51,375 nt of DNA from NCBI GenBank assembly GCA_030835185.1, contig JAUQWL010000091.1, positions 1 through 51,375 of the forward strand. Direction: 5' to 3'. Both the position numbers and the translations under genes were made by a program. Below are positions 1 through 51,375 of the stretch, in pieces. The notes beneath the pieces are model-generated. The model was not told the DNA's origin. It did not search any database and saw nothing but the letters and a program-made list of their open reading frames with translations. How positions within the stretch are numbered: the first letter of the stretch is position 1; each line of letters begins with the position of its first letter. The DNA comes from Solirubrobacterales bacterium. GTDB taxonomy: Bacteria > Actinomycetota > Thermoleophilia > Solirubrobacterales > 70-9.

Positions 1-1
1 T

Positions 2-409
2 CCACCATGGACCGGTTGCTGCTCCAGGGCCGAGATCTTCGAGGCGGCAGTCTTCCCCGCCGCAATCGAGAAAAGCCGCCCCCTCCTCGAATACCCTGGA
101 TCGCCGAGCCGGGCCAGCAAGCTCGCCGACGGGAGGGATCCGGTTGCACTGCTGCTGGCGAGGGCGGCAGGTGCCATGTGGCTGGACCGCTGGATCTCCG
201 AGTGGCGCGACTTCACCCTTGAGATAACCGGCGACGACCTGCTCGACGCCGGGGTTCCGAGAGGTGAAGGGGTCGGCGCCGGACTCGCCGCAGCGCTCGA
301 CGCGGCCCTCGACGAGGGGGTACTCGATCGCGCTGCCCAGCTTGAAATCGCAGTCAACGCAGCGCACTCGGCTTCGCGACACCCGGACCCCCGTGAGAGC
401 GGGAACTGA
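2..409 (+). CDS. cca: CCA tRNA nucleotidyltransferase, C-terminal part (5' truncated by window)
   Basis: The reading frame is open from base 2 to a TGA at 407-409; only the last ~135 residues are inside the window. The end reads LEITGDDLLDAGVPRGEGVG followed by an alternating A/L helix. That resembles the C-terminal tail of CCA-adding enzymes and poly(A) polymerases, where a 'GxDLxxxGxxxGpxiG' motif precedes the last helix. Family role: adds or repairs the 3' CCA of tRNAs in the cytoplasm. The catalytic head domain (GGxVRD) lies outside the window, so the call rests on the tail motif only. The ORF track shows only the part from an internal ATG at 176. The gene ends 13 nt before the likely pgeF start. 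Confidence 0.68.
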   Translation, partial: PPWTGCCSRAEIFEAAVFPAAIEKSRPLLEYPGSPSRASKLADGRDPVALLLARAAGAMWLDRWISEWRDFTLEITGDDLLDAGVPRGEGVGAGLAAALDAALDEGVLDRAAQLEIAVNAAHSASRHPDPRESGN

Positions 410-422
410 AAGCCACAGCGCG

Positions 423-1160
423 GTGAAAAGGCGATCGAGAGACGGGGTGGAGTGGCTGGAGGCCGGACTTCCCGGCGCGACCGTCTGCTTCACCACGCGT
501 CGCGGCGGCTTCAGCTCGCCGCCGTACGAGAGCCTGAACCTCGGAATCCTTACCGGCGACGATCGTGGCACTGTCCTGCGAAACAGGGCGCGCACCGCGG
601 CGGCACTGGGCATCGACGGCGACCGGCTGCGGATGGGACTCCAGGTTCACGGGTCGAAAATCCTGCCACACAATGATCCCGACGCAACGGGTCATTTTCT
701 CGACCCCGTGACCGACCCCCCGGAAGCCGATGGACATGTAACCGGGTTGTCACGCCTGCCCCTGCTCGTTCTGACCGCAGACTGCCTGCCGGTGGCGGTC
801 AGCGGCCCCGGCGGGCTGGCGATGCTGCACTGCGGCTGGCGCGGACTTGCCGGGTCGCTGGTAGCCGATGCGGTCGCGGCAGTGGGCGGAGGCGAAGCGG
901 TGATCGGCCCCGGCATCGGTCCCTGCTGTTTCGAGGTCGGGCCGGAAGTCGTTGAAGCTTTCTCCGGCCTGGGCGACGGGCTGTTCGACGGGCGCCAGTG
1001 TGACCTTCCGGGCGTCGCCGAAAGGCTCCTGCGCCGGGCCGGCGTCGATCGCATTCAGACAGCCGGGCACTGCACCTGCTGCGAATCGGATGACTTCTTC
1101 TCGCACCGACGCGACGGCGGGATCACCGGCAGACAGGCCGGAATCGCCTGGCTCGGATGA
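423..1160 (+). CDS. pgeF: YfiH/YlmD-type peptidoglycan editing factor (laccase-domain protein)
   Basis: About 245 residues, the usual family size. The metal-site motifs are in order: LTADCLPV, LHCGWRGLAGS, GPGIGPCCFEVG and HCTCCESDDFFSHRRDGG near the C-terminus. The family (PgeF/YfiH, once called multicopper laccase-like) hydrolyses wrongly built cell-wall precursors in E. coli, and some members act on purine nucleosides. The ORF track begins at 264 inside the previous gene. GTG at 423 or GTG at 447 fits the family start better because recognisable homology begins at VEWLEAGLP. In many actinobacteria a yggS gene sits between pgeF and sepF; here there is none. Confidence 0.9.
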   Translation: MKRRSRDGVEWLEAGLPGATVCFTTRRGGFSSPPYESLNLGILTGDDRGTVLRNRARTAAALGIDGDRLRMGLQVHGSKILPHNDPDATGHFLDPVTDPPEADGHVTGLSRLPLLVLTADCLPVAVSGPGGLAMLHCGWRGLAGSLVADAVAAVGGGEAVIGPGIGPCCFEVGPEVVEAFSGLGDGLFDGRQCDLPGVAERLLRRAGVDRIQTAGHCTCCESDDFFSHRRDGGITGRQAGIAWLG

Positions 1161-1295
1161 GCCCGCGCCCGCGGTGTGGTGCGGCCGACGCCCTGGCCGG
1201 AACGATGCAACGGATCGCACGAACCCCACGAAATGCCCGTAATTGAGCATAATCCGGGAGGATTCGTCCCGGATGGCACGAAACACCGTTTACCT

Positions 1296-1862
1296 ATGGC
1301 ACTAAGAGACTCATGGCACCGCACACTCGTCTACTTCGGCCTCGCCGAAGAAAGTGACCACCACGCGGACTACGACGAGTATGAGGACGACTACCTCGAC
1401 GAGGACGATGACTACGAACCCCGGCGCGACAGGGGACGGAGTCGCGAGGCCAACGTTCGCCGCCTTCCCACCAGCCGGCGCCGCAGCCACGATGAGATCG
1501 ACGACATTTTCTCCGACGACGCGCCGGCACCGCGTTCGCGCACCCGCACCCTCAGGCCGGTTGACGACGAAGACGCTGACGATGACGTCCAGGTCCACCT
1601 GGTGATTCCGCGCAACTTCAACGACGCCCAACAGGTCGCCGACCAGTTCAAACGCAAAGTCCCGGTCATTCTCAACCTGCAGACCACCGATCACGAGCTT
1701 TCGAAACGCCTCATCGACTTCGCCTCGGGCCTCACATACGCGCTGGACGGTGGCATGCAGCGGATCGCAGAAAAGGTCTTCCTGCTGACCCCGCGCAACG
1801 TCGAAGTCTCGGCTGAGGAAAAAGCCCGCTTGATCGACAAGGGCTTCTTCAACCAGTCCTGA
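1296..1862 (+). CDS. sepF: Cell division protein SepF
   Basis: 188 residues starting MALRDSWHRTLVYFGLAEE, followed by a long acidic/basic disordered linker (residues ~20-100) and the conserved SepF core (VHLVIPRNFNDAQQVADQF, VPVILNLQ, RLIDFASGLTYALDGGM, VFLLTPRNVEVS). SepF links FtsZ to the membrane through an N-terminal amphipathic helix and organises the septum. The ORF track starts at 1176, but the family N-terminus fits ATG 1296. A CATAAT box at 1248-1253 is a possible -10. A 10-codon ORF with its own GGGAGG site overlaps the start (see findings). The location beside pgeF and upstream of yggT is typical. Confidence 0.93.
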   Translation: MALRDSWHRTLVYFGLAEESDHHADYDEYEDDYLDEDDDYEPRRDRGRSREANVRRLPTSRRRSHDEIDDIFSDDAPAPRSRTRTLRPVDDEDADDDVQVHLVIPRNFNDAQQVADQFKRKVPVILNLQTTDHELSKRLIDFASGLTYALDGGMQRIAEKVFLLTPRNVEVSAEEKARLIDKGFFNQS

Positions 1863-1994
1863 CTGCCCGCGGCGTTTGCGAAGGGGCTGACGGGCGCCCG
1901 TGGCATTACTGACCTGTCGGTACGTCGACCTGTTCGAGGGGCGATCCTTCGACCCGGTTTCCGCACTGTGGAGACCGCAGCCGACCGGGAGAAA

Positions 1995-2000
1995 TAGGGT
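1995..2000 (+). promoter_or_regulatory. Putative -10 box of leaderless hyuA transcript
   Basis: TAGGGT lies 6 nt before the hyuA ATG at 2007 and no purine-rich ribosome site is adjacent. This spacing places the transcription start at or next to the ATG. No clear -35 is visible. Confidence 0.5.
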
Positions 2001-2006
2001 GGTCCG

Positions 2007-4097
2007 ATGAGTCTCGACGACGCGCGGATCCGGATTGGTGTCGATATCGGTGGCACCTTCACCGATCTCTCGATTTCCAGTGAGTCCGGGATCATCGCCG
2101 TCGGCAAGGCACTGACCACACCCGACGAGCCCGCCCGTGCGGTCGAAGAGGTGATCAACGAGGCGCTCGGCCGGGTCGAGGTACGGCCGGATCAGGTCGG
2201 CGAGATCATCCACGCGACCACGCTCGTGACCAATGCGATCCTCGAGCGAAAGGGCGAAACCACGGCGTTGTTGATGACCGAAGGGTTCAGGGATACGCTC
2301 GGCCTCGCTACCGAGAAGCGGTACGACCTCTACGACCTCAACCTCCAGCTGCCGGTACCTCTGGTTCCGCGCTGGCTCTGTTTTGACATCCCCGAGCGGA
2401 CGCACTCCGACGGGTCGATCGCGAAAGAAGTCGATCTCGATCACGTCCGGCGGCTCGCTCTCGAGCTCCAGGAAGCAGGAGTCCACGCGGTCGCGATCTG
2501 CTTCCTCCACAGTTTCACCAATCCGGAAAACGAGCTCGCGGCCAGACGGGCGATCCAGGATGTGGCACCGTCGCTGCGAGTCGCACTTTCCAGCGACGTG
2601 AGCCCCGAAGTCCGCGAGTACGAGCGGGCGAGCACGACCGCCGCCAGCGTCTACGTCCAGGACGTCGTCGGGCGGTACCTCGACGACCTCGAGCAGAGGC
2701 TCACACGGATCGGATACGACCGCGGGCTCCTTCTGATGCTCTCACACGGCGGAGTGGCCACCGTCGATACCGCCAGGCATCACCCCGTGAAACTCCTCGA
2801 GTCCGGCCCGGCGGCCGGCGCATTGGCTGCCGCAGCTTTCGGGGCTTCCGCAGAAGAGCCGGATCTCGTCTCCTTCGACATGGGCGGAACGACCGCAAAG
2901 CTCTGCCTGGTAGAAGACGGGTCGCCGCTGAAGGCCCAGTCCTTCGAGGTCGACCGGCAGGACCGGATGCATCCCGGATCCGGGCTGCCGCTGAAGCTCT
3001 CGACCATCGACATGGTGGAGATAGGTGTCGGCGGCGGCTCGATCGCCCGGGTCGACTCCCTCGGGCTGCTCAAGGCGGGGCCACAGTCGGCCGGAGCCCA
3101 TCCGGGGCCGGCCTGTTACGGCCGGGGAGGGGAGCTACCGACTGTCACCGACGCCGACCTCGTGCTCGGCTACCTCGATCCCGAGTACTTCCTCGGAGGC
3201 TCGATGGCGCTCGACCCCGGTGCAGCAAAGGCGGCGATCGAAACCCACATCGCGGAACCGCTCGGCCTTTCGCTGGAGAAGGCCGCCCTCGGAATCCACC
3301 AGGTGGTGAACGAGAGCATGGCCAATGCCGCCCGGGTTCACGCCGTCGAGCGCGGAAAAGACCCGACCAAACTGCCGCTGTTCGCTTTCGGCGGTGCCGG
3401 CGCCGTGCACGCCTCAGGCGTTGCGCGGAGGCTCGGCTCCTCGAAGGTGGTCGTTCCGCCCTATGCCGGGGTGATGAGCACGGCCGGCCTGCTCTCGGCT
3501 CCGCTTGCCTTCGACTTCGTGAGATCCCGCCGTGCGTTCCCTCCCGACCTGAGCCCCGGAGCGGTGAGCGAAATCTTCGCTCCGATGGAGACTGAAGGCG
3601 AGGAGCTTCTCGGCTCGGCCGGGGTGGCGGCGTCCGACGTGAACCACGAGCGGTCGATTGACGCCCGGCTCATCGGCCAGGGGCATGAAATCAACGTGAA
3701 GCTGGACGACCTGACCAACTGGCCACAGTCCGCACGCGAATCCTTCGACGCGGCGTATACGCACCTGTTCGGCCGGTCCGGTCCGCCGGTTGAAATCGAG
3801 GTCTTGCGCTGGCGGGTGATCTCAAGCGGCCCCAGGCCCGGGTTGACGCTCCGACCGGAGCGCAGAACCGGAGGGCAGGTCGCCGCCGGGGCGGTCAGAA
3901 CGGCCGCACTCGGTCCGGACTCGCAGATGACGGAAAGCTCGATCTACGACCGGTACCTGCTTGCACCCGGCGACACGGTGAACGGTCCGGCCGTCGTTCA
4001 GGAGCGCGAATCGACGACGTTGGTGCCCCACGGTACGAGCTGCGTGGTCTGCGACGACCTCTCCCTTGTCATCGATCTGAACGGAGCCGGCCGATGA
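2007..4097 (+). CDS. hyuA: Hydantoinase/oxoprolinase A subunit (HyuA)
   Basis: 696 residues, normal for the ATP-dependent hydantoinase/5-oxoprolinase A family. An N-terminal actin-fold phosphate loop is seen (GVDIGGTFTDLSI, residues ~11-23), then a second one (SFDMGGTTAKL, ~290) and FGGAGAVHA (~460). Family role: with HyuB it opens cyclic amides such as N-methylhydantoin or 5-oxoproline using ATP; some members act on acetophenone or acetone as carboxylases, so the substrate is not fixed by sequence. It overlaps hyuB by 4 nt (ATGA), indicating translational coupling. The cassette sits between sepF and proC and has its own leaderless-type promoter, which suggests it was inserted there. Confidence 0.93.
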   Translation: MSLDDARIRIGVDIGGTFTDLSISSESGIIAVGKALTTPDEPARAVEEVINEALGRVEVRPDQVGEIIHATTLVTNAILERKGETTALLMTEGFRDTLGLATEKRYDLYDLNLQLPVPLVPRWLCFDIPERTHSDGSIAKEVDLDHVRRLALELQEAGVHAVAICFLHSFTNPENELAARRAIQDVAPSLRVALSSDVSPEVREYERASTTAASVYVQDVVGRYLDDLEQRLTRIGYDRGLLLMLSHGGVATVDTARHHPVKLLESGPAAGALAAAAFGASAEEPDLVSFDMGGTTAKLCLVEDGSPLKAQSFEVDRQDRMHPGSGLPLKLSTIDMVEIGVGGGSIARVDSLGLLKAGPQSAGAHPGPACYGRGGELPTVTDADLVLGYLDPEYFLGGSMALDPGAAKAAIETHIAEPLGLSLEKAALGIHQVVNESMANAARVHAVERGKDPTKLPLFAFGGAGAVHASGVARRLGSSKVVVPPYAGVMSTAGLLSAPLAFDFVRSRRAFPPDLSPGAVSEIFAPMETEGEELLGSAGVAASDVNHERSIDARLIGQGHEINVKLDDLTNWPQSARESFDAAYTHLFGRSGPPVEIEVLRWRVISSGPRPGLTLRPERRTGGQVAAGAVRTAALGPDSQMTESSIYDRYLLAPGDTVNGPAVVQERESTTLVPHGTSCVVCDDLSLVIDLNGAGR

Positions 4098-5857
4098 GCG
4101 CTTCACCACTGGACGCAGTCGCACTGCAGATGATCTGGTCGCGATTGATCTCGATCGCGAACGAACAGCAGGCGGCTCTGATTCACACCGGGTTCAGCAC
4201 GGTCCTGCGTGAGTCCGAAGATCTGGCATGTGGCGTTTTCGATCCACGCGGGTTGATGGTCGCCCAGTCCGTCGCCGGCACTCCCGGGCACATCAACTCG
4301 ATGGCGACCGGTGTCCGGCACCTGCTCGAGGCATTCGAAGAAGAAGGGCTGGAGAAAGGGGACGTGCTGATAACCAACGACCCGTGGCTCACCGCAGGAC
4401 AGGTGAACGATCTGACCGTCGCGACCCCGGTCTTCGTCGGTCAGAGGATCGTGGGCATGTTCGCCAGCACCTGCCACTCCCCCGACATCGGTGGCCGCAG
4501 GCTCTCTGCCGAGGCGCGTGACGTGTACGAAGAAGGCCTGCGAATCCCGATCATGAAGCTTGCCCGGGCCGGCGTTCTCAATGAGCCGCTCCTGGCGATC
4601 ATCCGCGAGAACGTACGGACACCCGAGGAAACGGTCGGCGACATCTTCGCTCAGATGACCTCGAACGAAGTCGGGGCGAAGGGCCTGATCGACCTGCTCG
4701 CCGAATTCGATCTGGACACGCTGATCCCGATCGCCGACGAGGTCATGGCAAGGTCGGAAGCTGCCATGCGGGATGCGATCTCGAGGCTCCCGGACGGCAC
4801 CTACACCGACACGAGCCCGGTTGAGAGTGCCGACGGGATGCCGGTCAAATTGCGGGTCGAGCTGACAGTCGATGGCGACGAACTGAAGGTCGACTACGCC
4901 GGGACTTCAGAGCAGGTCAGCGAGGGGATCAACGTCGTGCTCAACTACACACGCGCGTACACCTCGTTCGGGATCAAGGCGCTGCTCGCACCTGAAGTCC
5001 CCCACAACGAGGGCTCATTTCGCCCGGTTACCGTGGTCGCGCCCGAGGGCTCGATCCTGAACTGCGTTCCGCCGGCATCGGTCGCCGGCCGGTCCCTGAT
5101 CGGTCACCTTCTTCCGGGGATGGTCATGCGGGCACTTTTCAGCGCAGTGCCCGACAAGGTGCTCGCCGGCGGGGCCGAGGCACTCTGGATCACCATCTGG
5201 GGTGGCTCAAGAGATAGCGGTGAGGGATTCAGCCAGACCCTCTTCAACTCGGGCGGGACCGGCGCACGAAAGGAAAACGACGGCCTGACGGCGACCTGCT
5301 TCCCTTCCGGAGTCGCTTCGGTGCCGACGGAGGTGATCGAGATGATCACCCCGCTCAAGGTGCTCCGACGCAGTCTGCGGGAAGGGTCCGCCGGTGCCGG
5401 AAGGACCAGGGGCGGCCACGGTCAGGTCATCGAGATTTCGAACCGCAGCGGCATGCCGTGGACGCTGTCCCCGATGATCGGTCGAACCACCTATCCTGCC
5501 GCCGGCCTCGAGGGGGGGAAGGATGGCCTCGCCGGAGCATGCGTGCTGGAAGGAGGCGGACCGCTGGTGCCCAAGCGGCAGCACGTCCTCGAGGGCGACG
5601 CGGTGGTACGGATGAGCCTGCCGGGCGGAGCCGGCCGCGGCGACCCGAAAGAACGAAATCCCGAGGCAGTGCTCGCCGACGTGATCGACGGATATGTGTC
5701 CCTCGAGGATGCTCGCGAGGTCTATCTCGTGGCGATCGAATACGGAGGAGATGAGAACGCCCTGGTGAGGCCACCGGGGACCTACTCGATCGACAGCGCG
5801 GAGACTCGCGCTCTTCGCGGTCAAGCCGATTGCGACCAGGGGGTTACCGTAAGCTGA
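4094..5857 (+). CDS. hyuB: Hydantoinase/oxoprolinase B subunit (HyuB)
   Basis: 587 residues. Conserved B-subunit features include LVAQSVAGTPGHINSMATGV, DVLITNDPWLTAGQVND (acidic metal-site candidates), the CHSPDIGGR motif, VDYAGTSEQV and GGAGRGDPKERNPEAV near the C-terminus. It forms the second half of the ATP-dependent cyclic-amide hydrolase with HyuA. The start ATG overlaps the hyuA stop. The last bases overlap the putative proC promoter, so proC can be expressed separately from this cassette. Substrate unknown. Confidence 0.93.
   Translation: MSASPLDAVALQMIWSRLISIANEQQAALIHTGFSTVLRESEDLACGVFDPRGLMVAQSVAGTPGHINSMATGVRHLLEAFEEEGLEKGDVLITNDPWLTAGQVNDLTVATPVFVGQRIVGMFASTCHSPDIGGRRLSAEARDVYEEGLRIPIMKLARAGVLNEPLLAIIRENVRTPEETVGDIFAQMTSNEVGAKGLIDLLAEFDLDTLIPIADEVMARSEAAMRDAISRLPDGTYTDTSPVESADGMPVKLRVELTVDGDELKVDYAGTSEQVSEGINVVLNYTRAYTSFGIKALLAPEVPHNEGSFRPVTVVAPEGSILNCVPPASVAGRSLIGHLLPGMVMRALFSAVPDKVLAGGAEALWITIWGGSRDSGEGFSQTLFNSGGTGARKENDGLTATCFPSGVASVPTEVIEMITPLKVLRRSLREGSAGAGRTRGGHGQVIEISNRSGMPWTLSPMIGRTTYPAAGLEGGKDGLAGACVLEGGGPLVPKRQHVLEGDAVVRMSLPGGAGRGDPKERNPEAVLADVIDGYVSLEDAREVYLVAIEYGGDENALVRPPGTYSIDSAETRALRGQADCDQGVTVS
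5850..5855 (+). promoter_or_regulatory. Putative -10 box of leaderless proC transcript
   Basis: TAAGCT ends 7 nt before ATG 5863 and overlaps the hyuB stop codon. There is no Shine-Dalgarno sequence. The placement supports ATG 5863 over the track start at 5830. Confidence 0.45.
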
Positions 5858-5862
5858 GGCAC

Positions 5863-6639
5863 ATGATCGTTGGCTTCATCGGTTCCGGAAACATGGCCGC
5901 CGCCATGGCTCGCGGCTGGGCTTCTTCCGATTCCGGGGGACCCGGACAGATGCTGTTCACGGATTCGGGTTCGGGGCGGGCGACGGCCCTTGCCTCGGAA
6001 GTCGGAGGAAGGGCTGTCCGTTCCAACGCCGACCTGGTCAAAGGCAGCGACTTCGTCGTACTCGCAATGAAGCCACAGGCCCTGGCCGAGGTTGCGGAGA
6101 GCCTCCCACCTCCGAAGGCAATCCTGTCCCTGCTCGGGGCGACCAGGCTCACGGACCTCGTAGAGCGGTTCCCGGACTCGACCGTCCTCCGCCTCATGCC
6201 GAACCTGGCCGTCGAAGTCAACCGGGGGGTGATCTGCGTCGCACATGCAGAAGAGGCCGACTCAACGGTGCTGACAGGGGCCCAGACCCTGCTCGAGCCG
6301 CTCGGCCGGGTGGTTGAACTCGAAGACGACCACATGGACGCCGCGACCGCCGCGATGGGCTGCACCCCGGCCTACTTTGCGGCGGCGGCGGCGGCGATCT
6401 CGGGAGTGGGGGTGAGCGAAGGTCTTCAGGCGGATGTCGCGAATACGCTCGTCGCCGAGGCCCTGGCCGGCACGGCGGCCCTTCTCGGGCACAGGACCCC
6501 GTTCGAGATCCAGGTTGCCGTCGCCTCGCCCGGCGGGAGTACCGAGGCCGGACTCGAAGCTCTGGAGGCGGCCGGGGGGCCCGAAGCGTTTCGCAAAGCG
6601 GGCGAGGCTTCGCTTCGCAGAATGCGTGGGCAGCAGTGA
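5863..6639 (+). CDS. proC: Pyrroline-5-carboxylate reductase
   Basis: 258 residues. The Rossmann dinucleotide motif GFIGSGNMAAAMARG starts at residue ~4, and the family signature VASPGGSTEAGLEALEAAG is near the C-terminus, after GCTPAYFAAAAAAI. It catalyses the last step of proline synthesis, NAD(P)H reduction of 1-pyrroline-5-carboxylate. The track start at 5830 lies inside hyuB; ATG 5863 gives the family N-terminus MIVGFIGSGNM. The stop TGA overlaps the GTG of yggT, starting a tight chain proC-yggT-lspA-rluA. Confidence 0.95.
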   Translation: MIVGFIGSGNMAAAMARGWASSDSGGPGQMLFTDSGSGRATALASEVGGRAVRSNADLVKGSDFVVLAMKPQALAEVAESLPPPKAILSLLGATRLTDLVERFPDSTVLRLMPNLAVEVNRGVICVAHAEEADSTVLTGAQTLLEPLGRVVELEDDHMDAATAAMGCTPAYFAAAAAAISGVGVSEGLQADVANTLVAEALAGTAALLGHRTPFEIQVAVASPGGSTEAGLEALEAAGGPEAFRKAGEASLRRMRGQQ

Positions 6640-6950
6640 GCGGAACCGAGCCACTGCTCGCCCTGAGCAGGGGTGACGTCGCCAGCTACGTCAGCGCCCT
6701 GTTCACCGTCTACATCGTGCTGATCTTCATCCGGATCCTCTCCTCCTGGATTCCCCGGATGCCGCAGAGCGGGCCCCTGGCTGCGGTAGTCAGATTCGCC
6801 GGCCAGACGACGGATCCCTATCTGAACATCTTCCGGCGCGTTCTGCCGCCGGTCGGCGGGAGCGGCCTGGCCCTCGACCTCAGCCCGATGATCGGCCTCT
6901 TCCTGCTGCTGATCGCGCAGGCGGTGGTCGTCGGCGCCATAAACGGGTGA
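6636..6950 (+). CDS. YggT family membrane protein
   Basis: 104 residues with GTG start overlapping the proC stop. There are two hydrophobic segments (~16-38 and ~80-101) around a central region with SSWIPRM and TDPYLNIFRRVLPP, which is the YggT family signature. The family is commonly found beside sepF/proC/divIVA and is linked to division or osmotic response, but its biochemical role is not settled. Its last codons overlap lspA. Confidence 0.9.
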   Translation: MSGTEPLLALSRGDVASYVSALFTVYIVLIFIRILSSWIPRMPQSGPLAAVVRFAGQTTDPYLNIFRRVLPPVGGSGLALDLSPMIGLFLLLIAQAVVVGAING

Positions 6951-7494
6951 TCCGGAGAAGGACGATCGTCGGCCTGGCGCTGGTCGCTTCTGGCGTCGTG
7001 CTGGCCGACCAGACGAGCAAGGCACTCGTCACGGGTTCGATCTCCCGGGGAGAACAGGTCGACATAATCGGTCCGCTCCGTTTCACCCTCACCTATAACG
7101 ACGGTGTCGCCTTCGGCCTGGCAGGCGGGGGCGGGATCTTCGTGATCCTGCTGAGCATGGTTGCCCTGATCGCGCTCGGTGCCTTCATCGCAACGGCGCC
7201 CGACCGGTCCGGCACCTGGTTGGCCGGGGGGCTCATCCTCGGCGGGGCCCTCGGGAACCTGATCGATCGGATGCGGCTCGGACACGTCACGGACTTCATC
7301 CTGTTGCCGAGCTGGCCGGCCTTCAACCTGGCCGACTCGGCGATAACGGTCGGCGTAGTGCTGCTCGCCTGGACCGTGTTCCGGCATGCCGGCAGCCCGT
7401 CCGGAGAAGCAGAAGCCATTTCCGAAGACGAACCCGCACACCGCGAGCCCCGGTCCGGTCCGGCAACCGGGAGCGAAGGGCGGGGCCGGGACGG

Positions 7495-7498
<4 letters not shown>
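6947..7498 (+). CDS. lspA: Signal peptidase II (prolipoprotein signal peptidase)
   Basis: 183 residues, four predicted membrane segments. It contains LADQTSKALV near residue 20, YNDGVAFGL, the first catalytic-Asp block GGALGNLIDRM with HVTDFI, and FNLADSAI with the second catalytic Asp. It cleaves lipoprotein signal peptides in the membrane after lipid attachment. A hydrophilic tail (~35 residues, E/P/R/G-rich) extends past the last membrane helix. GTG start inside yggT; the stop overlaps the next gene's ATG. Likely client in this window: the lipobox-bearing (now broken) gene at 21517-22622. Confidence 0.95.
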
Positions 7499-8184
<686 letters not shown>

Positions 8185-8231
8185 CCCTGCGAACCCGCGT
8201 CCGGCCGGGCGCAGCCTCGCACAGATCCCTC

Positions 8232-8237
8232 TACAAT
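8232..8237 (+). promoter_or_regulatory. Putative -10 box of the rpsB operon
   Basis: TACAAT stands in the 168-nt gap before rpsB, giving a leader of about 110 nt. The leader holds a short CCCTT-GAA-AAGGG hairpin near 8290 and a strong AAGGAG site at 8343-8348. No clear -35 was found. Confidence 0.45.
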
Positions 8238-8352
8238 CCCGGTTCGATCGTATTCCCTAACCCCCGAAGTTCCCGAAACGGCTCCTGCCCTTGAAAAGGG
8301 TCTCCGTCAAGGGACACGGGCGGATCCGCACACCATTGACTCAAGGAGATGC

Positions 8353-9459
8353 ATGTCCCAGGTAGGAATCCAGAATTTGCTGGAGGCCGGAGTTCATTTC
8401 GGCCACCAGACCAGTCGTTGGAACCCGAACATGCGGCGCTACATCGCCGGCGAGATCGACGGGATCCACATCATCGACCTGCTGCAGACGGAGGAAATGC
8501 TCGAGCTGTCCCGGCGATTCGTCGGCGAGATGACCAGCGGCGGCGGCAAGGTGCTCTTCGTAGGCACCAAGAAGCAGGCATCGGGAGTCATCGAGGACTG
8601 GGCCGGACGCTCCGGCATGCCGTACGTGACCCGGCGCTGGCTGCCCGGGCTGCTGACCAACTTCAACATCGCCTCGGCCCGCATCAAGCGGCTCCACGAG
8701 CTGACCGAGCTGACCGAGTCTGGGCAGATCGAGTTGCTGCCGACCAAAGAGCGGATGAACATGCAGGCCGAACTGGCCAAGCTCGAGTTCGCCCTCGGAG
8801 GCGTTCGTGACATGGACCGCGTCCCCGACGCGGTCTTCATCATCGACCTCAAGGCCGAGGAGATCGCCCTGCGCGAGGCTACCCGCCTGAGGCTGCCGGT
8901 CATCGCACTGGTCGACAGCAACTGCGACCCGGGCAACATCGACTTCGTGATCCCCGGCAACGACGACGCGATTCGTTCGTGCGAACTGGTCATTTCCACC
9001 GTTGGCGAGGCGATCGAACAGGGAGCCGGAGCCTGGGCGGTGATCGAAGAGAAGCGACGGGTCGAAGAAGAAGCTCGCCGTAAGAAGGAAGAGGAAGAGA
9101 AGCGCAAGCGCGAAGAGGAGGAGCGCGTCCGTCGCGAGGCGATCGAGAAGGAGCAGGCGGAGGAGAAAGCCAAAGCCCGAGCCGAGGAACGTGCCAAGGC
9201 GGAAGCCGAAGCGGCAAAACCGGCCGAGAAGCCACATCCCCAGGCCGTCAAACCGGACCATCCGCAGGCGGTCAAACCGGACCATCCGCAGGCGGTGGTC
9301 CCGGATCATCCCCAGGCCGTACCGGCCGATCCCGAACCCGCCGGCGAGCCAACCGTCGAGAAGGCGACTGAAGCCCCCGCAGAAAAGGGCGGCGAGAGCA
9401 CTCCGGACGAGGCCAAAGCCGAACCTGATGCTGAAAGTACCGAGGAGGAAAGCAAGTGA
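8353..9459 (+). CDS. rpsB: 30S ribosomal protein S2 with long repetitive C-terminal extension
   Basis: 368 residues. The N-terminal ~225 residues are a normal S2 (LLEAGVHFGHQTSRWNPNMRRYI, KVLFVGTKKQAS, TRRWLPGLLTNF, PDAVFIIDL, DSNCDPGNIDFVIPGNDDAIRS). After this comes a highly charged segment (residues ~230-293, K/E/R/A-rich, likely coiled coil or single alpha helix), then four tandem 8-residue units of the HPQAVKPD type and an acidic P/E/A tail. S2 joins the small ribosomal subunit late, near S1-binding and mRNA exit. AAGGAG lies 4 nt before the ATG. The stop overlaps the tsf GTG. Confidence 0.97.
   Translation: MSQVGIQNLLEAGVHFGHQTSRWNPNMRRYIAGEIDGIHIIDLLQTEEMLELSRRFVGEMTSGGGKVLFVGTKKQASGVIEDWAGRSGMPYVTRRWLPGLLTNFNIASARIKRLHELTELTESGQIELLPTKERMNMQAELAKLEFALGGVRDMDRVPDAVFIIDLKAEEIALREATRLRLPVIALVDSNCDPGNIDFVIPGNDDAIRSCELVISTVGEAIEQGAGAWAVIEEKRRVEEEARRKKEEEEKRKREEEERVRREAIEKEQAEEKAKARAEERAKAEAEAAKPAEKPHPQAVKPDHPQAVKPDHPQAVVPDHPQAVPADPEPAGEPTVEKATEAPAEKGGESTPDEAKAEPDAESTEEESK
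9235..9330 (+). repeat. Four 24-bp tandem repeats in the rpsB tail
   Basis: The 24-bp unit starting at 9235, 9259, 9283 and 9307 encodes HPQAVKPD, HPQAVKPD, HPQAVVPD and HPQAVPAD (residues ~295-326 of S2). The middle units are nearly identical at DNA level, which points to recent duplication by slippage or recombination. Confidence 0.92.
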
Positions 9460-10064
9460 GCAAGTCCGTTACAGCAGCCGACGTAAAGGCTCTGCGCCAA
9501 CAGAGCGGCGCCGGCATGATGGACAGCAAGGCGGCCCTCACCGAAGCCGATGGCGACATGGAGCGTGCCCTCGAGCTGCTTCGGGTCAAGGGTCAGGCCT
9601 CTGCCGCCAAGCGCTCGGACCGCGGCACCTCCGAAGGAGTAGTGGCCGCATACATCCATGCCAACAAGAAGGTCGGCGCGATGGTGGAAGTCCAGTGTGA
9701 AACCGACTTCGTCGCCCGCAACGACGACTTCGCCGCGTTCGCCTACGAGGTCGCGATGCACGCGGCGGCCGCCTCTCCGATCCACATCTCCGGGAACGAC
9801 ATCTCCGAGGATGAGGTCGCTGCCGAACGGCGGATCTTCGAGGAGAAGGCCCGCGAAGAAGGCAAGCCCGACGATGTCATCGAGCGCATCGTCGATGGTC
9901 AGATCGCGAAGTGGAAAAAGGACATCGTCCTGCTCGAGCAGGAGCACGTCAATACCGAGAAGCACGACTCGCAGACGATCGAGCAGATGCGTGAGGCCAT
10001 CGCGGCGAAGATGGGCGAGAACGTGGTCATCGCAAAGTGTTCGGTCTTCCGGATCGGCGAGTAG
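9456..10064 (+). CDS. tsf: Elongation factor Ts
   Basis: 202 residues. It starts with the UBA-like EF-Ts N-terminal domain (VKALRQQSGAGMMDSKAALTEADGDMERALELLR) and the signature VGAMVEVQCETDFVARNDDF. It recycles EF-Tu from GDP to GTP form. It is the short single-core type (~200 residues, as in Thermus) rather than the ~270-280 residues common in Actinobacteria and E. coli. GTG start overlaps the rpsB stop, so expression is coupled to S2. Confidence 0.97.
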   Translation: MSKSVTAADVKALRQQSGAGMMDSKAALTEADGDMERALELLRVKGQASAAKRSDRGTSEGVVAAYIHANKKVGAMVEVQCETDFVARNDDFAAFAYEVAMHAAAASPIHISGNDISEDEVAAERRIFEEKAREEGKPDDVIERIVDGQIAKWKKDIVLLEQEHVNTEKHDSQTIEQMREAIAAKMGENVVIAKCSVFRIGE

Positions 10065-10096
10065 GCGAGACGGCGAGCTGACGGACCAGGAGCCGG

Positions 10097-10858
10097 ATGA
10101 GCAAACCTGAGCCGCGTTTCAAGAGGGTCCTGCTGAAGCTTTCGGGCGAAGCCCTGATGGGGGATCTCGACTTCGGCACCGATCCGGCACAGGTCGAGCG
10201 CATCGCCCGCCAGATCGCCGTTGTGCGCGGGCGCGGGGTGGAGGTCGCCATCGTCGTCGGCGCCGGCAACATCTACCGGGGAATCGACGGTGCCGCCCAG
10301 GGAATGGACCGCGCCACCGGGGATTACATGGGGATGATGGCGACCGTGCTGAACGCATTGACCCTTCAGGACGCCTTCGAAAAGCACGGTCAGTTCACCC
10401 GGGTCATGTCGGCAATCGACGTGCGCGAGGTCGCCGAGCCGTACATCCGTCGCCGCGCCATGCGACACCTCGAGAAGGGCCGTGTCGTGATCTTCGCGGC
10501 CGGTACCGGCAATCCGTTCTTCACGACCGACACCGCCGCCGCACTGCGCTCCCTGGAGATTCACGCGGAGACGATCCTGATGGCCAAGAACGGGGTGGAA
10601 GGCGTCTACAACGCCGATCCGTCGGTCGACCCGAACGCCCGGTTCATTCCCGAGATCAGTCACCTGGAAGCGATCGAACAGGGCCTCAGGGTGATGGATT
10701 CGACCGCGCTCAGCCTCTGCATGGACAACGACCTGCCCATTCACGTCTTCAACATGGCGGACGAGCGAAATATAGATAGGATCATCTCCGGCGAGAGGGT
10801 CGGCACGCTGGTCAGCTCAGCGGCACCTGATCCCGTACCGTCGGCCACCGAATCATGA
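10097..10858 (+). CDS. pyrH: UMP kinase
   Basis: 253 residues of the amino-acid-kinase fold: [14 protein letters not shown] phosphate loop at residues ~9-22, [38 protein letters not shown] and [12 protein letters not shown]. Converts UMP to UDP for pyrimidine nucleotide supply; bacterial enzymes are allosterically controlled by UTP and GTP. A purine-rich GGAGCCGG precedes the ATG. The stop overlaps frr by 4 nt. Confidence 0.97.
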
Positions 10859-11412
10859 TTGACGACCTTCTCTCAGACGCCAAAGACCGGATGGACAAGT
10901 CCGTCGCCTCGACCCGGGGCGAATTCGCCACCGTCCGGACGGGCCGGGCTACTCCACACCTGCTCGATCGCATAATCGTCGATTACTACGGAGCTCAGAC
11001 CCCGTTGACACAGATGGCGAACATCGCCGCCACGGAAGCCCGGATGCTGACCGTCACGCCATACGACAAGACGGCGATCGGCACCATCGAGAAGGCGATC
11101 ATCGAGTCGGATGTCGGTTTGACGCCCTCCAACGACGGCAGCGTGATCCGGCTCAACATCCCCGACCTGACCGAAGAACGTCGCCGGGAGATGGTCAAGG
11201 TGGTCAACGGCGTAGCCGAGGACGGACGCATCGCCGTGAGAAACGTACGCCGTGACGTCATGACGGACCTGCGGGAGCTGAAAAAGGAAGGCGAAGCCGG
11301 TGCCGACGACGAGCACAGGGCCGAAGCGGCACTCCAGAAGCTGACCGACGAATCCATCGGAGAGATTGATTCCCTGCTGAAGGGCAAGGAAGAGGAAATC
11401 CTCGAGGTGTGA
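10855..11412 (+). CDS. frr: Ribosome recycling factor
   Basis: 185 residues, the standard RRF length. It contains [53 protein letters not shown] and [18 protein letters not shown] in the expected order. With EF-G it splits post-termination ribosomes. ATGA overlap with pyrH and overlap with uppS downstream show continuous translation along the operon. Confidence 0.97.
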
Positions 11413-12080
11413 GCACCCCTCGGTACGTTGCCATCATCACCGACGGAAACGGCCGCTGGGCGACAGAGCGCGGCCTGCCGGTACAGGAAGGGCACCGGGC
11501 CGGCGCCGACGTCGTCAAAGCCCGCCTCAGAGATGCCGCCGAGTTCGGCATCAGGGAGCTGACCGTCTTTTCCTTCTCGACTGAGAACTGGTCCCGTTCG
11601 CCCGAAGAAGTGAGCGGCCTCATGCAGATGTTCTCGGAGCGAATCGAGCGGGAGACACCGGAACTCCACGAAGAGGGCGTCAGGATGCGTTTCATCGGCC
11701 GCCGGGAGGGCATACCCGACGGTCTGGGGGTGCAGATGGACGAAGCCGAGGAAGTGACCGCGGCGAACGAGCGGATCACGCTCTTCATCGCCTTCAACTA
11801 CGGTGGTCGCGCAGAGATCATGGACGCCGCCTCCAGGTTCACCGGTGGTGACGAAGAGGATTTTCGCCGGCTTCTGTACGCGCCGGAGATGCACGACCCG
11901 GAACTGTTGATCCGGACCAGCGGCGAACAACGCATCTCCAACTACCTCCTCTGGCAATGCGCCTACTCGGAGTTCGTATTCAGGGATGAGTTGTGGCCCG
12001 ACTTCGACCGGGAGGCATTTGCCGACTCACTGGCCGAGTACGGCCGTCGCGAGCGCCGCTTCGGTTCACGGAGTGCCTGA
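11409..12080 (+). CDS. uppS: Isoprenyl transferase (undecaprenyl diphosphate synthase family)
   Basis: 223 residues, somewhat short for the family. It has ITDGNGRWATERGLP with the catalytic Asp (Thr replaces the usual Met before DGNGRWA), GHRAGADVV, FSFSTENWSRSPEEV, FNYGGRAEI, LLIRTSGEQRISNYLLWQCAYSEF and WPDF. Builds cis-polyprenyl diphosphate, the lipid carrier for cell-wall synthesis. GTG start overlaps frr; the stop shares one base with the cdsA ATG. Product chain length cannot be read from sequence. Confidence 0.93.
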   Translation: MSTPRYVAIITDGNGRWATERGLPVQEGHRAGADVVKARLRDAAEFGIRELTVFSFSTENWSRSPEEVSGLMQMFSERIERETPELHEEGVRMRFIGRREGIPDGLGVQMDEAEEVTAANERITLFIAFNYGGRAEIMDAASRFTGGDEEDFRRLLYAPEMHDPELLIRTSGEQRISNYLLWQCAYSEFVFRDELWPDFDREAFADSLAEYGRRERRFGSRSA

Positions 12081-12874
12081 TGGGCGAGACCGTGAAGCGG
12101 GTCCTCGTCGCCCTGCCGCTTATCGCCCTGGCGATCGCGATCGTGATCGCGGGCGGACCGTGGTTCGCGGGTGTGGTCACGATCCTCGGAATCATCGGCC
12201 TGCGGGAGTTCTTCGCCATGGCGGACGGCTATGCGCCGCTCCGGACGGCTGCGTACATCGGCCTTCCCGCCATGGTTGCGGCCGCCTGGCTGGGCACCTC
12301 GTTCAACGTCCTGATGTTCCTGGCGGTGCCGTTCCTGCTGGTCTTCATCGCTGCGATCCGGCGACCCGGCGTCGAAGGCGTGACCCGCTCGATGGCGATC
12401 ACGATCTTCGGACTGTTCTGGATCGGCATCCCGCTGGTCCATGCGGTACTCCTGCGTGAGCTTCCGGATCACGGTGCGGCCCTGGTGACCGACGTCCTGA
12501 TTGGAACCTTTGTCGCCGATACGGGCGCCTATGCGGTCGGCCGCATGTTTGGCTCGCACAAGCTCGCCCCGCGGCTCTCGCCGAACAAGACCGTCGAAGG
12601 CCTGATCGGCGGGATCCTGATCGGGACACTCGGTGTCTGGTGCGCCGGGCTGTACCAGGACTGGCTCTCCGGACCCGATGCCCTGATCCTCGGTGTCGCC
12701 GTCGCAACGCTCGCTGTGGTGGGAGATCTCTTCGTGTCGTTGATGAAGCGCGATCTCGGGACAAAGGACACCAGTAATCTGTTCGGACCGCACGGTGGTC
12801 TGCTCGACCGCCTCGACGCGGTTCTGTTCACCGTGGTGATCGGCTACTACGTTTCGATCGCCCTCGTTTACTGA
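12080..12874 (+). CDS. cdsA: Phosphatidate cytidylyltransferase
   Basis: 264 residues with six to eight hydrophobic segments. The family signature is at the C-terminus: KRDLGTKDTSNLFGPHGGLLDRLDAVLF, preceded by LSPNKTVEGLIGG. Makes CDP-diacylglycerol from phosphatidate and CTP in the membrane, the precursor used by the CDP-alcohol transferase at 24517-25170. The track start at 11993 is inside uppS; ATG 12080 overlaps the uppS TGA and gives a normal hydrophobic N-terminus. Confidence 0.95.
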   Translation: MGETVKRVLVALPLIALAIAIVIAGGPWFAGVVTILGIIGLREFFAMADGYAPLRTAAYIGLPAMVAAAWLGTSFNVLMFLAVPFLLVFIAAIRRPGVEGVTRSMAITIFGLFWIGIPLVHAVLLRELPDHGAALVTDVLIGTFVADTGAYAVGRMFGSHKLAPRLSPNKTVEGLIGGILIGTLGVWCAGLYQDWLSGPDALILGVAVATLAVVGDLFVSLMKRDLGTKDTSNLFGPHGGLLDRLDAVLFTVVIGYYVSIALVY

Positions 12875-12908
12875 TCCGGTCTTCCGGACCTGAGCCCCAA
12901 GCCCCCTG

Positions 12909-14054
12909 ATGAAGAAAATCGCGATACTCGGATCGACCGGATCCATCGGCCGTCAGGCGATGGAGATCGCGGCCTCGCGCGATGATCTCGAGGTAGTCGG
13001 GCTGTCGGTTGATTCGAACTGGCGCGAAGCCCTGACTCAGGCACGGGAATCGCGTGCCCGGTTCGTGGCGGTCGCCGATGCCGGAGCGGCCACGGAGGCC
13101 CGTAACTCGTTCGACGGAACGGTTCTGGAAGGCGAGGCGGGGGCAAGAACGCTGATCGCGGCCTGTGAGCCTGACATCGTGCTGAACGGCATCGTCGGTG
13201 CGGCTGGGCTGGGACCGACCATCGCGACGCTCAACGCCGGCATCGATCTGGCTCTGGCCAACAAGGAAAGCCTGGTGATCGGCGGCGAGCTGGTGACCGA
13301 ACTGGCTCGTGGTACCGGCAGCAGGATCCTGCCGGTCGACTCGGAGCACTCGGCGATCTTCCAGCTGCTCGCCGGAGAGTCCCGCGACGCGGTCGAGCGC
13401 ATTGTGCTGACCGCTTCGGGCGGACCCTTTCGCGGTCGCACCGACCTCAGCTCGGTGACCGTGGAAGAGGCCCTCGATCATCCGACATGGAGAATGGGCG
13501 GCCGGATAACGATCGATTCCGCCACCCTGATGAACAAGGGCTTCGAAATGATCGAAGCCCACCATCTCTTCGACGCTGCCTACGAAAAGATCGAGATCGT
13601 GGTCCACCCGCAGTCGATAGTCCACTCGCTCGTGGATCTTGTCGACGGAGCCACGCTGGCCCATCTCGGCCAGCCGGATATGCGGGTACCGATCGCCTTC
13701 GCCCTGGCCTGGCCCGAGCGAATCGGGACACCCGTGGAACGGCTCGACCTCGCCTCGATCGGCAACCTCGATTTCGAGGCACCCGACCCCGAGACCTTTC
13801 GCTGTCTGGAGCTCGCCCGTCAGGCCGGTCTGGCCGGCGGAATCTCGCCATGCGTACTCAATGCCTCGGATGAAGTCGCGGTCCGGGCCTTCCTCGACAG
13901 ACGGATCGGCTTCACCGATATCGCCGCGGTGATCGAGCGTGTGCTCGACGACGTCGGCACCGGTCCCGTACGTGACTTCCGTGAACTGTTCGCGATCGAC
14001 GAGGCTGCCCGCGAGCGCACCGAAGAGCTGGTCGGGGGGTTGAAGCAGGGATGA
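12909..14054 (+). CDS. dxr: 1-deoxy-D-xylulose 5-phosphate reductoisomerase
   Basis: 381 residues. NADPH loop ILGSTGSIGRQAMEI at residue ~5, ALANKESLVIGG, the metal-site block LPVDSEHSAIFQLL, LTASGGPFRG, and HPTWRMGGRITIDSATLMNKGFEMIEA. It is the committed step of the MEP isoprenoid pathway, making 2-C-methyl-D-erythritol 4-phosphate. With ispG 4 kb downstream and uppS upstream it shows that isoprenoids come from the MEP route here. The stop overlaps the rseP ATG. No ribosome site is evident in the 34-nt gap after cdsA. Confidence 0.97.
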   Translation: MKKIAILGSTGSIGRQAMEIAASRDDLEVVGLSVDSNWREALTQARESRARFVAVADAGAATEARNSFDGTVLEGEAGARTLIAACEPDIVLNGIVGAAGLGPTIATLNAGIDLALANKESLVIGGELVTELARGTGSRILPVDSEHSAIFQLLAGESRDAVERIVLTASGGPFRGRTDLSSVTVEEALDHPTWRMGGRITIDSATLMNKGFEMIEAHHLFDAAYEKIEIVVHPQSIVHSLVDLVDGATLAHLGQPDMRVPIAFALAWPERIGTPVERLDLASIGNLDFEAPDPETFRCLELARQAGLAGGISPCVLNASDEVAVRAFLDRRIGFTDIAAVIERVLDDVGTGPVRDFRELFAIDEAARERTEELVGGLKQG

Positions 14055-15118
14055 GCTTTCTTCTCGCCTTCCTCGCCTTCGTCCTGCTGATCGTGCTCCA
14101 CGAGCTCGGTCACTTCGTTGCCGCCAAAGCGACCGGCATGCGGGTAGAGCGCTTTTTCCTGTTCTTTCCGCCGAAGCTGTTCTCGATCAGGCGCGGCGAG
14201 ACTGAGTACGGGGTGGGAGCCGTACCCCTCGGGGGCTTCGTGAAGATCACCGGCATGAACCCGGACGAAGAGCTTCCGCCGGAGGTCGCCTCCCGCGGCT
14301 ACTACCACCAGCCGGTCTGGAAGCGGATCGTGGTGATTGGAGCCGGACCGGCCGTCAACATCGCGATCGCGTTCGTGATCCTGTTCTTCCTCGCATTCGG
14401 GATACAGGAGTCGAGCGAGACCATCGACGAAGTCGCGGCGGGATCGCCGGCCGCGAGCAAGCTCGTCGCCGGTGACCGCATCCTTTCGGTCGACGGAGTG
14501 ACCGGGGACCAGACAGCGATCGCAGACCAGATCAACTCTCATTCATGCGCCGGCGAGCCGATCGACGGCTGCACCGCCGAAACCGCTGCGACCGTCGTCA
14601 TAGACCGCGGCGGTGCCGAGAGGACCATCGAGATCCGACCACGGTTCGATGCCGAAACCGACCGCAACCGGCTCGGCTTCGTGTTCGGCTCCGAACCGCT
14701 GAATCCGGGGCCGGCTGAGGCCGCCGGGATCGCCGTCGACTTCATGTGGCTGGTTACCTCGCGGACCGTCTCGACCCTTTCGAAGATCTACCAGTCGGAA
14801 AAGCGCGAGGAACTGTCCGGAGTCGCCGGCAGCTACGAGGTGACCCGCCAGGCAATAGACGTCGGCGCCCGCCAGGCACTCACTCTGGTCGCACTGATCA
14901 GCCTCTCCCTCGGCGTGATCAACCTCTTCCCCTTCCTGCCACTCGACGGAGGACACATCTTCTGGAGCCTCGTTGAGAAATTCCGGGGCAGACCCGTCCC
15001 GTTCGCGGTCATGGAAAGAGCCGGCGTCATCGGATTCGCGCTGGTTATCGGTCTCTTCCTGATCGGGCTGAGCAACGACATCGGCCGCCTGACGGGCGAA
15101 GGATTCAATCTCCGCTAG
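14051..15118 (+). CDS. rseP: RIP metalloprotease RseP/Rip1 (site-2 protease)
   Basis: 355 residues. Zinc motif HELGH at residues 17-21 in the first membrane helix, then the GAVPLGGFVKITGM hairpin, a PDZ domain (~115-190) and the second metal site NLFPFLPLDGGH (~300) in the next to last helices. M50B proteases cut membrane anti-sigma factors and signal-peptide remnants; the mycobacterial homologue Rip1 (Rv2869c) also lies next to dxr and ispG, as here. Possible substrates include the HTH-TM-RskA protein at 28627-29670 (inference). Confidence 0.96.
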   Translation: MSFLLAFLAFVLLIVLHELGHFVAAKATGMRVERFFLFFPPKLFSIRRGETEYGVGAVPLGGFVKITGMNPDEELPPEVASRGYYHQPVWKRIVVIGAGPAVNIAIAFVILFFLAFGIQESSETIDEVAAGSPAASKLVAGDRILSVDGVTGDQTAIADQINSHSCAGEPIDGCTAETAATVVIDRGGAERTIEIRPRFDAETDRNRLGFVFGSEPLNPGPAEAAGIAVDFMWLVTSRTVSTLSKIYQSEKREELSGVAGSYEVTRQAIDVGARQALTLVALISLSLGVINLFPFLPLDGGHIFWSLVEKFRGRPVPFAVMERAGVIGFALVIGLFLIGLSNDIGRLTGEGFNLR

Positions 15119-15166
15119 ATTTCGTCTGGCAGTTACCGGTAGAGAGGGACGAATGAAGGAGGAGCT

Positions 15167-16981
15167 GTGCCGACGACTGAGGTCCTGACTGAGTTTTCCG
15201 GAGGCCCGGGCTACGAACCCGATTCGAAGAACCTTTACGAAGCATTCCTCGAGACGGTCGCCCGGCAGGGGGACGCGCCGGCGATCGTCGCCGAGGAGGA
15301 AGGCGTCAGGTACTCCTGGAGCGAACTGGCGGAGCGGGTCAAGGCGATCGCCGGCGGGCTGAACTCGATCGGCCTGAGGCGCGGCGACACCGTCAGCTTG
15401 CTGATGGACAACCGTTCGGACTTCATCCCGACCGATCTCGCAGCAGTCTCGCTCGGGGCGGTGCCCTTCTCGATTTATCAGACCTCTTCGCCGGAGCAGA
15501 TCGAATATGTGCTCAGGGATTCGGCAGCCAAGGCGATCGTCATCGAACCCGGCTTCCTGCCGCGCCTGCGAGAGGTCAAGGACGGCCTGCCCGACCTCGA
15601 GCACGTGATCGTGCTCGGCGGCGAGGGCGGCACGATGAGCTACGACGAACTGATCAGACTCGATCCCGGCTTCGATCCCGGACCGATCGCTTCGGGGGTT
15701 ACGCTGGAAGACCCGCTGACCCTGATCTACACCTCCGGCACCACCGGTCCGCCGAAGGGCGTGACCCTGACCCACGGCAACCTGCTGAGAATGCTGAGCT
15801 CCGTCATGCAGGGCGTGATCGACCTTCCCGATACCGACGCGCGGGTGATCTCATGGCTTCCTGCCGCCCACATCGCCGAACGCGGAGCCAATTACTACTC
15901 GGCCGTCATGAAGGGCTTCGAAATCAACATCTGCCCGGATCCCAAGCGGATTGTCGAGTATCTGCCCAAGGTCCGGCCCACCTGGTTCTTCGCTGTTCCG
16001 AGGATCTGGGAGAAGCTCAAGGCGGGACTCGAAAGCATGCTGGCCGGCCTCCCCGACGAGCAACGCGAACAGGCGCAGGGGGGTCTCGACGCCGCAATCC
16101 AGAAGATCCGGCTAGAACAGGCCGGCGAAGAGGTTCCCGAGAAGATCGCGGCCGCCGCGGCCGCCGCAGACGAAGCGCTCTTTTCGGCCCTGCGCACGAA
16201 TCTCGGCTTCGACCAGTTTGTCGCGGTCAGTGTCAGCGCCGCCCCGATCCCGGTCGAGGTGCTCGAGTTCTTCCACGCGATCGGCATACCGATCGGCGAG
16301 CTCTGGGGAATGTCGGAAACCTGCGGAGTGATCACGATCAATCCGCCCGACCGGATCCGGATCGGCACCGTCGGCCCCCCGGTGCCGGGGACGGAGGTAA
16401 AGGTCGCCGACGACGGTGAGCTGCTCTGCCGCAGCCCGTATGTGATGCCCGAATACCGCAACCAGCCCGAAAAGACAGCCGAGACGATCGTCGACGGATG
16501 GCTCCACACCGGTGACATCGGCACCATAGACGAGGACGGCTACGTGACCATTCTCGACCGCAAGAAAGAGCTCATAATCAATGCGGCCGGCAAGAACATG
16601 TCCCCGGCCAACATCGAGGCTCACGTCAAGGCGGCCTCACCGCTGGTCAATCAGTGCGTGGCAGTCGGTGACGGTCGTCCTTACAATGTCGCGCTGATCG
16701 TGCTCGACCCCGACTTCACCCCGGGCTGGGCAGCCCAGAACGGACTCGAGGGTCTCTCGCTCGAGGAACTCGCGGAAAACGAGAAGGTGATCGCGGCGAT
16801 CCAGGAAGGCATCGACAAGGCAGCAACCAAGATGGCCAGGGTGGAACAGATCAAGAAGTTCACGATCATTCCCGGCGAGTGGCTTCCGGGCGGCGACGAG
16901 CTCACGCCGACCATGAAGCTCAAACGCAAGCCGATCTCGGAGAAATACCAGGCCGAGGTCGAAGCCCTCTACGCCGACTGA
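15167..16981 (+). CDS. Long-chain acyl-CoA synthetase (AMP-forming)
   Basis: 604 residues of the ANL superfamily: P-loop-like YTSGTTGPPKGVTLTH at ~187, the WGMSETCG core motif, GWLHTGDIG with the hinge YVTILDRKKELIINAAGKNMSP, and the C-terminal catalytic lysine region MKLKRKPI. It resembles FadD15-type enzymes of actinobacteria, which activate fatty acids as CoA thioesters. GTG start with a strong AAGGAGG site. A 6-bp inverted repeat spans its stop codon and the start of the next gene. Confidence 0.92.
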   Translation: MPTTEVLTEFSGGPGYEPDSKNLYEAFLETVARQGDAPAIVAEEEGVRYSWSELAERVKAIAGGLNSIGLRRGDTVSLLMDNRSDFIPTDLAAVSLGAVPFSIYQTSSPEQIEYVLRDSAAKAIVIEPGFLPRLREVKDGLPDLEHVIVLGGEGGTMSYDELIRLDPGFDPGPIASGVTLEDPLTLIYTSGTTGPPKGVTLTHGNLLRMLSSVMQGVIDLPDTDARVISWLPAAHIAERGANYYSAVMKGFEINICPDPKRIVEYLPKVRPTWFFAVPRIWEKLKAGLESMLAGLPDEQREQAQGGLDAAIQKIRLEQAGEEVPEKIAAAAAAADEALFSALRTNLGFDQFVAVSVSAAPIPVEVLEFFHAIGIPIGELWGMSETCGVITINPPDRIRIGTVGPPVPGTEVKVADDGELLCRSPYVMPEYRNQPEKTAETIVDGWLHTGDIGTIDEDGYVTILDRKKELIINAAGKNMSPANIEAHVKAASPLVNQCVAVGDGRPYNVALIVLDPDFTPGWAAQNGLEGLSLEELAENEKVIAAIQEGIDKAATKMARVEQIKKFTIIPGEWLPGGDELTPTMKLKRKPISEKYQAEVEALYAD

Positions 16982-16994
16982 AACGAAGGTTTCA
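16979..16994 (+). repeat. Perfect 6-bp inverted repeat at a gene junction
   Basis: TGAAAC-GAAG-GTTTCA begins with the stop codon of the synthetase gene and ends directly before the GTG of the next gene. It covers the only purine-rich (GAAGG) ribosome site, so ribosomes finishing the upstream gene would open it. Suggests translational coupling. Confidence 0.6.
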
Positions 16995-18065
16995 GTGTCG
17001 GCCGACGCCGCGATCTTCGAACACATAGCGGTAACCCGCCTGCCTGAACTCCAGACTGCAGGCGGGATGTTCCGTGCCGCGACGAGGGTCGACTCGGTCG
17101 GTGAAGGCGCCCCCGATCCGAGCGTCCTCCGGGCCGGCGCAATCGTCCTGCTCGGCTTGCTCCGGGCCGACGAGGTCGGGTTGAAACACCCGTTCTCAAC
17201 CGGAGCGCTACGCACCCGGGTGCTGGGCGACCTCGGGGGGCCGGGGGTCGGCCCCGGAGAGCTGGGAATCGCGCTCTGGGCCGAATCCCGGGCCGACGGT
17301 GGCGCCGTGAGCGAAATTGCCGGGCTTGTCGAAGGCCGCGTGGCTGCCGCCGGTTTCGAACGGGTTCCCCTTGAGCAACTGGCCTGGCTCGTATCCGGAG
17401 TCGCCGAAGCTTCGGTGAGGGTCGGTGGTGGTCCCCGACTGGATTCCCTGCTCGACCGGGCCGAGCGGGCGCTCTCCGCCAGATTCAACACGCGCAGCGG
17501 CTTTGCACATGACCTCCACCACCGGATCGGTGGCGACCTGACACCGGTGTCCGCCCAGTTTCACTGCCTGACGGCGCTGTGTCACCTGGAACGTGCAGGA
17601 CACGACGGCCAGGCCGGCGAGCTGGCCGGCCGGCTTGCCGGGTCCCTGCTTGCAATCCAGCGCGATGACGGGTCCTGGCCCGGCATCGTCGACCCGAACC
17701 GGGGAGAGGCGGCCGCTTTCTATCCGGTGCTGACCGTGACCCAGGTCTCCCTGGCGCCGATATCACTGCGAAAAGCCGGTGAAATCGGAGTAGACGGCAA
17801 CCTGGGCGAAGCGTCGGCTGACTCGATCGCCTGGGCCCGGGGCAGGAACCGGCTCGGTTTCGACCTCGTCCACGAGCAGGAAGCCCGTCTCGACCGCGGG
17901 CTGATGCCGAAACGGGTTCCAGGAGCCGTTTCCCGCGGCTTCAGTGCCGCCGCGCGGCGGCTGCGCGGGCACCCGGTCGAACCGGAGAGATCCGACTTGA
18001 TCCTCGATCCGGACGTGTCCAGCGAGGATCTCGGCTGGCTGTTGGAGGCATGGGCCGGACGGTGA
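16995..18065 (+). CDS. Hypothetical protein with terpene-cyclase-like QW motif (alpha/alpha toroid candidate)
   Basis: 356 residues, GTG start. The sequence is a series of amphipathic helices with small-residue turns. LLAIQRDDGSWPG (~215-227) fits the QW repeat (Q-x3-G-x-W) of squalene/oxidosqualene-cyclase and prenyltransferase toroids, and FHCLTALCHLERAG resembles a barrel helix. I see no DxDD or DDxxD catalytic motif. It lies between an acyl-CoA synthetase and ispG, close to dxr and uppS. Function unknown; a lipid or isoprenoid role is only inferred from the fold hint and place. The C-terminal ~70 residues are basic and less helical-looking. Confidence 0.75.
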   Translation: MSADAAIFEHIAVTRLPELQTAGGMFRAATRVDSVGEGAPDPSVLRAGAIVLLGLLRADEVGLKHPFSTGALRTRVLGDLGGPGVGPGELGIALWAESRADGGAVSEIAGLVEGRVAAAGFERVPLEQLAWLVSGVAEASVRVGGGPRLDSLLDRAERALSARFNTRSGFAHDLHHRIGGDLTPVSAQFHCLTALCHLERAGHDGQAGELAGRLAGSLLAIQRDDGSWPGIVDPNRGEAAAFYPVLTVTQVSLAPISLRKAGEIGVDGNLGEASADSIAWARGRNRLGFDLVHEQEARLDRGLMPKRVPGAVSRGFSAAARRLRGHPVEPERSDLILDPDVSSEDLGWLLEAWAGR

Positions 18066-18081
18066 CGAGCCCGGGCTCCGG

Positions 18082-18087
18082 TACCCT
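18082..18087 (+). promoter_or_regulatory. Putative -10 box of leaderless ispG transcript
   Basis: TACCCT ends 6 nt before the GTG at 18094, with no Shine-Dalgarno sequence in the 28-nt gap. Confidence 0.45.
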
Positions 18088-18093
18088 CCACCT

Positions 18094-19350
18094 GTGGCAT
18101 CCAAACGACAGATATTCGTAGGCCGGGTTCCGGTCGGGGGCGGCGCTCCGGTGGTGGTCCAGACCATGACCAAGACGGAGACCGCGAACCTCGAAGCGAC
18201 CATGGAGCAGATCGAGAAGGTCACCGAAGCCGGTGCCGACGTCGTCCGCGTCGCCGTCCCCCGGGACAAGGACGTCGAAGCGTTGAAGACGATCGTCAAG
18301 CGTTCGCCGATTCCGGTGATCGCCGACATCCACTTCAACCACACGCTCGCGCTCAAGGCGATCGATGCCGGTGCCGACTGCATCCGTCTGAATCCCGGCA
18401 ACATCGGCGGGCGCGACAAGGTCGCAGAGGTGGCCGAACTGGCCAACCTGAAGGACGTGCCGATGCGGATCGGCGTCAACTCCGGATCGCTGCCAAAGCA
18501 CCTTCATGCGCTGGAGGCCGAGAACCCGACTGAAGCCCTGGTGACGGCCGCGGTCGAATTCGTCGCGCTGATGGAGAGTCTCGAATTCACCAACTTCAAG
18601 GTTTCGATCAAATCGACCAATGTGCCGGATACGATCGCCGCCAACCGGCTGCTCTCGGAAAAGATCCCCTATCCGATACACCTCGGCATCACCGAAGCCG
18701 GCACCAAGTGGTCCGGCTCGCTCAAGTCGGCGGTCGGCATGGGAGCGCTCCTGGCCGACGGCATCGGAGACACCATCCGGATCAGCCTGTCGACCTTCCA
18801 TGCCGAGGAAGAGGTCAAAGTCGCGTGGGAGATCCTCAAGGCGCTCAAATTGCGCGAGCGCGGACCGGTGCTGATCGCCTGCCCGACCTGCGGCCGCCTC
18901 CAGTTCGACATGGACGCGGTCGTCGCCGAAGTCGAACAGCGGCTCGAATCCTATGAAGAAGCGATCGAGGTCGCCGTGCTCGGTTGCGCCGTCAACGGAA
19001 TCGGCGAAGCCAAGCATGCCGACTTCGGCATCGCCGGAGCCAGGAATGAAGGCGTCGTCTTCGCCCACGGAAAGGCTCTGAAGAAGGTGCCCACCGCAAA
19101 GCTGGTCGACACCCTCTTCGAGCAGATTGACCTGTCGCTCGACCGCGATGGCGAGGTCCGCTTCGACGAAAAGGAGTCGGCAGAGGGTCAGGCCTGGGTG
19201 CAGAAGATCGAAGAAGAGAACGCCGGCGACCTGACTCCCGAGAAGATCGCCGCGATGGAGAAGGAGGCCGCTCTCAGCGACGAGGCCGACAAGCTCCTGG
19301 TCGACGAGAAAATCTCTCCGACCGCAGGACGCCGCTTCACCCGGGCGTAG
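18094..19350 (+). CDS. ispG: 4-hydroxy-3-methylbut-2-enyl diphosphate synthase (flavodoxin)
   Basis: 418 residues. TIM-barrel part contains VVVQTMTKTETANLEATMEQI, VRVAVPRDKDVEAL, VIADIHFNHTLALKA and IRLNPGNIGG. The 4Fe-4S cysteines are in IACPTCGRLQFD (~263 and 266) and VLGCAVNGIGEAKHAD (~297), followed by the conserved Glu. It reduces MEcPP to HMBPP, the penultimate MEP step. A charged, helical C-terminal extension of ~50 residues follows the core. A hairpin element begins 33 nt after its stop and could end transcription. Confidence 0.97.
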   Translation: MASKRQIFVGRVPVGGGAPVVVQTMTKTETANLEATMEQIEKVTEAGADVVRVAVPRDKDVEALKTIVKRSPIPVIADIHFNHTLALKAIDAGADCIRLNPGNIGGRDKVAEVAELANLKDVPMRIGVNSGSLPKHLHALEAENPTEALVTAAVEFVALMESLEFTNFKVSIKSTNVPDTIAANRLLSEKIPYPIHLGITEAGTKWSGSLKSAVGMGALLADGIGDTIRISLSTFHAEEEVKVAWEILKALKLRERGPVLIACPTCGRLQFDMDAVVAEVEQRLESYEEAIEVAVLGCAVNGIGEAKHADFGIAGARNEGVVFAHGKALKKVPTAKLVDTLFEQIDLSLDRDGEVRFDEKESAEGQAWVQKIEEENAGDLTPEKIAAMEKEAALSDEADKLLVDEKISPTAGRRFTRA

Positions 19351-19382
19351 GCGGGACTGGGCGCCTCCTCCTCGACCCGAAA

Positions 19383-19448
19383 CGGGTGGGATCGGGGTAC
19401 TGCCTCCTCGGCCCGAAACGTCGTCGGCAGCACCCCCGGTCCCACCCG
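19383..19448 (+). repeat. Hairpin element, left copy (REP-like)
   Basis: A 22-bp imperfect stem: 19383-19404 pairs with 19426-19448 with one mismatch, one bulge and one wobble, leaving a 21-nt loop with CCCGAAACGTCGTC. Bases 19392-19441 match the reverse complement of 22707-22756 at 44 of 50 positions by hand alignment. It lies just after ispG. No U-tract follows, so it is not a classical intrinsic terminator. Confidence 0.85.
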
Positions 19449-19639
19449 GAGGCAAGGGTCGGTGGGTATCACTCCCCGGAAGACCGCTGGCCAGCAGTGG
19501 TACAGCGCTCGCCCTGGCCGTTGTCGGATCCTCAGGCTCTCGCCAACAGCCGTGTGTCGGCTTCTCGAACCCCAAACGGACCCCTCGAAGCAGGTGTTTT
19601 CACCGTGGTCACCGGGGAGAGATCACTATCGCGCGACAC

Positions 19640-20379
19640 TTGCGCCGGCTGGACCTGATCGGGCTGAACACCGCGCGTGGATCGCTGCGGGCCTTGTTCT
19701 CAAAGGTCGGCAAGGGTGGCACGCAGATCCGGACCGCGCGGCTCAGGAAGGGGCGCCTCGCGCCGCTCGGCCAGCCGATCAACTTCAATGGCCAGGTTCT
19801 GGTCAACCTTGGAGGGTCCACGAGGGACACCCGTCCGGGCAGGATCGATGTAGGACTCGAGGATCTGAGAACCGACAGGCGCTGGGTGGCGACTCAACAT
19901 CGGTCTCGCCACTGGTCCTTTACCGGAGCATTCTCAGATGTCCGCCTCGGTCCGCAGGTGAACGGACCGGTTCGCGACGGGCTCCAGATCGTCAACGCCG
20001 GCACCGATGCTGAAACTGAAGGACCTTGGGAACTGACGCTCCAGAAATGGGCCGGCAAGAGTTGGTCACCAGCCGGTGAAGGTCCCTTGAATTCGGGTGA
20101 TGGCAATGCTCAGGGGGGACTCGATCCAGTGGGAAGTCGGATCTGGGTGACCTGGCTTCAGAACGCTCCGGCCGTCAAGGGACTGTTTCCGACGACGATT
20201 CACGCCGCGTTGCTGGATCCCACGAACTCACACCTCGAGCGAGAGCTGCTCTTGTGGAGTGGCAGTTCGTTTGGTCCCGGCCCAACTCAGGCTGTCCAGT
20301 TCCGGGGCAAGCCCGCGTTTCTGTATCTGAGGCATCGCAGAACGCGGGGCTGCGTACGACGGTGAGAATTCCCAAGTGA
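19640..20379 (+). pseudogene. Remnant of a secreted-type protein gene
   Basis: An ORF from TTG 19640 to 20365 encodes beta-rich sequence with repeats such as SGDGNAQGGLDPVGSRIWVTW and FRGKPAFLYL, like exported propeller-type proteins. There is no signal peptide or plausible start, so the 5' part seems lost. Near the end a shift to the +1 frame (about 20330) yields SEASQNAGLRTTVRIPK and a stop at 20377-20379, a more natural C-terminus than RHRRTRGCVRR. These signs suggest a decayed gene. Family not recognised. The 190 bp between the hairpin and this ORF hold only weak open frames. Confidence 0.5.
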
Positions 20380-20407
20380 TTCGCAGCGCGACCGATCGCA
20401 TAGGAAC

Positions 20408-20662
20408 ATGATCTTTGCTCTGGCCGGGCTTGCCCTCGGTGGGCTTTCCGGCTTCCCTGTCGGGAAGGTGTGGGCCGCAGTCGTTGTACTTCTCGCTCCA
20501 CTTCCTTTGTATCTGGGCGTCGCTCCAGGCCTGTGGGGAAACGGCTTCGGTGAAAACTGGCAGTACGCGATCCCGATCCGGATCATGCCCGTCTGCATCG
20601 GGTTCTACGCCGGCACGTTGATCAGGCGTGCCACCACGGTCGGTTCGCCGGAAGAACAATAG
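20408..20662 (+). CDS. Small membrane protein, unknown function
   Basis: 84 residues: hydrophobic segments at ~1-19 (IFALAGLALGGLSGF), ~20-40 (VWAAVVVLLAPLPLYLGVA) and a third, weaker one at ~55-70 (IRIMPVCIGFYAGTLI), ending in a polar tail. A weak AGGA lies just before ATG 20408. Not recognised. It stands alone between the broken gene and the toxin-antitoxin pair; its coding status is moderate because the codon pattern is less GC3-biased than neighbours. Confidence 0.5.
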   Translation: MIFALAGLALGGLSGFPVGKVWAAVVVLLAPLPLYLGVAPGLWGNGFGENWQYAIPIRIMPVCIGFYAGTLIRRATTVGSPEEQ

Positions 20663-20692
20663 GTCTGACGGTCCTGGGTCTCGGCACCCGGT

Positions 20693-20698
20693 TATACT
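20693..20698 (+). promoter_or_regulatory. -10 box and possible operator of the toxin-antitoxin pair
   Basis: TATACT lies 6 nt before the antitoxin ATG at 20705. ATAC and GTAT form an inverted repeat across a 5-nt TTTTG spacer that overlaps the box and the start codon, a plausible site for antitoxin autoregulation. Confidence 0.55.
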
Positions 20699-20704
20699 TT
20701 TGGT

Positions 20705-20941
20705 ATGAAGACAGCGGTCTCGATTCCGGATGATCTCTTCGCCCAGGCGGATCGGCTGGCTGATCGGCTGGGCAAGAGCCGCAGCGAGGTCTACCGCGAG
20801 GCTTTGGCCGACTATGTGGCCCGCCGTGAGCCGGGGGCGGTTACCAGGGCGCTCGATGAAGTCGCTGAGGATCTCGAAGCCGACCGGGACGCCTTCAGCG
20901 ATGAAGCTGCCCGCCGGACGCTCGGGCATTCCGAATGGTGA
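20705..20941 (+). CDS. Ribbon-helix-helix antitoxin (MazE-type)
   Basis: 78 residues. The N-terminus MKTAVSIPDDLFAQADRLA followed by LGKSRSEVYREALADYV is a typical CopG/RHH DNA-binding fold; the acidic C-terminal half (EDLEADRDAFSDEAA) would bind the toxin. It directly precedes and overlaps a MazF-type toxin by 7 nt. Expected to repress its own promoter through the repeat at the start. Leaderless-type start. Confidence 0.88.
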   Translation: MKTAVSIPDDLFAQADRLADRLGKSRSEVYREALADYVARREPGAVTRALDEVAEDLEADRDAFSDEAARRTLGHSEW

Positions 20942-21282
20942 CAAGCCAGGGCGATGTCTGCTGGGCATCGCTGGAGGATCCGCTCGGATCGGGACCAGGT
21001 TTCCGTCGGCCTGTCGTGGTCGTCCAGGGGGATGAATTCAACGCCAGCCGAATCGCCACGACCGTGATCGTTCCGTTGACGAGCAATCTGCGATTGGCGG
21101 ACGCACCCGGAAATGTTTTGCTGCCGACCGTGCGCACAGGTTTGTCCAAGGATTCCGTGGCGAACGTCTCCCAGATCCTCAGCATTGACCGGAGCCTGCT
21201 CGAAGAGCGCGTCGGTCGCCTCTCGGCGAACGACCTGCTTCTGGTTCTGGCCGGCATTGATCTCGTGCTCGGGCGGGCGTAA
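20935..21282 (+). CDS. MazF/PemK-type mRNA interferase toxin
   Basis: 115 residues. GDVCWASLEDPLGSGPGFRRPVVVVQGDEFN is the usual MazF beta-barrel opening, followed by ATTVIVPLTSNLRLADAPGNVLLP and DSVANVSQILSIDRSLLEERVGRL. This matches the full-length family core including the conserved Arg of RRPVVV. GTG/ATG choice is open: the track start at 20935 overlaps the antitoxin. Cuts single-stranded RNA and is neutralised by the RHH partner. It appears intact although its neighbours are decayed. Confidence 0.9.
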   Translation: MVTSQGDVCWASLEDPLGSGPGFRRPVVVVQGDEFNASRIATTVIVPLTSNLRLADAPGNVLLPTVRTGLSKDSVANVSQILSIDRSLLEERVGRLSANDLLLVLAGIDLVLGRA

Positions 21283-21440
21283 GGCCGGTGATACAAGTTG
21301 AGCACAGTCGACACGTCATACGAGCGCCAGGTGACCATTCCCCTCGCTGACTGCCCCGGCAGGGAGGCCGGGACAATGCTGACCGTGGCTTGAACGTCGC
21401 GACCGGGACCCGGTTGCTGCCACGGCTCGTCGCCCGACAG

Positions 21441-21509
21441 GTCGTTGCGGGTGATGATCGCCGGCTCATGAGTGGTTTCGACCTGATCCAGAAGCCAGGA
21501 GGGCCGCCA
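21441..21509 (-). pseudogene. Phd/YefM antitoxin-like fragment
   Basis: One reverse frame reads LLDQVETTHEPAIITRND, which closely resembles the Phd/YefM antitoxin core ('LLdxVexthExvxITRnG'). The usual continuation (RPAAVL) and an N-terminal start are not seen, so only a relic can be claimed. The surrounding stretch 21283-21516 holds no other supportable gene. Confidence 0.35.
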
Positions 21510-21516
21510 GCCGCAT

Positions 21517-22622
21517 CTACACCCTTTCGAACGGGAGTAGGTGACTGACCTGAGGTTCGGGTGCCCAGTCGGTTTGGGAGTCGACCCTTGGTCCGCTGGT
21601 GAGTCGGACCGCTTCACCGCCTTCTGCAGACACCGCATAGAGGTCTCCGGCGTCGAATACGGAGCCCATGGAATAGGCGAGCCACTCAGCGTCTGGCGAC
21701 CAGGTGGGGTCGAAGGGGCAGTCGGGTGCCTCGCCAGCGCAGGCGGCTACCGCTTCGCCGGGAGAGCCGTCCACTACCCCCGTGAAAAGCTCGCCGCCCT
21801 CTCCAGCATCGACGACGCCGGCCCACCGGTCGTCCCGGGCCACCCAGCCGAATGCAGCCTGAGGGCCGCAGCGGGAGCCGGGACAGAAGTCGACCCGGTT
21901 CAGAGTGCGGTCGCGTTGCCGGAACTCGAAGATCCCGTCTTTCCGGCTCGGAAAGGAGTTCGACAGAAAAATGTTCAAGCCATCGGCCGACCAGGTCGGT
22001 CCGGATGCCGGCTGAAAGCCTTTCGGAAATCGAGAAGCTGTTCTTTCCCGTTCGTGAGATCAGGCAGGACGACTTCCGTGCCGTTCTCCGGACCACGTTC
22101 GTAGACCCTCAGGGATCCCGGACGGCGACCGCCCGGAGCCCAGGATGGACCGTGCTCACCTTCGCATTTGGGCGGTATGCAATCGGTCACTGGTTTCGCT
22201 CCGTTGCCGTTCCTGCCAAGCACCCAGAGGCGTGAAGCCGGCGGTTCATCCTGCAGGATGGTCATGCGGGAGAAAGCGATGCGTTTTCCATCCGGGGATC
22301 AGGTCGGACCGAGATCGACTCCGGGCCCGCTGGTCAGCGAGCGCTCCTCTTGATTCTTGAGCGACAGCGTGAAGATGTCCGCGTCCGCAGGCAGATAGAC
22401 ATCAGCAGGAGCGAGAACCGCGCCGGGGGTGGCCCTCGAGAAAGCGATGCTCCCGGTTTCGGGCCGCCCGCTTGAATCGACAGAGTCCTGTCCGTCAGAT
22501 CTGCAGCCGGCGCCGGCTACGGTGGCGATCAGCAGGGGTGCAAAGGGGAAGAAGCCGAAACGGACAGTGCCCACCGATATCGCGCCTGACTGCCGAGTCT
22601 CGGTGTCATCCTCCGTGAACAT
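21517..22622 (-). pseudogene. Broken TolB-like (PD40) beta-propeller lipoprotein gene
   Basis: Reading the minus strand from 22622: N-terminus with hydrophobic stretch and lipobox (LLIATVAGAGC), then propeller repeats. The frame is stopped by TGA at 22299-22301 exactly where a Trp is expected (GPT-stop-SPDGKRIAFSR, normally WSPDG). Downstream, about 22020-22040, a one-base frameshift moves the sequence to the frame giving GPTWSADGLNIFLSNSF and later WSPDAEWLAYSM, SAEGGEAVRLTSG. The two lesions split it into pieces that the track lists separately. PD40 proteins are periplasmic or surface propellers; this one should be non-functional unless sequencing errors caused the lesions. Confidence 0.75.
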
Positions 22623-22702
22623 ACGTCAAGTCCTCCTCGCCTGAAGTGGGCTCGAGCGTAGAGCATTCCGAAACACCCTCGAAACCGTGGTCAGGATCAA
22701 GA

Positions 22703-22762
22703 GCGTGACCGGGGATACCTCCGACGACGTTTCGGGTCGAGGGGGCAGTACCCCGACCTCGC
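22703..22762 (-). repeat. Hairpin element, right copy (inverted relative to left)
   Basis: On the minus strand this 60-nt element folds like the left copy at 19383-19448, with the same bulge position and a loop containing CTCGACCCGAAACGTCGTC. One stem mismatch of the left copy is a base pair here. Lies between the broken lipoprotein gene and proS. The 80 bp between 22623 and it show nothing else. Confidence 0.85.
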
Positions 22763-22816
22763 CAGCGGTGGCCGAAACACGGGAGTGGGACCGAGCCGGG
22801 AATCGGGTGCGGCCGA

Positions 22817-22822
22817 TAGGCT
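22817..22822 (+). promoter_or_regulatory. Putative -10 box of proS
   Basis: TAGGCT ends 9 nt before ATG 22832, without a Shine-Dalgarno sequence. The spacing is slightly longer than at most other candidate leaderless genes here. Confidence 0.35.
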
Positions 22823-22831
22823 GCGACCCCG

Positions 22832-24517
22832 ATGACCCGTGTCTCGCGCACACTGCTGCCCACCCTGAAGGATCCGCCCGCAGACGCGGAGGCGATCAGC
22901 CACCGGCTTCTGGTCCGGGCCGGCATGGTCCGCCAGATGGGTGCCGGCCTCTGGACCTGGCTTCCGGCCGGGCTCCGGGTGCATCGCAAGGTCGAGCAGA
23001 TCCTCCGCGAGGAGATGGAGCTGGCCGGGGCCGCGGAGGTCTCGATGCCGGTCCTTCAGCCCTCCGACCCCTGGGAGAAGACAGGCCGCTACGGCATCGA
23101 GGAACTGTTCAAGCTGGAGGATCGCAAAGGCTCGCCGATGGTCCTGGCGATGACTCACGAAGAATGTGTCACCGGCCACATCGCCAAGGAGGTCCGTTCC
23201 TACCGGGACCTGCCGAAGATCCTTTTCCAGCTTCAGGTCAAGGAGCGCGATGAACCACGGCCGAGGGCCGGTGTGCTCCGAACCCGTGAGTTCCTGATGA
23301 AGGACGCATACAGCTTCGACCGCGACCTCGAGGGGCTCGACGCCAGCTACGCGGCGATGACCGCCGCCTACGACCGGATCTTCGACCGGACCGGCCTGCG
23401 CTGGTACCGGGTCGAGAGCGACGTCGGCATGATGGGCGGCCTGGGCGCTCACGAGTACATGGCGCCGTGCGAGGCCGGGGAAGACACGGTCGTCATCGCT
23501 CCCGGGTATGCGGCGAACCTCGAAATCGCATCGGCAGCCCCGCCGAAGATCGAACTCCCGCCCGCTCTGCCTGCTCCCGAGGAGATCGAAACCCCTGGAT
23601 TGAAGACGGTGGCGGAAGTCTCGGAGAGCCTGGGCGTGCAGCCGGGGGCCTTGATCAAGTCGGTACCGATGGTCAGCGACGACGGCGAGATGGTCCTGGT
23701 CCTGGTCCGCGGTGACGACCAGGTCAACCCGGTGAAACTCGCTAACGCGCTCGGCTTTGCCGCGCGCCCGGCCCGGGAGGACGAGATCGAAGAAAAGCTC
23801 GGTCCCCCGGGGTTCATCGGGCCGGCCGGTGCTTCGCTCAGAGTGGTCAAGGACTTCGCCGTCAGGGGTTCGGGTCTGATCGCCGGGGCCAACCGGCTGG
23901 ACCTCCACCTGCGCGGGGTCGAGCCGGGTCGTGACTTCGAATTCGAGGAAGCCGACATCCGTATGGTCAGGTCCGGCGATCTGACCGACGACGGACATGA
24001 AGTCACGCTCGAAGCAGCGATCGAGGTCGGCAACATCTTCAAGCTGGGTACGCGATACAGCGAACCGCTGGGTGCGACCTACCTCGACGAAAACGGCAAC
24101 GAGAACGCGATTGAGATGGGCAGCTACGGAATCGGGCCGGCGAGGATCGCCGCCGCCGCGGCCGAACAGCTCAGCGACGAAAAGGGCCTCTGCTGGCCGG
24201 CGTCGCTCGCCCCGTGGCAGGTCCACCTGGTTTCGCTTGCCAAGGCCGGCGAATCCGAGCGTGCGAGCGCCGATCGCCTCTACGAAGAACTTGAGCAGGC
24301 CGGCGTCGAAGTGCTCTACGACGATCGCGATGCCGGTCCGGGTCAGAAGCTGACCGACGCCGAACTGATCGGTTGCCCGCTGAGGGTCGTGGTCGGCAGG
24401 CGCGGGCTGGCGGATGGTATTTACGAGGCCTCGGAACGCGGCAGCGGTGAGGAACACCGCATTCCGGTCGACGGGGGCCCCGCGGAAATCGCCCGTCTCT
24501 CCGGCACCCTGGCCTGA
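22832..24517 (+). CDS. proS: Prolyl-tRNA synthetase (bacterial type, with editing domain)
   Basis: 561 residues. Class II motifs: motif 1 in the MEEL-like N-terminal region with MPVLQPSDPW, motif 2 in LFQLQVKERDEPRPRAGVLRTREFLMKDAYSF, motif 3 in EMGSYGIGPARIAAA. Residues ~230-380 form the YbaK-like editing insertion that removes alanine from mischarged tRNA(Pro) (SLGVQPGALIKSV, VLVRGDDQVNPVKL). The C-terminal anticodon domain (WQVHLVSLAKA, VLYDDRDAGPGQKLTDAELIGCPLRVVVG) is complete. The stop overlaps the next gene's ATG. Confidence 0.97.
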   Translation: MTRVSRTLLPTLKDPPADAEAISHRLLVRAGMVRQMGAGLWTWLPAGLRVHRKVEQILREEMELAGAAEVSMPVLQPSDPWEKTGRYGIEELFKLEDRKGSPMVLAMTHEECVTGHIAKEVRSYRDLPKILFQLQVKERDEPRPRAGVLRTREFLMKDAYSFDRDLEGLDASYAAMTAAYDRIFDRTGLRWYRVESDVGMMGGLGAHEYMAPCEAGEDTVVIAPGYAANLEIASAAPPKIELPPALPAPEEIETPGLKTVAEVSESLGVQPGALIKSVPMVSDDGEMVLVLVRGDDQVNPVKLANALGFAARPAREDEIEEKLGPPGFIGPAGASLRVVKDFAVRGSGLIAGANRLDLHLRGVEPGRDFEFEEADIRMVRSGDLTDDGHEVTLEAAIEVGNIFKLGTRYSEPLGATYLDENGNENAIEMGSYGIGPARIAAAAAEQLSDEKGLCWPASLAPWQVHLVSLAKAGESERASADRLYEELEQAGVEVLYDDRDAGPGQKLTDAELIGCPLRVVVGRRGLADGIYEASERGSGEEHRIPVDGGPAEIARLSGTLA

Positions 24518-25170
24518 TGGGCAAAGCGGCTCCGTTCGGCAGAGGCAGGACCCGCAGGCTTTTCGGCCTCGATCGCAGCGCCCCCGAGCCCACGGCCACG
24601 CGTTCAGGCCAGCCGCTGCGGCCGTTCACCCTGCCGAATCTGGTCGGCTTCGTCCGGCTTCTGCTGATCCCCGTCTTCCTGGTTGTCGCCTTCGAGAGCG
24701 GCGACGGGACCTCCTGGGTGGCGGCGGGCATCTTCTGGGTGATTTCTGCCGGCGACTACCTCGACGGGCTTCTGGCGCGGATCACCGGCCAGTACAGCCG
24801 GCTCGGAGCCCTGCTCGATCCGGTCGTCGACCGCCTGGCGATCCTCTCCGGCGTGGTCGTCTGCTGGCATTTCGAGCTGTTGCCCAGATGGCTCCTCCTG
24901 CTGCTGGCCCTGCGTGAACTGGCCACCCTGCTGCTCGCCCGCTGGGGGCTCAGCCACGGGGTGGACATCGAGGTCAACTGGTTCGGTCGCATGGCCGTCT
25001 TCCCGGTCATGTCGGCGATCTTCTTCGCCATGGTCTGGCCCGGCTGGTTTCCGACGACCCTGCTGGTCATCGGCGTCGTCATGGCGATCATGGCGACCGT
25101 GCTCTATGCACGGGTCGGCCGCGACCGCATACGGGAGGCCCGGGAAGCGGCAGATCCCGCCCAACAGTAA
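24517..25170 (+). CDS. CDP-alcohol phosphatidyltransferase (PgsA-like)
   Basis: 217 residues with four to six membrane segments. The catalytic CDP-OH-P motif DGxxARx8Gx3Dx3D is complete in GDYLDGLLARITGQYSRLGA and LLDPVVDR (~85-115). Transfers a phosphatidyl group from CDP-diacylglycerol to glycerol phosphate, inositol phosphate or a similar alcohol; phosphatidylglycerophosphate synthase is likeliest, but the acceptor cannot be set by sequence alone. A ~35-residue basic N-terminal tail precedes LPNLVGFVRLLLIPVFLVV. ATG overlaps the proS stop. Confidence 0.9.
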   Translation: MGKAAPFGRGRTRRLFGLDRSAPEPTATRSGQPLRPFTLPNLVGFVRLLLIPVFLVVAFESGDGTSWVAAGIFWVISAGDYLDGLLARITGQYSRLGALLDPVVDRLAILSGVVVCWHFELLPRWLLLLLALRELATLLLARWGLSHGVDIEVNWFGRMAVFPVMSAIFFAMVWPGWFPTTLLVIGVVMAIMATVLYARVGRDRIREAREAADPAQQ

Positions 25171-25199
25171 AGCAGTAGTTGAAGGTTAGGCTTCGCGCG

Positions 25200-25205
25200 T
25201 ATAAT
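25200..25205 (+). promoter_or_regulatory. Consensus -10 box before the FHA gene
   Basis: A perfect TATAAT ends 7 nt before ATG 25213; TTGAAG at 25179-25184 is a possible -35 with a short 15-nt spacer. The box overlaps the track's first ATG (25204), so 25213 should be the real start on a leaderless mRNA. Confidence 0.65.
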
Positions 25206-25212
25206 GGCCCCC

Positions 25213-25689
25213 ATGGCGACGTCGCACTGTCCCGAATGCGGGCACATCAATCCGGAGGCAGCCAACTACTGCCAGAAATGCGGCACGTTCATCGGCATCC
25301 GCGAGGGCGGAAGCGACGAGCCGACCACCACCACCTACCGGGTGGGCGAGACCGGGGAGATCGAGGCGATCGACATCGACGCCGAGATCGAGCTGGCCGG
25401 AGCCGCACTGGTCATCAGGAGCGGAGGCGGCCGGGCGGGGGAGAGCTTTCCGATGAGCGAGGACCGTCTGGCGATCGGACGCAGTCCCGAAGCCGGGGTC
25501 TTCCTCGACGATGTCACCGTTTCAAGGAACCACGCCCTTCTTGTCACCCGCCAGGACGGCACATACATCGATGATCTCGGATCGCTCAACGGCACCTACG
25601 TGAACCGCAGTCGCATCGAGTCGCAGAAGCTCGAAGACGGCGATGAGATCCAGGTCGGCAAGTACAAACTCAGCTACCTGGAGAAGTGA
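25213..25689 (+). CDS. Zinc-ribbon FHA-domain protein, GarA-like
   Basis: 158 residues. N-terminal zinc ribbon with CPEC at 6-9 and CQKC at 20-23; then a PTTTTYR stretch (37-43) that resembles the phosphorylated ETTSVFR motif of mycobacterial GarA; then an FHA domain (~60-155) with AIGRSPEAGVFLDD, VTVSRNHA and LGSLNGTYVNR. FHA domains bind phosphothreonine. In mycobacteria GarA, when unphosphorylated, binds enzymes at the 2-oxoglutarate node, and Ser/Thr kinases switch it off. Next to a MerR gene, as garA-Rv1828 in M. tuberculosis. Overlaps the MerR gene by 4 nt. Confidence 0.88.
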   Translation: MATSHCPECGHINPEAANYCQKCGTFIGIREGGSDEPTTTTYRVGETGEIEAIDIDAEIELAGAALVIRSGGGRAGESFPMSEDRLAIGRSPEAGVFLDDVTVSRNHALLVTRQDGTYIDDLGSLNGTYVNRSRIESQKLEDGDEIQVGKYKLSYLEK

Positions 25690-26438
25690 TGGCCGTCTCC
25701 GACCGCAGGGAGGCCGCCCAGGTCACGGACGCCCCGCCGGCCCGGCCGCGCAAGGCGTTGACCATAGGTGCCGTGGCGACCGTGCTGAGCAAGGAGTTCG
25801 ACGACGTGTCGATCTCCAAGATCCGCTACCTCGAAGACCAGAAGCTGGTCTCTCCCCGCCGGACGGCCGGGGGATACAGGCTCTACAGCCAGGCCGATGT
25901 CGACCGGCTCCGCACCATCCTGCGACTCCAGCGAGATGAGTTTCTGCCGCTGCGGGTGATCCGTCAGGAGCTTTCCGGCGGTCCCTCCATCAGCGGGCTC
26001 TCAAGCGGCACGGGCAGCCCGAACACATCACGCCGGGCGAAGCTGATCGGCACGAGCAGCTCCCGTTTCAGCCTTGAAGACGTGACCGAGGAAACCGGCG
26101 CCTCCGCCGAGTTCATCGGCGAGCTCGCTGAATTCGGCCTGGTCGAACCGCGGATCGAAGGTGGCGCCAGAATCTACGACGAAACCGACGTCGAGATCGT
26201 CCGCGCGGCGAACGAACTCGCCAAGTCCGGCGTCGGTGCGCGCAACCTCCGCCTGTTCAAGACTTCAGCCGACCGGGAGGTTCAGCTGATCGAAGCGCTT
26301 CTTGCCCCGAAATTCGCCTCGCGCAACCCGCAGCGCCGCAAGGAGGCAACCGAAACTCTCGAACGCATGGCTTCGGTCCTGAGTGAACTCAAGCACGCGT
26401 TGCTGGTTCGGGACCTCCGACGTCTCTCCCGCAGCTGA
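25686..26438 (+). CDS. MerR-family transcriptional regulator (Rv1828/FtsR-like)
   Basis: 250 residues. The winged HTH begins at ~25: LTIGAVATVLSKEFDDVSISKIRYLEDQKLVSPRRTAGGYRLYSQADVDRLRTILRLQRDEFLPLRVIRQEL. A second, degenerate HTH-like block follows the linker (FSLEDVTEETGASAEFIGELAEFGLVEPRI ... IYDETDVEIVRAANELAK). This two-block layout is that of the actinobacterial FtsR/Rv1828 type rather than metal-sensing MerR; no conserved metal cysteines are present. Paired with the FHA gene by overlap. Targets unknown here; FtsR in corynebacteria activates ftsZ. Confidence 0.88.
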   Translation: MMAVSDRREAAQVTDAPPARPRKALTIGAVATVLSKEFDDVSISKIRYLEDQKLVSPRRTAGGYRLYSQADVDRLRTILRLQRDEFLPLRVIRQELSGGPSISGLSSGTGSPNTSRRAKLIGTSSSRFSLEDVTEETGASAEFIGELAEFGLVEPRIEGGARIYDETDVEIVRAANELAKSGVGARNLRLFKTSADREVQLIEALLAPKFASRNPQRRKEATETLERMASVLSELKHALLVRDLRRLSRS

Positions 26439-26446
26439 GCAGCGGC

Positions 26447-26968
26447 ATGCCTTCAGTCACCAGGAAACGACTGCTGGCCGCACCGCCCGAGGAGGTATTC
26501 GACCTGATCTCAGACCCTCGCCGTCTCACCGAGTGGTGGCCGCGGGTCGTCCGGGTCGAGGACGTCGCCGGCCGGCCCGGTGCCGAACGAACCCGGTGGA
26601 CCAACGTACTGGCCGCCGATTCCGGCCGCAAGCTCAGGCTCGACTACTGCTGCCTGGCCTCCAGCCGCCCGCGGAGGTACGAGTGGGAGCACGAACTCCA
26701 GGGCACACCGTTCGCCGAGCACATGCTCAGTCAGACGACCGAGATCCTGCTGGAACCGGCCTCTGGAGGCACGGCGGTGAAGACAACCTCGACCCACACC
26801 CTGAGGGGGACCGCCAGGCTGGCCGGCTTCGCGATGAAAAGAAGCCAGAAAGACATGCTCGAGGCCGCCCTGAACCGGCTCGAGCAGCTGTTCGCGGCCG
26901 AAGTCGAAGGCACCGGCGGGGGCGGCGCCGGGCCGGTCTCCGGGGATACACCGGCCGACCGCAACTGA
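26447..26968 (+). CDS. SRPBCC (START-like) family protein
   Basis: 173 residues. It opens with the family pattern RKRLLAAPPEEVFDLISDPRRLTEWWPRVVRVEDV and has alternating beta strands ending in a long helix (RSQKDMLEAALNRLEQLFAAEVEG), the helix-grip fold of polyketide cyclase/START proteins that bind hydrophobic ligands. A glycine-rich tail (~155-173) is probably unstructured. The stop shares one base with the ATG of the flavoenzyme downstream, so the two are likely co-translated. Ligand unknown. Confidence 0.85.
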   Translation: MPSVTRKRLLAAPPEEVFDLISDPRRLTEWWPRVVRVEDVAGRPGAERTRWTNVLAADSGRKLRLDYCCLASSRPRRYEWEHELQGTPFAEHMLSQTTEILLEPASGGTAVKTTSTHTLRGTARLAGFAMKRSQKDMLEAALNRLEQLFAAEVEGTGGGGAGPVSGDTPADRN

Positions 26969-28602
26969 TGGCGGATCCACGCCGCGATACGCGATGGTGG
27001 GGTTGGGGGGACCCTTCCGAGACGACCGTCCTTTCGGCCGGCGCGGAGAACCTGCTCGCCGAAGCGGGTATCGAGGTCGCCGCGGTCCGGCCGGTTCCTT
27101 CGATGGAAACGATCAGGCTGCCGGAGGCCAATCCGGTTCCCGATGCGGTCGCCGGAGCCGCCGGCAGCAGGAACGTGTCCGTCCTCGACGAGGACCGCCT
27201 GCGCCACTCCGGCGGACAGAGCTACGCCGATCTGACCGAGCGCCGCTCGGGCGTACCCGGTCTCGCCCCCGACGCTGTGGTGACGATCGACTCGGCATCC
27301 CGGTTGCTGCCGCTGCTCGAATCCTGCGCAAAGAACGGGGTGGCTGTCATTCCGTTCGGTGGCGGCACCAGCGTGGTCGGCGGGGTTGTCCCGGAGCGGA
27401 ACGGCTTCGACTCCGTGATCAGTCTCGACATGGCCGGCCTGCGTTCCGCCGAACTCGATCCGACTTCAATGACAGCCCGGCTCGGAGCCGGCCTGCGCGG
27501 CCCCGAAGCCGAAGCGCTGCTGGCCAGGGCAGGATTCACCCTGGGTCACTTCCCGCAGTCATTCGAGTACGCGACGATCGGCGGTTTCGCCGCAACCCGA
27601 TCTGCCGGGCAGGCGTCAAGCGGCTACGGGCGTTTCGACTCGCTGGTCAGCTCGATCCGCCTGGTCGCGCCCGCCGGAGAACTCTCCACGCTGGAGACGC
27701 CGCACTCCGCGATCGGTCCGTCGCTGAGGGAGCTCGTCGTCGGTTCAGAGGGGGCCTTCGGCGTGATCCCGGACGTGGATGTAAGGATCCGGCCGCTGCC
27801 GGAAGCCAAGCGGTACGAAGCGTGGCTGGCCGAAGACTTCGAAGCCGGTAACCAGATCGTCCGCGGGCTGGCCCAGCGCGACCGGCTGCCGACCATAGCC
27901 CGGGTTTCCGATCCGGAAGAGACAGCTGTTTCACTGGGCATGTCCGGTCCTTCGGGAATCGCCGGAGACGCCTTCAGGCGCTACCTGAAGCTGCGTGGAA
28001 AAAGCAGTGGCTCGTTGATGATCATCGGCCTCGAAGGGACCTCCGCCCGGGTCCGGGACGACCGGCGCGAGCTGGCCCGCTCGCTGCGGGCAGGCGGGGC
28101 AATCCCGCTGGGCCAGTCGGCGGGCAGGAGCTGGTCGAAGGCCCGCTTCCACGGCCCCTATCTGCGCGAGGCTCTGCTCGACCGGGGGCTCGTGGTCGAT
28201 ACGCTCGAGACGGCCCAGCAGTGGAGCCGCCATCGCGGGCTCTACGAATCGGTCAGGGCGGCGATCAGGTCGGAGCTCGACTCCCTCGGCGTGGCCGGGG
28301 TGGTCATGTGTCACCTCTCGCACGCCTACCCTGACGGTGCCTCTCTCTATTTCACGGTGATCGCATCACCCGGGTCCGACGGCGGGCTTGCCTGCTGGAA
28401 GCGGATCAAGGGGGCCGCCAGCCGGGCGATCCAGGCCGGCGGAGGCACGCTGTCGCATCATCACGCCACGGGACGCGATCACCAGCCATATCTGGAGGGA
28501 GAGATAGGCGCGCTGGGCATCGACACGCTTCGGGCGGTCAAGGAGAGGTTGGATCCCACTGGAATCATGAATCCAGGCTGCCTGATCCCGCTGTCCGCCT
28601 GA
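26968..28602 (+). CDS. FAD-binding oxidase related to alkyl-dihydroxyacetonephosphate synthase
   Basis: 544 residues. FAD_binding_4 part: VAVIPFGGGTSVVGGVV (~128) and PQSFEYATIGGFAATRSAGQ with SGYGRFDSLV, which aligns with the conserved AGPS segment; the N-terminal RWWGWGD matches the KWNGWGY box of AGPS. At the C-terminus LSHHHATGRDH keeps the HHH motif, followed by VKERLDPTGIMNPG. AGPS swaps the acyl chain of acyl-DHAP for an alkyl chain in ether-lipid synthesis; related oxidases act on lactate or glycolate. The track start (26383) runs through other genes; ATG 26968 is supported by overlap with the upstream stop. Confidence 0.87.
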   Translation: MADPRRDTRWWGWGDPSETTVLSAGAENLLAEAGIEVAAVRPVPSMETIRLPEANPVPDAVAGAAGSRNVSVLDEDRLRHSGGQSYADLTERRSGVPGLAPDAVVTIDSASRLLPLLESCAKNGVAVIPFGGGTSVVGGVVPERNGFDSVISLDMAGLRSAELDPTSMTARLGAGLRGPEAEALLARAGFTLGHFPQSFEYATIGGFAATRSAGQASSGYGRFDSLVSSIRLVAPAGELSTLETPHSAIGPSLRELVVGSEGAFGVIPDVDVRIRPLPEAKRYEAWLAEDFEAGNQIVRGLAQRDRLPTIARVSDPEETAVSLGMSGPSGIAGDAFRRYLKLRGKSSGSLMIIGLEGTSARVRDDRRELARSLRAGGAIPLGQSAGRSWSKARFHGPYLREALLDRGLVVDTLETAQQWSRHRGLYESVRAAIRSELDSLGVAGVVMCHLSHAYPDGASLYFTVIASPGSDGGLACWKRIKGAASRAIQAGGGTLSHHHATGRDHQPYLEGEIGALGIDTLRAVKERLDPTGIMNPGCLIPLSA

Positions 28603-28626
28603 GCGCGCACGGGAGCCGGCCCCGGA

Positions 28627-29670
28627 TCAGCCGTTGCAGATCCTGAGGAGCTCGTCTTTGGCTTCCTGCGGCATCGAGATCGGTCCTTCGAGAACCGTTT
28701 TGCCGACGAATTCGGGCAGGCTGTCGGCGTTGCCGCCACCTCCGCTCTGCACCGCTTCGTTGACGGTGCGGCGCATCTCGCCATTGTCCACACTGGCGAG
28801 GCGCATCTCGGTGAAGAAGTCGCCGGCGATCAGGCAGAGAATGGCCTGGTTCATCACTACCTGGCCGGTGATCGCGCCGGAGTCGTTCACGTTCGCCTGA
28901 TTGATCGGAAAGGCGCCGCCGGATCCGTAGAGCCACAGGGCATAGCTCTGACCCTGGCCGGAGGGTCGGAGGCCATTGATCTGCAGATCTGCGGCGAAGT
29001 CGGTGCCACTGAAGCCGAAACGGACCACGCCGCGACCTTCGCCACCCTTGACCGGACGAAGTACCGCGGTGGTCGGAGCCGGCTCCTCCGCGGTATTCGG
29101 GCTGCCATCGTCCGACCCCGTGAGCAGGACGACCGCAACGACCGCGACGATCAGTGCCACGGCCAGGACGAGAATCGCCAGCAGGCGGCGCTGGGACACG
29201 CTGAGGCCTTGGAAGAAACCGGGTCCGGGGGCGTTGCCGCCCGATGCCGTGCCGCCGGGTCCGGCCCTGCCCGGTGTCGCCTTCCGCTTTCGATCGGCGT
29301 CCGATCGCGACCTTCTGCGGGATCCGGTGCCCAGGGAGCCGGCAGTGGCATCGAGCCTGGGCAGTTCGGCGTCGGGAACGAGCAGTTGGAGCTGGTCCCT
29401 GAGGTCGGCGGCCGTCTCCCTGGCCTCCGGGCTGTCCTTGAGCGCTCTTGCAGCCTCGGCCCGGCCGATCGGATCGGCCTGGCCCAGCAGGTAGTCCGTC
29501 AGGTTGGCGTCGCGGTCGGGGTCCGAGCCGTTGATCTCGGTCAGTGCCACGTGAGCCCGGCGGCGCACCTCGGACTCCTCGACTCCGAGCAGCGCGGCGA
29601 TGTCGTCATAGCTCTTGCCCCGGGCGAGCAGAAGCTGCAGGAGTGACCGGCTGTCCTCGCTCAGTGCCAT
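28627..29670 (-). CDS. Sigma-like HTH / transmembrane / RskA-like anti-sigma domain protein
   Basis: 347 residues in four parts: an N-terminal HTH of sigma region-4 type (SLLQLLLARGKSYDDIAALLGVEESEVRRRAHVALTEI, ~9-46), an anti-sigma-like helical segment (DYLLGQADPIGRAEAARALKDSPEA), a basic/glycine-rich linker, one membrane helix (~163-184), and an extracytoplasmic domain (GRGVVRFGFSGTDFAADLQINGLRPSGQGQSYALWLYGSG ...) resembling RskA. Family knowledge: RskA-type proteins hold ECF sigma factors at the membrane. Here the DNA-binding-type HTH is on the same chain and no separate sigma gene is adjacent. Divergent from the thioesterase gene. Confidence 0.8.
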   Translation of the reverse strand: MALSEDSRSLLQLLLARGKSYDDIAALLGVEESEVRRRAHVALTEINGSDPDRDANLTDYLLGQADPIGRAEAARALKDSPEARETAADLRDQLQLLVPDAELPRLDATAGSLGTGSRRRSRSDADRKRKATPGRAGPGGTASGGNAPGPGFFQGLSVSQRRLLAILVLAVALIVAVVAVVLLTGSDDGSPNTAEEPAPTTAVLRPVKGGEGRGVVRFGFSGTDFAADLQINGLRPSGQGQSYALWLYGSGGAFPINQANVNDSGAITGQVVMNQAILCLIAGDFFTEMRLASVDNGEMRRTVNEAVQSGGGGNADSLPEFVGKTVLEGPISMPQEAKDELLRICNG

Positions 29671-29678
29671 GGCACCGA

Positions 29679-29684
29679 ACCCTA
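29679..29684 (-). promoter_or_regulatory. Putative -10 box of the HTH-TM-RskA gene
   Basis: Minus-strand TAGGGT ends 8 nt before the ATG at 29670; no ribosome site is seen. Confidence 0.4.
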
Positions 29685-29690
29685 TGGGTT

Positions 29691-29696
29691 TATGAT
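29691..29696 (+). promoter_or_regulatory. Putative -10 box of the thioesterase gene
   Basis: TATGAT ends 9 nt before ATG 29706. The two divergent genes share only 35 bp between their start codons, so their promoters overlap. Confidence 0.4.
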
Positions 29697-29705
29697 CGAC
29701 GGCAT

Positions 29706-30155
29706 ATGCCCGATGTAAAGCTTCCAGAGTCCCCGTTTGACGCCCTTCTCGGAACCGAATTCCTTTCCGAGGACCCCGACGGAGCCCGCGCCCGGATCAG
29801 GATGCGGGACGATCACCGCCAGCCGATGGCGATAATGCACGGCGGCGTGATGGCCAGCCTGGTCGAGAGTCTCTGCTCGTTGGCGACGGCGAAGGCGGTC
29901 GTGCCGGAGAACCGGATCGCGATGGGTCAGAACATCTCGGTCAACCTGCTGCGACCGGTTTCCAGCGGCGGGATCGAAGTCGAGGCGGTAGCCGTACACC
30001 GAGGCCGTATGACCTGGGTCTGGAGGGCGGAGATCAAGGACTTCGAAGGCAGGATCTGCGCGATCGCCCAGATCACGATGGCGATCCGTGACGCTCCCGA
30101 CGGCCTAGACCTCGGCTTCCTGGTCAGTGAGAAGGAAGACCGGACCGAAGCCTGA
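29706..30155 (+). CDS. PaaI-type hotdog thioesterase
   Basis: 149 residues. IMHGGVMASLVESLCSLATAKAV contains the HGG motif and the following acidic residue of the hotdog thioesterase active site; NISVNLLRPVSSGGIEVEAVAVHRGRMTWVWRAEI is the typical beta-sheet half. Hydrolyses acyl- or phenylacetyl-CoA-like thioesters in the cytoplasm; substrate not predictable. The track start at 29544 lies in the divergent gene; ATG 29706 gives a family-length protein and is supported by the promoter position. Confidence 0.88.
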   Translation: MPDVKLPESPFDALLGTEFLSEDPDGARARIRMRDDHRQPMAIMHGGVMASLVESLCSLATAKAVVPENRIAMGQNISVNLLRPVSSGGIEVEAVAVHRGRMTWVWRAEIKDFEGRICAIAQITMAIRDAPDGLDLGFLVSEKEDRTEA

Positions 30156-30170
30156 AGGCGCGGTACCCGG

Positions 30171-31778
30171 TCAGGCCTTCCAGGGACGGTAGCGGTTGGT
30201 GATCGGCATCCGGCGGTCACGGCCGAAGCCTTTCGACGTGATGCGCAGTCCCGGCGGGGACTGACGCCGCTTGTACTCGGCCCGGTCGACCAGGGCCACC
30301 ACTTCGGAGGTCACCCGCGGATCCTCGCCACGGGCCGTTATCTCGGCCGGCCCGAGGTCTTCTTCGACGTAAAGCCTGAGAATGCGGTCAAGGGTGGCGT
30401 AATCGGGCAGGGAGTCCGAATCCTTCTGGTCGGGACGGAGTTCGGCCGAAGGAGGCCGGGTGATGATCTCCTCGGGGATTACCGGCGAGACCTGGTTCCG
30501 GTGGCGACAGAGTTCATAGACGAGTGTCTTCGGTACGTCCTTGATCGGAGCGAGGCCGCCGGCCATGTCACCGTAGATCGTCGAGTATCCGACCGAGGTC
30601 TCGCTCTTGTTGGCCGTTGTAAGGATCAGCCATCCGCGGCTGTTCGAGAGAGCCATCATCAGGTTGCCGCGAATCCTCGCCTGGAGGTTCTCGGCGGTGA
30701 GCCCGGAGTTGTCGTCACCGAGCAGCGATGCAAAAGCCTCCATCGGACCCTCGATAGGAATCTCCATCATCCCGACCCCCAGCCGGTCGGCCATCTCCCG
30801 GGCGTCGGACTGGGTCGCGTCGCTGGAGTGGGGGGAGGGCATGACCACGCAGGTCACCCGTTCCGGCCCGAGGGCATCGGCGGCGAGTGCTGCGACGAGT
30901 GCCGAGTCGATACCGCCGGAGAGGCCGAGTCCGACGTGGGCGAAGCCGTTCTTGACCGCGTAATCCCTCAGGCCCGTGACCAGCGCAGCGTAGACCTCGT
31001 CGAGATCGCCGAGCCAACCGGAGACCCGCCCCTCACCGTCGAAGACGAGAAGGTCCTCGGTGAACTGCCCCGCTCTTGCCAGGACGGTCCCGTCCGGGGC
31101 GATCACCGCGCTGGCCCCGTCGAAGATCAGCTCGTCCTGGCCGCCGACCATGTTGACCAGGGCAACCGCCGTGCCCTGGTCGAGGGCGATCTGGCGGAAG
31201 ATCCCTTCCCGCTCACGCGCTTTCCCCCGGTGGTAAGGCGACGCCGAGAGGTTGGCAATCAGCCCGGCACCCGGCGACAGGTCCGCGGCGACATCCGATC
31301 CCGGCTCCCAGCAGTCTTCGCAGATGGTCACGCCGACCTGATATCCGGTCACTTCGGCAAGCATCGGGCCGCTGCCGTTCCTGAACGTCCGGTACTCGTC
31401 GAACACCCCGTAGTTCGGCAGGAGGCGCTTGCGATAAACCGACTTCAACCCCCCGTCGCGGAGGACCCCGGCGGCATTGGCCGCGATTGCACGGCCGATC
31501 GGGTGACCGACCGGTTCTGCGAAGCCGACCAGGGCGGTGATTCCGTGGACGCCCCGGGCGATCTCCTCGAGCCGGGTGACGTTGGCCGCGATGAAATCCT
31601 GCCTCAGGTAGAGATCTTCGGCCGGATATCCGGTCAGCGCCAGCTCGGGAAACACCACGAGCTCGGCACCGGCCCGCTTGGCCTGCTCGATCCAGTCGCT
31701 GATCATCGCGGCATTGGCATCGAGGTCTCCCACGGTGGGATTGATCTGGGCAAGTGCGATCCGGGGAAGCGTCGTCAC
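30171..31778 (-). CDS. nadE: Glutamine-dependent NAD+ synthetase
   Basis: 535 residues. N-terminal nitrilase-type glutaminase with the triad in FPELALTGYP, KRLLPNYGVFDE and TICEDCWEPG; C-terminal synthetase with the ATP loop GLGLSGGIDSALVAAL, then TTANKSETSVGYSTIYGDMAGGLAPIKDVPKTLVYEL. Amidates nicotinate adenine dinucleotide to NAD+ using glutamine, drawing on the same glutamine pool as GltBD. The track begins at ATG 31853, but GTG 31778 is preferred: it follows TAAAAC by 7 nt and begins VTTLPRIALAQINPTVGD, the family N-terminus. GTG 31781 is equally in frame. Confidence 0.95.
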   Translation of the reverse strand: MTTLPRIALAQINPTVGDLDANAAMISDWIEQAKRAGAELVVFPELALTGYPAEDLYLRQDFIAANVTRLEEIARGVHGITALVGFAEPVGHPIGRAIAANAAGVLRDGGLKSVYRKRLLPNYGVFDEYRTFRNGSGPMLAEVTGYQVGVTICEDCWEPGSDVAADLSPGAGLIANLSASPYHRGKAREREGIFRQIALDQGTAVALVNMVGGQDELIFDGASAVIAPDGTVLARAGQFTEDLLVFDGEGRVSGWLGDLDEVYAALVTGLRDYAVKNGFAHVGLGLSGGIDSALVAALAADALGPERVTCVVMPSPHSSDATQSDAREMADRLGVGMMEIPIEGPMEAFASLLGDDNSGLTAENLQARIRGNLMMALSNSRGWLILTTANKSETSVGYSTIYGDMAGGLAPIKDVPKTLVYELCRHRNQVSPVIPEEIITRPPSAELRPDQKDSDSLPDYATLDRILRLYVEEDLGPAEITARGEDPRVTSEVVALVDRAEYKRRQSPPGLRITSKGFGRDRRMPITNRYRPWKA

Positions 31779-31785
31779 CACTGGA

Positions 31786-31791
31786 GTTTTA
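31786..31791 (-). promoter_or_regulatory. Putative -10 box of nadE
   Basis: Minus-strand TAAAAC ends 7 nt before GTG 31778. It supports a leaderless nadE mRNA and the shorter start. Confidence 0.4.
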
Positions 31792-31903
31792 GCGGCAAAG
31801 GCCACCCGGGCGATTCCGGCTGCGTTCTTGCGTCTGTGATCCCACCCACACACAGACCTGATTCGTATCCCTTTACTAACGTTCTACTTACACAACACTC
31901 ATA

Positions 31904-32043
31904 AAGCCGAGCCGTCGCGAACGAGTGACGGACGGGGGACCCGAAGTCGTGGACGTACGCGACACGGGGCGAATCCGGTGGTGATCCACCGGTAGCCGGG
32001 AATTGAAAACCCCGGCGAGCCCGACAGCTAACCCCGTAGGCCA
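31904..32043 (+). ncRNA. Cyclic di-AMP riboswitch (ydaO/yuaA type)
   Basis: The leader holds the conserved blocks of this riboswitch class in order: GGGGGACCCGAA (~31933), GGGGCGAATCC, a variable hairpin ending GGTAGCCGGG, and CCCGACAGCTAACCCCGTAGGC split around 32020-32041, with GCC at 31906 closing P1 against GGC. The class senses c-di-AMP and usually turns off cell-wall remodelling or potassium genes. It ends 1-2 nt before the AAGGAG ribosome site (32045-32050) of the downstream gene, so control of translation or of an overlapping terminator is possible. I did not compute a fold. Confidence 0.93.
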
Positions 32044-32057
32044 CAAGGAGAACCAAA

Positions 32058-33044
32058 GTGAACCTCAGACGGACCTTCGGGTCGATCACAGCCGTATGCC
32101 TGCTCGCCTTCGCAACCTTCCTCGCGGTCCCCGCTTTCGGTGCGGCCGGTCCAGAAGGGGCAACGCCGGTCGAGCCAGGCTCGACGGCGGCCGGCGCGGC
32201 AGCCGAAAAGCAGCAGGTCAAAACAGAGGCGAAGCCTTCGGCGACAGTCTCCCGCGTCCACCTCGGTTCGAAGCACGTCCGTCACGGCACCAGGGTCCGC
32301 GTCCGTGGCATCGTCGAGCGGCGGAGCGATCACGTCGGCATCTTCTTCCGGCCCTCCGGATCGAAGCGCTGGCTCCGGTTGAAGAAGCTGACCCCCGACA
32401 GAGCCGGTCGTTACGCGACCACGGTCAAGGCCCGGCGGAGCGGTGAACTCAGGGCGATCTCGTCGGTCGGCACCGTGTCGAGCCCCCGGAGCCTCCGGGT
32501 TCGCAGCCGGATCTCGGTCAAGCCGGTGAAGAAGTACACAGCCGTCGGATCGGCGGTACTGATCCGCGGCGCGGTCAGCCCGGCCGGCAAGCGCCGGATC
32601 AAAGTCGTGATCGGCGGCCCGGGTGGAAGAACGATCCGAACCCGCAGCACCGCAAAAGGCGGCTTCAAGGTTCGCTGGAAGCCGAAGAGCAGCGGGACAT
32701 ACAGGGTGCGCGTATTCGCCTCCGGCAACGGTGACGCGGCTTCTGACGCGAGTCGCAGGATCAGGGTCACCGGGCTCCGACAGACTCACGCCTCCTATTT
32801 CGGTCCCGGTCTCTACGGCGGACCGCTCGCCTGCGGTGGACGCCTCTCCCCGGACACGCGCGGCGTCGCCCACAAGACGCTTCCCTGCGGTACCAGGGTC
32901 ACCCTCCGCTACCGCGGCCGCACCGTCACCACCCGCGTCGTCGACCGGGGTCCTTACGTAGCCGGCAGGGAGTTCGACCTGACCGCGGCCACGCGCAACG
33001 ACCTCGGCTTCGGCGATATCGGATCGGTCTGGACCGATCGCTGA
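32058..33044 (+). CDS. Secreted RlpA-like double-psi beta-barrel protein
   Basis: 328 residues. Signal peptide at 1-28 (FGSITAVCLLAFATFLAVPAFGA), an A/G/K linker, two Ig-like/beta domains rich in basic residues (~65-150 and ~155-235), and a C-terminal RlpA DPBB domain: ASYFGPGLYGGPLACGGRLS, GVAHKTLPCGTRVTLRYRG, VVDRGPYVAGREFDLT. RlpA-type proteins cleave naked glycan strands in the wall, though some lack activity. GTG start with AAGGAG 8 nt before. It follows a c-di-AMP riboswitch, the known arrangement for wall hydrolases in Actinobacteria, where high c-di-AMP lowers expression. Confidence 0.92.
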   Translation: MNLRRTFGSITAVCLLAFATFLAVPAFGAAGPEGATPVEPGSTAAGAAAEKQQVKTEAKPSATVSRVHLGSKHVRHGTRVRVRGIVERRSDHVGIFFRPSGSKRWLRLKKLTPDRAGRYATTVKARRSGELRAISSVGTVSSPRSLRVRSRISVKPVKKYTAVGSAVLIRGAVSPAGKRRIKVVIGGPGGRTIRTRSTAKGGFKVRWKPKSSGTYRVRVFASGNGDAASDASRRIRVTGLRQTHASYFGPGLYGGPLACGGRLSPDTRGVAHKTLPCGTRVTLRYRGRTVTTRVVDRGPYVAGREFDLTAATRNDLGFGDIGSVWTDR

Positions 33045-33064
33045 TGCGGCCGGCCCGTGGCTGG

Positions 33065-33070
33065 TAATAC
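33065..33070 (+). promoter_or_regulatory. Putative -10 box of the 107-aa gene
   Basis: TAATAC ends 7 nt before GTG 33078. The intervening TTGAGGG also includes GAGGGG directly at the start, too close to act as a normal ribosome site. Confidence 0.4.
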
Positions 33071-33077
33071 TTGAGGG

Positions 33078-33401
33078 GTGAGCAACCCCGAAGTCAAGAA
33101 CCTCGAAGCGATCTCTAAGGCGATCGACCAGCACAACTCGGGCTGTCCCTATCCGGCGGCAGAGGTGCGGATGAACCCGTTCGAGATCGAACGGCTCGGC
33201 TGGGAGGAGATCCGCGGCCTGCCGATCGTGGGCGACCCCGATCTCGGCACCGGCCGGTTCCGGATCGTCTGCTCGAGGGACATGGACGGCGAGGACCTCG
33301 AGGAAGTAGAGGCGGTCGGCCGGGAGTACGTCGCGGTGACACCGGCCGGGACCGAACCTGCTCCCCCGATCCCCGACCTGCCGGATCCCTCGAGGAACTG
33401 A
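33078..33401 (+). CDS. Hypothetical protein, unknown function
   Basis: 107 residues, GTG start. Soluble, acidic, with a dense core CPYPAAEVRMNPFEIERLGWEE, then IRGLPIVGDPDLGTGRFRIVC and a proline-rich tail (~85-107). Two cysteines (~23 and ~70). I do not recognise the family. The well-formed codon use and promoter placement suggest a real gene. Neighbours are the RlpA-like gene upstream and convergent ccdA downstream; nothing about them fixes a role. Confidence 0.75.
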   Translation: MSNPEVKNLEAISKAIDQHNSGCPYPAAEVRMNPFEIERLGWEEIRGLPIVGDPDLGTGRFRIVCSRDMDGEDLEEVEAVGREYVAVTPAGTEPAPPIPDLPDPSRN

Positions 33402-33415
33402 CCCGGGCGGCGTCC

Positions 33416-34183
33416 TCAGACGTCGTTCCAGAAGTCGATGCCCAGGTTGGTCATCCATTTCTGGATTTCGATGTTGATGCGGAAGAGTTCGCCGGTCCAG
33501 ATCAGGATTCCCATCGCGATCAGGATCACTCCACCGATCGCGATCAGCGCGGCGTAGTGGCGCTTGACGACCGAGAAGGCCGTGGTCATGCGGTTGAAAG
33601 CGACCGCGGTGAGCAGGAACGGGATTGCCAGCCCGGCCGAGTAGACGGCGAGCAGAAGCGCGCCGCGACCGGCCGATTCGGTGAGTGCCGCGGCTGAAAG
33701 GATCGCCCCGAGGGTAGGCCCGATACATGGCGTCCAGGCGATGGCAAAGGCGGCGCCGGCGATCATCGGACCGCCCTTCCCGGCCCTCTCGATCAGAGCG
33801 TCCGGTCGCCATTCCTTGTTCAGCTTGACGACGAAGAACGAAGCTACGAAGAGCACCCCCATCGCGATGATCACCGCCGCCGCCACCTTGTCGAGGATCT
33901 CGCGGTTCTGGCTGTCGTTCAGGGCTGACCCGATCTTCGTCGCGCTCAGGCCGAGCAGGATGAAGATCACCGAAAAACTGGCGACGAACAGCAGGCTCGG
34001 CACAATCACCCGGCGCCAGCCGGCATCGTCGAGGTCGTCGACCGAGACCCCGGAGACCGCAGAAAGGTAGCCGGGCACGAGCGGGAGGACACAGGGGGAG
34101 AGGAAGGAGACCACCCCGGCCAGCAGAGCGGCTATCAGGCCGATTCCAGCCGCCGGGTCGGTAGAGGCCAGAATGGCGTTCAT
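33416..34183 (-). CDS. ccdA: CcdA-type cytochrome c biogenesis / thiol-disulfide transporter
   Basis: 255 residues, six membrane segments. The redox cysteines sit in the family motifs SFLSPCVLPLVPGY (~helix 1) and AFAIAWTPCIGPTLGAIL (~helix 4). It moves reducing equivalents from cytoplasmic thioredoxin across the membrane, needed for cytochrome c maturation. The track start 34552 overlaps the divergent SDR gene; ATG 34183 gives the normal N-terminus and follows TACGAT by 7 nt. No thioredoxin-like partner or ccsB is adjacent. Confidence 0.92.
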   Translation of the reverse strand: MNAILASTDPAAGIGLIAALLAGVVSFLSPCVLPLVPGYLSAVSGVSVDDLDDAGWRRVIVPSLLFVASFSVIFILLGLSATKIGSALNDSQNREILDKVAAAVIIAMGVLFVASFFVVKLNKEWRPDALIERAGKGGPMIAGAAFAIAWTPCIGPTLGAILSAAALTESAGRGALLLAVYSAGLAIPFLLTAVAFNRMTTAFSVVKRHYAALIAIGGVILIAMGILIWTGELFRINIEIQKWMTNLGIDFWNDV

Positions 34184-34190
34184 GCGGACA

Positions 34191-34196
34191 ATCGTA
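34191..34196 (-). promoter_or_regulatory. Putative -10 box of ccdA
   Basis: Minus-strand TACGAT ends 7 nt before ATG 34183, with no Shine-Dalgarno sequence. Confidence 0.4.
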
Positions 34197-34280
34197 GTGA
34201 CCCGACTCTCCCGGAGCGCCGCTCGACCGAGCCTCTGTAAATTGGCTGATCCGATTTCGACCTGACGGAGGTAGGCACAG

Positions 34281-35123
34281 ATGAGTGAACTCGAACGGCA
34301 GTTGAACGGTGCGATAGTTGCGATCACCGGCGGAACCGGGGGCATCGGCCTGGCGACGGCACGTGCGCTGGTCGCCACCGGCGCGAGGGTGGCACTCGGC
34401 GACCTCGACGGCGAACGGGCCCAGGCCGACGCAAAGTCGCTCGGCGAAGGCAACTTCGGAGGCCGGCTCGACGTGACCGACTTCAGCTCCTTCGAGGACT
34501 TCATCGACCAGGTAGAGGCGGAGCTCGGTCCGATCGACGCCCTGGTCAACAACGCCGGTGTGATGATTCTCGGTGCCCTCGATGAAGAGCCCGAGGAAGT
34601 GACGGAGAAGTCGATTCAGGTCAACCTGTTCGGCGTGATCAACGGGACCAAGATTGCGATGCGGCGGATGAAGCCACGCGGCCGCGGCCAGATCGTCAAT
34701 CTTGCATCCCAGGCCGGAAAGACCGGCTTCCCGGGAGGAGCGACCTACTGCGCGACCAAGTTCGCGGTAGTCGGCCTCTGCGAGTCGGTTCGCAACGAAC
34801 TCGCCGGGACAGGGGTCGGCGTGACCTGCGTCATGCCGGGCCCGGTCAGGACCGAACTGGCTGCGGGCATCGGCAACGCACGCGGAGTGCGCTGGCTGCT
34901 TCCGTCCGAAGTCGGGGAGGGCATCGCCAGGGCGATCGCCGGCAAACAGGCCGAAGTCTGGCTCCCGCCTGCGACCCGCTTCCTGCAGTCGCCGGTGGCG
35001 GTACTTCCGGCCGGAGCGAGGGACTGGCTGATGCGCGCCTTCAACGCCGACACCGTGCTCGCCCATCGCGAAAGCGACCCCGGACGGGTCGCCTACGAGA
35101 AGAAGGCCCTGAGCGCCGACTGA
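34281..35123 (+). CDS. Short-chain dehydrogenase/reductase
   Basis: 280 residues, classical SDR: TGGTGGIGLATARAL cofactor loop (~16), NNAGV (~90), catalytic Ser in NLASQAGKTG and YCATK with catalytic Tyr/Lys (~155-160), then VMPGPVRTEL. The Asp in GDLDGE after the second strand suggests NAD(H) preference. Substrate unknown. GGAGGT lies 8 nt before the ATG, so unlike most neighbours it has a standard ribosome site. It resembles the SDR at 48346-49185, including a shared C-terminal RVAYE/RAGYA-type end. Confidence 0.9.
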   Translation: MSELERQLNGAIVAITGGTGGIGLATARALVATGARVALGDLDGERAQADAKSLGEGNFGGRLDVTDFSSFEDFIDQVEAELGPIDALVNNAGVMILGALDEEPEEVTEKSIQVNLFGVINGTKIAMRRMKPRGRGQIVNLASQAGKTGFPGGATYCATKFAVVGLCESVRNELAGTGVGVTCVMPGPVRTELAAGIGNARGVRWLLPSEVGEGIARAIAGKQAEVWLPPATRFLQSPVAVLPAGARDWLMRAFNADTVLAHRESDPGRVAYEKKALSAD

Positions 35124-35285
35124 GTCGCCGCCGGCCCCAGCAGCCCGCGGGACAAGTGCCTCCGCTTGAGGCTCCGGTATCCTCCCTGAGCGGTTCGGTA
35201 CCCAGCGGAGGATGACCGGGGCCGGGGAGTGCCGTCAGATTGACCAACCATCGACAGCCGCGCCAGGCTTGGAAAGCGCGACAGA

Positions 35286-39857
<4,572 letters not shown>

Positions 39858-39858
39858 A

Positions 39859-41427
39859 ATGGGCAAACTCGGTGGCTTCCTCGAAATCACAAGGGTCGGC
39901 ATCCCTTACCGTGACCCTGCTCAGCGCATCGGCGACTACAGCGAATTCGTCATCCACAGGAGCGATGAGGAACTGGCCGACCAGGGCGCGCGCTGCATGG
40001 ACTGTGGCGTGCCCTTCTGCCACAACGGCTGTCCGCTGGGCAACCTGATCCCGGACTGGAACGACCTCGTCTACCGCGGCCGCTGGCAGGACGCCATCCG
40101 CCAGCTCCACGCGACCAACAACTTCCCCGACTTCACCGGGAGGCTCTGCCCGGCACCGTGCGAGGCCGCCTGCGTTCTGGAAATCCGCGAGAACGAGGCG
40201 GTGACGATCAAGCAGATCGAAGAGAACATCATCGACCGCGCCTGGAAGGAAGGCTGGGTCAAACCCGAACCCCCGAAGCGCGAGACGGGCCATCGGGTTG
40301 CCGTCGTCGGTTCCGGGCCGGCCGGCATGGCCGCGGCCCAGCAGCTCCGGCGCACGGGACACAGGGTGACCCTCTTCGAACGTGACGAGTCTGTCGGCGG
40401 ACTGGTCCGTTTCGGAGTCCCCGACTTCAAGATCGAGAAGACCGTGGTCGAACGTCGCGTCCAGCAGCTGATCGACGAGGGGGTCGAAATCCGCTGCGGG
40501 GTGGATGTCGGGGTGGACTACCCCGTCGAACAACTCAGGCAGGACTTCGACGCCGCCGTGCTGGCCACCGGTTCACGGGTCCCGCGCGATCTGGCCGTAC
40601 CCGGTCGCGAACTCGAAGGGGTCCACTTCGCCATGGAGTATCTCTACACCCGAAACCGCTGGGTAGCCGGAGTCGCGGGACCGGAGCCGCGCGCGGCCGT
40701 GCCGGAAATGCCGCCGGTGTCGGCGAAGGGCAAGAACGTGGTTGTGATCGGCGGCGGCGACACCGGCGCCGACTGCGTCGCCAACTCGATCCGCGAGGGT
40801 GCCCGTCAGGTCGTTCAGCTCGAACTCCTTCCCCAGCCGCCCGAATCCCGTCCGGACGACAGGACTCCCTGGCCGCTCTGGCCACAGAAGTACCGCCTCT
40901 CCTACGCGATGGAAGAGGCCAGGACGATCGAACGCGGCGAGCAGGACTTCTCCGTGACCACGACTCACCTTTCCGGCGAAAACGGCGAAGTGAAGACCCT
41001 TCACTGCGCCCGGGCCGATTCGGCGCCACCGTTCGGCCCGGTCGAGGGCAGCGGTTTCGAGATCGACGCCGACCTCGTGCTCCTGGCGATGGGCTTCCTC
41101 CATCCGGAGCAGGAACTGCTCGATGCCATCGGCTGCGAAAAGGACGGCCGGGGCAACGTGAAGGCCGGTACTTATTCGACGTCGGTTCCCGGAGTATTCG
41201 CTGCCGGCGATGCCCGCCGCGGTCAGTCGCTGATCGTCTGGGCGATCAACGAAGGCCGTCAATGCGCCCGTATGGTCGACCGGTATCTCGGCGACCTGCC
41301 CTCGCCGGAAGTCCGCACCGGCAACGTCCGTCCGGCGGACGACGGTCCCGAAGGCCCGCCACTCCACGTGTCACCCGGCCTCGGGCCGGATCCGGGTGTC
41401 TCCGCCGGTCGCGCTCAGGAGACCTGA
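39859..41427 (+). CDS. gltD: Glutamate synthase, small (beta) subunit
   Basis: 522 residues. Two 4Fe-4S-binding cysteine groups near the N-terminus (CMDCGVPFCHNGCPLGN, LCPAPCEAACV), FAD loop VAVVGSGPAGMAAAQQL (~145), NADPH loop VVVIGGGDTGADCV (~295) and the terminal FAD motif GVFAAGDARRGQSLIVWAI. Passes NADPH electrons to GltB. ATG 39859 has AAGGAG 9 nt before it, inside the gltB end; the track start 39778 is within gltB. The last ~45 residues are low-complexity (P/G/D), beyond the usual end. Confidence 0.97.
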   Translation: MGKLGGFLEITRVGIPYRDPAQRIGDYSEFVIHRSDEELADQGARCMDCGVPFCHNGCPLGNLIPDWNDLVYRGRWQDAIRQLHATNNFPDFTGRLCPAPCEAACVLEIRENEAVTIKQIEENIIDRAWKEGWVKPEPPKRETGHRVAVVGSGPAGMAAAQQLRRTGHRVTLFERDESVGGLVRFGVPDFKIEKTVVERRVQQLIDEGVEIRCGVDVGVDYPVEQLRQDFDAAVLATGSRVPRDLAVPGRELEGVHFAMEYLYTRNRWVAGVAGPEPRAAVPEMPPVSAKGKNVVVIGGGDTGADCVANSIREGARQVVQLELLPQPPESRPDDRTPWPLWPQKYRLSYAMEEARTIERGEQDFSVTTTHLSGENGEVKTLHCARADSAPPFGPVEGSGFEIDADLVLLAMGFLHPEQELLDAIGCEKDGRGNVKAGTYSTSVPGVFAAGDARRGQSLIVWAINEGRQCARMVDRYLGDLPSPEVRTGNVRPADDGPEGPPLHVSPGLGPDPGVSAGRAQET

Positions 41428-41428
41428 G

Positions 41429-41492
41429 CCGCAACCTGCCGAGAGCGGTCCCGGAAGCTGTCGCGGCAGGCTTCAGGACTTGCCGGTTGCGG
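41429..41492. terminator. Possible bidirectional hairpin between convergent gltD and nhaA
   Basis: CCGCAACC (41429-41436) can pair with GGTTGCGG (41485-41492), or CCTGCCG (41435-41441) with CGGCAGG (41464-41470). The region lies between two convergent genes and reaches the last codons of nhaA. No U-tract, so termination is an inference. Confidence 0.35.
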
Positions 41493-42696
41493 CGGGGTCA
41501 TCGTCGGCAGGCTTCAAGCCTCTTCGAGTCAGCAGGAAAACGCCGAACAGGGCGCTCACGATCGAACCGGTGAAAATGCCGATCTTGGCGTACTCCAGCA
41601 GCTGTTCGGCTTCAAACGAGAGCTCGGCGATGAAGAGCGACACGGTAAAGCCGATACCCCCGAGCGCTGCGACGCCCCAGACATGGGAAGGCGTGACGCC
41701 GTCGGGCGTCTTTCCCCAGCCGAACCTCTGCGCGATAGCGATGCCTGAACCGATCCCGATCACCTTGCCGAAGATCAGGCCGAGTGCTACACCCCAGAAG
41801 ATCAGGCTCGCCGAAGCATCGGCGAGAATGGTTGCGGAGATCACGATTCCTGCATTTGCAAGGGCGAACAGCGGAACGACGATCATGCTCGTGAACGGGT
41901 GGAGGCGGCGTTCGAGAGTCTCGATCACGTGGCGGCCCCTGATCGGATGAGCCGGGGCCATCAGACCGAGTATCACACCGGCAATGGTCGCGTGGACGCC
42001 CGATTCGAGGAAGGCGAGCCAGACCACCGCCCCGATTATCCAGTAGGGCCAGATCTTGCCGATCCGGAGGCGCTGCATCATGTAGACGATAAGGATGCCG
42101 GCAGCACCCGCCGCCAGCCACAGCATGCCGATATCCCTGGAGTAGAAGAGCGCGATGATCAGGATCGCGATCACGTCGTCGATGATCGCGATGCTCAGCA
42201 GAAGAAGCCGCACGCCCGATGGGACCCGCTTACCGAGCAGCGCCAGGACCGCCACTGCGAAGGCGATATCCGTAGCCATCGGGATCGCCCAGCCGTCGGC
42301 ACCCTCGCCGCCGGCGTTCAGGGCCGTGAAGATGAGTCCGGGCAGCATCACGCCACCGACTGCGGCAACCACGGGCAGCATCGCCTTGCTGCGGTCATTC
42401 AGTTCTCCGACCACCAGTTCCCGCTTGATCTCCAGCCCGACTACGAAGAAGAACAGCACCATCAGACCGTCGTTCACCCAATGCTTGAGATCCTCGGTGA
42501 TCGCGAACTCGCCCCAACCGACCGTCAGTCTGGTCTCCCAGAAGGACTGATAACTCTCACCGAAGGGGGCGTTGGCCCAGAGCACCGCTGCGACCGCGGC
42601 GACCAGCAGTACGGCGCCACCGGAGACCTCGCTCTTGATGAAGTCGGTGCCGGCGTCCCGCCAGCTCGTTTCGGGGTCTTTGATCGGATTAGCCAA
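41473..42696 (-). CDS. nhaA: Na+/H+ antiporter NhaA
   Basis: 407 residues, about 12 membrane segments. Functional acidic residues are in MATDIAFAVAVLALLG and SIAIIDDVIAI (the two adjacent aspartates of the ion site); LMVLFFFVVGLEIKRELV is the family hallmark. Exchanges sodium for protons, driven by membrane potential, and helps survive alkaline or salty conditions. TTG start, 24 nt after the SanA-like gene on the same strand, without a clear ribosome site; the two probably share a transcript. Confidence 0.96.
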   Translation of the reverse strand: MANPIKDPETSWRDAGTDFIKSEVSGGAVLLVAAVAAVLWANAPFGESYQSFWETRLTVGWGEFAITEDLKHWVNDGLMVLFFFVVGLEIKRELVVGELNDRSKAMLPVVAAVGGVMLPGLIFTALNAGGEGADGWAIPMATDIAFAVAVLALLGKRVPSGVRLLLLSIAIIDDVIAILIIALFYSRDIGMLWLAAGAAGILIVYMMQRLRIGKIWPYWIIGAVVWLAFLESGVHATIAGVILGLMAPAHPIRGRHVIETLERRLHPFTSMIVVPLFALANAGIVISATILADASASLIFWGVALGLIFGKVIGIGSGIAIAQRFGWGKTPDGVTPSHVWGVAALGGIGFTVSLFIAELSFEAEQLLEYAKIGIFTGSIVSALFGVFLLTRRGLKPADDDPAATGKS

Positions 42697-42720
42697 GGTC
42701 GCGCGCTTTCTGCTGTCAGC

Positions 42721-43452
42721 TCAACGGCCCGGCGCGCCGCCGGGCGGCGTGCCGGGAGGGGGGGAAGGACCCCAGCTTGCGGTAGCTGGACCTTCAATCG
42801 GAATCCGTGGACCGCCGACGACTCCGGTGCCAATAATGACATCACCTGCCGCTTTGACACGTGACGCCACCTCTCTCATGGCGCTCTTCAGACCCTGCCT
42901 GCCGTAGGAGTGGAGGTCCGAGGTCAGACCCCGGGCGTCGAGCCCTGCCGAGCCGGCGAGAAAAAGTGCCCGCCTCATGTGGAACCCCTGGGTCACCACC
43001 AGTGCGTCACCGACCCCGAAGATCCGGCGGGCCCGCTCCATCGTCGCCCTCGTGTTGAAACCGGCGTGGTCGGTGAAGATCACTTCGCGTGGCACGCCCC
43101 GGCGGGTCAGCGCCAGCCTCATCGTGGTCGGTTCGTCGTAGAACCAGTCGCCGTGATCGCCACTCACCAGAATGCGTTCGACCTTGCCTTGCTTCCAGAG
43201 GTCCGCCGCCTGCTGGATCCGGTCGGCCAGCATCAGGCTCATGCTGCCATCTCCTTTCACCAGTGCCCCGGGAACGATCGCCGTCTGGGCCGGCTGCGCA
43301 TACGAAGCCTCGCAGTACACCTTTCCGCCGCCACCGATCAGGACACGGACGTTCGCAGCAAGGGCTACGAGCAAGCCCGCTCCGGCCAGAGTCGCACCGG
43401 CAAGCAGAAGGCGCTTCTCGAGTGTGGGGATGGTCGGGGCCGTCTTTGCCAA
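42721..43452 (-). CDS. SanA/DUF218 family membrane-anchored protein
   Basis: 243 residues. One N-terminal membrane helix (~13-40), then the DUF218 core: AIVPGALVKGDGSMSLMLADRIQQAADLWKQGKVERILVSGDHG, EPTTMRLALTRRGVPREVIFTDHAGFNTRATMERARRIF and LVVTQGFHMRRALFLAG. A proline-rich tail ends it. SanA/ElyC-type proteins are linked to envelope integrity and vancomycin tolerance, but the reaction is unknown. TTG start, 6 nt after a minus-strand TACTTT box; divergent from the CDF gene with only 47 bp between start codons. Confidence 0.9.
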   Translation of the reverse strand: MAKTAPTIPTLEKRLLLAGATLAGAGLLVALAANVRVLIGGGGKVYCEASYAQPAQTAIVPGALVKGDGSMSLMLADRIQQAADLWKQGKVERILVSGDHGDWFYDEPTTMRLALTRRGVPREVIFTDHAGFNTRATMERARRIFGVGDALVVTQGFHMRRALFLAGSAGLDARGLTSDLHSYGRQGLKSAMREVASRVKAAGDVIIGTGVVGGPRIPIEGPATASWGPSPPPGTPPGGAPGR

Positions 43453-43458
43453 GAGGTC

Positions 43459-43464
43459 AAAGTA
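43459..43464 (-). promoter_or_regulatory. Putative -10 box of the SanA-like gene
   Basis: Minus-strand TACTTT ends 6 nt before the TTG at 43452, consistent with a leaderless transcript starting on TTG. Confidence 0.4.
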
Positions 43465-43486
43465 TCAATGGCACGCTTGGCTCTCC

Positions 43487-43492
43487 TAGACT
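43487..43492 (+). promoter_or_regulatory. Putative -10 box of the CDF transporter gene
   Basis: TAGACT ends 7 nt before ATG 43500; the identical box and spacing occur before the acyl-CoA dehydrogenase at 49225. Confidence 0.5.
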
Positions 43493-43499
43493 GAAACAC

Positions 43500-44426
43500 A
43501 TGGGTTCGCCGGCCGACGGGCACTCTCACAGTCACGGACCCGGGGCCTACCGGGGCGGTGACCGGCGGGCCCTGCTGACAGCCGCCGGCCTGACCGCCGG
43601 TTTCATGGTCGCCGAGGCGGCCGGCGGGCTGATCTTCGGGAGCCTGGCACTGCTGGCGGACGCCGGACACATGCTTTCGGACAGCTTCTCTCTGCTTCTC
43701 GCGCTGACCGCGGTCTCGCTCGCTGCGAGACCGGCCACCACCCGGCGCCCCTTCGGCTACAAGCGGGCGGAGATCCTCGCGGCGCTCTTCAACGGCCTGC
43801 TCCTGCTCGTCGTCTCCGTCTGGGTGATCGTCGAGGCGATCCGCCGGCTGGAGGACCCGGTCGAGGTGATGGGAGCCGGCATGCTCATCGTCGCGGTGAT
43901 CGGCCTGGCCGCCAACCTCGTCGCGGCCTGGATCCTGATGCGATCCGGAGGCGGGAGCCTCAACGTGAAGGCAGCACTCCGGCATGTACTCGGGGACATA
44001 GCCGGCTCGATCGGAGTGATCGCCGCCGCCGGAATCATCCTGCTCACGGGCTGGGAATCCGCAGACGCGATCGTCTCGATCCTGATCTCGATCCTGATCG
44101 CGGCCAGCGCCTGGTCCGTGCTCAAAGAAGCGGTCGACGTGCTTCTGGAATCGGTCCCGGAAGGCATGGACGCCGAGGAGGTCGGTATGGCGATGGCCTC
44201 TCACGCAGGTGTCGAGGAAGTCCACGACCTGCACGTCTGGCAGATCACCTCCGGCTTTCCGAGCCTTTCCGCCCACATTCTGGTGGGTCAGGACGCCGAC
44301 TGTCACGGCATCCGCCTGGAACTCGAGTCCCTGCTGCGCGAACGGTTCGAGATCGACCATACGACGCTTCAGGTCGAGCACAGCGCAGATCCAGCGCCGC
44401 TACGCATCCAGAGTGCAGACGACTGA
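43500..44426 (+). CDS. Cation diffusion facilitator (zinc-type efflux protein)
   Basis: 308 residues. His-rich N-terminus (HSHSHG), six membrane helices, metal-site HxxxD pairs in LADAGHMLSDSFSLL (helix 2) and RHVLGDIAGSIGV (helix 5), then a cytoplasmic ferredoxin-like domain (VEEVHDLHVWQITSGFPSLSAHILV). Exports Zn2+ (possibly Co2+ or Cd2+) using the proton gradient. The track start 43089 is antisense to the SanA-like gene; ATG 43500 fits family and promoter. Confidence 0.94.
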   Translation: MGSPADGHSHSHGPGAYRGGDRRALLTAAGLTAGFMVAEAAGGLIFGSLALLADAGHMLSDSFSLLLALTAVSLAARPATTRRPFGYKRAEILAALFNGLLLLVVSVWVIVEAIRRLEDPVEVMGAGMLIVAVIGLAANLVAAWILMRSGGGSLNVKAALRHVLGDIAGSIGVIAAAGIILLTGWESADAIVSILISILIAASAWSVLKEAVDVLLESVPEGMDAEEVGMAMASHAGVEEVHDLHVWQITSGFPSLSAHILVGQDADCHGIRLELESLLRERFEIDHTTLQVEHSADPAPLRIQSADD

Positions 44427-44490
44427 GGTCGGCTCATCGCCTGCAAGTCGGGTGAATTCCTGCCCGAACGGGAACGTCCGGTGCCGACGC

Positions 44491-44496
44491 TACCTT
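44491..44496 (+). promoter_or_regulatory. Putative -10 box of the exonuclease gene
   Basis: TACCTT ends 7 nt before GTG 44504, without a Shine-Dalgarno sequence. Confidence 0.45.
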
Positions 44497-44503
44497 TCCT
44501 CTC

Positions 44504-45214
44504 GTGAACTGGTTCGAAGGCCGCCTGGCCGCCTACGACATCGAAACCACCGGCACCGACACCGAGAACGACCGGATAGTCACCGCCGCCGTCAGCATCG
44601 TCGGCGGGGGGGAGGAAAGCGAGAGTCGCACCTGGCTGGTCGATCCGGGCGTCGAAATCCCGGAGGAGGCAACCGCGGTTCACGGCATCACCACCGAAAA
44701 GGCCCGGGCCGAGGGTCAAAACGCCGCCGACGCCGTGTCCGAGATCACCCAGGCGCTGGCGATGCTCGTCGCCGAGGACATCCCGATCGTCGCCTTCAAC
44801 GCCCGCTTCGACCTGACGATCCTCGACCGCGAAGCCCGTCGCCACGGGATCGAACCGCTGATCGAAGTCGTCGGCGGGCCGGAATCGCTGCTGGTGGTCG
44901 ACCCATACGTACTCGAGAAGCAGATCAACAAGTTCCGCAAGGGCGGACGCACCCTCGGCATCCTCTGCGAGGACTACGGAATCCCCCTGACCGACGCCCA
45001 CGCCGCCGACGCCGACGCGCTGGCTGCCGCACGCCTTGCCTGGAAACTCGGCCGGATCAATGCGGAACTCGGCGCCTACGACCTGCCCACCCTGCATGAA
45101 GACCAGATCATCTGGGCCGATGAACAGGGCCGCTCGCTTCAGGAGTACTTCGAACGCCAGGGCCGAACCGAAAAGGTCCAGACCGTCTGGCCACTCGTTC
45201 CGTTCGCGGCCTGA
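44504..45214 (+). CDS. DnaQ-like 3'-5' exonuclease (DEDDh)
   Basis: 236 residues. DEDDh residues are visible: D12 and E14 in AAYDIETTGTD, Asp in AFNARFDLTIL (~105), and His plus Asp in DAHAADADALAAARL (~167-172). It is a stand-alone epsilon-type exonuclease, as in DNA polymerase III proofreading or RNase T families; no polymerase or helicase domain is attached. C-terminal ~40 residues (LHEDQIIWADEQGRSLQEYF) match the actinobacterial exonuclease type that trims 3' ends. Target unknown. Confidence 0.9.
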   Translation: MNWFEGRLAAYDIETTGTDTENDRIVTAAVSIVGGGEESESRTWLVDPGVEIPEEATAVHGITTEKARAEGQNAADAVSEITQALAMLVAEDIPIVAFNARFDLTILDREARRHGIEPLIEVVGGPESLLVVDPYVLEKQINKFRKGGRTLGILCEDYGIPLTDAHAADADALAAARLAWKLGRINAELGAYDLPTLHEDQIIWADEQGRSLQEYFERQGRTEKVQTVWPLVPFAA

Positions 45215-45234
45215 GTTCCCCGCCAGACTGACGC

Positions 45235-45273
45235 ACCCGGGGGCCGATCGAGGACGACTCCGGCCGCCCCCGG
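45235..45273 (+). terminator. GC-rich hairpin after the exonuclease gene
   Basis: CCCGGGGGC (45235-45243) pairs perfectly with GCCCCCGGG (45265-45273) around a 21-nt loop, 20 nt after the stop codon. No U-tract follows; it could still pause or end transcription. Confidence 0.4.
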
Positions 45274-45308
45274 GCGAGCCGTGGGAGGGTCCGGACGGAC
45301 GGATCAGC

Positions 45309-45314
45309 GACAAT
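45309..45314 (+). promoter_or_regulatory. Putative -10 box of the DUF3159 gene
   Basis: GACAAT ends 6 nt before GTG 45321, which supports that start over the track start at 45036. Confidence 0.4.
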
Positions 45315-45320
45315 CGTGCT

Positions 45321-46025
45321 GTGAACCATTTCGACCGAGAACCAGGGGGGGCCGACGAACACGCGGTTATCGAACCCGAGCTGAACAAGAAGCAGGAGCT
45401 CAACCTGATCGACGAGATGGGCGGCCCGCAGGGCATCGCCGACTCGAGCCTTCCCGGGCTTCTCTTCGTCGCTGTCTACTCGGTCTCCGGCCAGGACCTG
45501 CAACTCTCTGCGATCGCTGCGGTCACGCTCGGGGCGGTTATCGGTGTAGTCAGGCTGGTGCGGGGGGAGTCGGCCCGCTTCGCAGCGGCGGGCTTCGTCG
45601 GGGTTGCCATCGCCGGCTTCATCGCCACCAGGACGGGCCGGGCTGAGGACTTCTTCCTGCCGGGGTTGCTGTTCAACGCCGGTTACGCAGTCGCCTACGC
45701 CGCGTCGATCGCGGTCGGCTGGCCGTTGATGGGCCTTCTGATCGGACCGATCATCGGCGACGGTATGAAGTGGCGACACGACCCGGCCAGAGTAAGGCTG
45801 TTCAATCGAATGAGCTGGATCTGGGTCGGGCTCTTCCTCACCCGCCTTGCCGTTCAGCTTCCCTTCTATTTCGCCGGATCCCTGGTCGCACTGGGAATCG
45901 CCAGGACGGTGATGGGCCTGCCGCTCTTCGCTCTGGGGATCTGGCTCTGCTACCTCCTGCTCCGACGGGAGGGAGTGGACCTGAAGGCACTCAACCCGAA
46001 GAATGCCGGAGCCGGAGAGGGCTGA
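45321..46025 (+). CDS. DUF3159 family membrane protein
   Basis: 234 residues. After a ~35-residue acidic N-terminus come about six membrane segments with the family pattern ADSSLPGLLFVAVYSVSGQDL, VRLVRGESARFA, RAEDFFLPGLLFNAGYAVAYAAS, GDGMKWRHDPARVRLFNRMSWIWVGLF and RTVMGLPLFALGIWLCYLLLRREGV. DUF3159 is a conserved actinobacterial integral membrane family without a known function. Sits between an exonuclease and a helicase gene with no obvious link. Confidence 0.88.
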   Translation: MNHFDREPGGADEHAVIEPELNKKQELNLIDEMGGPQGIADSSLPGLLFVAVYSVSGQDLQLSAIAAVTLGAVIGVVRLVRGESARFAAAGFVGVAIAGFIATRTGRAEDFFLPGLLFNAGYAVAYAASIAVGWPLMGLLIGPIIGDGMKWRHDPARVRLFNRMSWIWVGLFLTRLAVQLPFYFAGSLVALGIARTVMGLPLFALGIWLCYLLLRREGVDLKALNPKNAGAGEG

Positions 46026-46052
46026 ACCCCCGGTCCGGTCCCCTCGGAAAGG

Positions 46053-48335
<2,283 letters not shown>

Positions 48336-48345
48336 CCTGACTGGT

Positions 48346-49185
48346 ATGGCCGGCCTCCGGGACAGGACGATCGTCGTGACCGGCGGAGCCCGGGGGATCG
48401 GCCTGGCAATCTGCGAAGCTGCACGGGCCGGCGGCGCTCGTGTCGCAGTCGTCGACATCGACGGCTCCGCGGCCGCCGGGACCGCGACACGACTCGGCCC
48501 GCGCTGTCGCGGTTATGCGCTCGATGTGTGCGATGCCGCGGGCTTCACTGAACTCCTCGAATCGGTCGAGCACGACCTCGGTCCGGTCGACGTCCTGGTC
48601 AACAACGCCGGCATCGCCGAAGCATCCGCACGGATCGGCGAGCAGTCGCGCAAGATGATCGACCGCATGATCGACGTCAACCTCAGAGGGACGATCAACG
48701 GAACACTCTGCGCGCTCGCACGGATGGAGCGTCGGGGGAGCGGCCAGATCGTCAACATCGCTTCCCAGGCAGGCAGGCTCGGCGTGCCCGCTCTGGCTGC
48801 TTACACGGCTTCCAAATTCGGCGTGGTCGGATTCACCGACGCGGTCCGGTTCGAGTACCGGGAGTCTGGAGTCCGCTTCACGTGCGTCATGCCCGGACCG
48901 GCACGAACGCAGATGATGGACGGAACCCGCAGGGTGCCCCTGGTCAGGCTCGTCACACCGCAAGCCGTCGCCGCCGAAGTGATCGCGGCGATCGAACATC
49001 GCCGCGAAGAGGTCTTCGTCCCACGTTCGAGCGGCTACCTGGTCCGCTTCTCCGGCCTGCTCCCGCCGCGGTGGAGGGAACGACTGATCCGGTTCTTCGG
49101 CCTCGAAAAGGTGTATTCACAGACAGACCCGGTCACCCGTGCCGGCTACGCGGACAGGGTCGAGCGCCAGACCAGGATGCGATGA
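48346..49185 (+). CDS. Short-chain dehydrogenase/reductase (second copy type)
   Basis: 279 residues: TGGARGIGLAICEAARA (~13), Asp-bearing VVDIDGS suggesting NAD(H), NNAGIAEA, catalytic NIASQAGRLG and YTASK, and VMPGPARTQM. The C-terminal end (RLIRFFGLEKVYSQTDPVTRAGYADRV) parallels the SDR at 34281-35123, so the two are paralogues. Located just before an acyl-CoA dehydrogenase pair; this suggests lipid or steroid oxidation, but the substrate is not known. Confidence 0.9.
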   Translation: MAGLRDRTIVVTGGARGIGLAICEAARAGGARVAVVDIDGSAAAGTATRLGPRCRGYALDVCDAAGFTELLESVEHDLGPVDVLVNNAGIAEASARIGEQSRKMIDRMIDVNLRGTINGTLCALARMERRGSGQIVNIASQAGRLGVPALAAYTASKFGVVGFTDAVRFEYRESGVRFTCVMPGPARTQMMDGTRRVPLVRLVTPQAVAAEVIAAIEHRREEVFVPRSSGYLVRFSGLLPPRWRERLIRFFGLEKVYSQTDPVTRAGYADRVERQTRMR

Positions 49186-49211
49186 ACTTCAGTTGCCTCC
49201 CCCTTCTTACC

Positions 49212-49217
49212 TAGACT
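49212..49217 (+). promoter_or_regulatory. Putative -10 box of the acyl-CoA dehydrogenase pair
   Basis: TAGACT ends 7 nt before ATG 49225. No Shine-Dalgarno sequence is visible in the 39-nt gap. Confidence 0.5.
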
Positions 49218-49224
49218 CACCGGC

Positions 49225-50361
49225 ATGGACCTGACCTTCTCGCCTGAAGAGACCGAGTTCCGCGACGAGCTGAGGGGGTGGTTGACAGTCAACGCGCCCG
49301 GCGAAGAGCCCCGCGGTGACGAAGAGGCCCAGTACGCTTTCCGCAAGGCCTGGCAGCGAACCCTGTACGACGCCGGCTGGGCGGCAGTTCACTGGCCCCG
49401 GGAGTACGGCGGCCGGGACGCCACGCTGATGCAGTCGGCGATCTTCTTCGAGGAGATGGGGCGGATCGGGGCGCCGCTGCCGGCCAACGTTCTCGGGCTG
49501 CTGCTCGCCGGTCCGACGATCATGGCCTGGGGCACCGAGGAGCAGAAGGAGCGCTATCTGACGCCGATTCTCTCGGCCGATGAAATCTGGTGCCAGGGGT
49601 TCAGCGAACCGGAAGCCGGGTCGGATCTGGCCGCTGTGAAGACCAGAGCCGTTCGTGACGGCGACGACTGGGTGGTGACCGGCCAGAAGGTGTGGACCAG
49701 TGGCGCCCAGTATTCGAAGTGGTGCATGCTGGTCGCCCGGACCGATCCCGAAGCCTCCAGGCACAAGGGACTCTCCTACTTCCTGATGGACATGGACCAG
49801 GAAGCCGTTCAGGTGCGCCCGCTGGTTCAGATCACCGGCGAGGCCGAGTTCAACGAACTCTTCATGGAAGAGGCAAGGATTCCTCACGAGAACATGCTCG
49901 GCGGGCAAGGCGACGGCTGGAACGTCGCGCTGACCACACTGATGAACGAACGCTCCGGACTCGGATTCTTCCTTCAGGTCCGCCTGCGACAGCTTCTGGA
50001 CCGCCTGGTCCGCGAAGCAGGAGAAAACGGACGCATAGACGATCCGGTCGTGGCCGAAGCCCTGGGGGACATGCACGTGCGGACCGAGACCCTCCGCCTG
50101 CTCGCCTACCGTGGACTCAGCGCGATAGAACAGTACGGTCAGCCCGGTCCGGAAGGCTCGCTCACCAAGTGGCTCTGGTCGGAGACAAACCAGATGCTCG
50201 CCCAGCTTGCGGTGAGCGTGCGCGGCGCCGATTCGCTGACCACCGGCGATTCCTGGGCTTACGAGCTGCTCCGCTCGCGCGGAAATACGATCGAGGGCGG
50301 TACGACCGAAATCCTCAAGAACATCGTCGCCGAGCGCGTGCTCGGACTACCGAGGAAGTGA
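49225..50361 (+). CDS. Acyl-CoA dehydrogenase, catalytic subunit type
   Basis: 378 residues, complete ACAD: N-terminal helical domain (WAAVHWPREYGG), central FAD/substrate motif WCQGFSEPEAGSDLAAVKTRA (~130), TGQKVWTSGA, and a C-terminal helical domain ending SRGNTIEGGTTEILKNIVAERVLGL, in which the Glu of EGGT sits where MCAD-type enzymes carry the catalytic base. Forms the alpha,beta double bond of an acyl-CoA. Followed after 7 nt by a shorter ACAD, the arrangement of heteromeric enzymes such as the mycobacterial steroid-side-chain dehydrogenases. Confidence 0.94.
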   Translation: MDLTFSPEETEFRDELRGWLTVNAPGEEPRGDEEAQYAFRKAWQRTLYDAGWAAVHWPREYGGRDATLMQSAIFFEEMGRIGAPLPANVLGLLLAGPTIMAWGTEEQKERYLTPILSADEIWCQGFSEPEAGSDLAAVKTRAVRDGDDWVVTGQKVWTSGAQYSKWCMLVARTDPEASRHKGLSYFLMDMDQEAVQVRPLVQITGEAEFNELFMEEARIPHENMLGGQGDGWNVALTTLMNERSGLGFFLQVRLRQLLDRLVREAGENGRIDDPVVAEALGDMHVRTETLRLLAYRGLSAIEQYGQPGPEGSLTKWLWSETNQMLAQLAVSVRGADSLTTGDSWAYELLRSRGNTIEGGTTEILKNIVAERVLGLPRK

Positions 50362-50368
50362 GGGCACG

Positions 50369-51370
50369 ATGAGGTTCGACTTCACCGAAGACCAGCACGA
50401 GATCAAGCGTACCGCCAGGGACCTCCTCGCCTCCCGATCCACGCCGGAAAAGCAGCGCAAGGCAGCCGAAGCGGGGGAGTACGACCCTCTCGTCTGGGGG
50501 GAGCTCGTTGAGCTCGGCTGGCCCGGTGTCGCGGTCGCCGAAGAGCGCGGGGGAGGGGGCCTGGGCTTCGTCGAGCTTGCAGGGCTTATCGAGGAATCCG
50601 GATACGCCCTGCTGAACGCTCCGTTTCTCAGCAGCGCGATGTGCGCAACCGCCATCGCCGAGGCCGGAAGCGACGATCAGATGCGGAACTGGCTGCCACG
50701 ACTCGCCTCGGGCGAGTCGACGGGGGCGTTCGGACTCGACGGCGAGATCATCGCTGACGCCGCAGAGGCCGATGTGGCAGTTGTCGCCGACCGGTCAGCC
50801 GGTACGGCCCGGCTGATCGAGGCCTCTGGCAACTCGATGCCGGCGCTGAACACGATCGACCCGACGCGCCGCTACGCCAGGCTCGGGAAGGGGCTCTCGG
50901 CCGGCGAAGACATGCCCGGAGACGCCGGGCCGGCGATCGACCTGGCTGCGGTGCTGATCTCGGCCGAGCTCGTCGGAATCTGCCGGCGTGCCCTCGACAT
51001 GACCCTCGAGTACGTGAAGGACCGCAGACAGTTCGGTCGTCCCGTCGGCTCCTTCCAGGCCGTCCAGCACCGCTGTGCCCGGATGCTGCTCTTCACCGAG
51101 GGTGCGCGGGCAGATACCTACTTCGCTGCCTGGGCCGCAGACGCCGATCGCGAGCGGTTGCCGGAAGCCGCATCGCTGGCCAAATCGGCATCCTCGAAAG
51201 CGGGAGTGGAGGTGACCGGCTCTGCCATCCAGGCCCACGGCGGCATCGGCTTCACCTGGGAGGCCGACATCCACTGGTTCTACAAACGCGCCCAGCTCGA
51301 CGCGACCATGCTGGGCGACAGTACCTTCCACAATCAGCGTCTCACCCGCATCGCCAAAGACCGCCTCTGA
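50369..51370 (+). CDS. Acyl-CoA dehydrogenase-like partner subunit
   Basis: 333 residues, shorter than a classical ACAD. N-terminal domain (RFDFTEDQHEIKRTARDLLAS, GWPGVAVAEERGGGG) and C-terminal domain (VKDRRQFGRPVGSFQAVQHRCARM, IQAHGGIGFTWEADIHWFYKRA) are present, while the middle beta domain is reduced. The end reads MLGDSTFHNQRL where active enzymes have YEGTxxI, so the catalytic Glu is missing. This fits the non-catalytic FAD-holding half of an alpha2beta2 ACAD. The gene ends 5 nt before the window edge; more of the operon may follow. Confidence 0.92.
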   Translation: MRFDFTEDQHEIKRTARDLLASRSTPEKQRKAAEAGEYDPLVWGELVELGWPGVAVAEERGGGGLGFVELAGLIEESGYALLNAPFLSSAMCATAIAEAGSDDQMRNWLPRLASGESTGAFGLDGEIIADAAEADVAVVADRSAGTARLIEASGNSMPALNTIDPTRRYARLGKGLSAGEDMPGDAGPAIDLAAVLISAELVGICRRALDMTLEYVKDRRQFGRPVGSFQAVQHRCARMLLFTEGARADTYFAAWAADADRERLPEAASLAKSASSKAGVEVTGSAIQAHGGIGFTWEADIHWFYKRAQLDATMLGDSTFHNQRLTRIAKDRL

Positions 51371-51375
51371 GGCGG

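What the first reader, a model, noticed from the sequence alone, without database searches (positions are those of the whole stretch)
16995..18065. Unknown protein with a terpene-cyclase QW motif embedded among isoprenoid genes
It has Q-x3-G-x-W inside helix-rich sequence typical of alpha/alpha toroids but no DxDD or DDxxD motif, and lies between an acyl-CoA synthetase and ispG, near dxr and uppS. It may be a non-canonical cyclase, a prenyl-binding protein, or a structural relative with a new role in lipid metabolism.
Basis: partly seen in the sequence, partly recalled or inferred. Interest (0 to 1): 0.5.

Follow-up and report, generated by a model that had tools for sequence, protein, structure and literature searches.

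The report
Unnamed toroid protein from glycan family
The gene encodes a conserved soluble ring-shaped helical protein whose fold matches sugar-handling enzymes and whose distant relatives sit in cell-surface sugar-polymer gene clusters, so it is probably not a terpene cyclase; its genus has kept it but changed what looks like the old active site.

Summary
The gene is real: 356 codons at 16995-18065, under purifying selection (dN/dS mostly about 0.1), in 16/18 genomes of its genus (8/8 good-quality ones), between fadD and ispG at every spanning locus examined. The terpene reading is weak: one QW-like core, no full QW repeat, no DxDD or DDxxD, 5% aromatics; the nearest folds are mostly sugar epimerases and glycosidases, with some squalene-hopene cyclases. 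The isoprenoid neighbourhood is a core chromosomal block; sister genera have nothing or unrelated genes in the same slot. Seven of eight non-genus relatives read (about 25-31% identical) lie in surface-glycan loci with a UDP-GlcNAc 2-epimerase, often with a UDP-sugar dehydrogenase and a WecG/TagA glycosyltransferase. A relative's model hits almost only carbohydrate enzymes. The genus clade replaced residues the relatives share (W, Y, H, R, RPY) but fixed others; WecG is found in only 2/18 of its genomes. Best reading: a cytosolic member of an unnamed glycan-associated toroid family with a re-tooled pocket. The substrate is not shown.

The parts
16995..18065 (+). Toroid gene X, 356 aa, GTG start; predicted cytosolic (alpha/alpha)6 toroid
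   Evidence: ORF and spacing; homologs; dN/dS; AF2 model; no signal-peptide-like or strongly hydrophobic segment, maximum 19-residue hydropathy 1.35
16985..16989 (+). GAAGG, Shine-Dalgarno-like, 5 bases before the GTG start
   Evidence: read from sequence
17658..17678 (+). QW-like core QRDDGSW (Q222-W228); G226 and W228 invariant in the deep alignment
17670..17744 (+). Most conserved loop plus start of helix 10, residues 226-250 (GSWPGIVDPNRGEAAAFYPVLTVTQ). Glycan-cluster relatives read GxWxWxxDxxxGxVxExYxxYxVHQ. W228, D233, Y243, V248, Q250 retained; the relatives' W, Y and H are here G230, L246, T249
   Evidence: alignments A3 and A5, clade comparison
18018..18038 (+). SSEDLGW (342-348), start of helix 12; relatives have RPYxxGW
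15167..16981 (+). Upstream acyl-CoA synthetase (fadD-like); X starts 13 bases after its stop, so probably co-transcribed (inference)
   Evidence: PF00501 E=1.7e-75; order conserved in genus
18094..19350 (+). Downstream ispG/gcpE
   Evidence: PF04551 E=1.3e-136

Best explanation
X is a cytosolic, single-domain (alpha/alpha)6 toroid of a family that has no Pfam or NCBIfam model. Elsewhere the family belongs to surface-polysaccharide loci, typically beside UDP-GlcNAc 2-epimerase, UDP-sugar dehydrogenase and WecG/TagA glycosyltransferase genes, where it most likely acts on a nucleotide-activated or undecaprenyl-linked sugar (epimerase-, lyase- or hydrolase-like chemistry in the central funnel). 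In this Solirubrobacterales genus the gene sits in the core rseP-fadD-ispG block. Its putative active-site residues differ from the relatives' and a different set is fixed, so it probably still handles a sugar or glycolipid ligand, but with altered chemistry or as a binding protein. Shown: gene, conservation, predicted fold, relatives' genomic context, residue differences. Inferred: sugar ligand, funnel as active site, change of function and its direction.
For: Fold: AF2 pLDDT 87, pTM 0.90, twelve helices. The top PDB hit for the window model is a sugar 2-epimerase, and most of the top 50 are AGE/cellobiose epimerases, GH88/105, GH76 or a polysaccharide lyase. For the glycan-type relative L011 (pLDDT 89) the 50 best hits are carbohydrate enzymes or annotated as such, apart from one putative exported protein. 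Context: 7 of 8 non-genus homologs read lie in glycan loci with Epimerase_2 (L044, L045, L053-L056, L059), 5 of them next to WecG and/or a UDP-sugar dehydrogenase. Inner helices are more conserved than outer ones (majority fraction about 0.64 against 0.47), as expected for a funnel lined by inner helices. Clade-specific differences at positions 47 (Y to A/S), 230 (W to G), 246 (Y to L/F), 249 (H to T/N), 305 (R to P), 342 (R to S/T) and 344 (Y to E), under dN/dS mostly about 0.1, indicate a new constraint rather than decay. The genus clade is one 100/100-supported group on a long branch. WecG is found in only 2/18 genus genomes, so X is uncoupled there from its usual partner.
Against: No sequence-level match to any characterised carbohydrate enzyme; the notable sub-threshold sequence hits are to squalene cyclases (E 0.002 at best) and pectic lyase (0.005). 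TM-scores about 0.6 show fold, not function. Three single-domain squalene-hopene cyclase chains rank 2, 3 and 5 for the window model. Nothing tested here shows a ligand. Few non-genus homologs were found.
Confidence: 0.5

Rival explanations
1. Non-catalytic toroid: the genus clade lost the ancestral catalysis and now serves as a binding, scaffold or regulatory protein, perhaps for envelope precursors made by the surrounding uppS-cdsA-dxr-rseP-fadD-ispG block.
For: The residues fixed across glycan-type relatives and different here are mostly of catalytic or sugar-stacking type (Y, W, Y, H, R, R, Y). The gene is kept between envelope and lipid genes throughout the genus and evolves faster than ispG (X 47-69% against ispG about 82-91% identity to the window across the genus).
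Against: Several polar residues remain invariant (D233, Y243, Q250 family-wide; E97, E107, E138, R298, D300, D338, D345, E351 in the genus), which fits an active site as well.
Confidence: 0.3
2. Non-canonical terpene cyclase or prenyl-binding protein.
For: QW-like core conserved; SHC chains among top fold hits (ranks 2, 3, 5); weak SQHop_cyclase_C match of homolog L008 (E=0.002, below cutoff) and profile match to SHC (E=0.012).
Against: No DxDD or DDxxD, one QW core and no full repeat, 5% aromatics, Y only 0.3%. The SHC sequence match covers only about 36-85 residues around the QW core. Homologs are in glycan loci. The isoprenoid neighbours are a core block whose slot is variable in sister genera. 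Seven listed PDB hits of the window model are terpene-cyclase type; none is in the relative's top 50.
Confidence: 0.08
3. Partner of the fadD-like acyl-CoA synthetase in acyl-lipid or envelope-lipid metabolism.
For: 13-base spacing to fadD, order conserved throughout the genus; X follows fadD in G093 too, after an Antibiotic_NAT gene.
Against: Genomes of sister genera (G362, G005, G296) keep fadD before ispG without X. No acyl-lipid enzyme appears among the listed fold hits. Glycan-locus relatives have no fadD beside them in the stretches read.
Confidence: 0.1

Closest known systems
N-acylglucosamine / cellobiose / glucose 2-epimerases (AGE superfamily)
   Same: (alpha/alpha)6 barrel, single domain of similar size; top Foldseek hits for both models (3vw5, 8h1n)
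   Different: 9-16% identity, TM about 0.6, no sequence-family match; the VHQ histidine of the glycan-type relatives is T/N in the genus clade
Unsaturated glucuronyl hydrolases GH88/GH105 and polysaccharide lyase BACCELL_00875
   Same: Toroid fold (3wiw, 4q88, 5noa); uronic-acid chemistry would suit relatives beside UDP-sugar dehydrogenases
Squalene-hopene cyclases and class II terpene cyclases
   Same: Toroid fold, one Q-x3-G-x-W core; 8paj, 8pak, 8zg5, 5bp8 among window-model hits
   Different: No DxDD, no repeated QW motifs, low aromatics, glycan-locus relatives
Unnamed toroid gene of rhizobial and actinobacterial surface-polysaccharide loci (e.g. WP_341486481.1, WP_276121617.1)
   Same: Homologous over the whole length
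   Different: Relatives keep WxxD...VxExYxxYxVHQ...RPY; the window clade differs at W, Y, H and RPY and lies in a core operon

Membership tests
Unnamed glycan-locus toroid family | Full-length homology and shared invariant residues | tested here: met
   Alignments A3, A5: W228, D233, Y243, V248, Q250, GW347-348, W353 invariant; tree
Unnamed glycan-locus toroid family | VHQ and RPY signature residues | tested here: not met
   VTQ/VNQ (VAQ in one) and SSE/SAE/TAE in the genus clade, SSD in one
Unnamed glycan-locus toroid family | Located in a surface-glycan locus | tested here: not met
   Window gene is in the rseP-fadD-ispG block; the genome's Epimerase_2 gene is on another contig
Squalene-hopene / class II terpene cyclases | DxDD catalytic motif | tested here: not met
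   absent
Squalene-hopene / class II terpene cyclases | Repeated full QW motifs | tested here: not met
   one core, no full motif
Squalene-hopene / class II terpene cyclases | Match above Pfam or NCBIfam cutoff | tested here: not met
   no match for the window protein; best homolog E=0.002, 17.6 against cutoff 26.1 bits
Squalene-hopene / class II terpene cyclases | (alpha/alpha) toroid fold | tested here: met
AGE superfamily 2-epimerases | (alpha/alpha)6 barrel fold | tested here: met
AGE superfamily 2-epimerases | Sequence-family match | tested here: not met
   no Pfam or NCBIfam hit
AGE superfamily 2-epimerases | Catalytic histidines in place | not testable with these tools
   no coordinates available for superposition; the relatives' conserved His is T/N here

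The most novel reading that the evidence does not exclude
A glycan-locus toroid enzyme was taken into the isoprenoid/phospholipid core operon of one actinobacterial genus and re-tooled for a new reaction or regulatory role on an undecaprenyl- or isoprenoid-linked envelope intermediate, giving a new functional class within the (alpha/alpha)6 toroids.
Probability: 0.15. Interest if true: 0.6.

Novelty: new variant of a known kind. Interest (0 to 1): 0.35.

Why it matters
It marks an unnamed toroid family that recurs beside wecB, wecC and wecG genes in rhizobia and actinobacteria, so a step in those surface-glycan pathways may be missing from current schemes. The window genus offers a natural active-site replacement series to probe it. 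It also shows that a single QW core and isoprenoid neighbours are poor evidence for a terpene cyclase.

Tried and rejected
Family searches of the window protein (Pfam, NCBIfam, PHROGs) and PDB by sequence: nothing significant. Viral fold library: one hit under 0.001, an unnamed protein; next come an unnamed protein and a giant-virus glucosidase, uninformative. Terpene cyclase reading: rejected as the main reading (contexts). Functional linkage to isoprenoids through ispG, dxr and uppS: weakened because the fadD/ispG slot is empty, an SGL protein or a SnoaL protein in sister genera. Pseudogene: rejected, dN/dS 0.09-0.19 and no internal stops. Hopanoid pathway: SQHop_cyclase_C was not found in the own genome and is over cutoff in only 2/18 of the genus. 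Literature: no paper found on this family or on the small SHC structures 8paj/8pak.

Full report
Observation. The ORF 16995-18065 (+) encodes 356 aa from a GTG with GAAGG five bases upstream. It begins 13 bases after the fadD stop and ends 28 bases before ispG. Pfam confirms the neighbours uppS, dxr, M50 protease, acyl-CoA synthetase, ispG and proS. The reported motif is QRDDGSW (Q222-W228), once; DxDD, DDxxD and the full QW repeat pattern are absent.

The gene is real and conserved. It is found in 16 of 18 genomes of the genus, and in all 8 of good quality, at 47-69% identity to the window protein. Named hits are Solirubrobacterales MAGs. Pairwise dN/dS is 0.09-0.19. The order fadD-X-ispG holds in every genus locus examined that spans it; some contigs break off within it.

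Fold. AlphaFold2 on 16 homologs gives pLDDT 87 and pTM 0.90, twelve helices, i.e. an (alpha/alpha)6 toroid. PDB neighbours are sugar 2-epimerases (rank 1), small squalene-hopene cyclases (ranks 2, 3, 5), GH88/105, GH76, a polysaccharide lyase, and class II terpene cyclases further down; TM about 0.6 at best. Inner helices are more conserved than outer ones (majority fraction about 0.64 against 0.47; the inner/outer assignment is by alternation). No signal peptide or transmembrane segment is apparent (judged from hydropathy only), so the protein is probably cytosolic.

Relatives. Profile searches found orthologs in three further genera of the order (G093, G228, G397), one elsewhere in the phylum (G628) and ten Rhizobiaceae plasmid records. 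None has a Pfam or NCBIfam assignment above cutoff. Of the eight non-genus loci read, seven are surface-glycan loci. G228 has Epimerase_2, a polysaccharide flippase and GT2. G397 has Epimerase_2 and a GT. Pararhizobium A13 and P. qamdonense have X-WecG-wecC with wecB nearby. S. terangae has X-WecG-UDP-sugar dehydrogenase and wecB; R. gallicum has wecB-X-WecG; G628 has X, UDP-sugar dehydrogenase, wecB and a flippase. The eighth, G093, has X after fadD and an Antibiotic_NAT gene in the core block. WecG enzymes are thought to add the second sugar to an undecaprenyl-diphosphate-linked sugar (PMC11340318). The model of relative L011 (pLDDT 89) has, in its top 50 PDB hits, carbohydrate enzymes (or proteins annotated as such) throughout except one putative exported protein, and no terpene cyclase.

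What differs in the genus clade. Five glycan-type sequences share residues that the window clade does not have (window numbering): 47 Y to A/S, 185 F to V, 230 W to G, 246 Y to L/F, 249 H to T/N, 305 R to P, and 342-344 RPY to S/T-S/A-E, while W228, D233, Y243, V248, Q250 and the C-terminal GW...W stay invariant. G093 keeps the VHQ/RPY form although it lies after fadD. The genus clade forms one 100/100-supported group with a long stem, but the root and so the direction of change are not shown. WecG is found in only 2 of 18 genus genomes and not in the own genome, so the usual partner is missing where X is kept. The own genome does have one Epimerase_2 gene, on a contig with arg-type and translation genes, and UDP-sugar dehydrogenase-type genes.

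The isoprenoid neighbourhood. In sister genera of the family, ispG follows rseP directly (L072, L075, L078, L079, L081, L082), or fadD directly (L089), or the fadD-ispG gap holds an SGL protein (L087) or a SnoaL protein (L085). The slot is variable, so proximity to dxr, uppS and ispG is weak evidence of an isoprenoid function.

Conclusion. Fold confirmed; cyclase reading unlikely (0.08). Best: a member of an unnamed glycan-associated toroid family, retained and altered in this genus (0.5), with a non-catalytic derivative as the main rival (0.3). The sugar ligand, the active-site location and the change of function are inferences; no ligand or activity was tested and residues could not be placed on coordinates.

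Noticed in passing
L043:8366-9340 (G093): An Antibiotic_NAT (PF02522, aminoglycoside 3-N-acetyltransferase family) gene lies between fadD and the toroid homolog in a core chromosomal block; possibly a sugar N-acyltransferase rather than a resistance gene.
   Followed up: partly
L050:7031-7912 and L046:6883-7758: In some genus members a further gene sits between ispG and proS (leucine carboxyl methyltransferase family PF04072 in L050; a similar sequence start in L046), not seen at that place in the window.
   Followed up: partly
window:19350-22832: The stretch between ispG and proS has lower GC3 and no convincing gene except a possible PemK/MazF-like ORF at 20935-21282 (recalled resemblance, not tested); in several relatives proS follows ispG closely.
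   Followed up: no
L091:11220-12464 (own genome contig C237): The genome's only Epimerase_2 (wecB-like) gene found lies beside ribosomal-protein, phe-tRNA-synthetase-like and arg-like genes (judged from sequence starts), not in a glycan cluster.
   Followed up: partly
L092 and L093 (G059:C6, G188:C50): Two genus members carry squalene-hopene-cyclase-type ORFs (750 and 686 aa open frames) not found in the other genomes of the genus.
   Followed up: no

Follow-up and report, generated by a model that had tools for sequence, protein, structure and literature searches.

The two hairpins lying between ispG and proS in this Solirubrobacterales genome (G000) are probably short, non-autonomous palindromic insertion elements scattered through the genus, selfish and much like the Rickettsia palindromic elements (RPE), with arms that are kept complementary as DNA. 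We put the probability of this reading at roughly 0.6. The elements are dispersed and patchy at orthologous sites, their stems covary, they favor positions just past a same-strand stop codon, and some copies sit in frame within conserved genes. A sister family, described below, has a different core.

Distribution and anatomy of the element

The features of the window (the whole 51,375-nucleotide [nt] stretch analyzed here) are collected in Table 1. The left hairpin lies 34 nt past the ispG stop codon, on the same strand as ispG, and the right one is antisense to proS, about 60 to 75 nt 5' of its start. A BLAST search of G000 with the left copy recovered the right copy (88% over 50 bases; E 7e-12), bearing out the agreement at 44 of 50 positions between 19392-19441 and the reverse complement of 22707-22756 that the sequence-only reading had reported. 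The same search found a third copy in G000 (G000:C49:2569-2611, minus strand). The apical part that the two window copies were said to share is likewise real, and corresponds to their cores.

Table 1. Hairpin elements, cores and flanking genes in the window
Feature	Position	Strand	Evidence
ispG (gcpE), upstream of left hairpin	18094..19350	+	Pfam PF04551, E 1e-136
Partial second core TCCTCGACCCGAAACG, directly 5' of left copy	19369..19384	+	Sequence reading
Left hairpin element, family A	19378..19455	+	Covariance model R1, 72.1 bits, E 1e-14; stem about 19383-19448
Left-copy core TCCTCGGCCCGAAACGTCGTC	19405..19425	+	Direct reading; near-invariant among 27 copies
RHH antitoxin, outside the elements	20705..20941	+	Pfam PF01402, PF09957
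PemK/MazF-like toxin, outside the elements	20935..21282	+	Pfam PF02452, E 4e-23
Right hairpin element, family A	22693..22770	-	Covariance model R1, 51.5 bits, E 7e-10; 44/50 identical to left
Right-copy core CCCTCGACCCGAAACGTCGTC	22723..22743	-	Sequence reading
proS, downstream flank	22832..24517	+	Pfam tRNA-synt_2b, tRNA_edit, HGTP_anticodon

The earlier statement that both copies fold into a long hairpin holds for their shape, but only the left copy outdoes shuffled sequence. Its fold of -47.5 kcal/mol (z -3.1) was matched by 0 of 200 dinucleotide shuffles, whereas the right copy (-32.6; z -0.3) has the same general shape and is unexceptional alone. In an Rfam scan of the window, neither hairpin rose above the gathering score of any family; the sole Rfam match there was a c-di-AMP riboswitch, away from the hairpins. 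The partial second core next to the left copy, absent from the sequence-only reading, may represent a degenerate or truncated neighboring element. At the ferredoxin-like locus of G015, a partial copy likewise lies next to a full one.

A covariance model built from 27 copies, with a copy called at E below about 1e-7, identified 31 copies of this family (family A) in 9 of the 18 genomes of the genus, at 1 to 7 copies per positive genome. These are lower bounds, since several copies lie at contig ends of metagenome-assembled genomes (MAGs). Every host examined appears to be such a MAG, assembled from environmental samples; the host group consists of uncultured soil and water bacteria. Among 201 genomes sampled from the order, the model gave no strong match outside the genus. 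Exact-pattern matches in named genomes fell nearly all in Solirubrobacterales MAGs (e.g., 67-14, HKST-UBA64/66/67, and SSF62); those in Pantoea and Paenibacillus have no proper stem and were set aside as chance. Presence is patchy among close species. The dispersed palindromic element proposed earlier is thereby confirmed at many loci, in place of the chance or single-locus duplication that a lack of further copies and of covariation in relatives would have indicated.

The gap-free alignment of the 27 copies separates two parts. One is a nearly invariant core of 21 nt, TCCTCGRCCCGAAACGTCGTC, with an inner stem CGRC/GTCG, a heptaloop CCGAAAC, and an internal loop TCCT/TC; the left window copy has these same loops and a 4-bp inner stem CGGC/GTCG. 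The outer stem of approximately 20 bp is different at each locus, and the whole element measures about 60 to 80 bp in the alignments. Compensating double changes occur in all 21 stem pairs. There were 170 double-changed cells; shuffles gave 48.1, and sliding the partner position gave no more than 40. Structural conservation had been proposed from a single mismatch-to-pair change between the window copies, which is weak alone; taken over 27 copies, the signal of covariation is overwhelming. Stems at orthologous sites (18 pairs) are 53% identical and those of different loci 45%, where composition would give 31%; for the core, the two figures are 98% and 96%. The family A sites have thus existed long enough for orthologous stems to diverge, with the core unchanged. 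Family A contains no identical pair of copies, and recent transposition is therefore not directly visible within it.

Gene context of families A and B

Most family A copies (23/31) begin 5 to 54 nt 3' of a same-strand stop codon. Their hosts include ispG, an acyl-coenzyme A (acyl-CoA) synthetase, a ferredoxin-like gene after sucD, a MaoC-like gene before hrcA, potC, the methylmalonyl-CoA mutase small subunit, a substrate-binding protein, plsC, and obgE. Host names other than ispG were assigned by eye from translations, and genes near the copies were called with a simple codon-usage finder, with a homology check for key genes only. The protein-level readings leave aside some loci whose translations came out in a wrong or unusable frame. 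Four of the 31 copies lie in frame within coding sequence: one in purQ of G010, an inverted pair in purQ of G013, and one that forms a C-terminal extension (G015:C114). In both G010 and G013, the purQ reading frame stays open across the inserts. A further three copies, the right window copy among them, are antisense to or 5' of genes, and one is unassigned. Across the two families, inverted pairs recur at purQ of G013, the hrcA locus of G008, nuoC of G009, nuoG of G015, nuoC of G012, and E2 of G014.

One candidate origin, inverted duplication of the target itself, was considered and dropped as the main model, though it keeps some probability. The element-free purQ of G015 carries GGCGGGTCCGGC, identical to the left arm of the G010 purQ copy, as if host DNA had been copied. 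However, G010 and G015 group together, yet G013, of another clade, has the insert, which makes a remnant left after loss the simpler explanation. The stems of different loci also share a consensus above composition, a further reason for dropping the model.

An unbiased search for hairpins across 800 kb of two genomes returned 33 strong hairpins, versus 2 in shuffled sequence. Five of the 33 carry a second constant core, CCGGACTTCGCCGGGAGTT, with the peptide GRTSPGVP (GTPGEVRP if inverted), and all five are in frame: in NuoG, in NuoC (two, inverted), in the linker of pyruvate dehydrogenase (PDH) E2, and in a 255-amino-acid protein of G009. This second group (family B) lies mostly in frame within proteins and has a different core with a related stem consensus; its covariation is likewise strong, and in some copies apical segments have been exchanged. 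The NuoG linker holds related inserts in most species examined, G000 included, and NuoC is without an insert in G010, G006, and G003. Using a family B model (R2), we found in-frame copies both inside the genus (NuoC of G007, DnaX of G010) and outside it, where they lie in RecJ, CysS, MurC, Lhr-type helicases, and NuoJ of other genera. Some of the copies found with R2 lie 11 to 19 nt past stop codons. R2 also matches one family A copy weakly (G009:C2:142090; E 5e-5), a hint that the families have a stem consensus in common and are set apart by their cores.

Upkeep of the stems, mobility, and the ispG-proS interval

The use of wobble pairs bears on whether the stems are maintained as RNA. With the internal loop left out, family A stems hold 9 G-U cells versus 40 mismatches, and family B stems hold 5 versus 26; tRNA acceptor stems of the same genomes hold 10 G-U versus 1 mismatch, in a control of 13 tRNAs only. 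G-U pairs in the stems are therefore no commoner than expected of mismatches, unlike those of the tRNAs. Since wobble pairs are not favored, upkeep as DNA seems more plausible than selection on an RNA fold; hairpin repair, template switching, or a function of the hairpin as DNA could account for it.

The strongest alternative, which we consider unlikely nonetheless, is a 3'-untranslated-region RNA element of the host, kept by selection at certain genes as a terminator lacking a U tract or as a stabilizer of mRNA 3' ends, with a protein or an RNA binding its invariant apical loop. The strand-specific position shortly past stop codons would suit such an element, as it would an intrinsic terminator; the core, too, is strand specific and conserved while the stem drifts with compensation, and other long hairpins occupy the same slot in species without the core. 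A core that stays conserved at old sites inherited vertically is moreover not what one would expect of an insertion that is dead and purely neutral, and may point to a host function. Against this stand the in-frame copies in purQ and, for family B, in many essential genes, where a strong terminator would be harmful; the near relatives that have no element at the same gene; the three copies antisense to or 5' of genes; and the wobble counts. Unlike an intrinsic terminator, the hairpin is followed by no T tract (a mean of 1.7 T in the 9 nt past the stem, 27 copies), and a terminator scan did not detect it. A plain terminator family was rejected on the same absence of a T tract, on the in-gene copies, and on the number of gene-end long hairpins in the window (9, versus 9 to 11 in shuffles).

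Under the insertion-element reading, the element would spread as selfish DNA and be tolerated where its harm is small: 3' of genes, and in protein linkers and surface loops, where only open frames would persist. The arms would stay complementary most simply through template switching or hairpin repair during replication. The core may be the part recognized by a putative mobilizing or host factor, as it is the sole part conserved in sequence at old orthologous sites. A bolder version, which we regard as rather doubtful, holds that the palindrome is self-templating: the core alone would be inherited as sequence, and host replication would rewrite the stem from arm to arm by template switching. 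An example of apical exchange is found at the MaoC locus of G009, where the stem is nearly that of the orthologous G013 copy, but the apical segment of approximately 70 nt is different.

Our searches for a mobilizing enzyme, covering PF01797 in the 18 genomes and widely spaced arm pairs in G112, found none. A second alternative is that the hairpins are miniature inverted-repeat transposable elements (MITEs) or transposon ends, derived from a DNA transposon with long inverted repeats. The copies are dispersed inverted-repeat elements, and G112 shows a recent burst of at least 16 near-identical copies, approximately 120 bp each, of related, longer palindromes that have conserved flanks and match family A with weak scores (E about 1e-5), on which their homology depends. 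Yet the arm matches in G112 include no widely spaced pair that would mark an autonomous partner, and in the genus the arms vary by locus, whereas a transposase would be expected to need conserved ones. By eye, no target duplication is evident at filled sites or in the G112 flanks. We consider this origin improbable.

The 3.4-kb ispG-proS interval of G000 is accessory. Pfam identified GcpE/IspG and ProS as its flanks and RHH and PemK/MazF proteins within it, as the sequence-only reading had described. Comparing the spacing in relatives, as it had proposed, showed that the interval is absent from the sister species G008, where the gap is approximately 90 bp, and from G002, G004, G005, and G016, where it is about 30 to 50 bp; several other species have a methyltransferase-like gene between ispG and proS. 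The slot after ispG is filled by an element in G000, G012, G009, and G015, and near relatives differ in this respect (filled/empty: G000/G008, G012/G001, and G015/G010). As G012, G009, and G015 have no island, the hairpins do not define it. Recombination sites bounding an insertion hotspot, the idea raised earlier, would fit a copy at either side of an accessory interval but are very improbable: the left slot is filled without the island in these three species, most copies elsewhere bracket nothing, and inverted repeats would yield inversion, not excision. The inverted pair of the window would instead reflect the recurrent landing of a second copy near the first, in inverted orientation. Least credible of all is the REP/BIME origin suggested earlier, with a RAYT (Y1) transposase as the mover. 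Short extragenic palindromes, often in inverted pairs, would fit it, but PF01797 occurs in 1 of the 18 genus genomes (G000) and in no copy-rich one, and the constant part here is the apical core, not the stem.

Known palindromes and significance

The closest likeness is to RPE and the Wolbachia palindromic elements (WPE), short palindromes with a long stem-loop that occur between genes and, free of stop codons, in frame in conserved genes (PMC2229807, PMC4224334). The present elements are also dispersed palindromes that fold into long stem-loops, and they too lie both between genes and in frame in conserved ones (purQ for family A; NuoG, NuoC, E2, RecJ, CysS, and MurC, among others, for family B). 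RPE, however, measure 105 to 146 bp (PMC2229807), outside the range found here, and lose their repeat identity over time (PMC6649704), whereas these stems stay complementary despite divergence at orthologous sites. Here, moreover, the core alone is conserved, the stem is locus specific, and the hosts are Actinomycetota. We have not filed the elements as RPE because they share neither the length nor the decay of repeat identity and only their core is conserved in sequence.

Other systems match in part. In Nematomorpha mitochondria, perfect inverted repeats of up to 284 bp in coding genes have been gained and lost between species, with both arms encoding conserved protein regions, and template switching has been proposed (PMC6649704). 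Complementarity is apparently maintained here, too, by conversion or template switching at the DNA level; unlike those palindromes, ours have a dispersed constant core and are inserted in linkers or past genes. ERIC/RU-1 and Correia/NEMIS, MITEs of enterobacteria and neisseriae that carry open reading frames (PMC2229807), are similarly non-autonomous palindromic repeats with in-frame fusion at times, but they have conserved terminal repeats and target duplications in place of the variable ends seen here. REP/BIME/REPIN resemble the present elements as extragenic palindromes and differ by the RAYT that copy-rich genomes lack here and by our constant loop and variable stem. The integron attC site is the reverse, with outer core sites (RYYYAAC/GTTRRRY) conserved where our stem ends vary and our apical part is fixed. 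A full-text search of open-licence papers returned nothing on such elements in Solirubrobacterales.

In the literature cited, in-frame palindromic elements were described from Rickettsiales; here they occur in environmental Actinomycetota genomes, in genes for replication, repair, translation, the cell wall, and respiration, and they appear to create new protein linkers. The fixed core and the drifting paired stem separate sequence recognition from palindrome maintenance, which are confounded in the classical elements. Two old questions become testable as a result: what moves such elements, and whether their palindromes are kept by selection or by DNA copying. If the self-templating idea were true, the element would persist by its shape and core and not by its full sequence, and its apical cargo would be exchangeable.

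Apical exchange and other palindromes

Downstream of a MaoC-like gene, genome G009 carries a hairpin (G009:C11:113912-114031, loci L136 / L084) whose stem is nearly identical to that of its counterpart in G013 (L134), but whose apical segment, about 70 nt long and itself able to fold as a hairpin, differs from the one in L134. This difference is an apical exchange. Orthologous 3' slots, the positions just after a same-strand stop codon, that lack the family A core (L193, L194, L196, L199, and L143) often hold another long near-perfect hairpin, of 16 to 30 bp and with an unrelated loop. A third palindrome family, with a constant stem of the type CGAGATTGAGTTCAAYCGC ... GCGATTGAACTCAATCTCG, occupies intergenic sites on G009:C2 (L211 and L217) and G001:C45 (L237). 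Within coding sequence, the NuoG linker contains more palindromes with different apical sequences in G003 (L258) and G002 (L261), and looks like a hotspot that is growing new low-complexity protein sequence.

Transposase and window features

The sole Y1/RAYT-type transposase found in the genus, L290 (G000:C204:3639-3971), lies in the window's own genome. At the ferredoxin-like locus of G015, a half copy similar to the partial second core of the window adjoins a full copy.

Features of the window beside the hairpins
Feature	Position	Strand	Remark
c-di-AMP riboswitch (ydaO/yuaA leader)	31895-32057	+	67 bits
Partial second core	19369-19384		16 nt exact; directly 5' of left hairpin
Decayed-looking fragments in accessory interval	21517-22622	-	without Pfam match

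Palindromes of G112

Genome G112 has undergone a recent burst of near-identical palindromes of about 120 bp each (L090, L093, L095, and L319-L348). Their arms are GGGAGGGGGTCGGGGGACCCTCC, their apical segment starts with TCTCTCGGCC and ends with AAAACGTTC, and their outer flanks are conserved. Arm identity has decayed in some copies, and other copies seem to have paired changes in common. These palindromes are possibly a cousin of family A.
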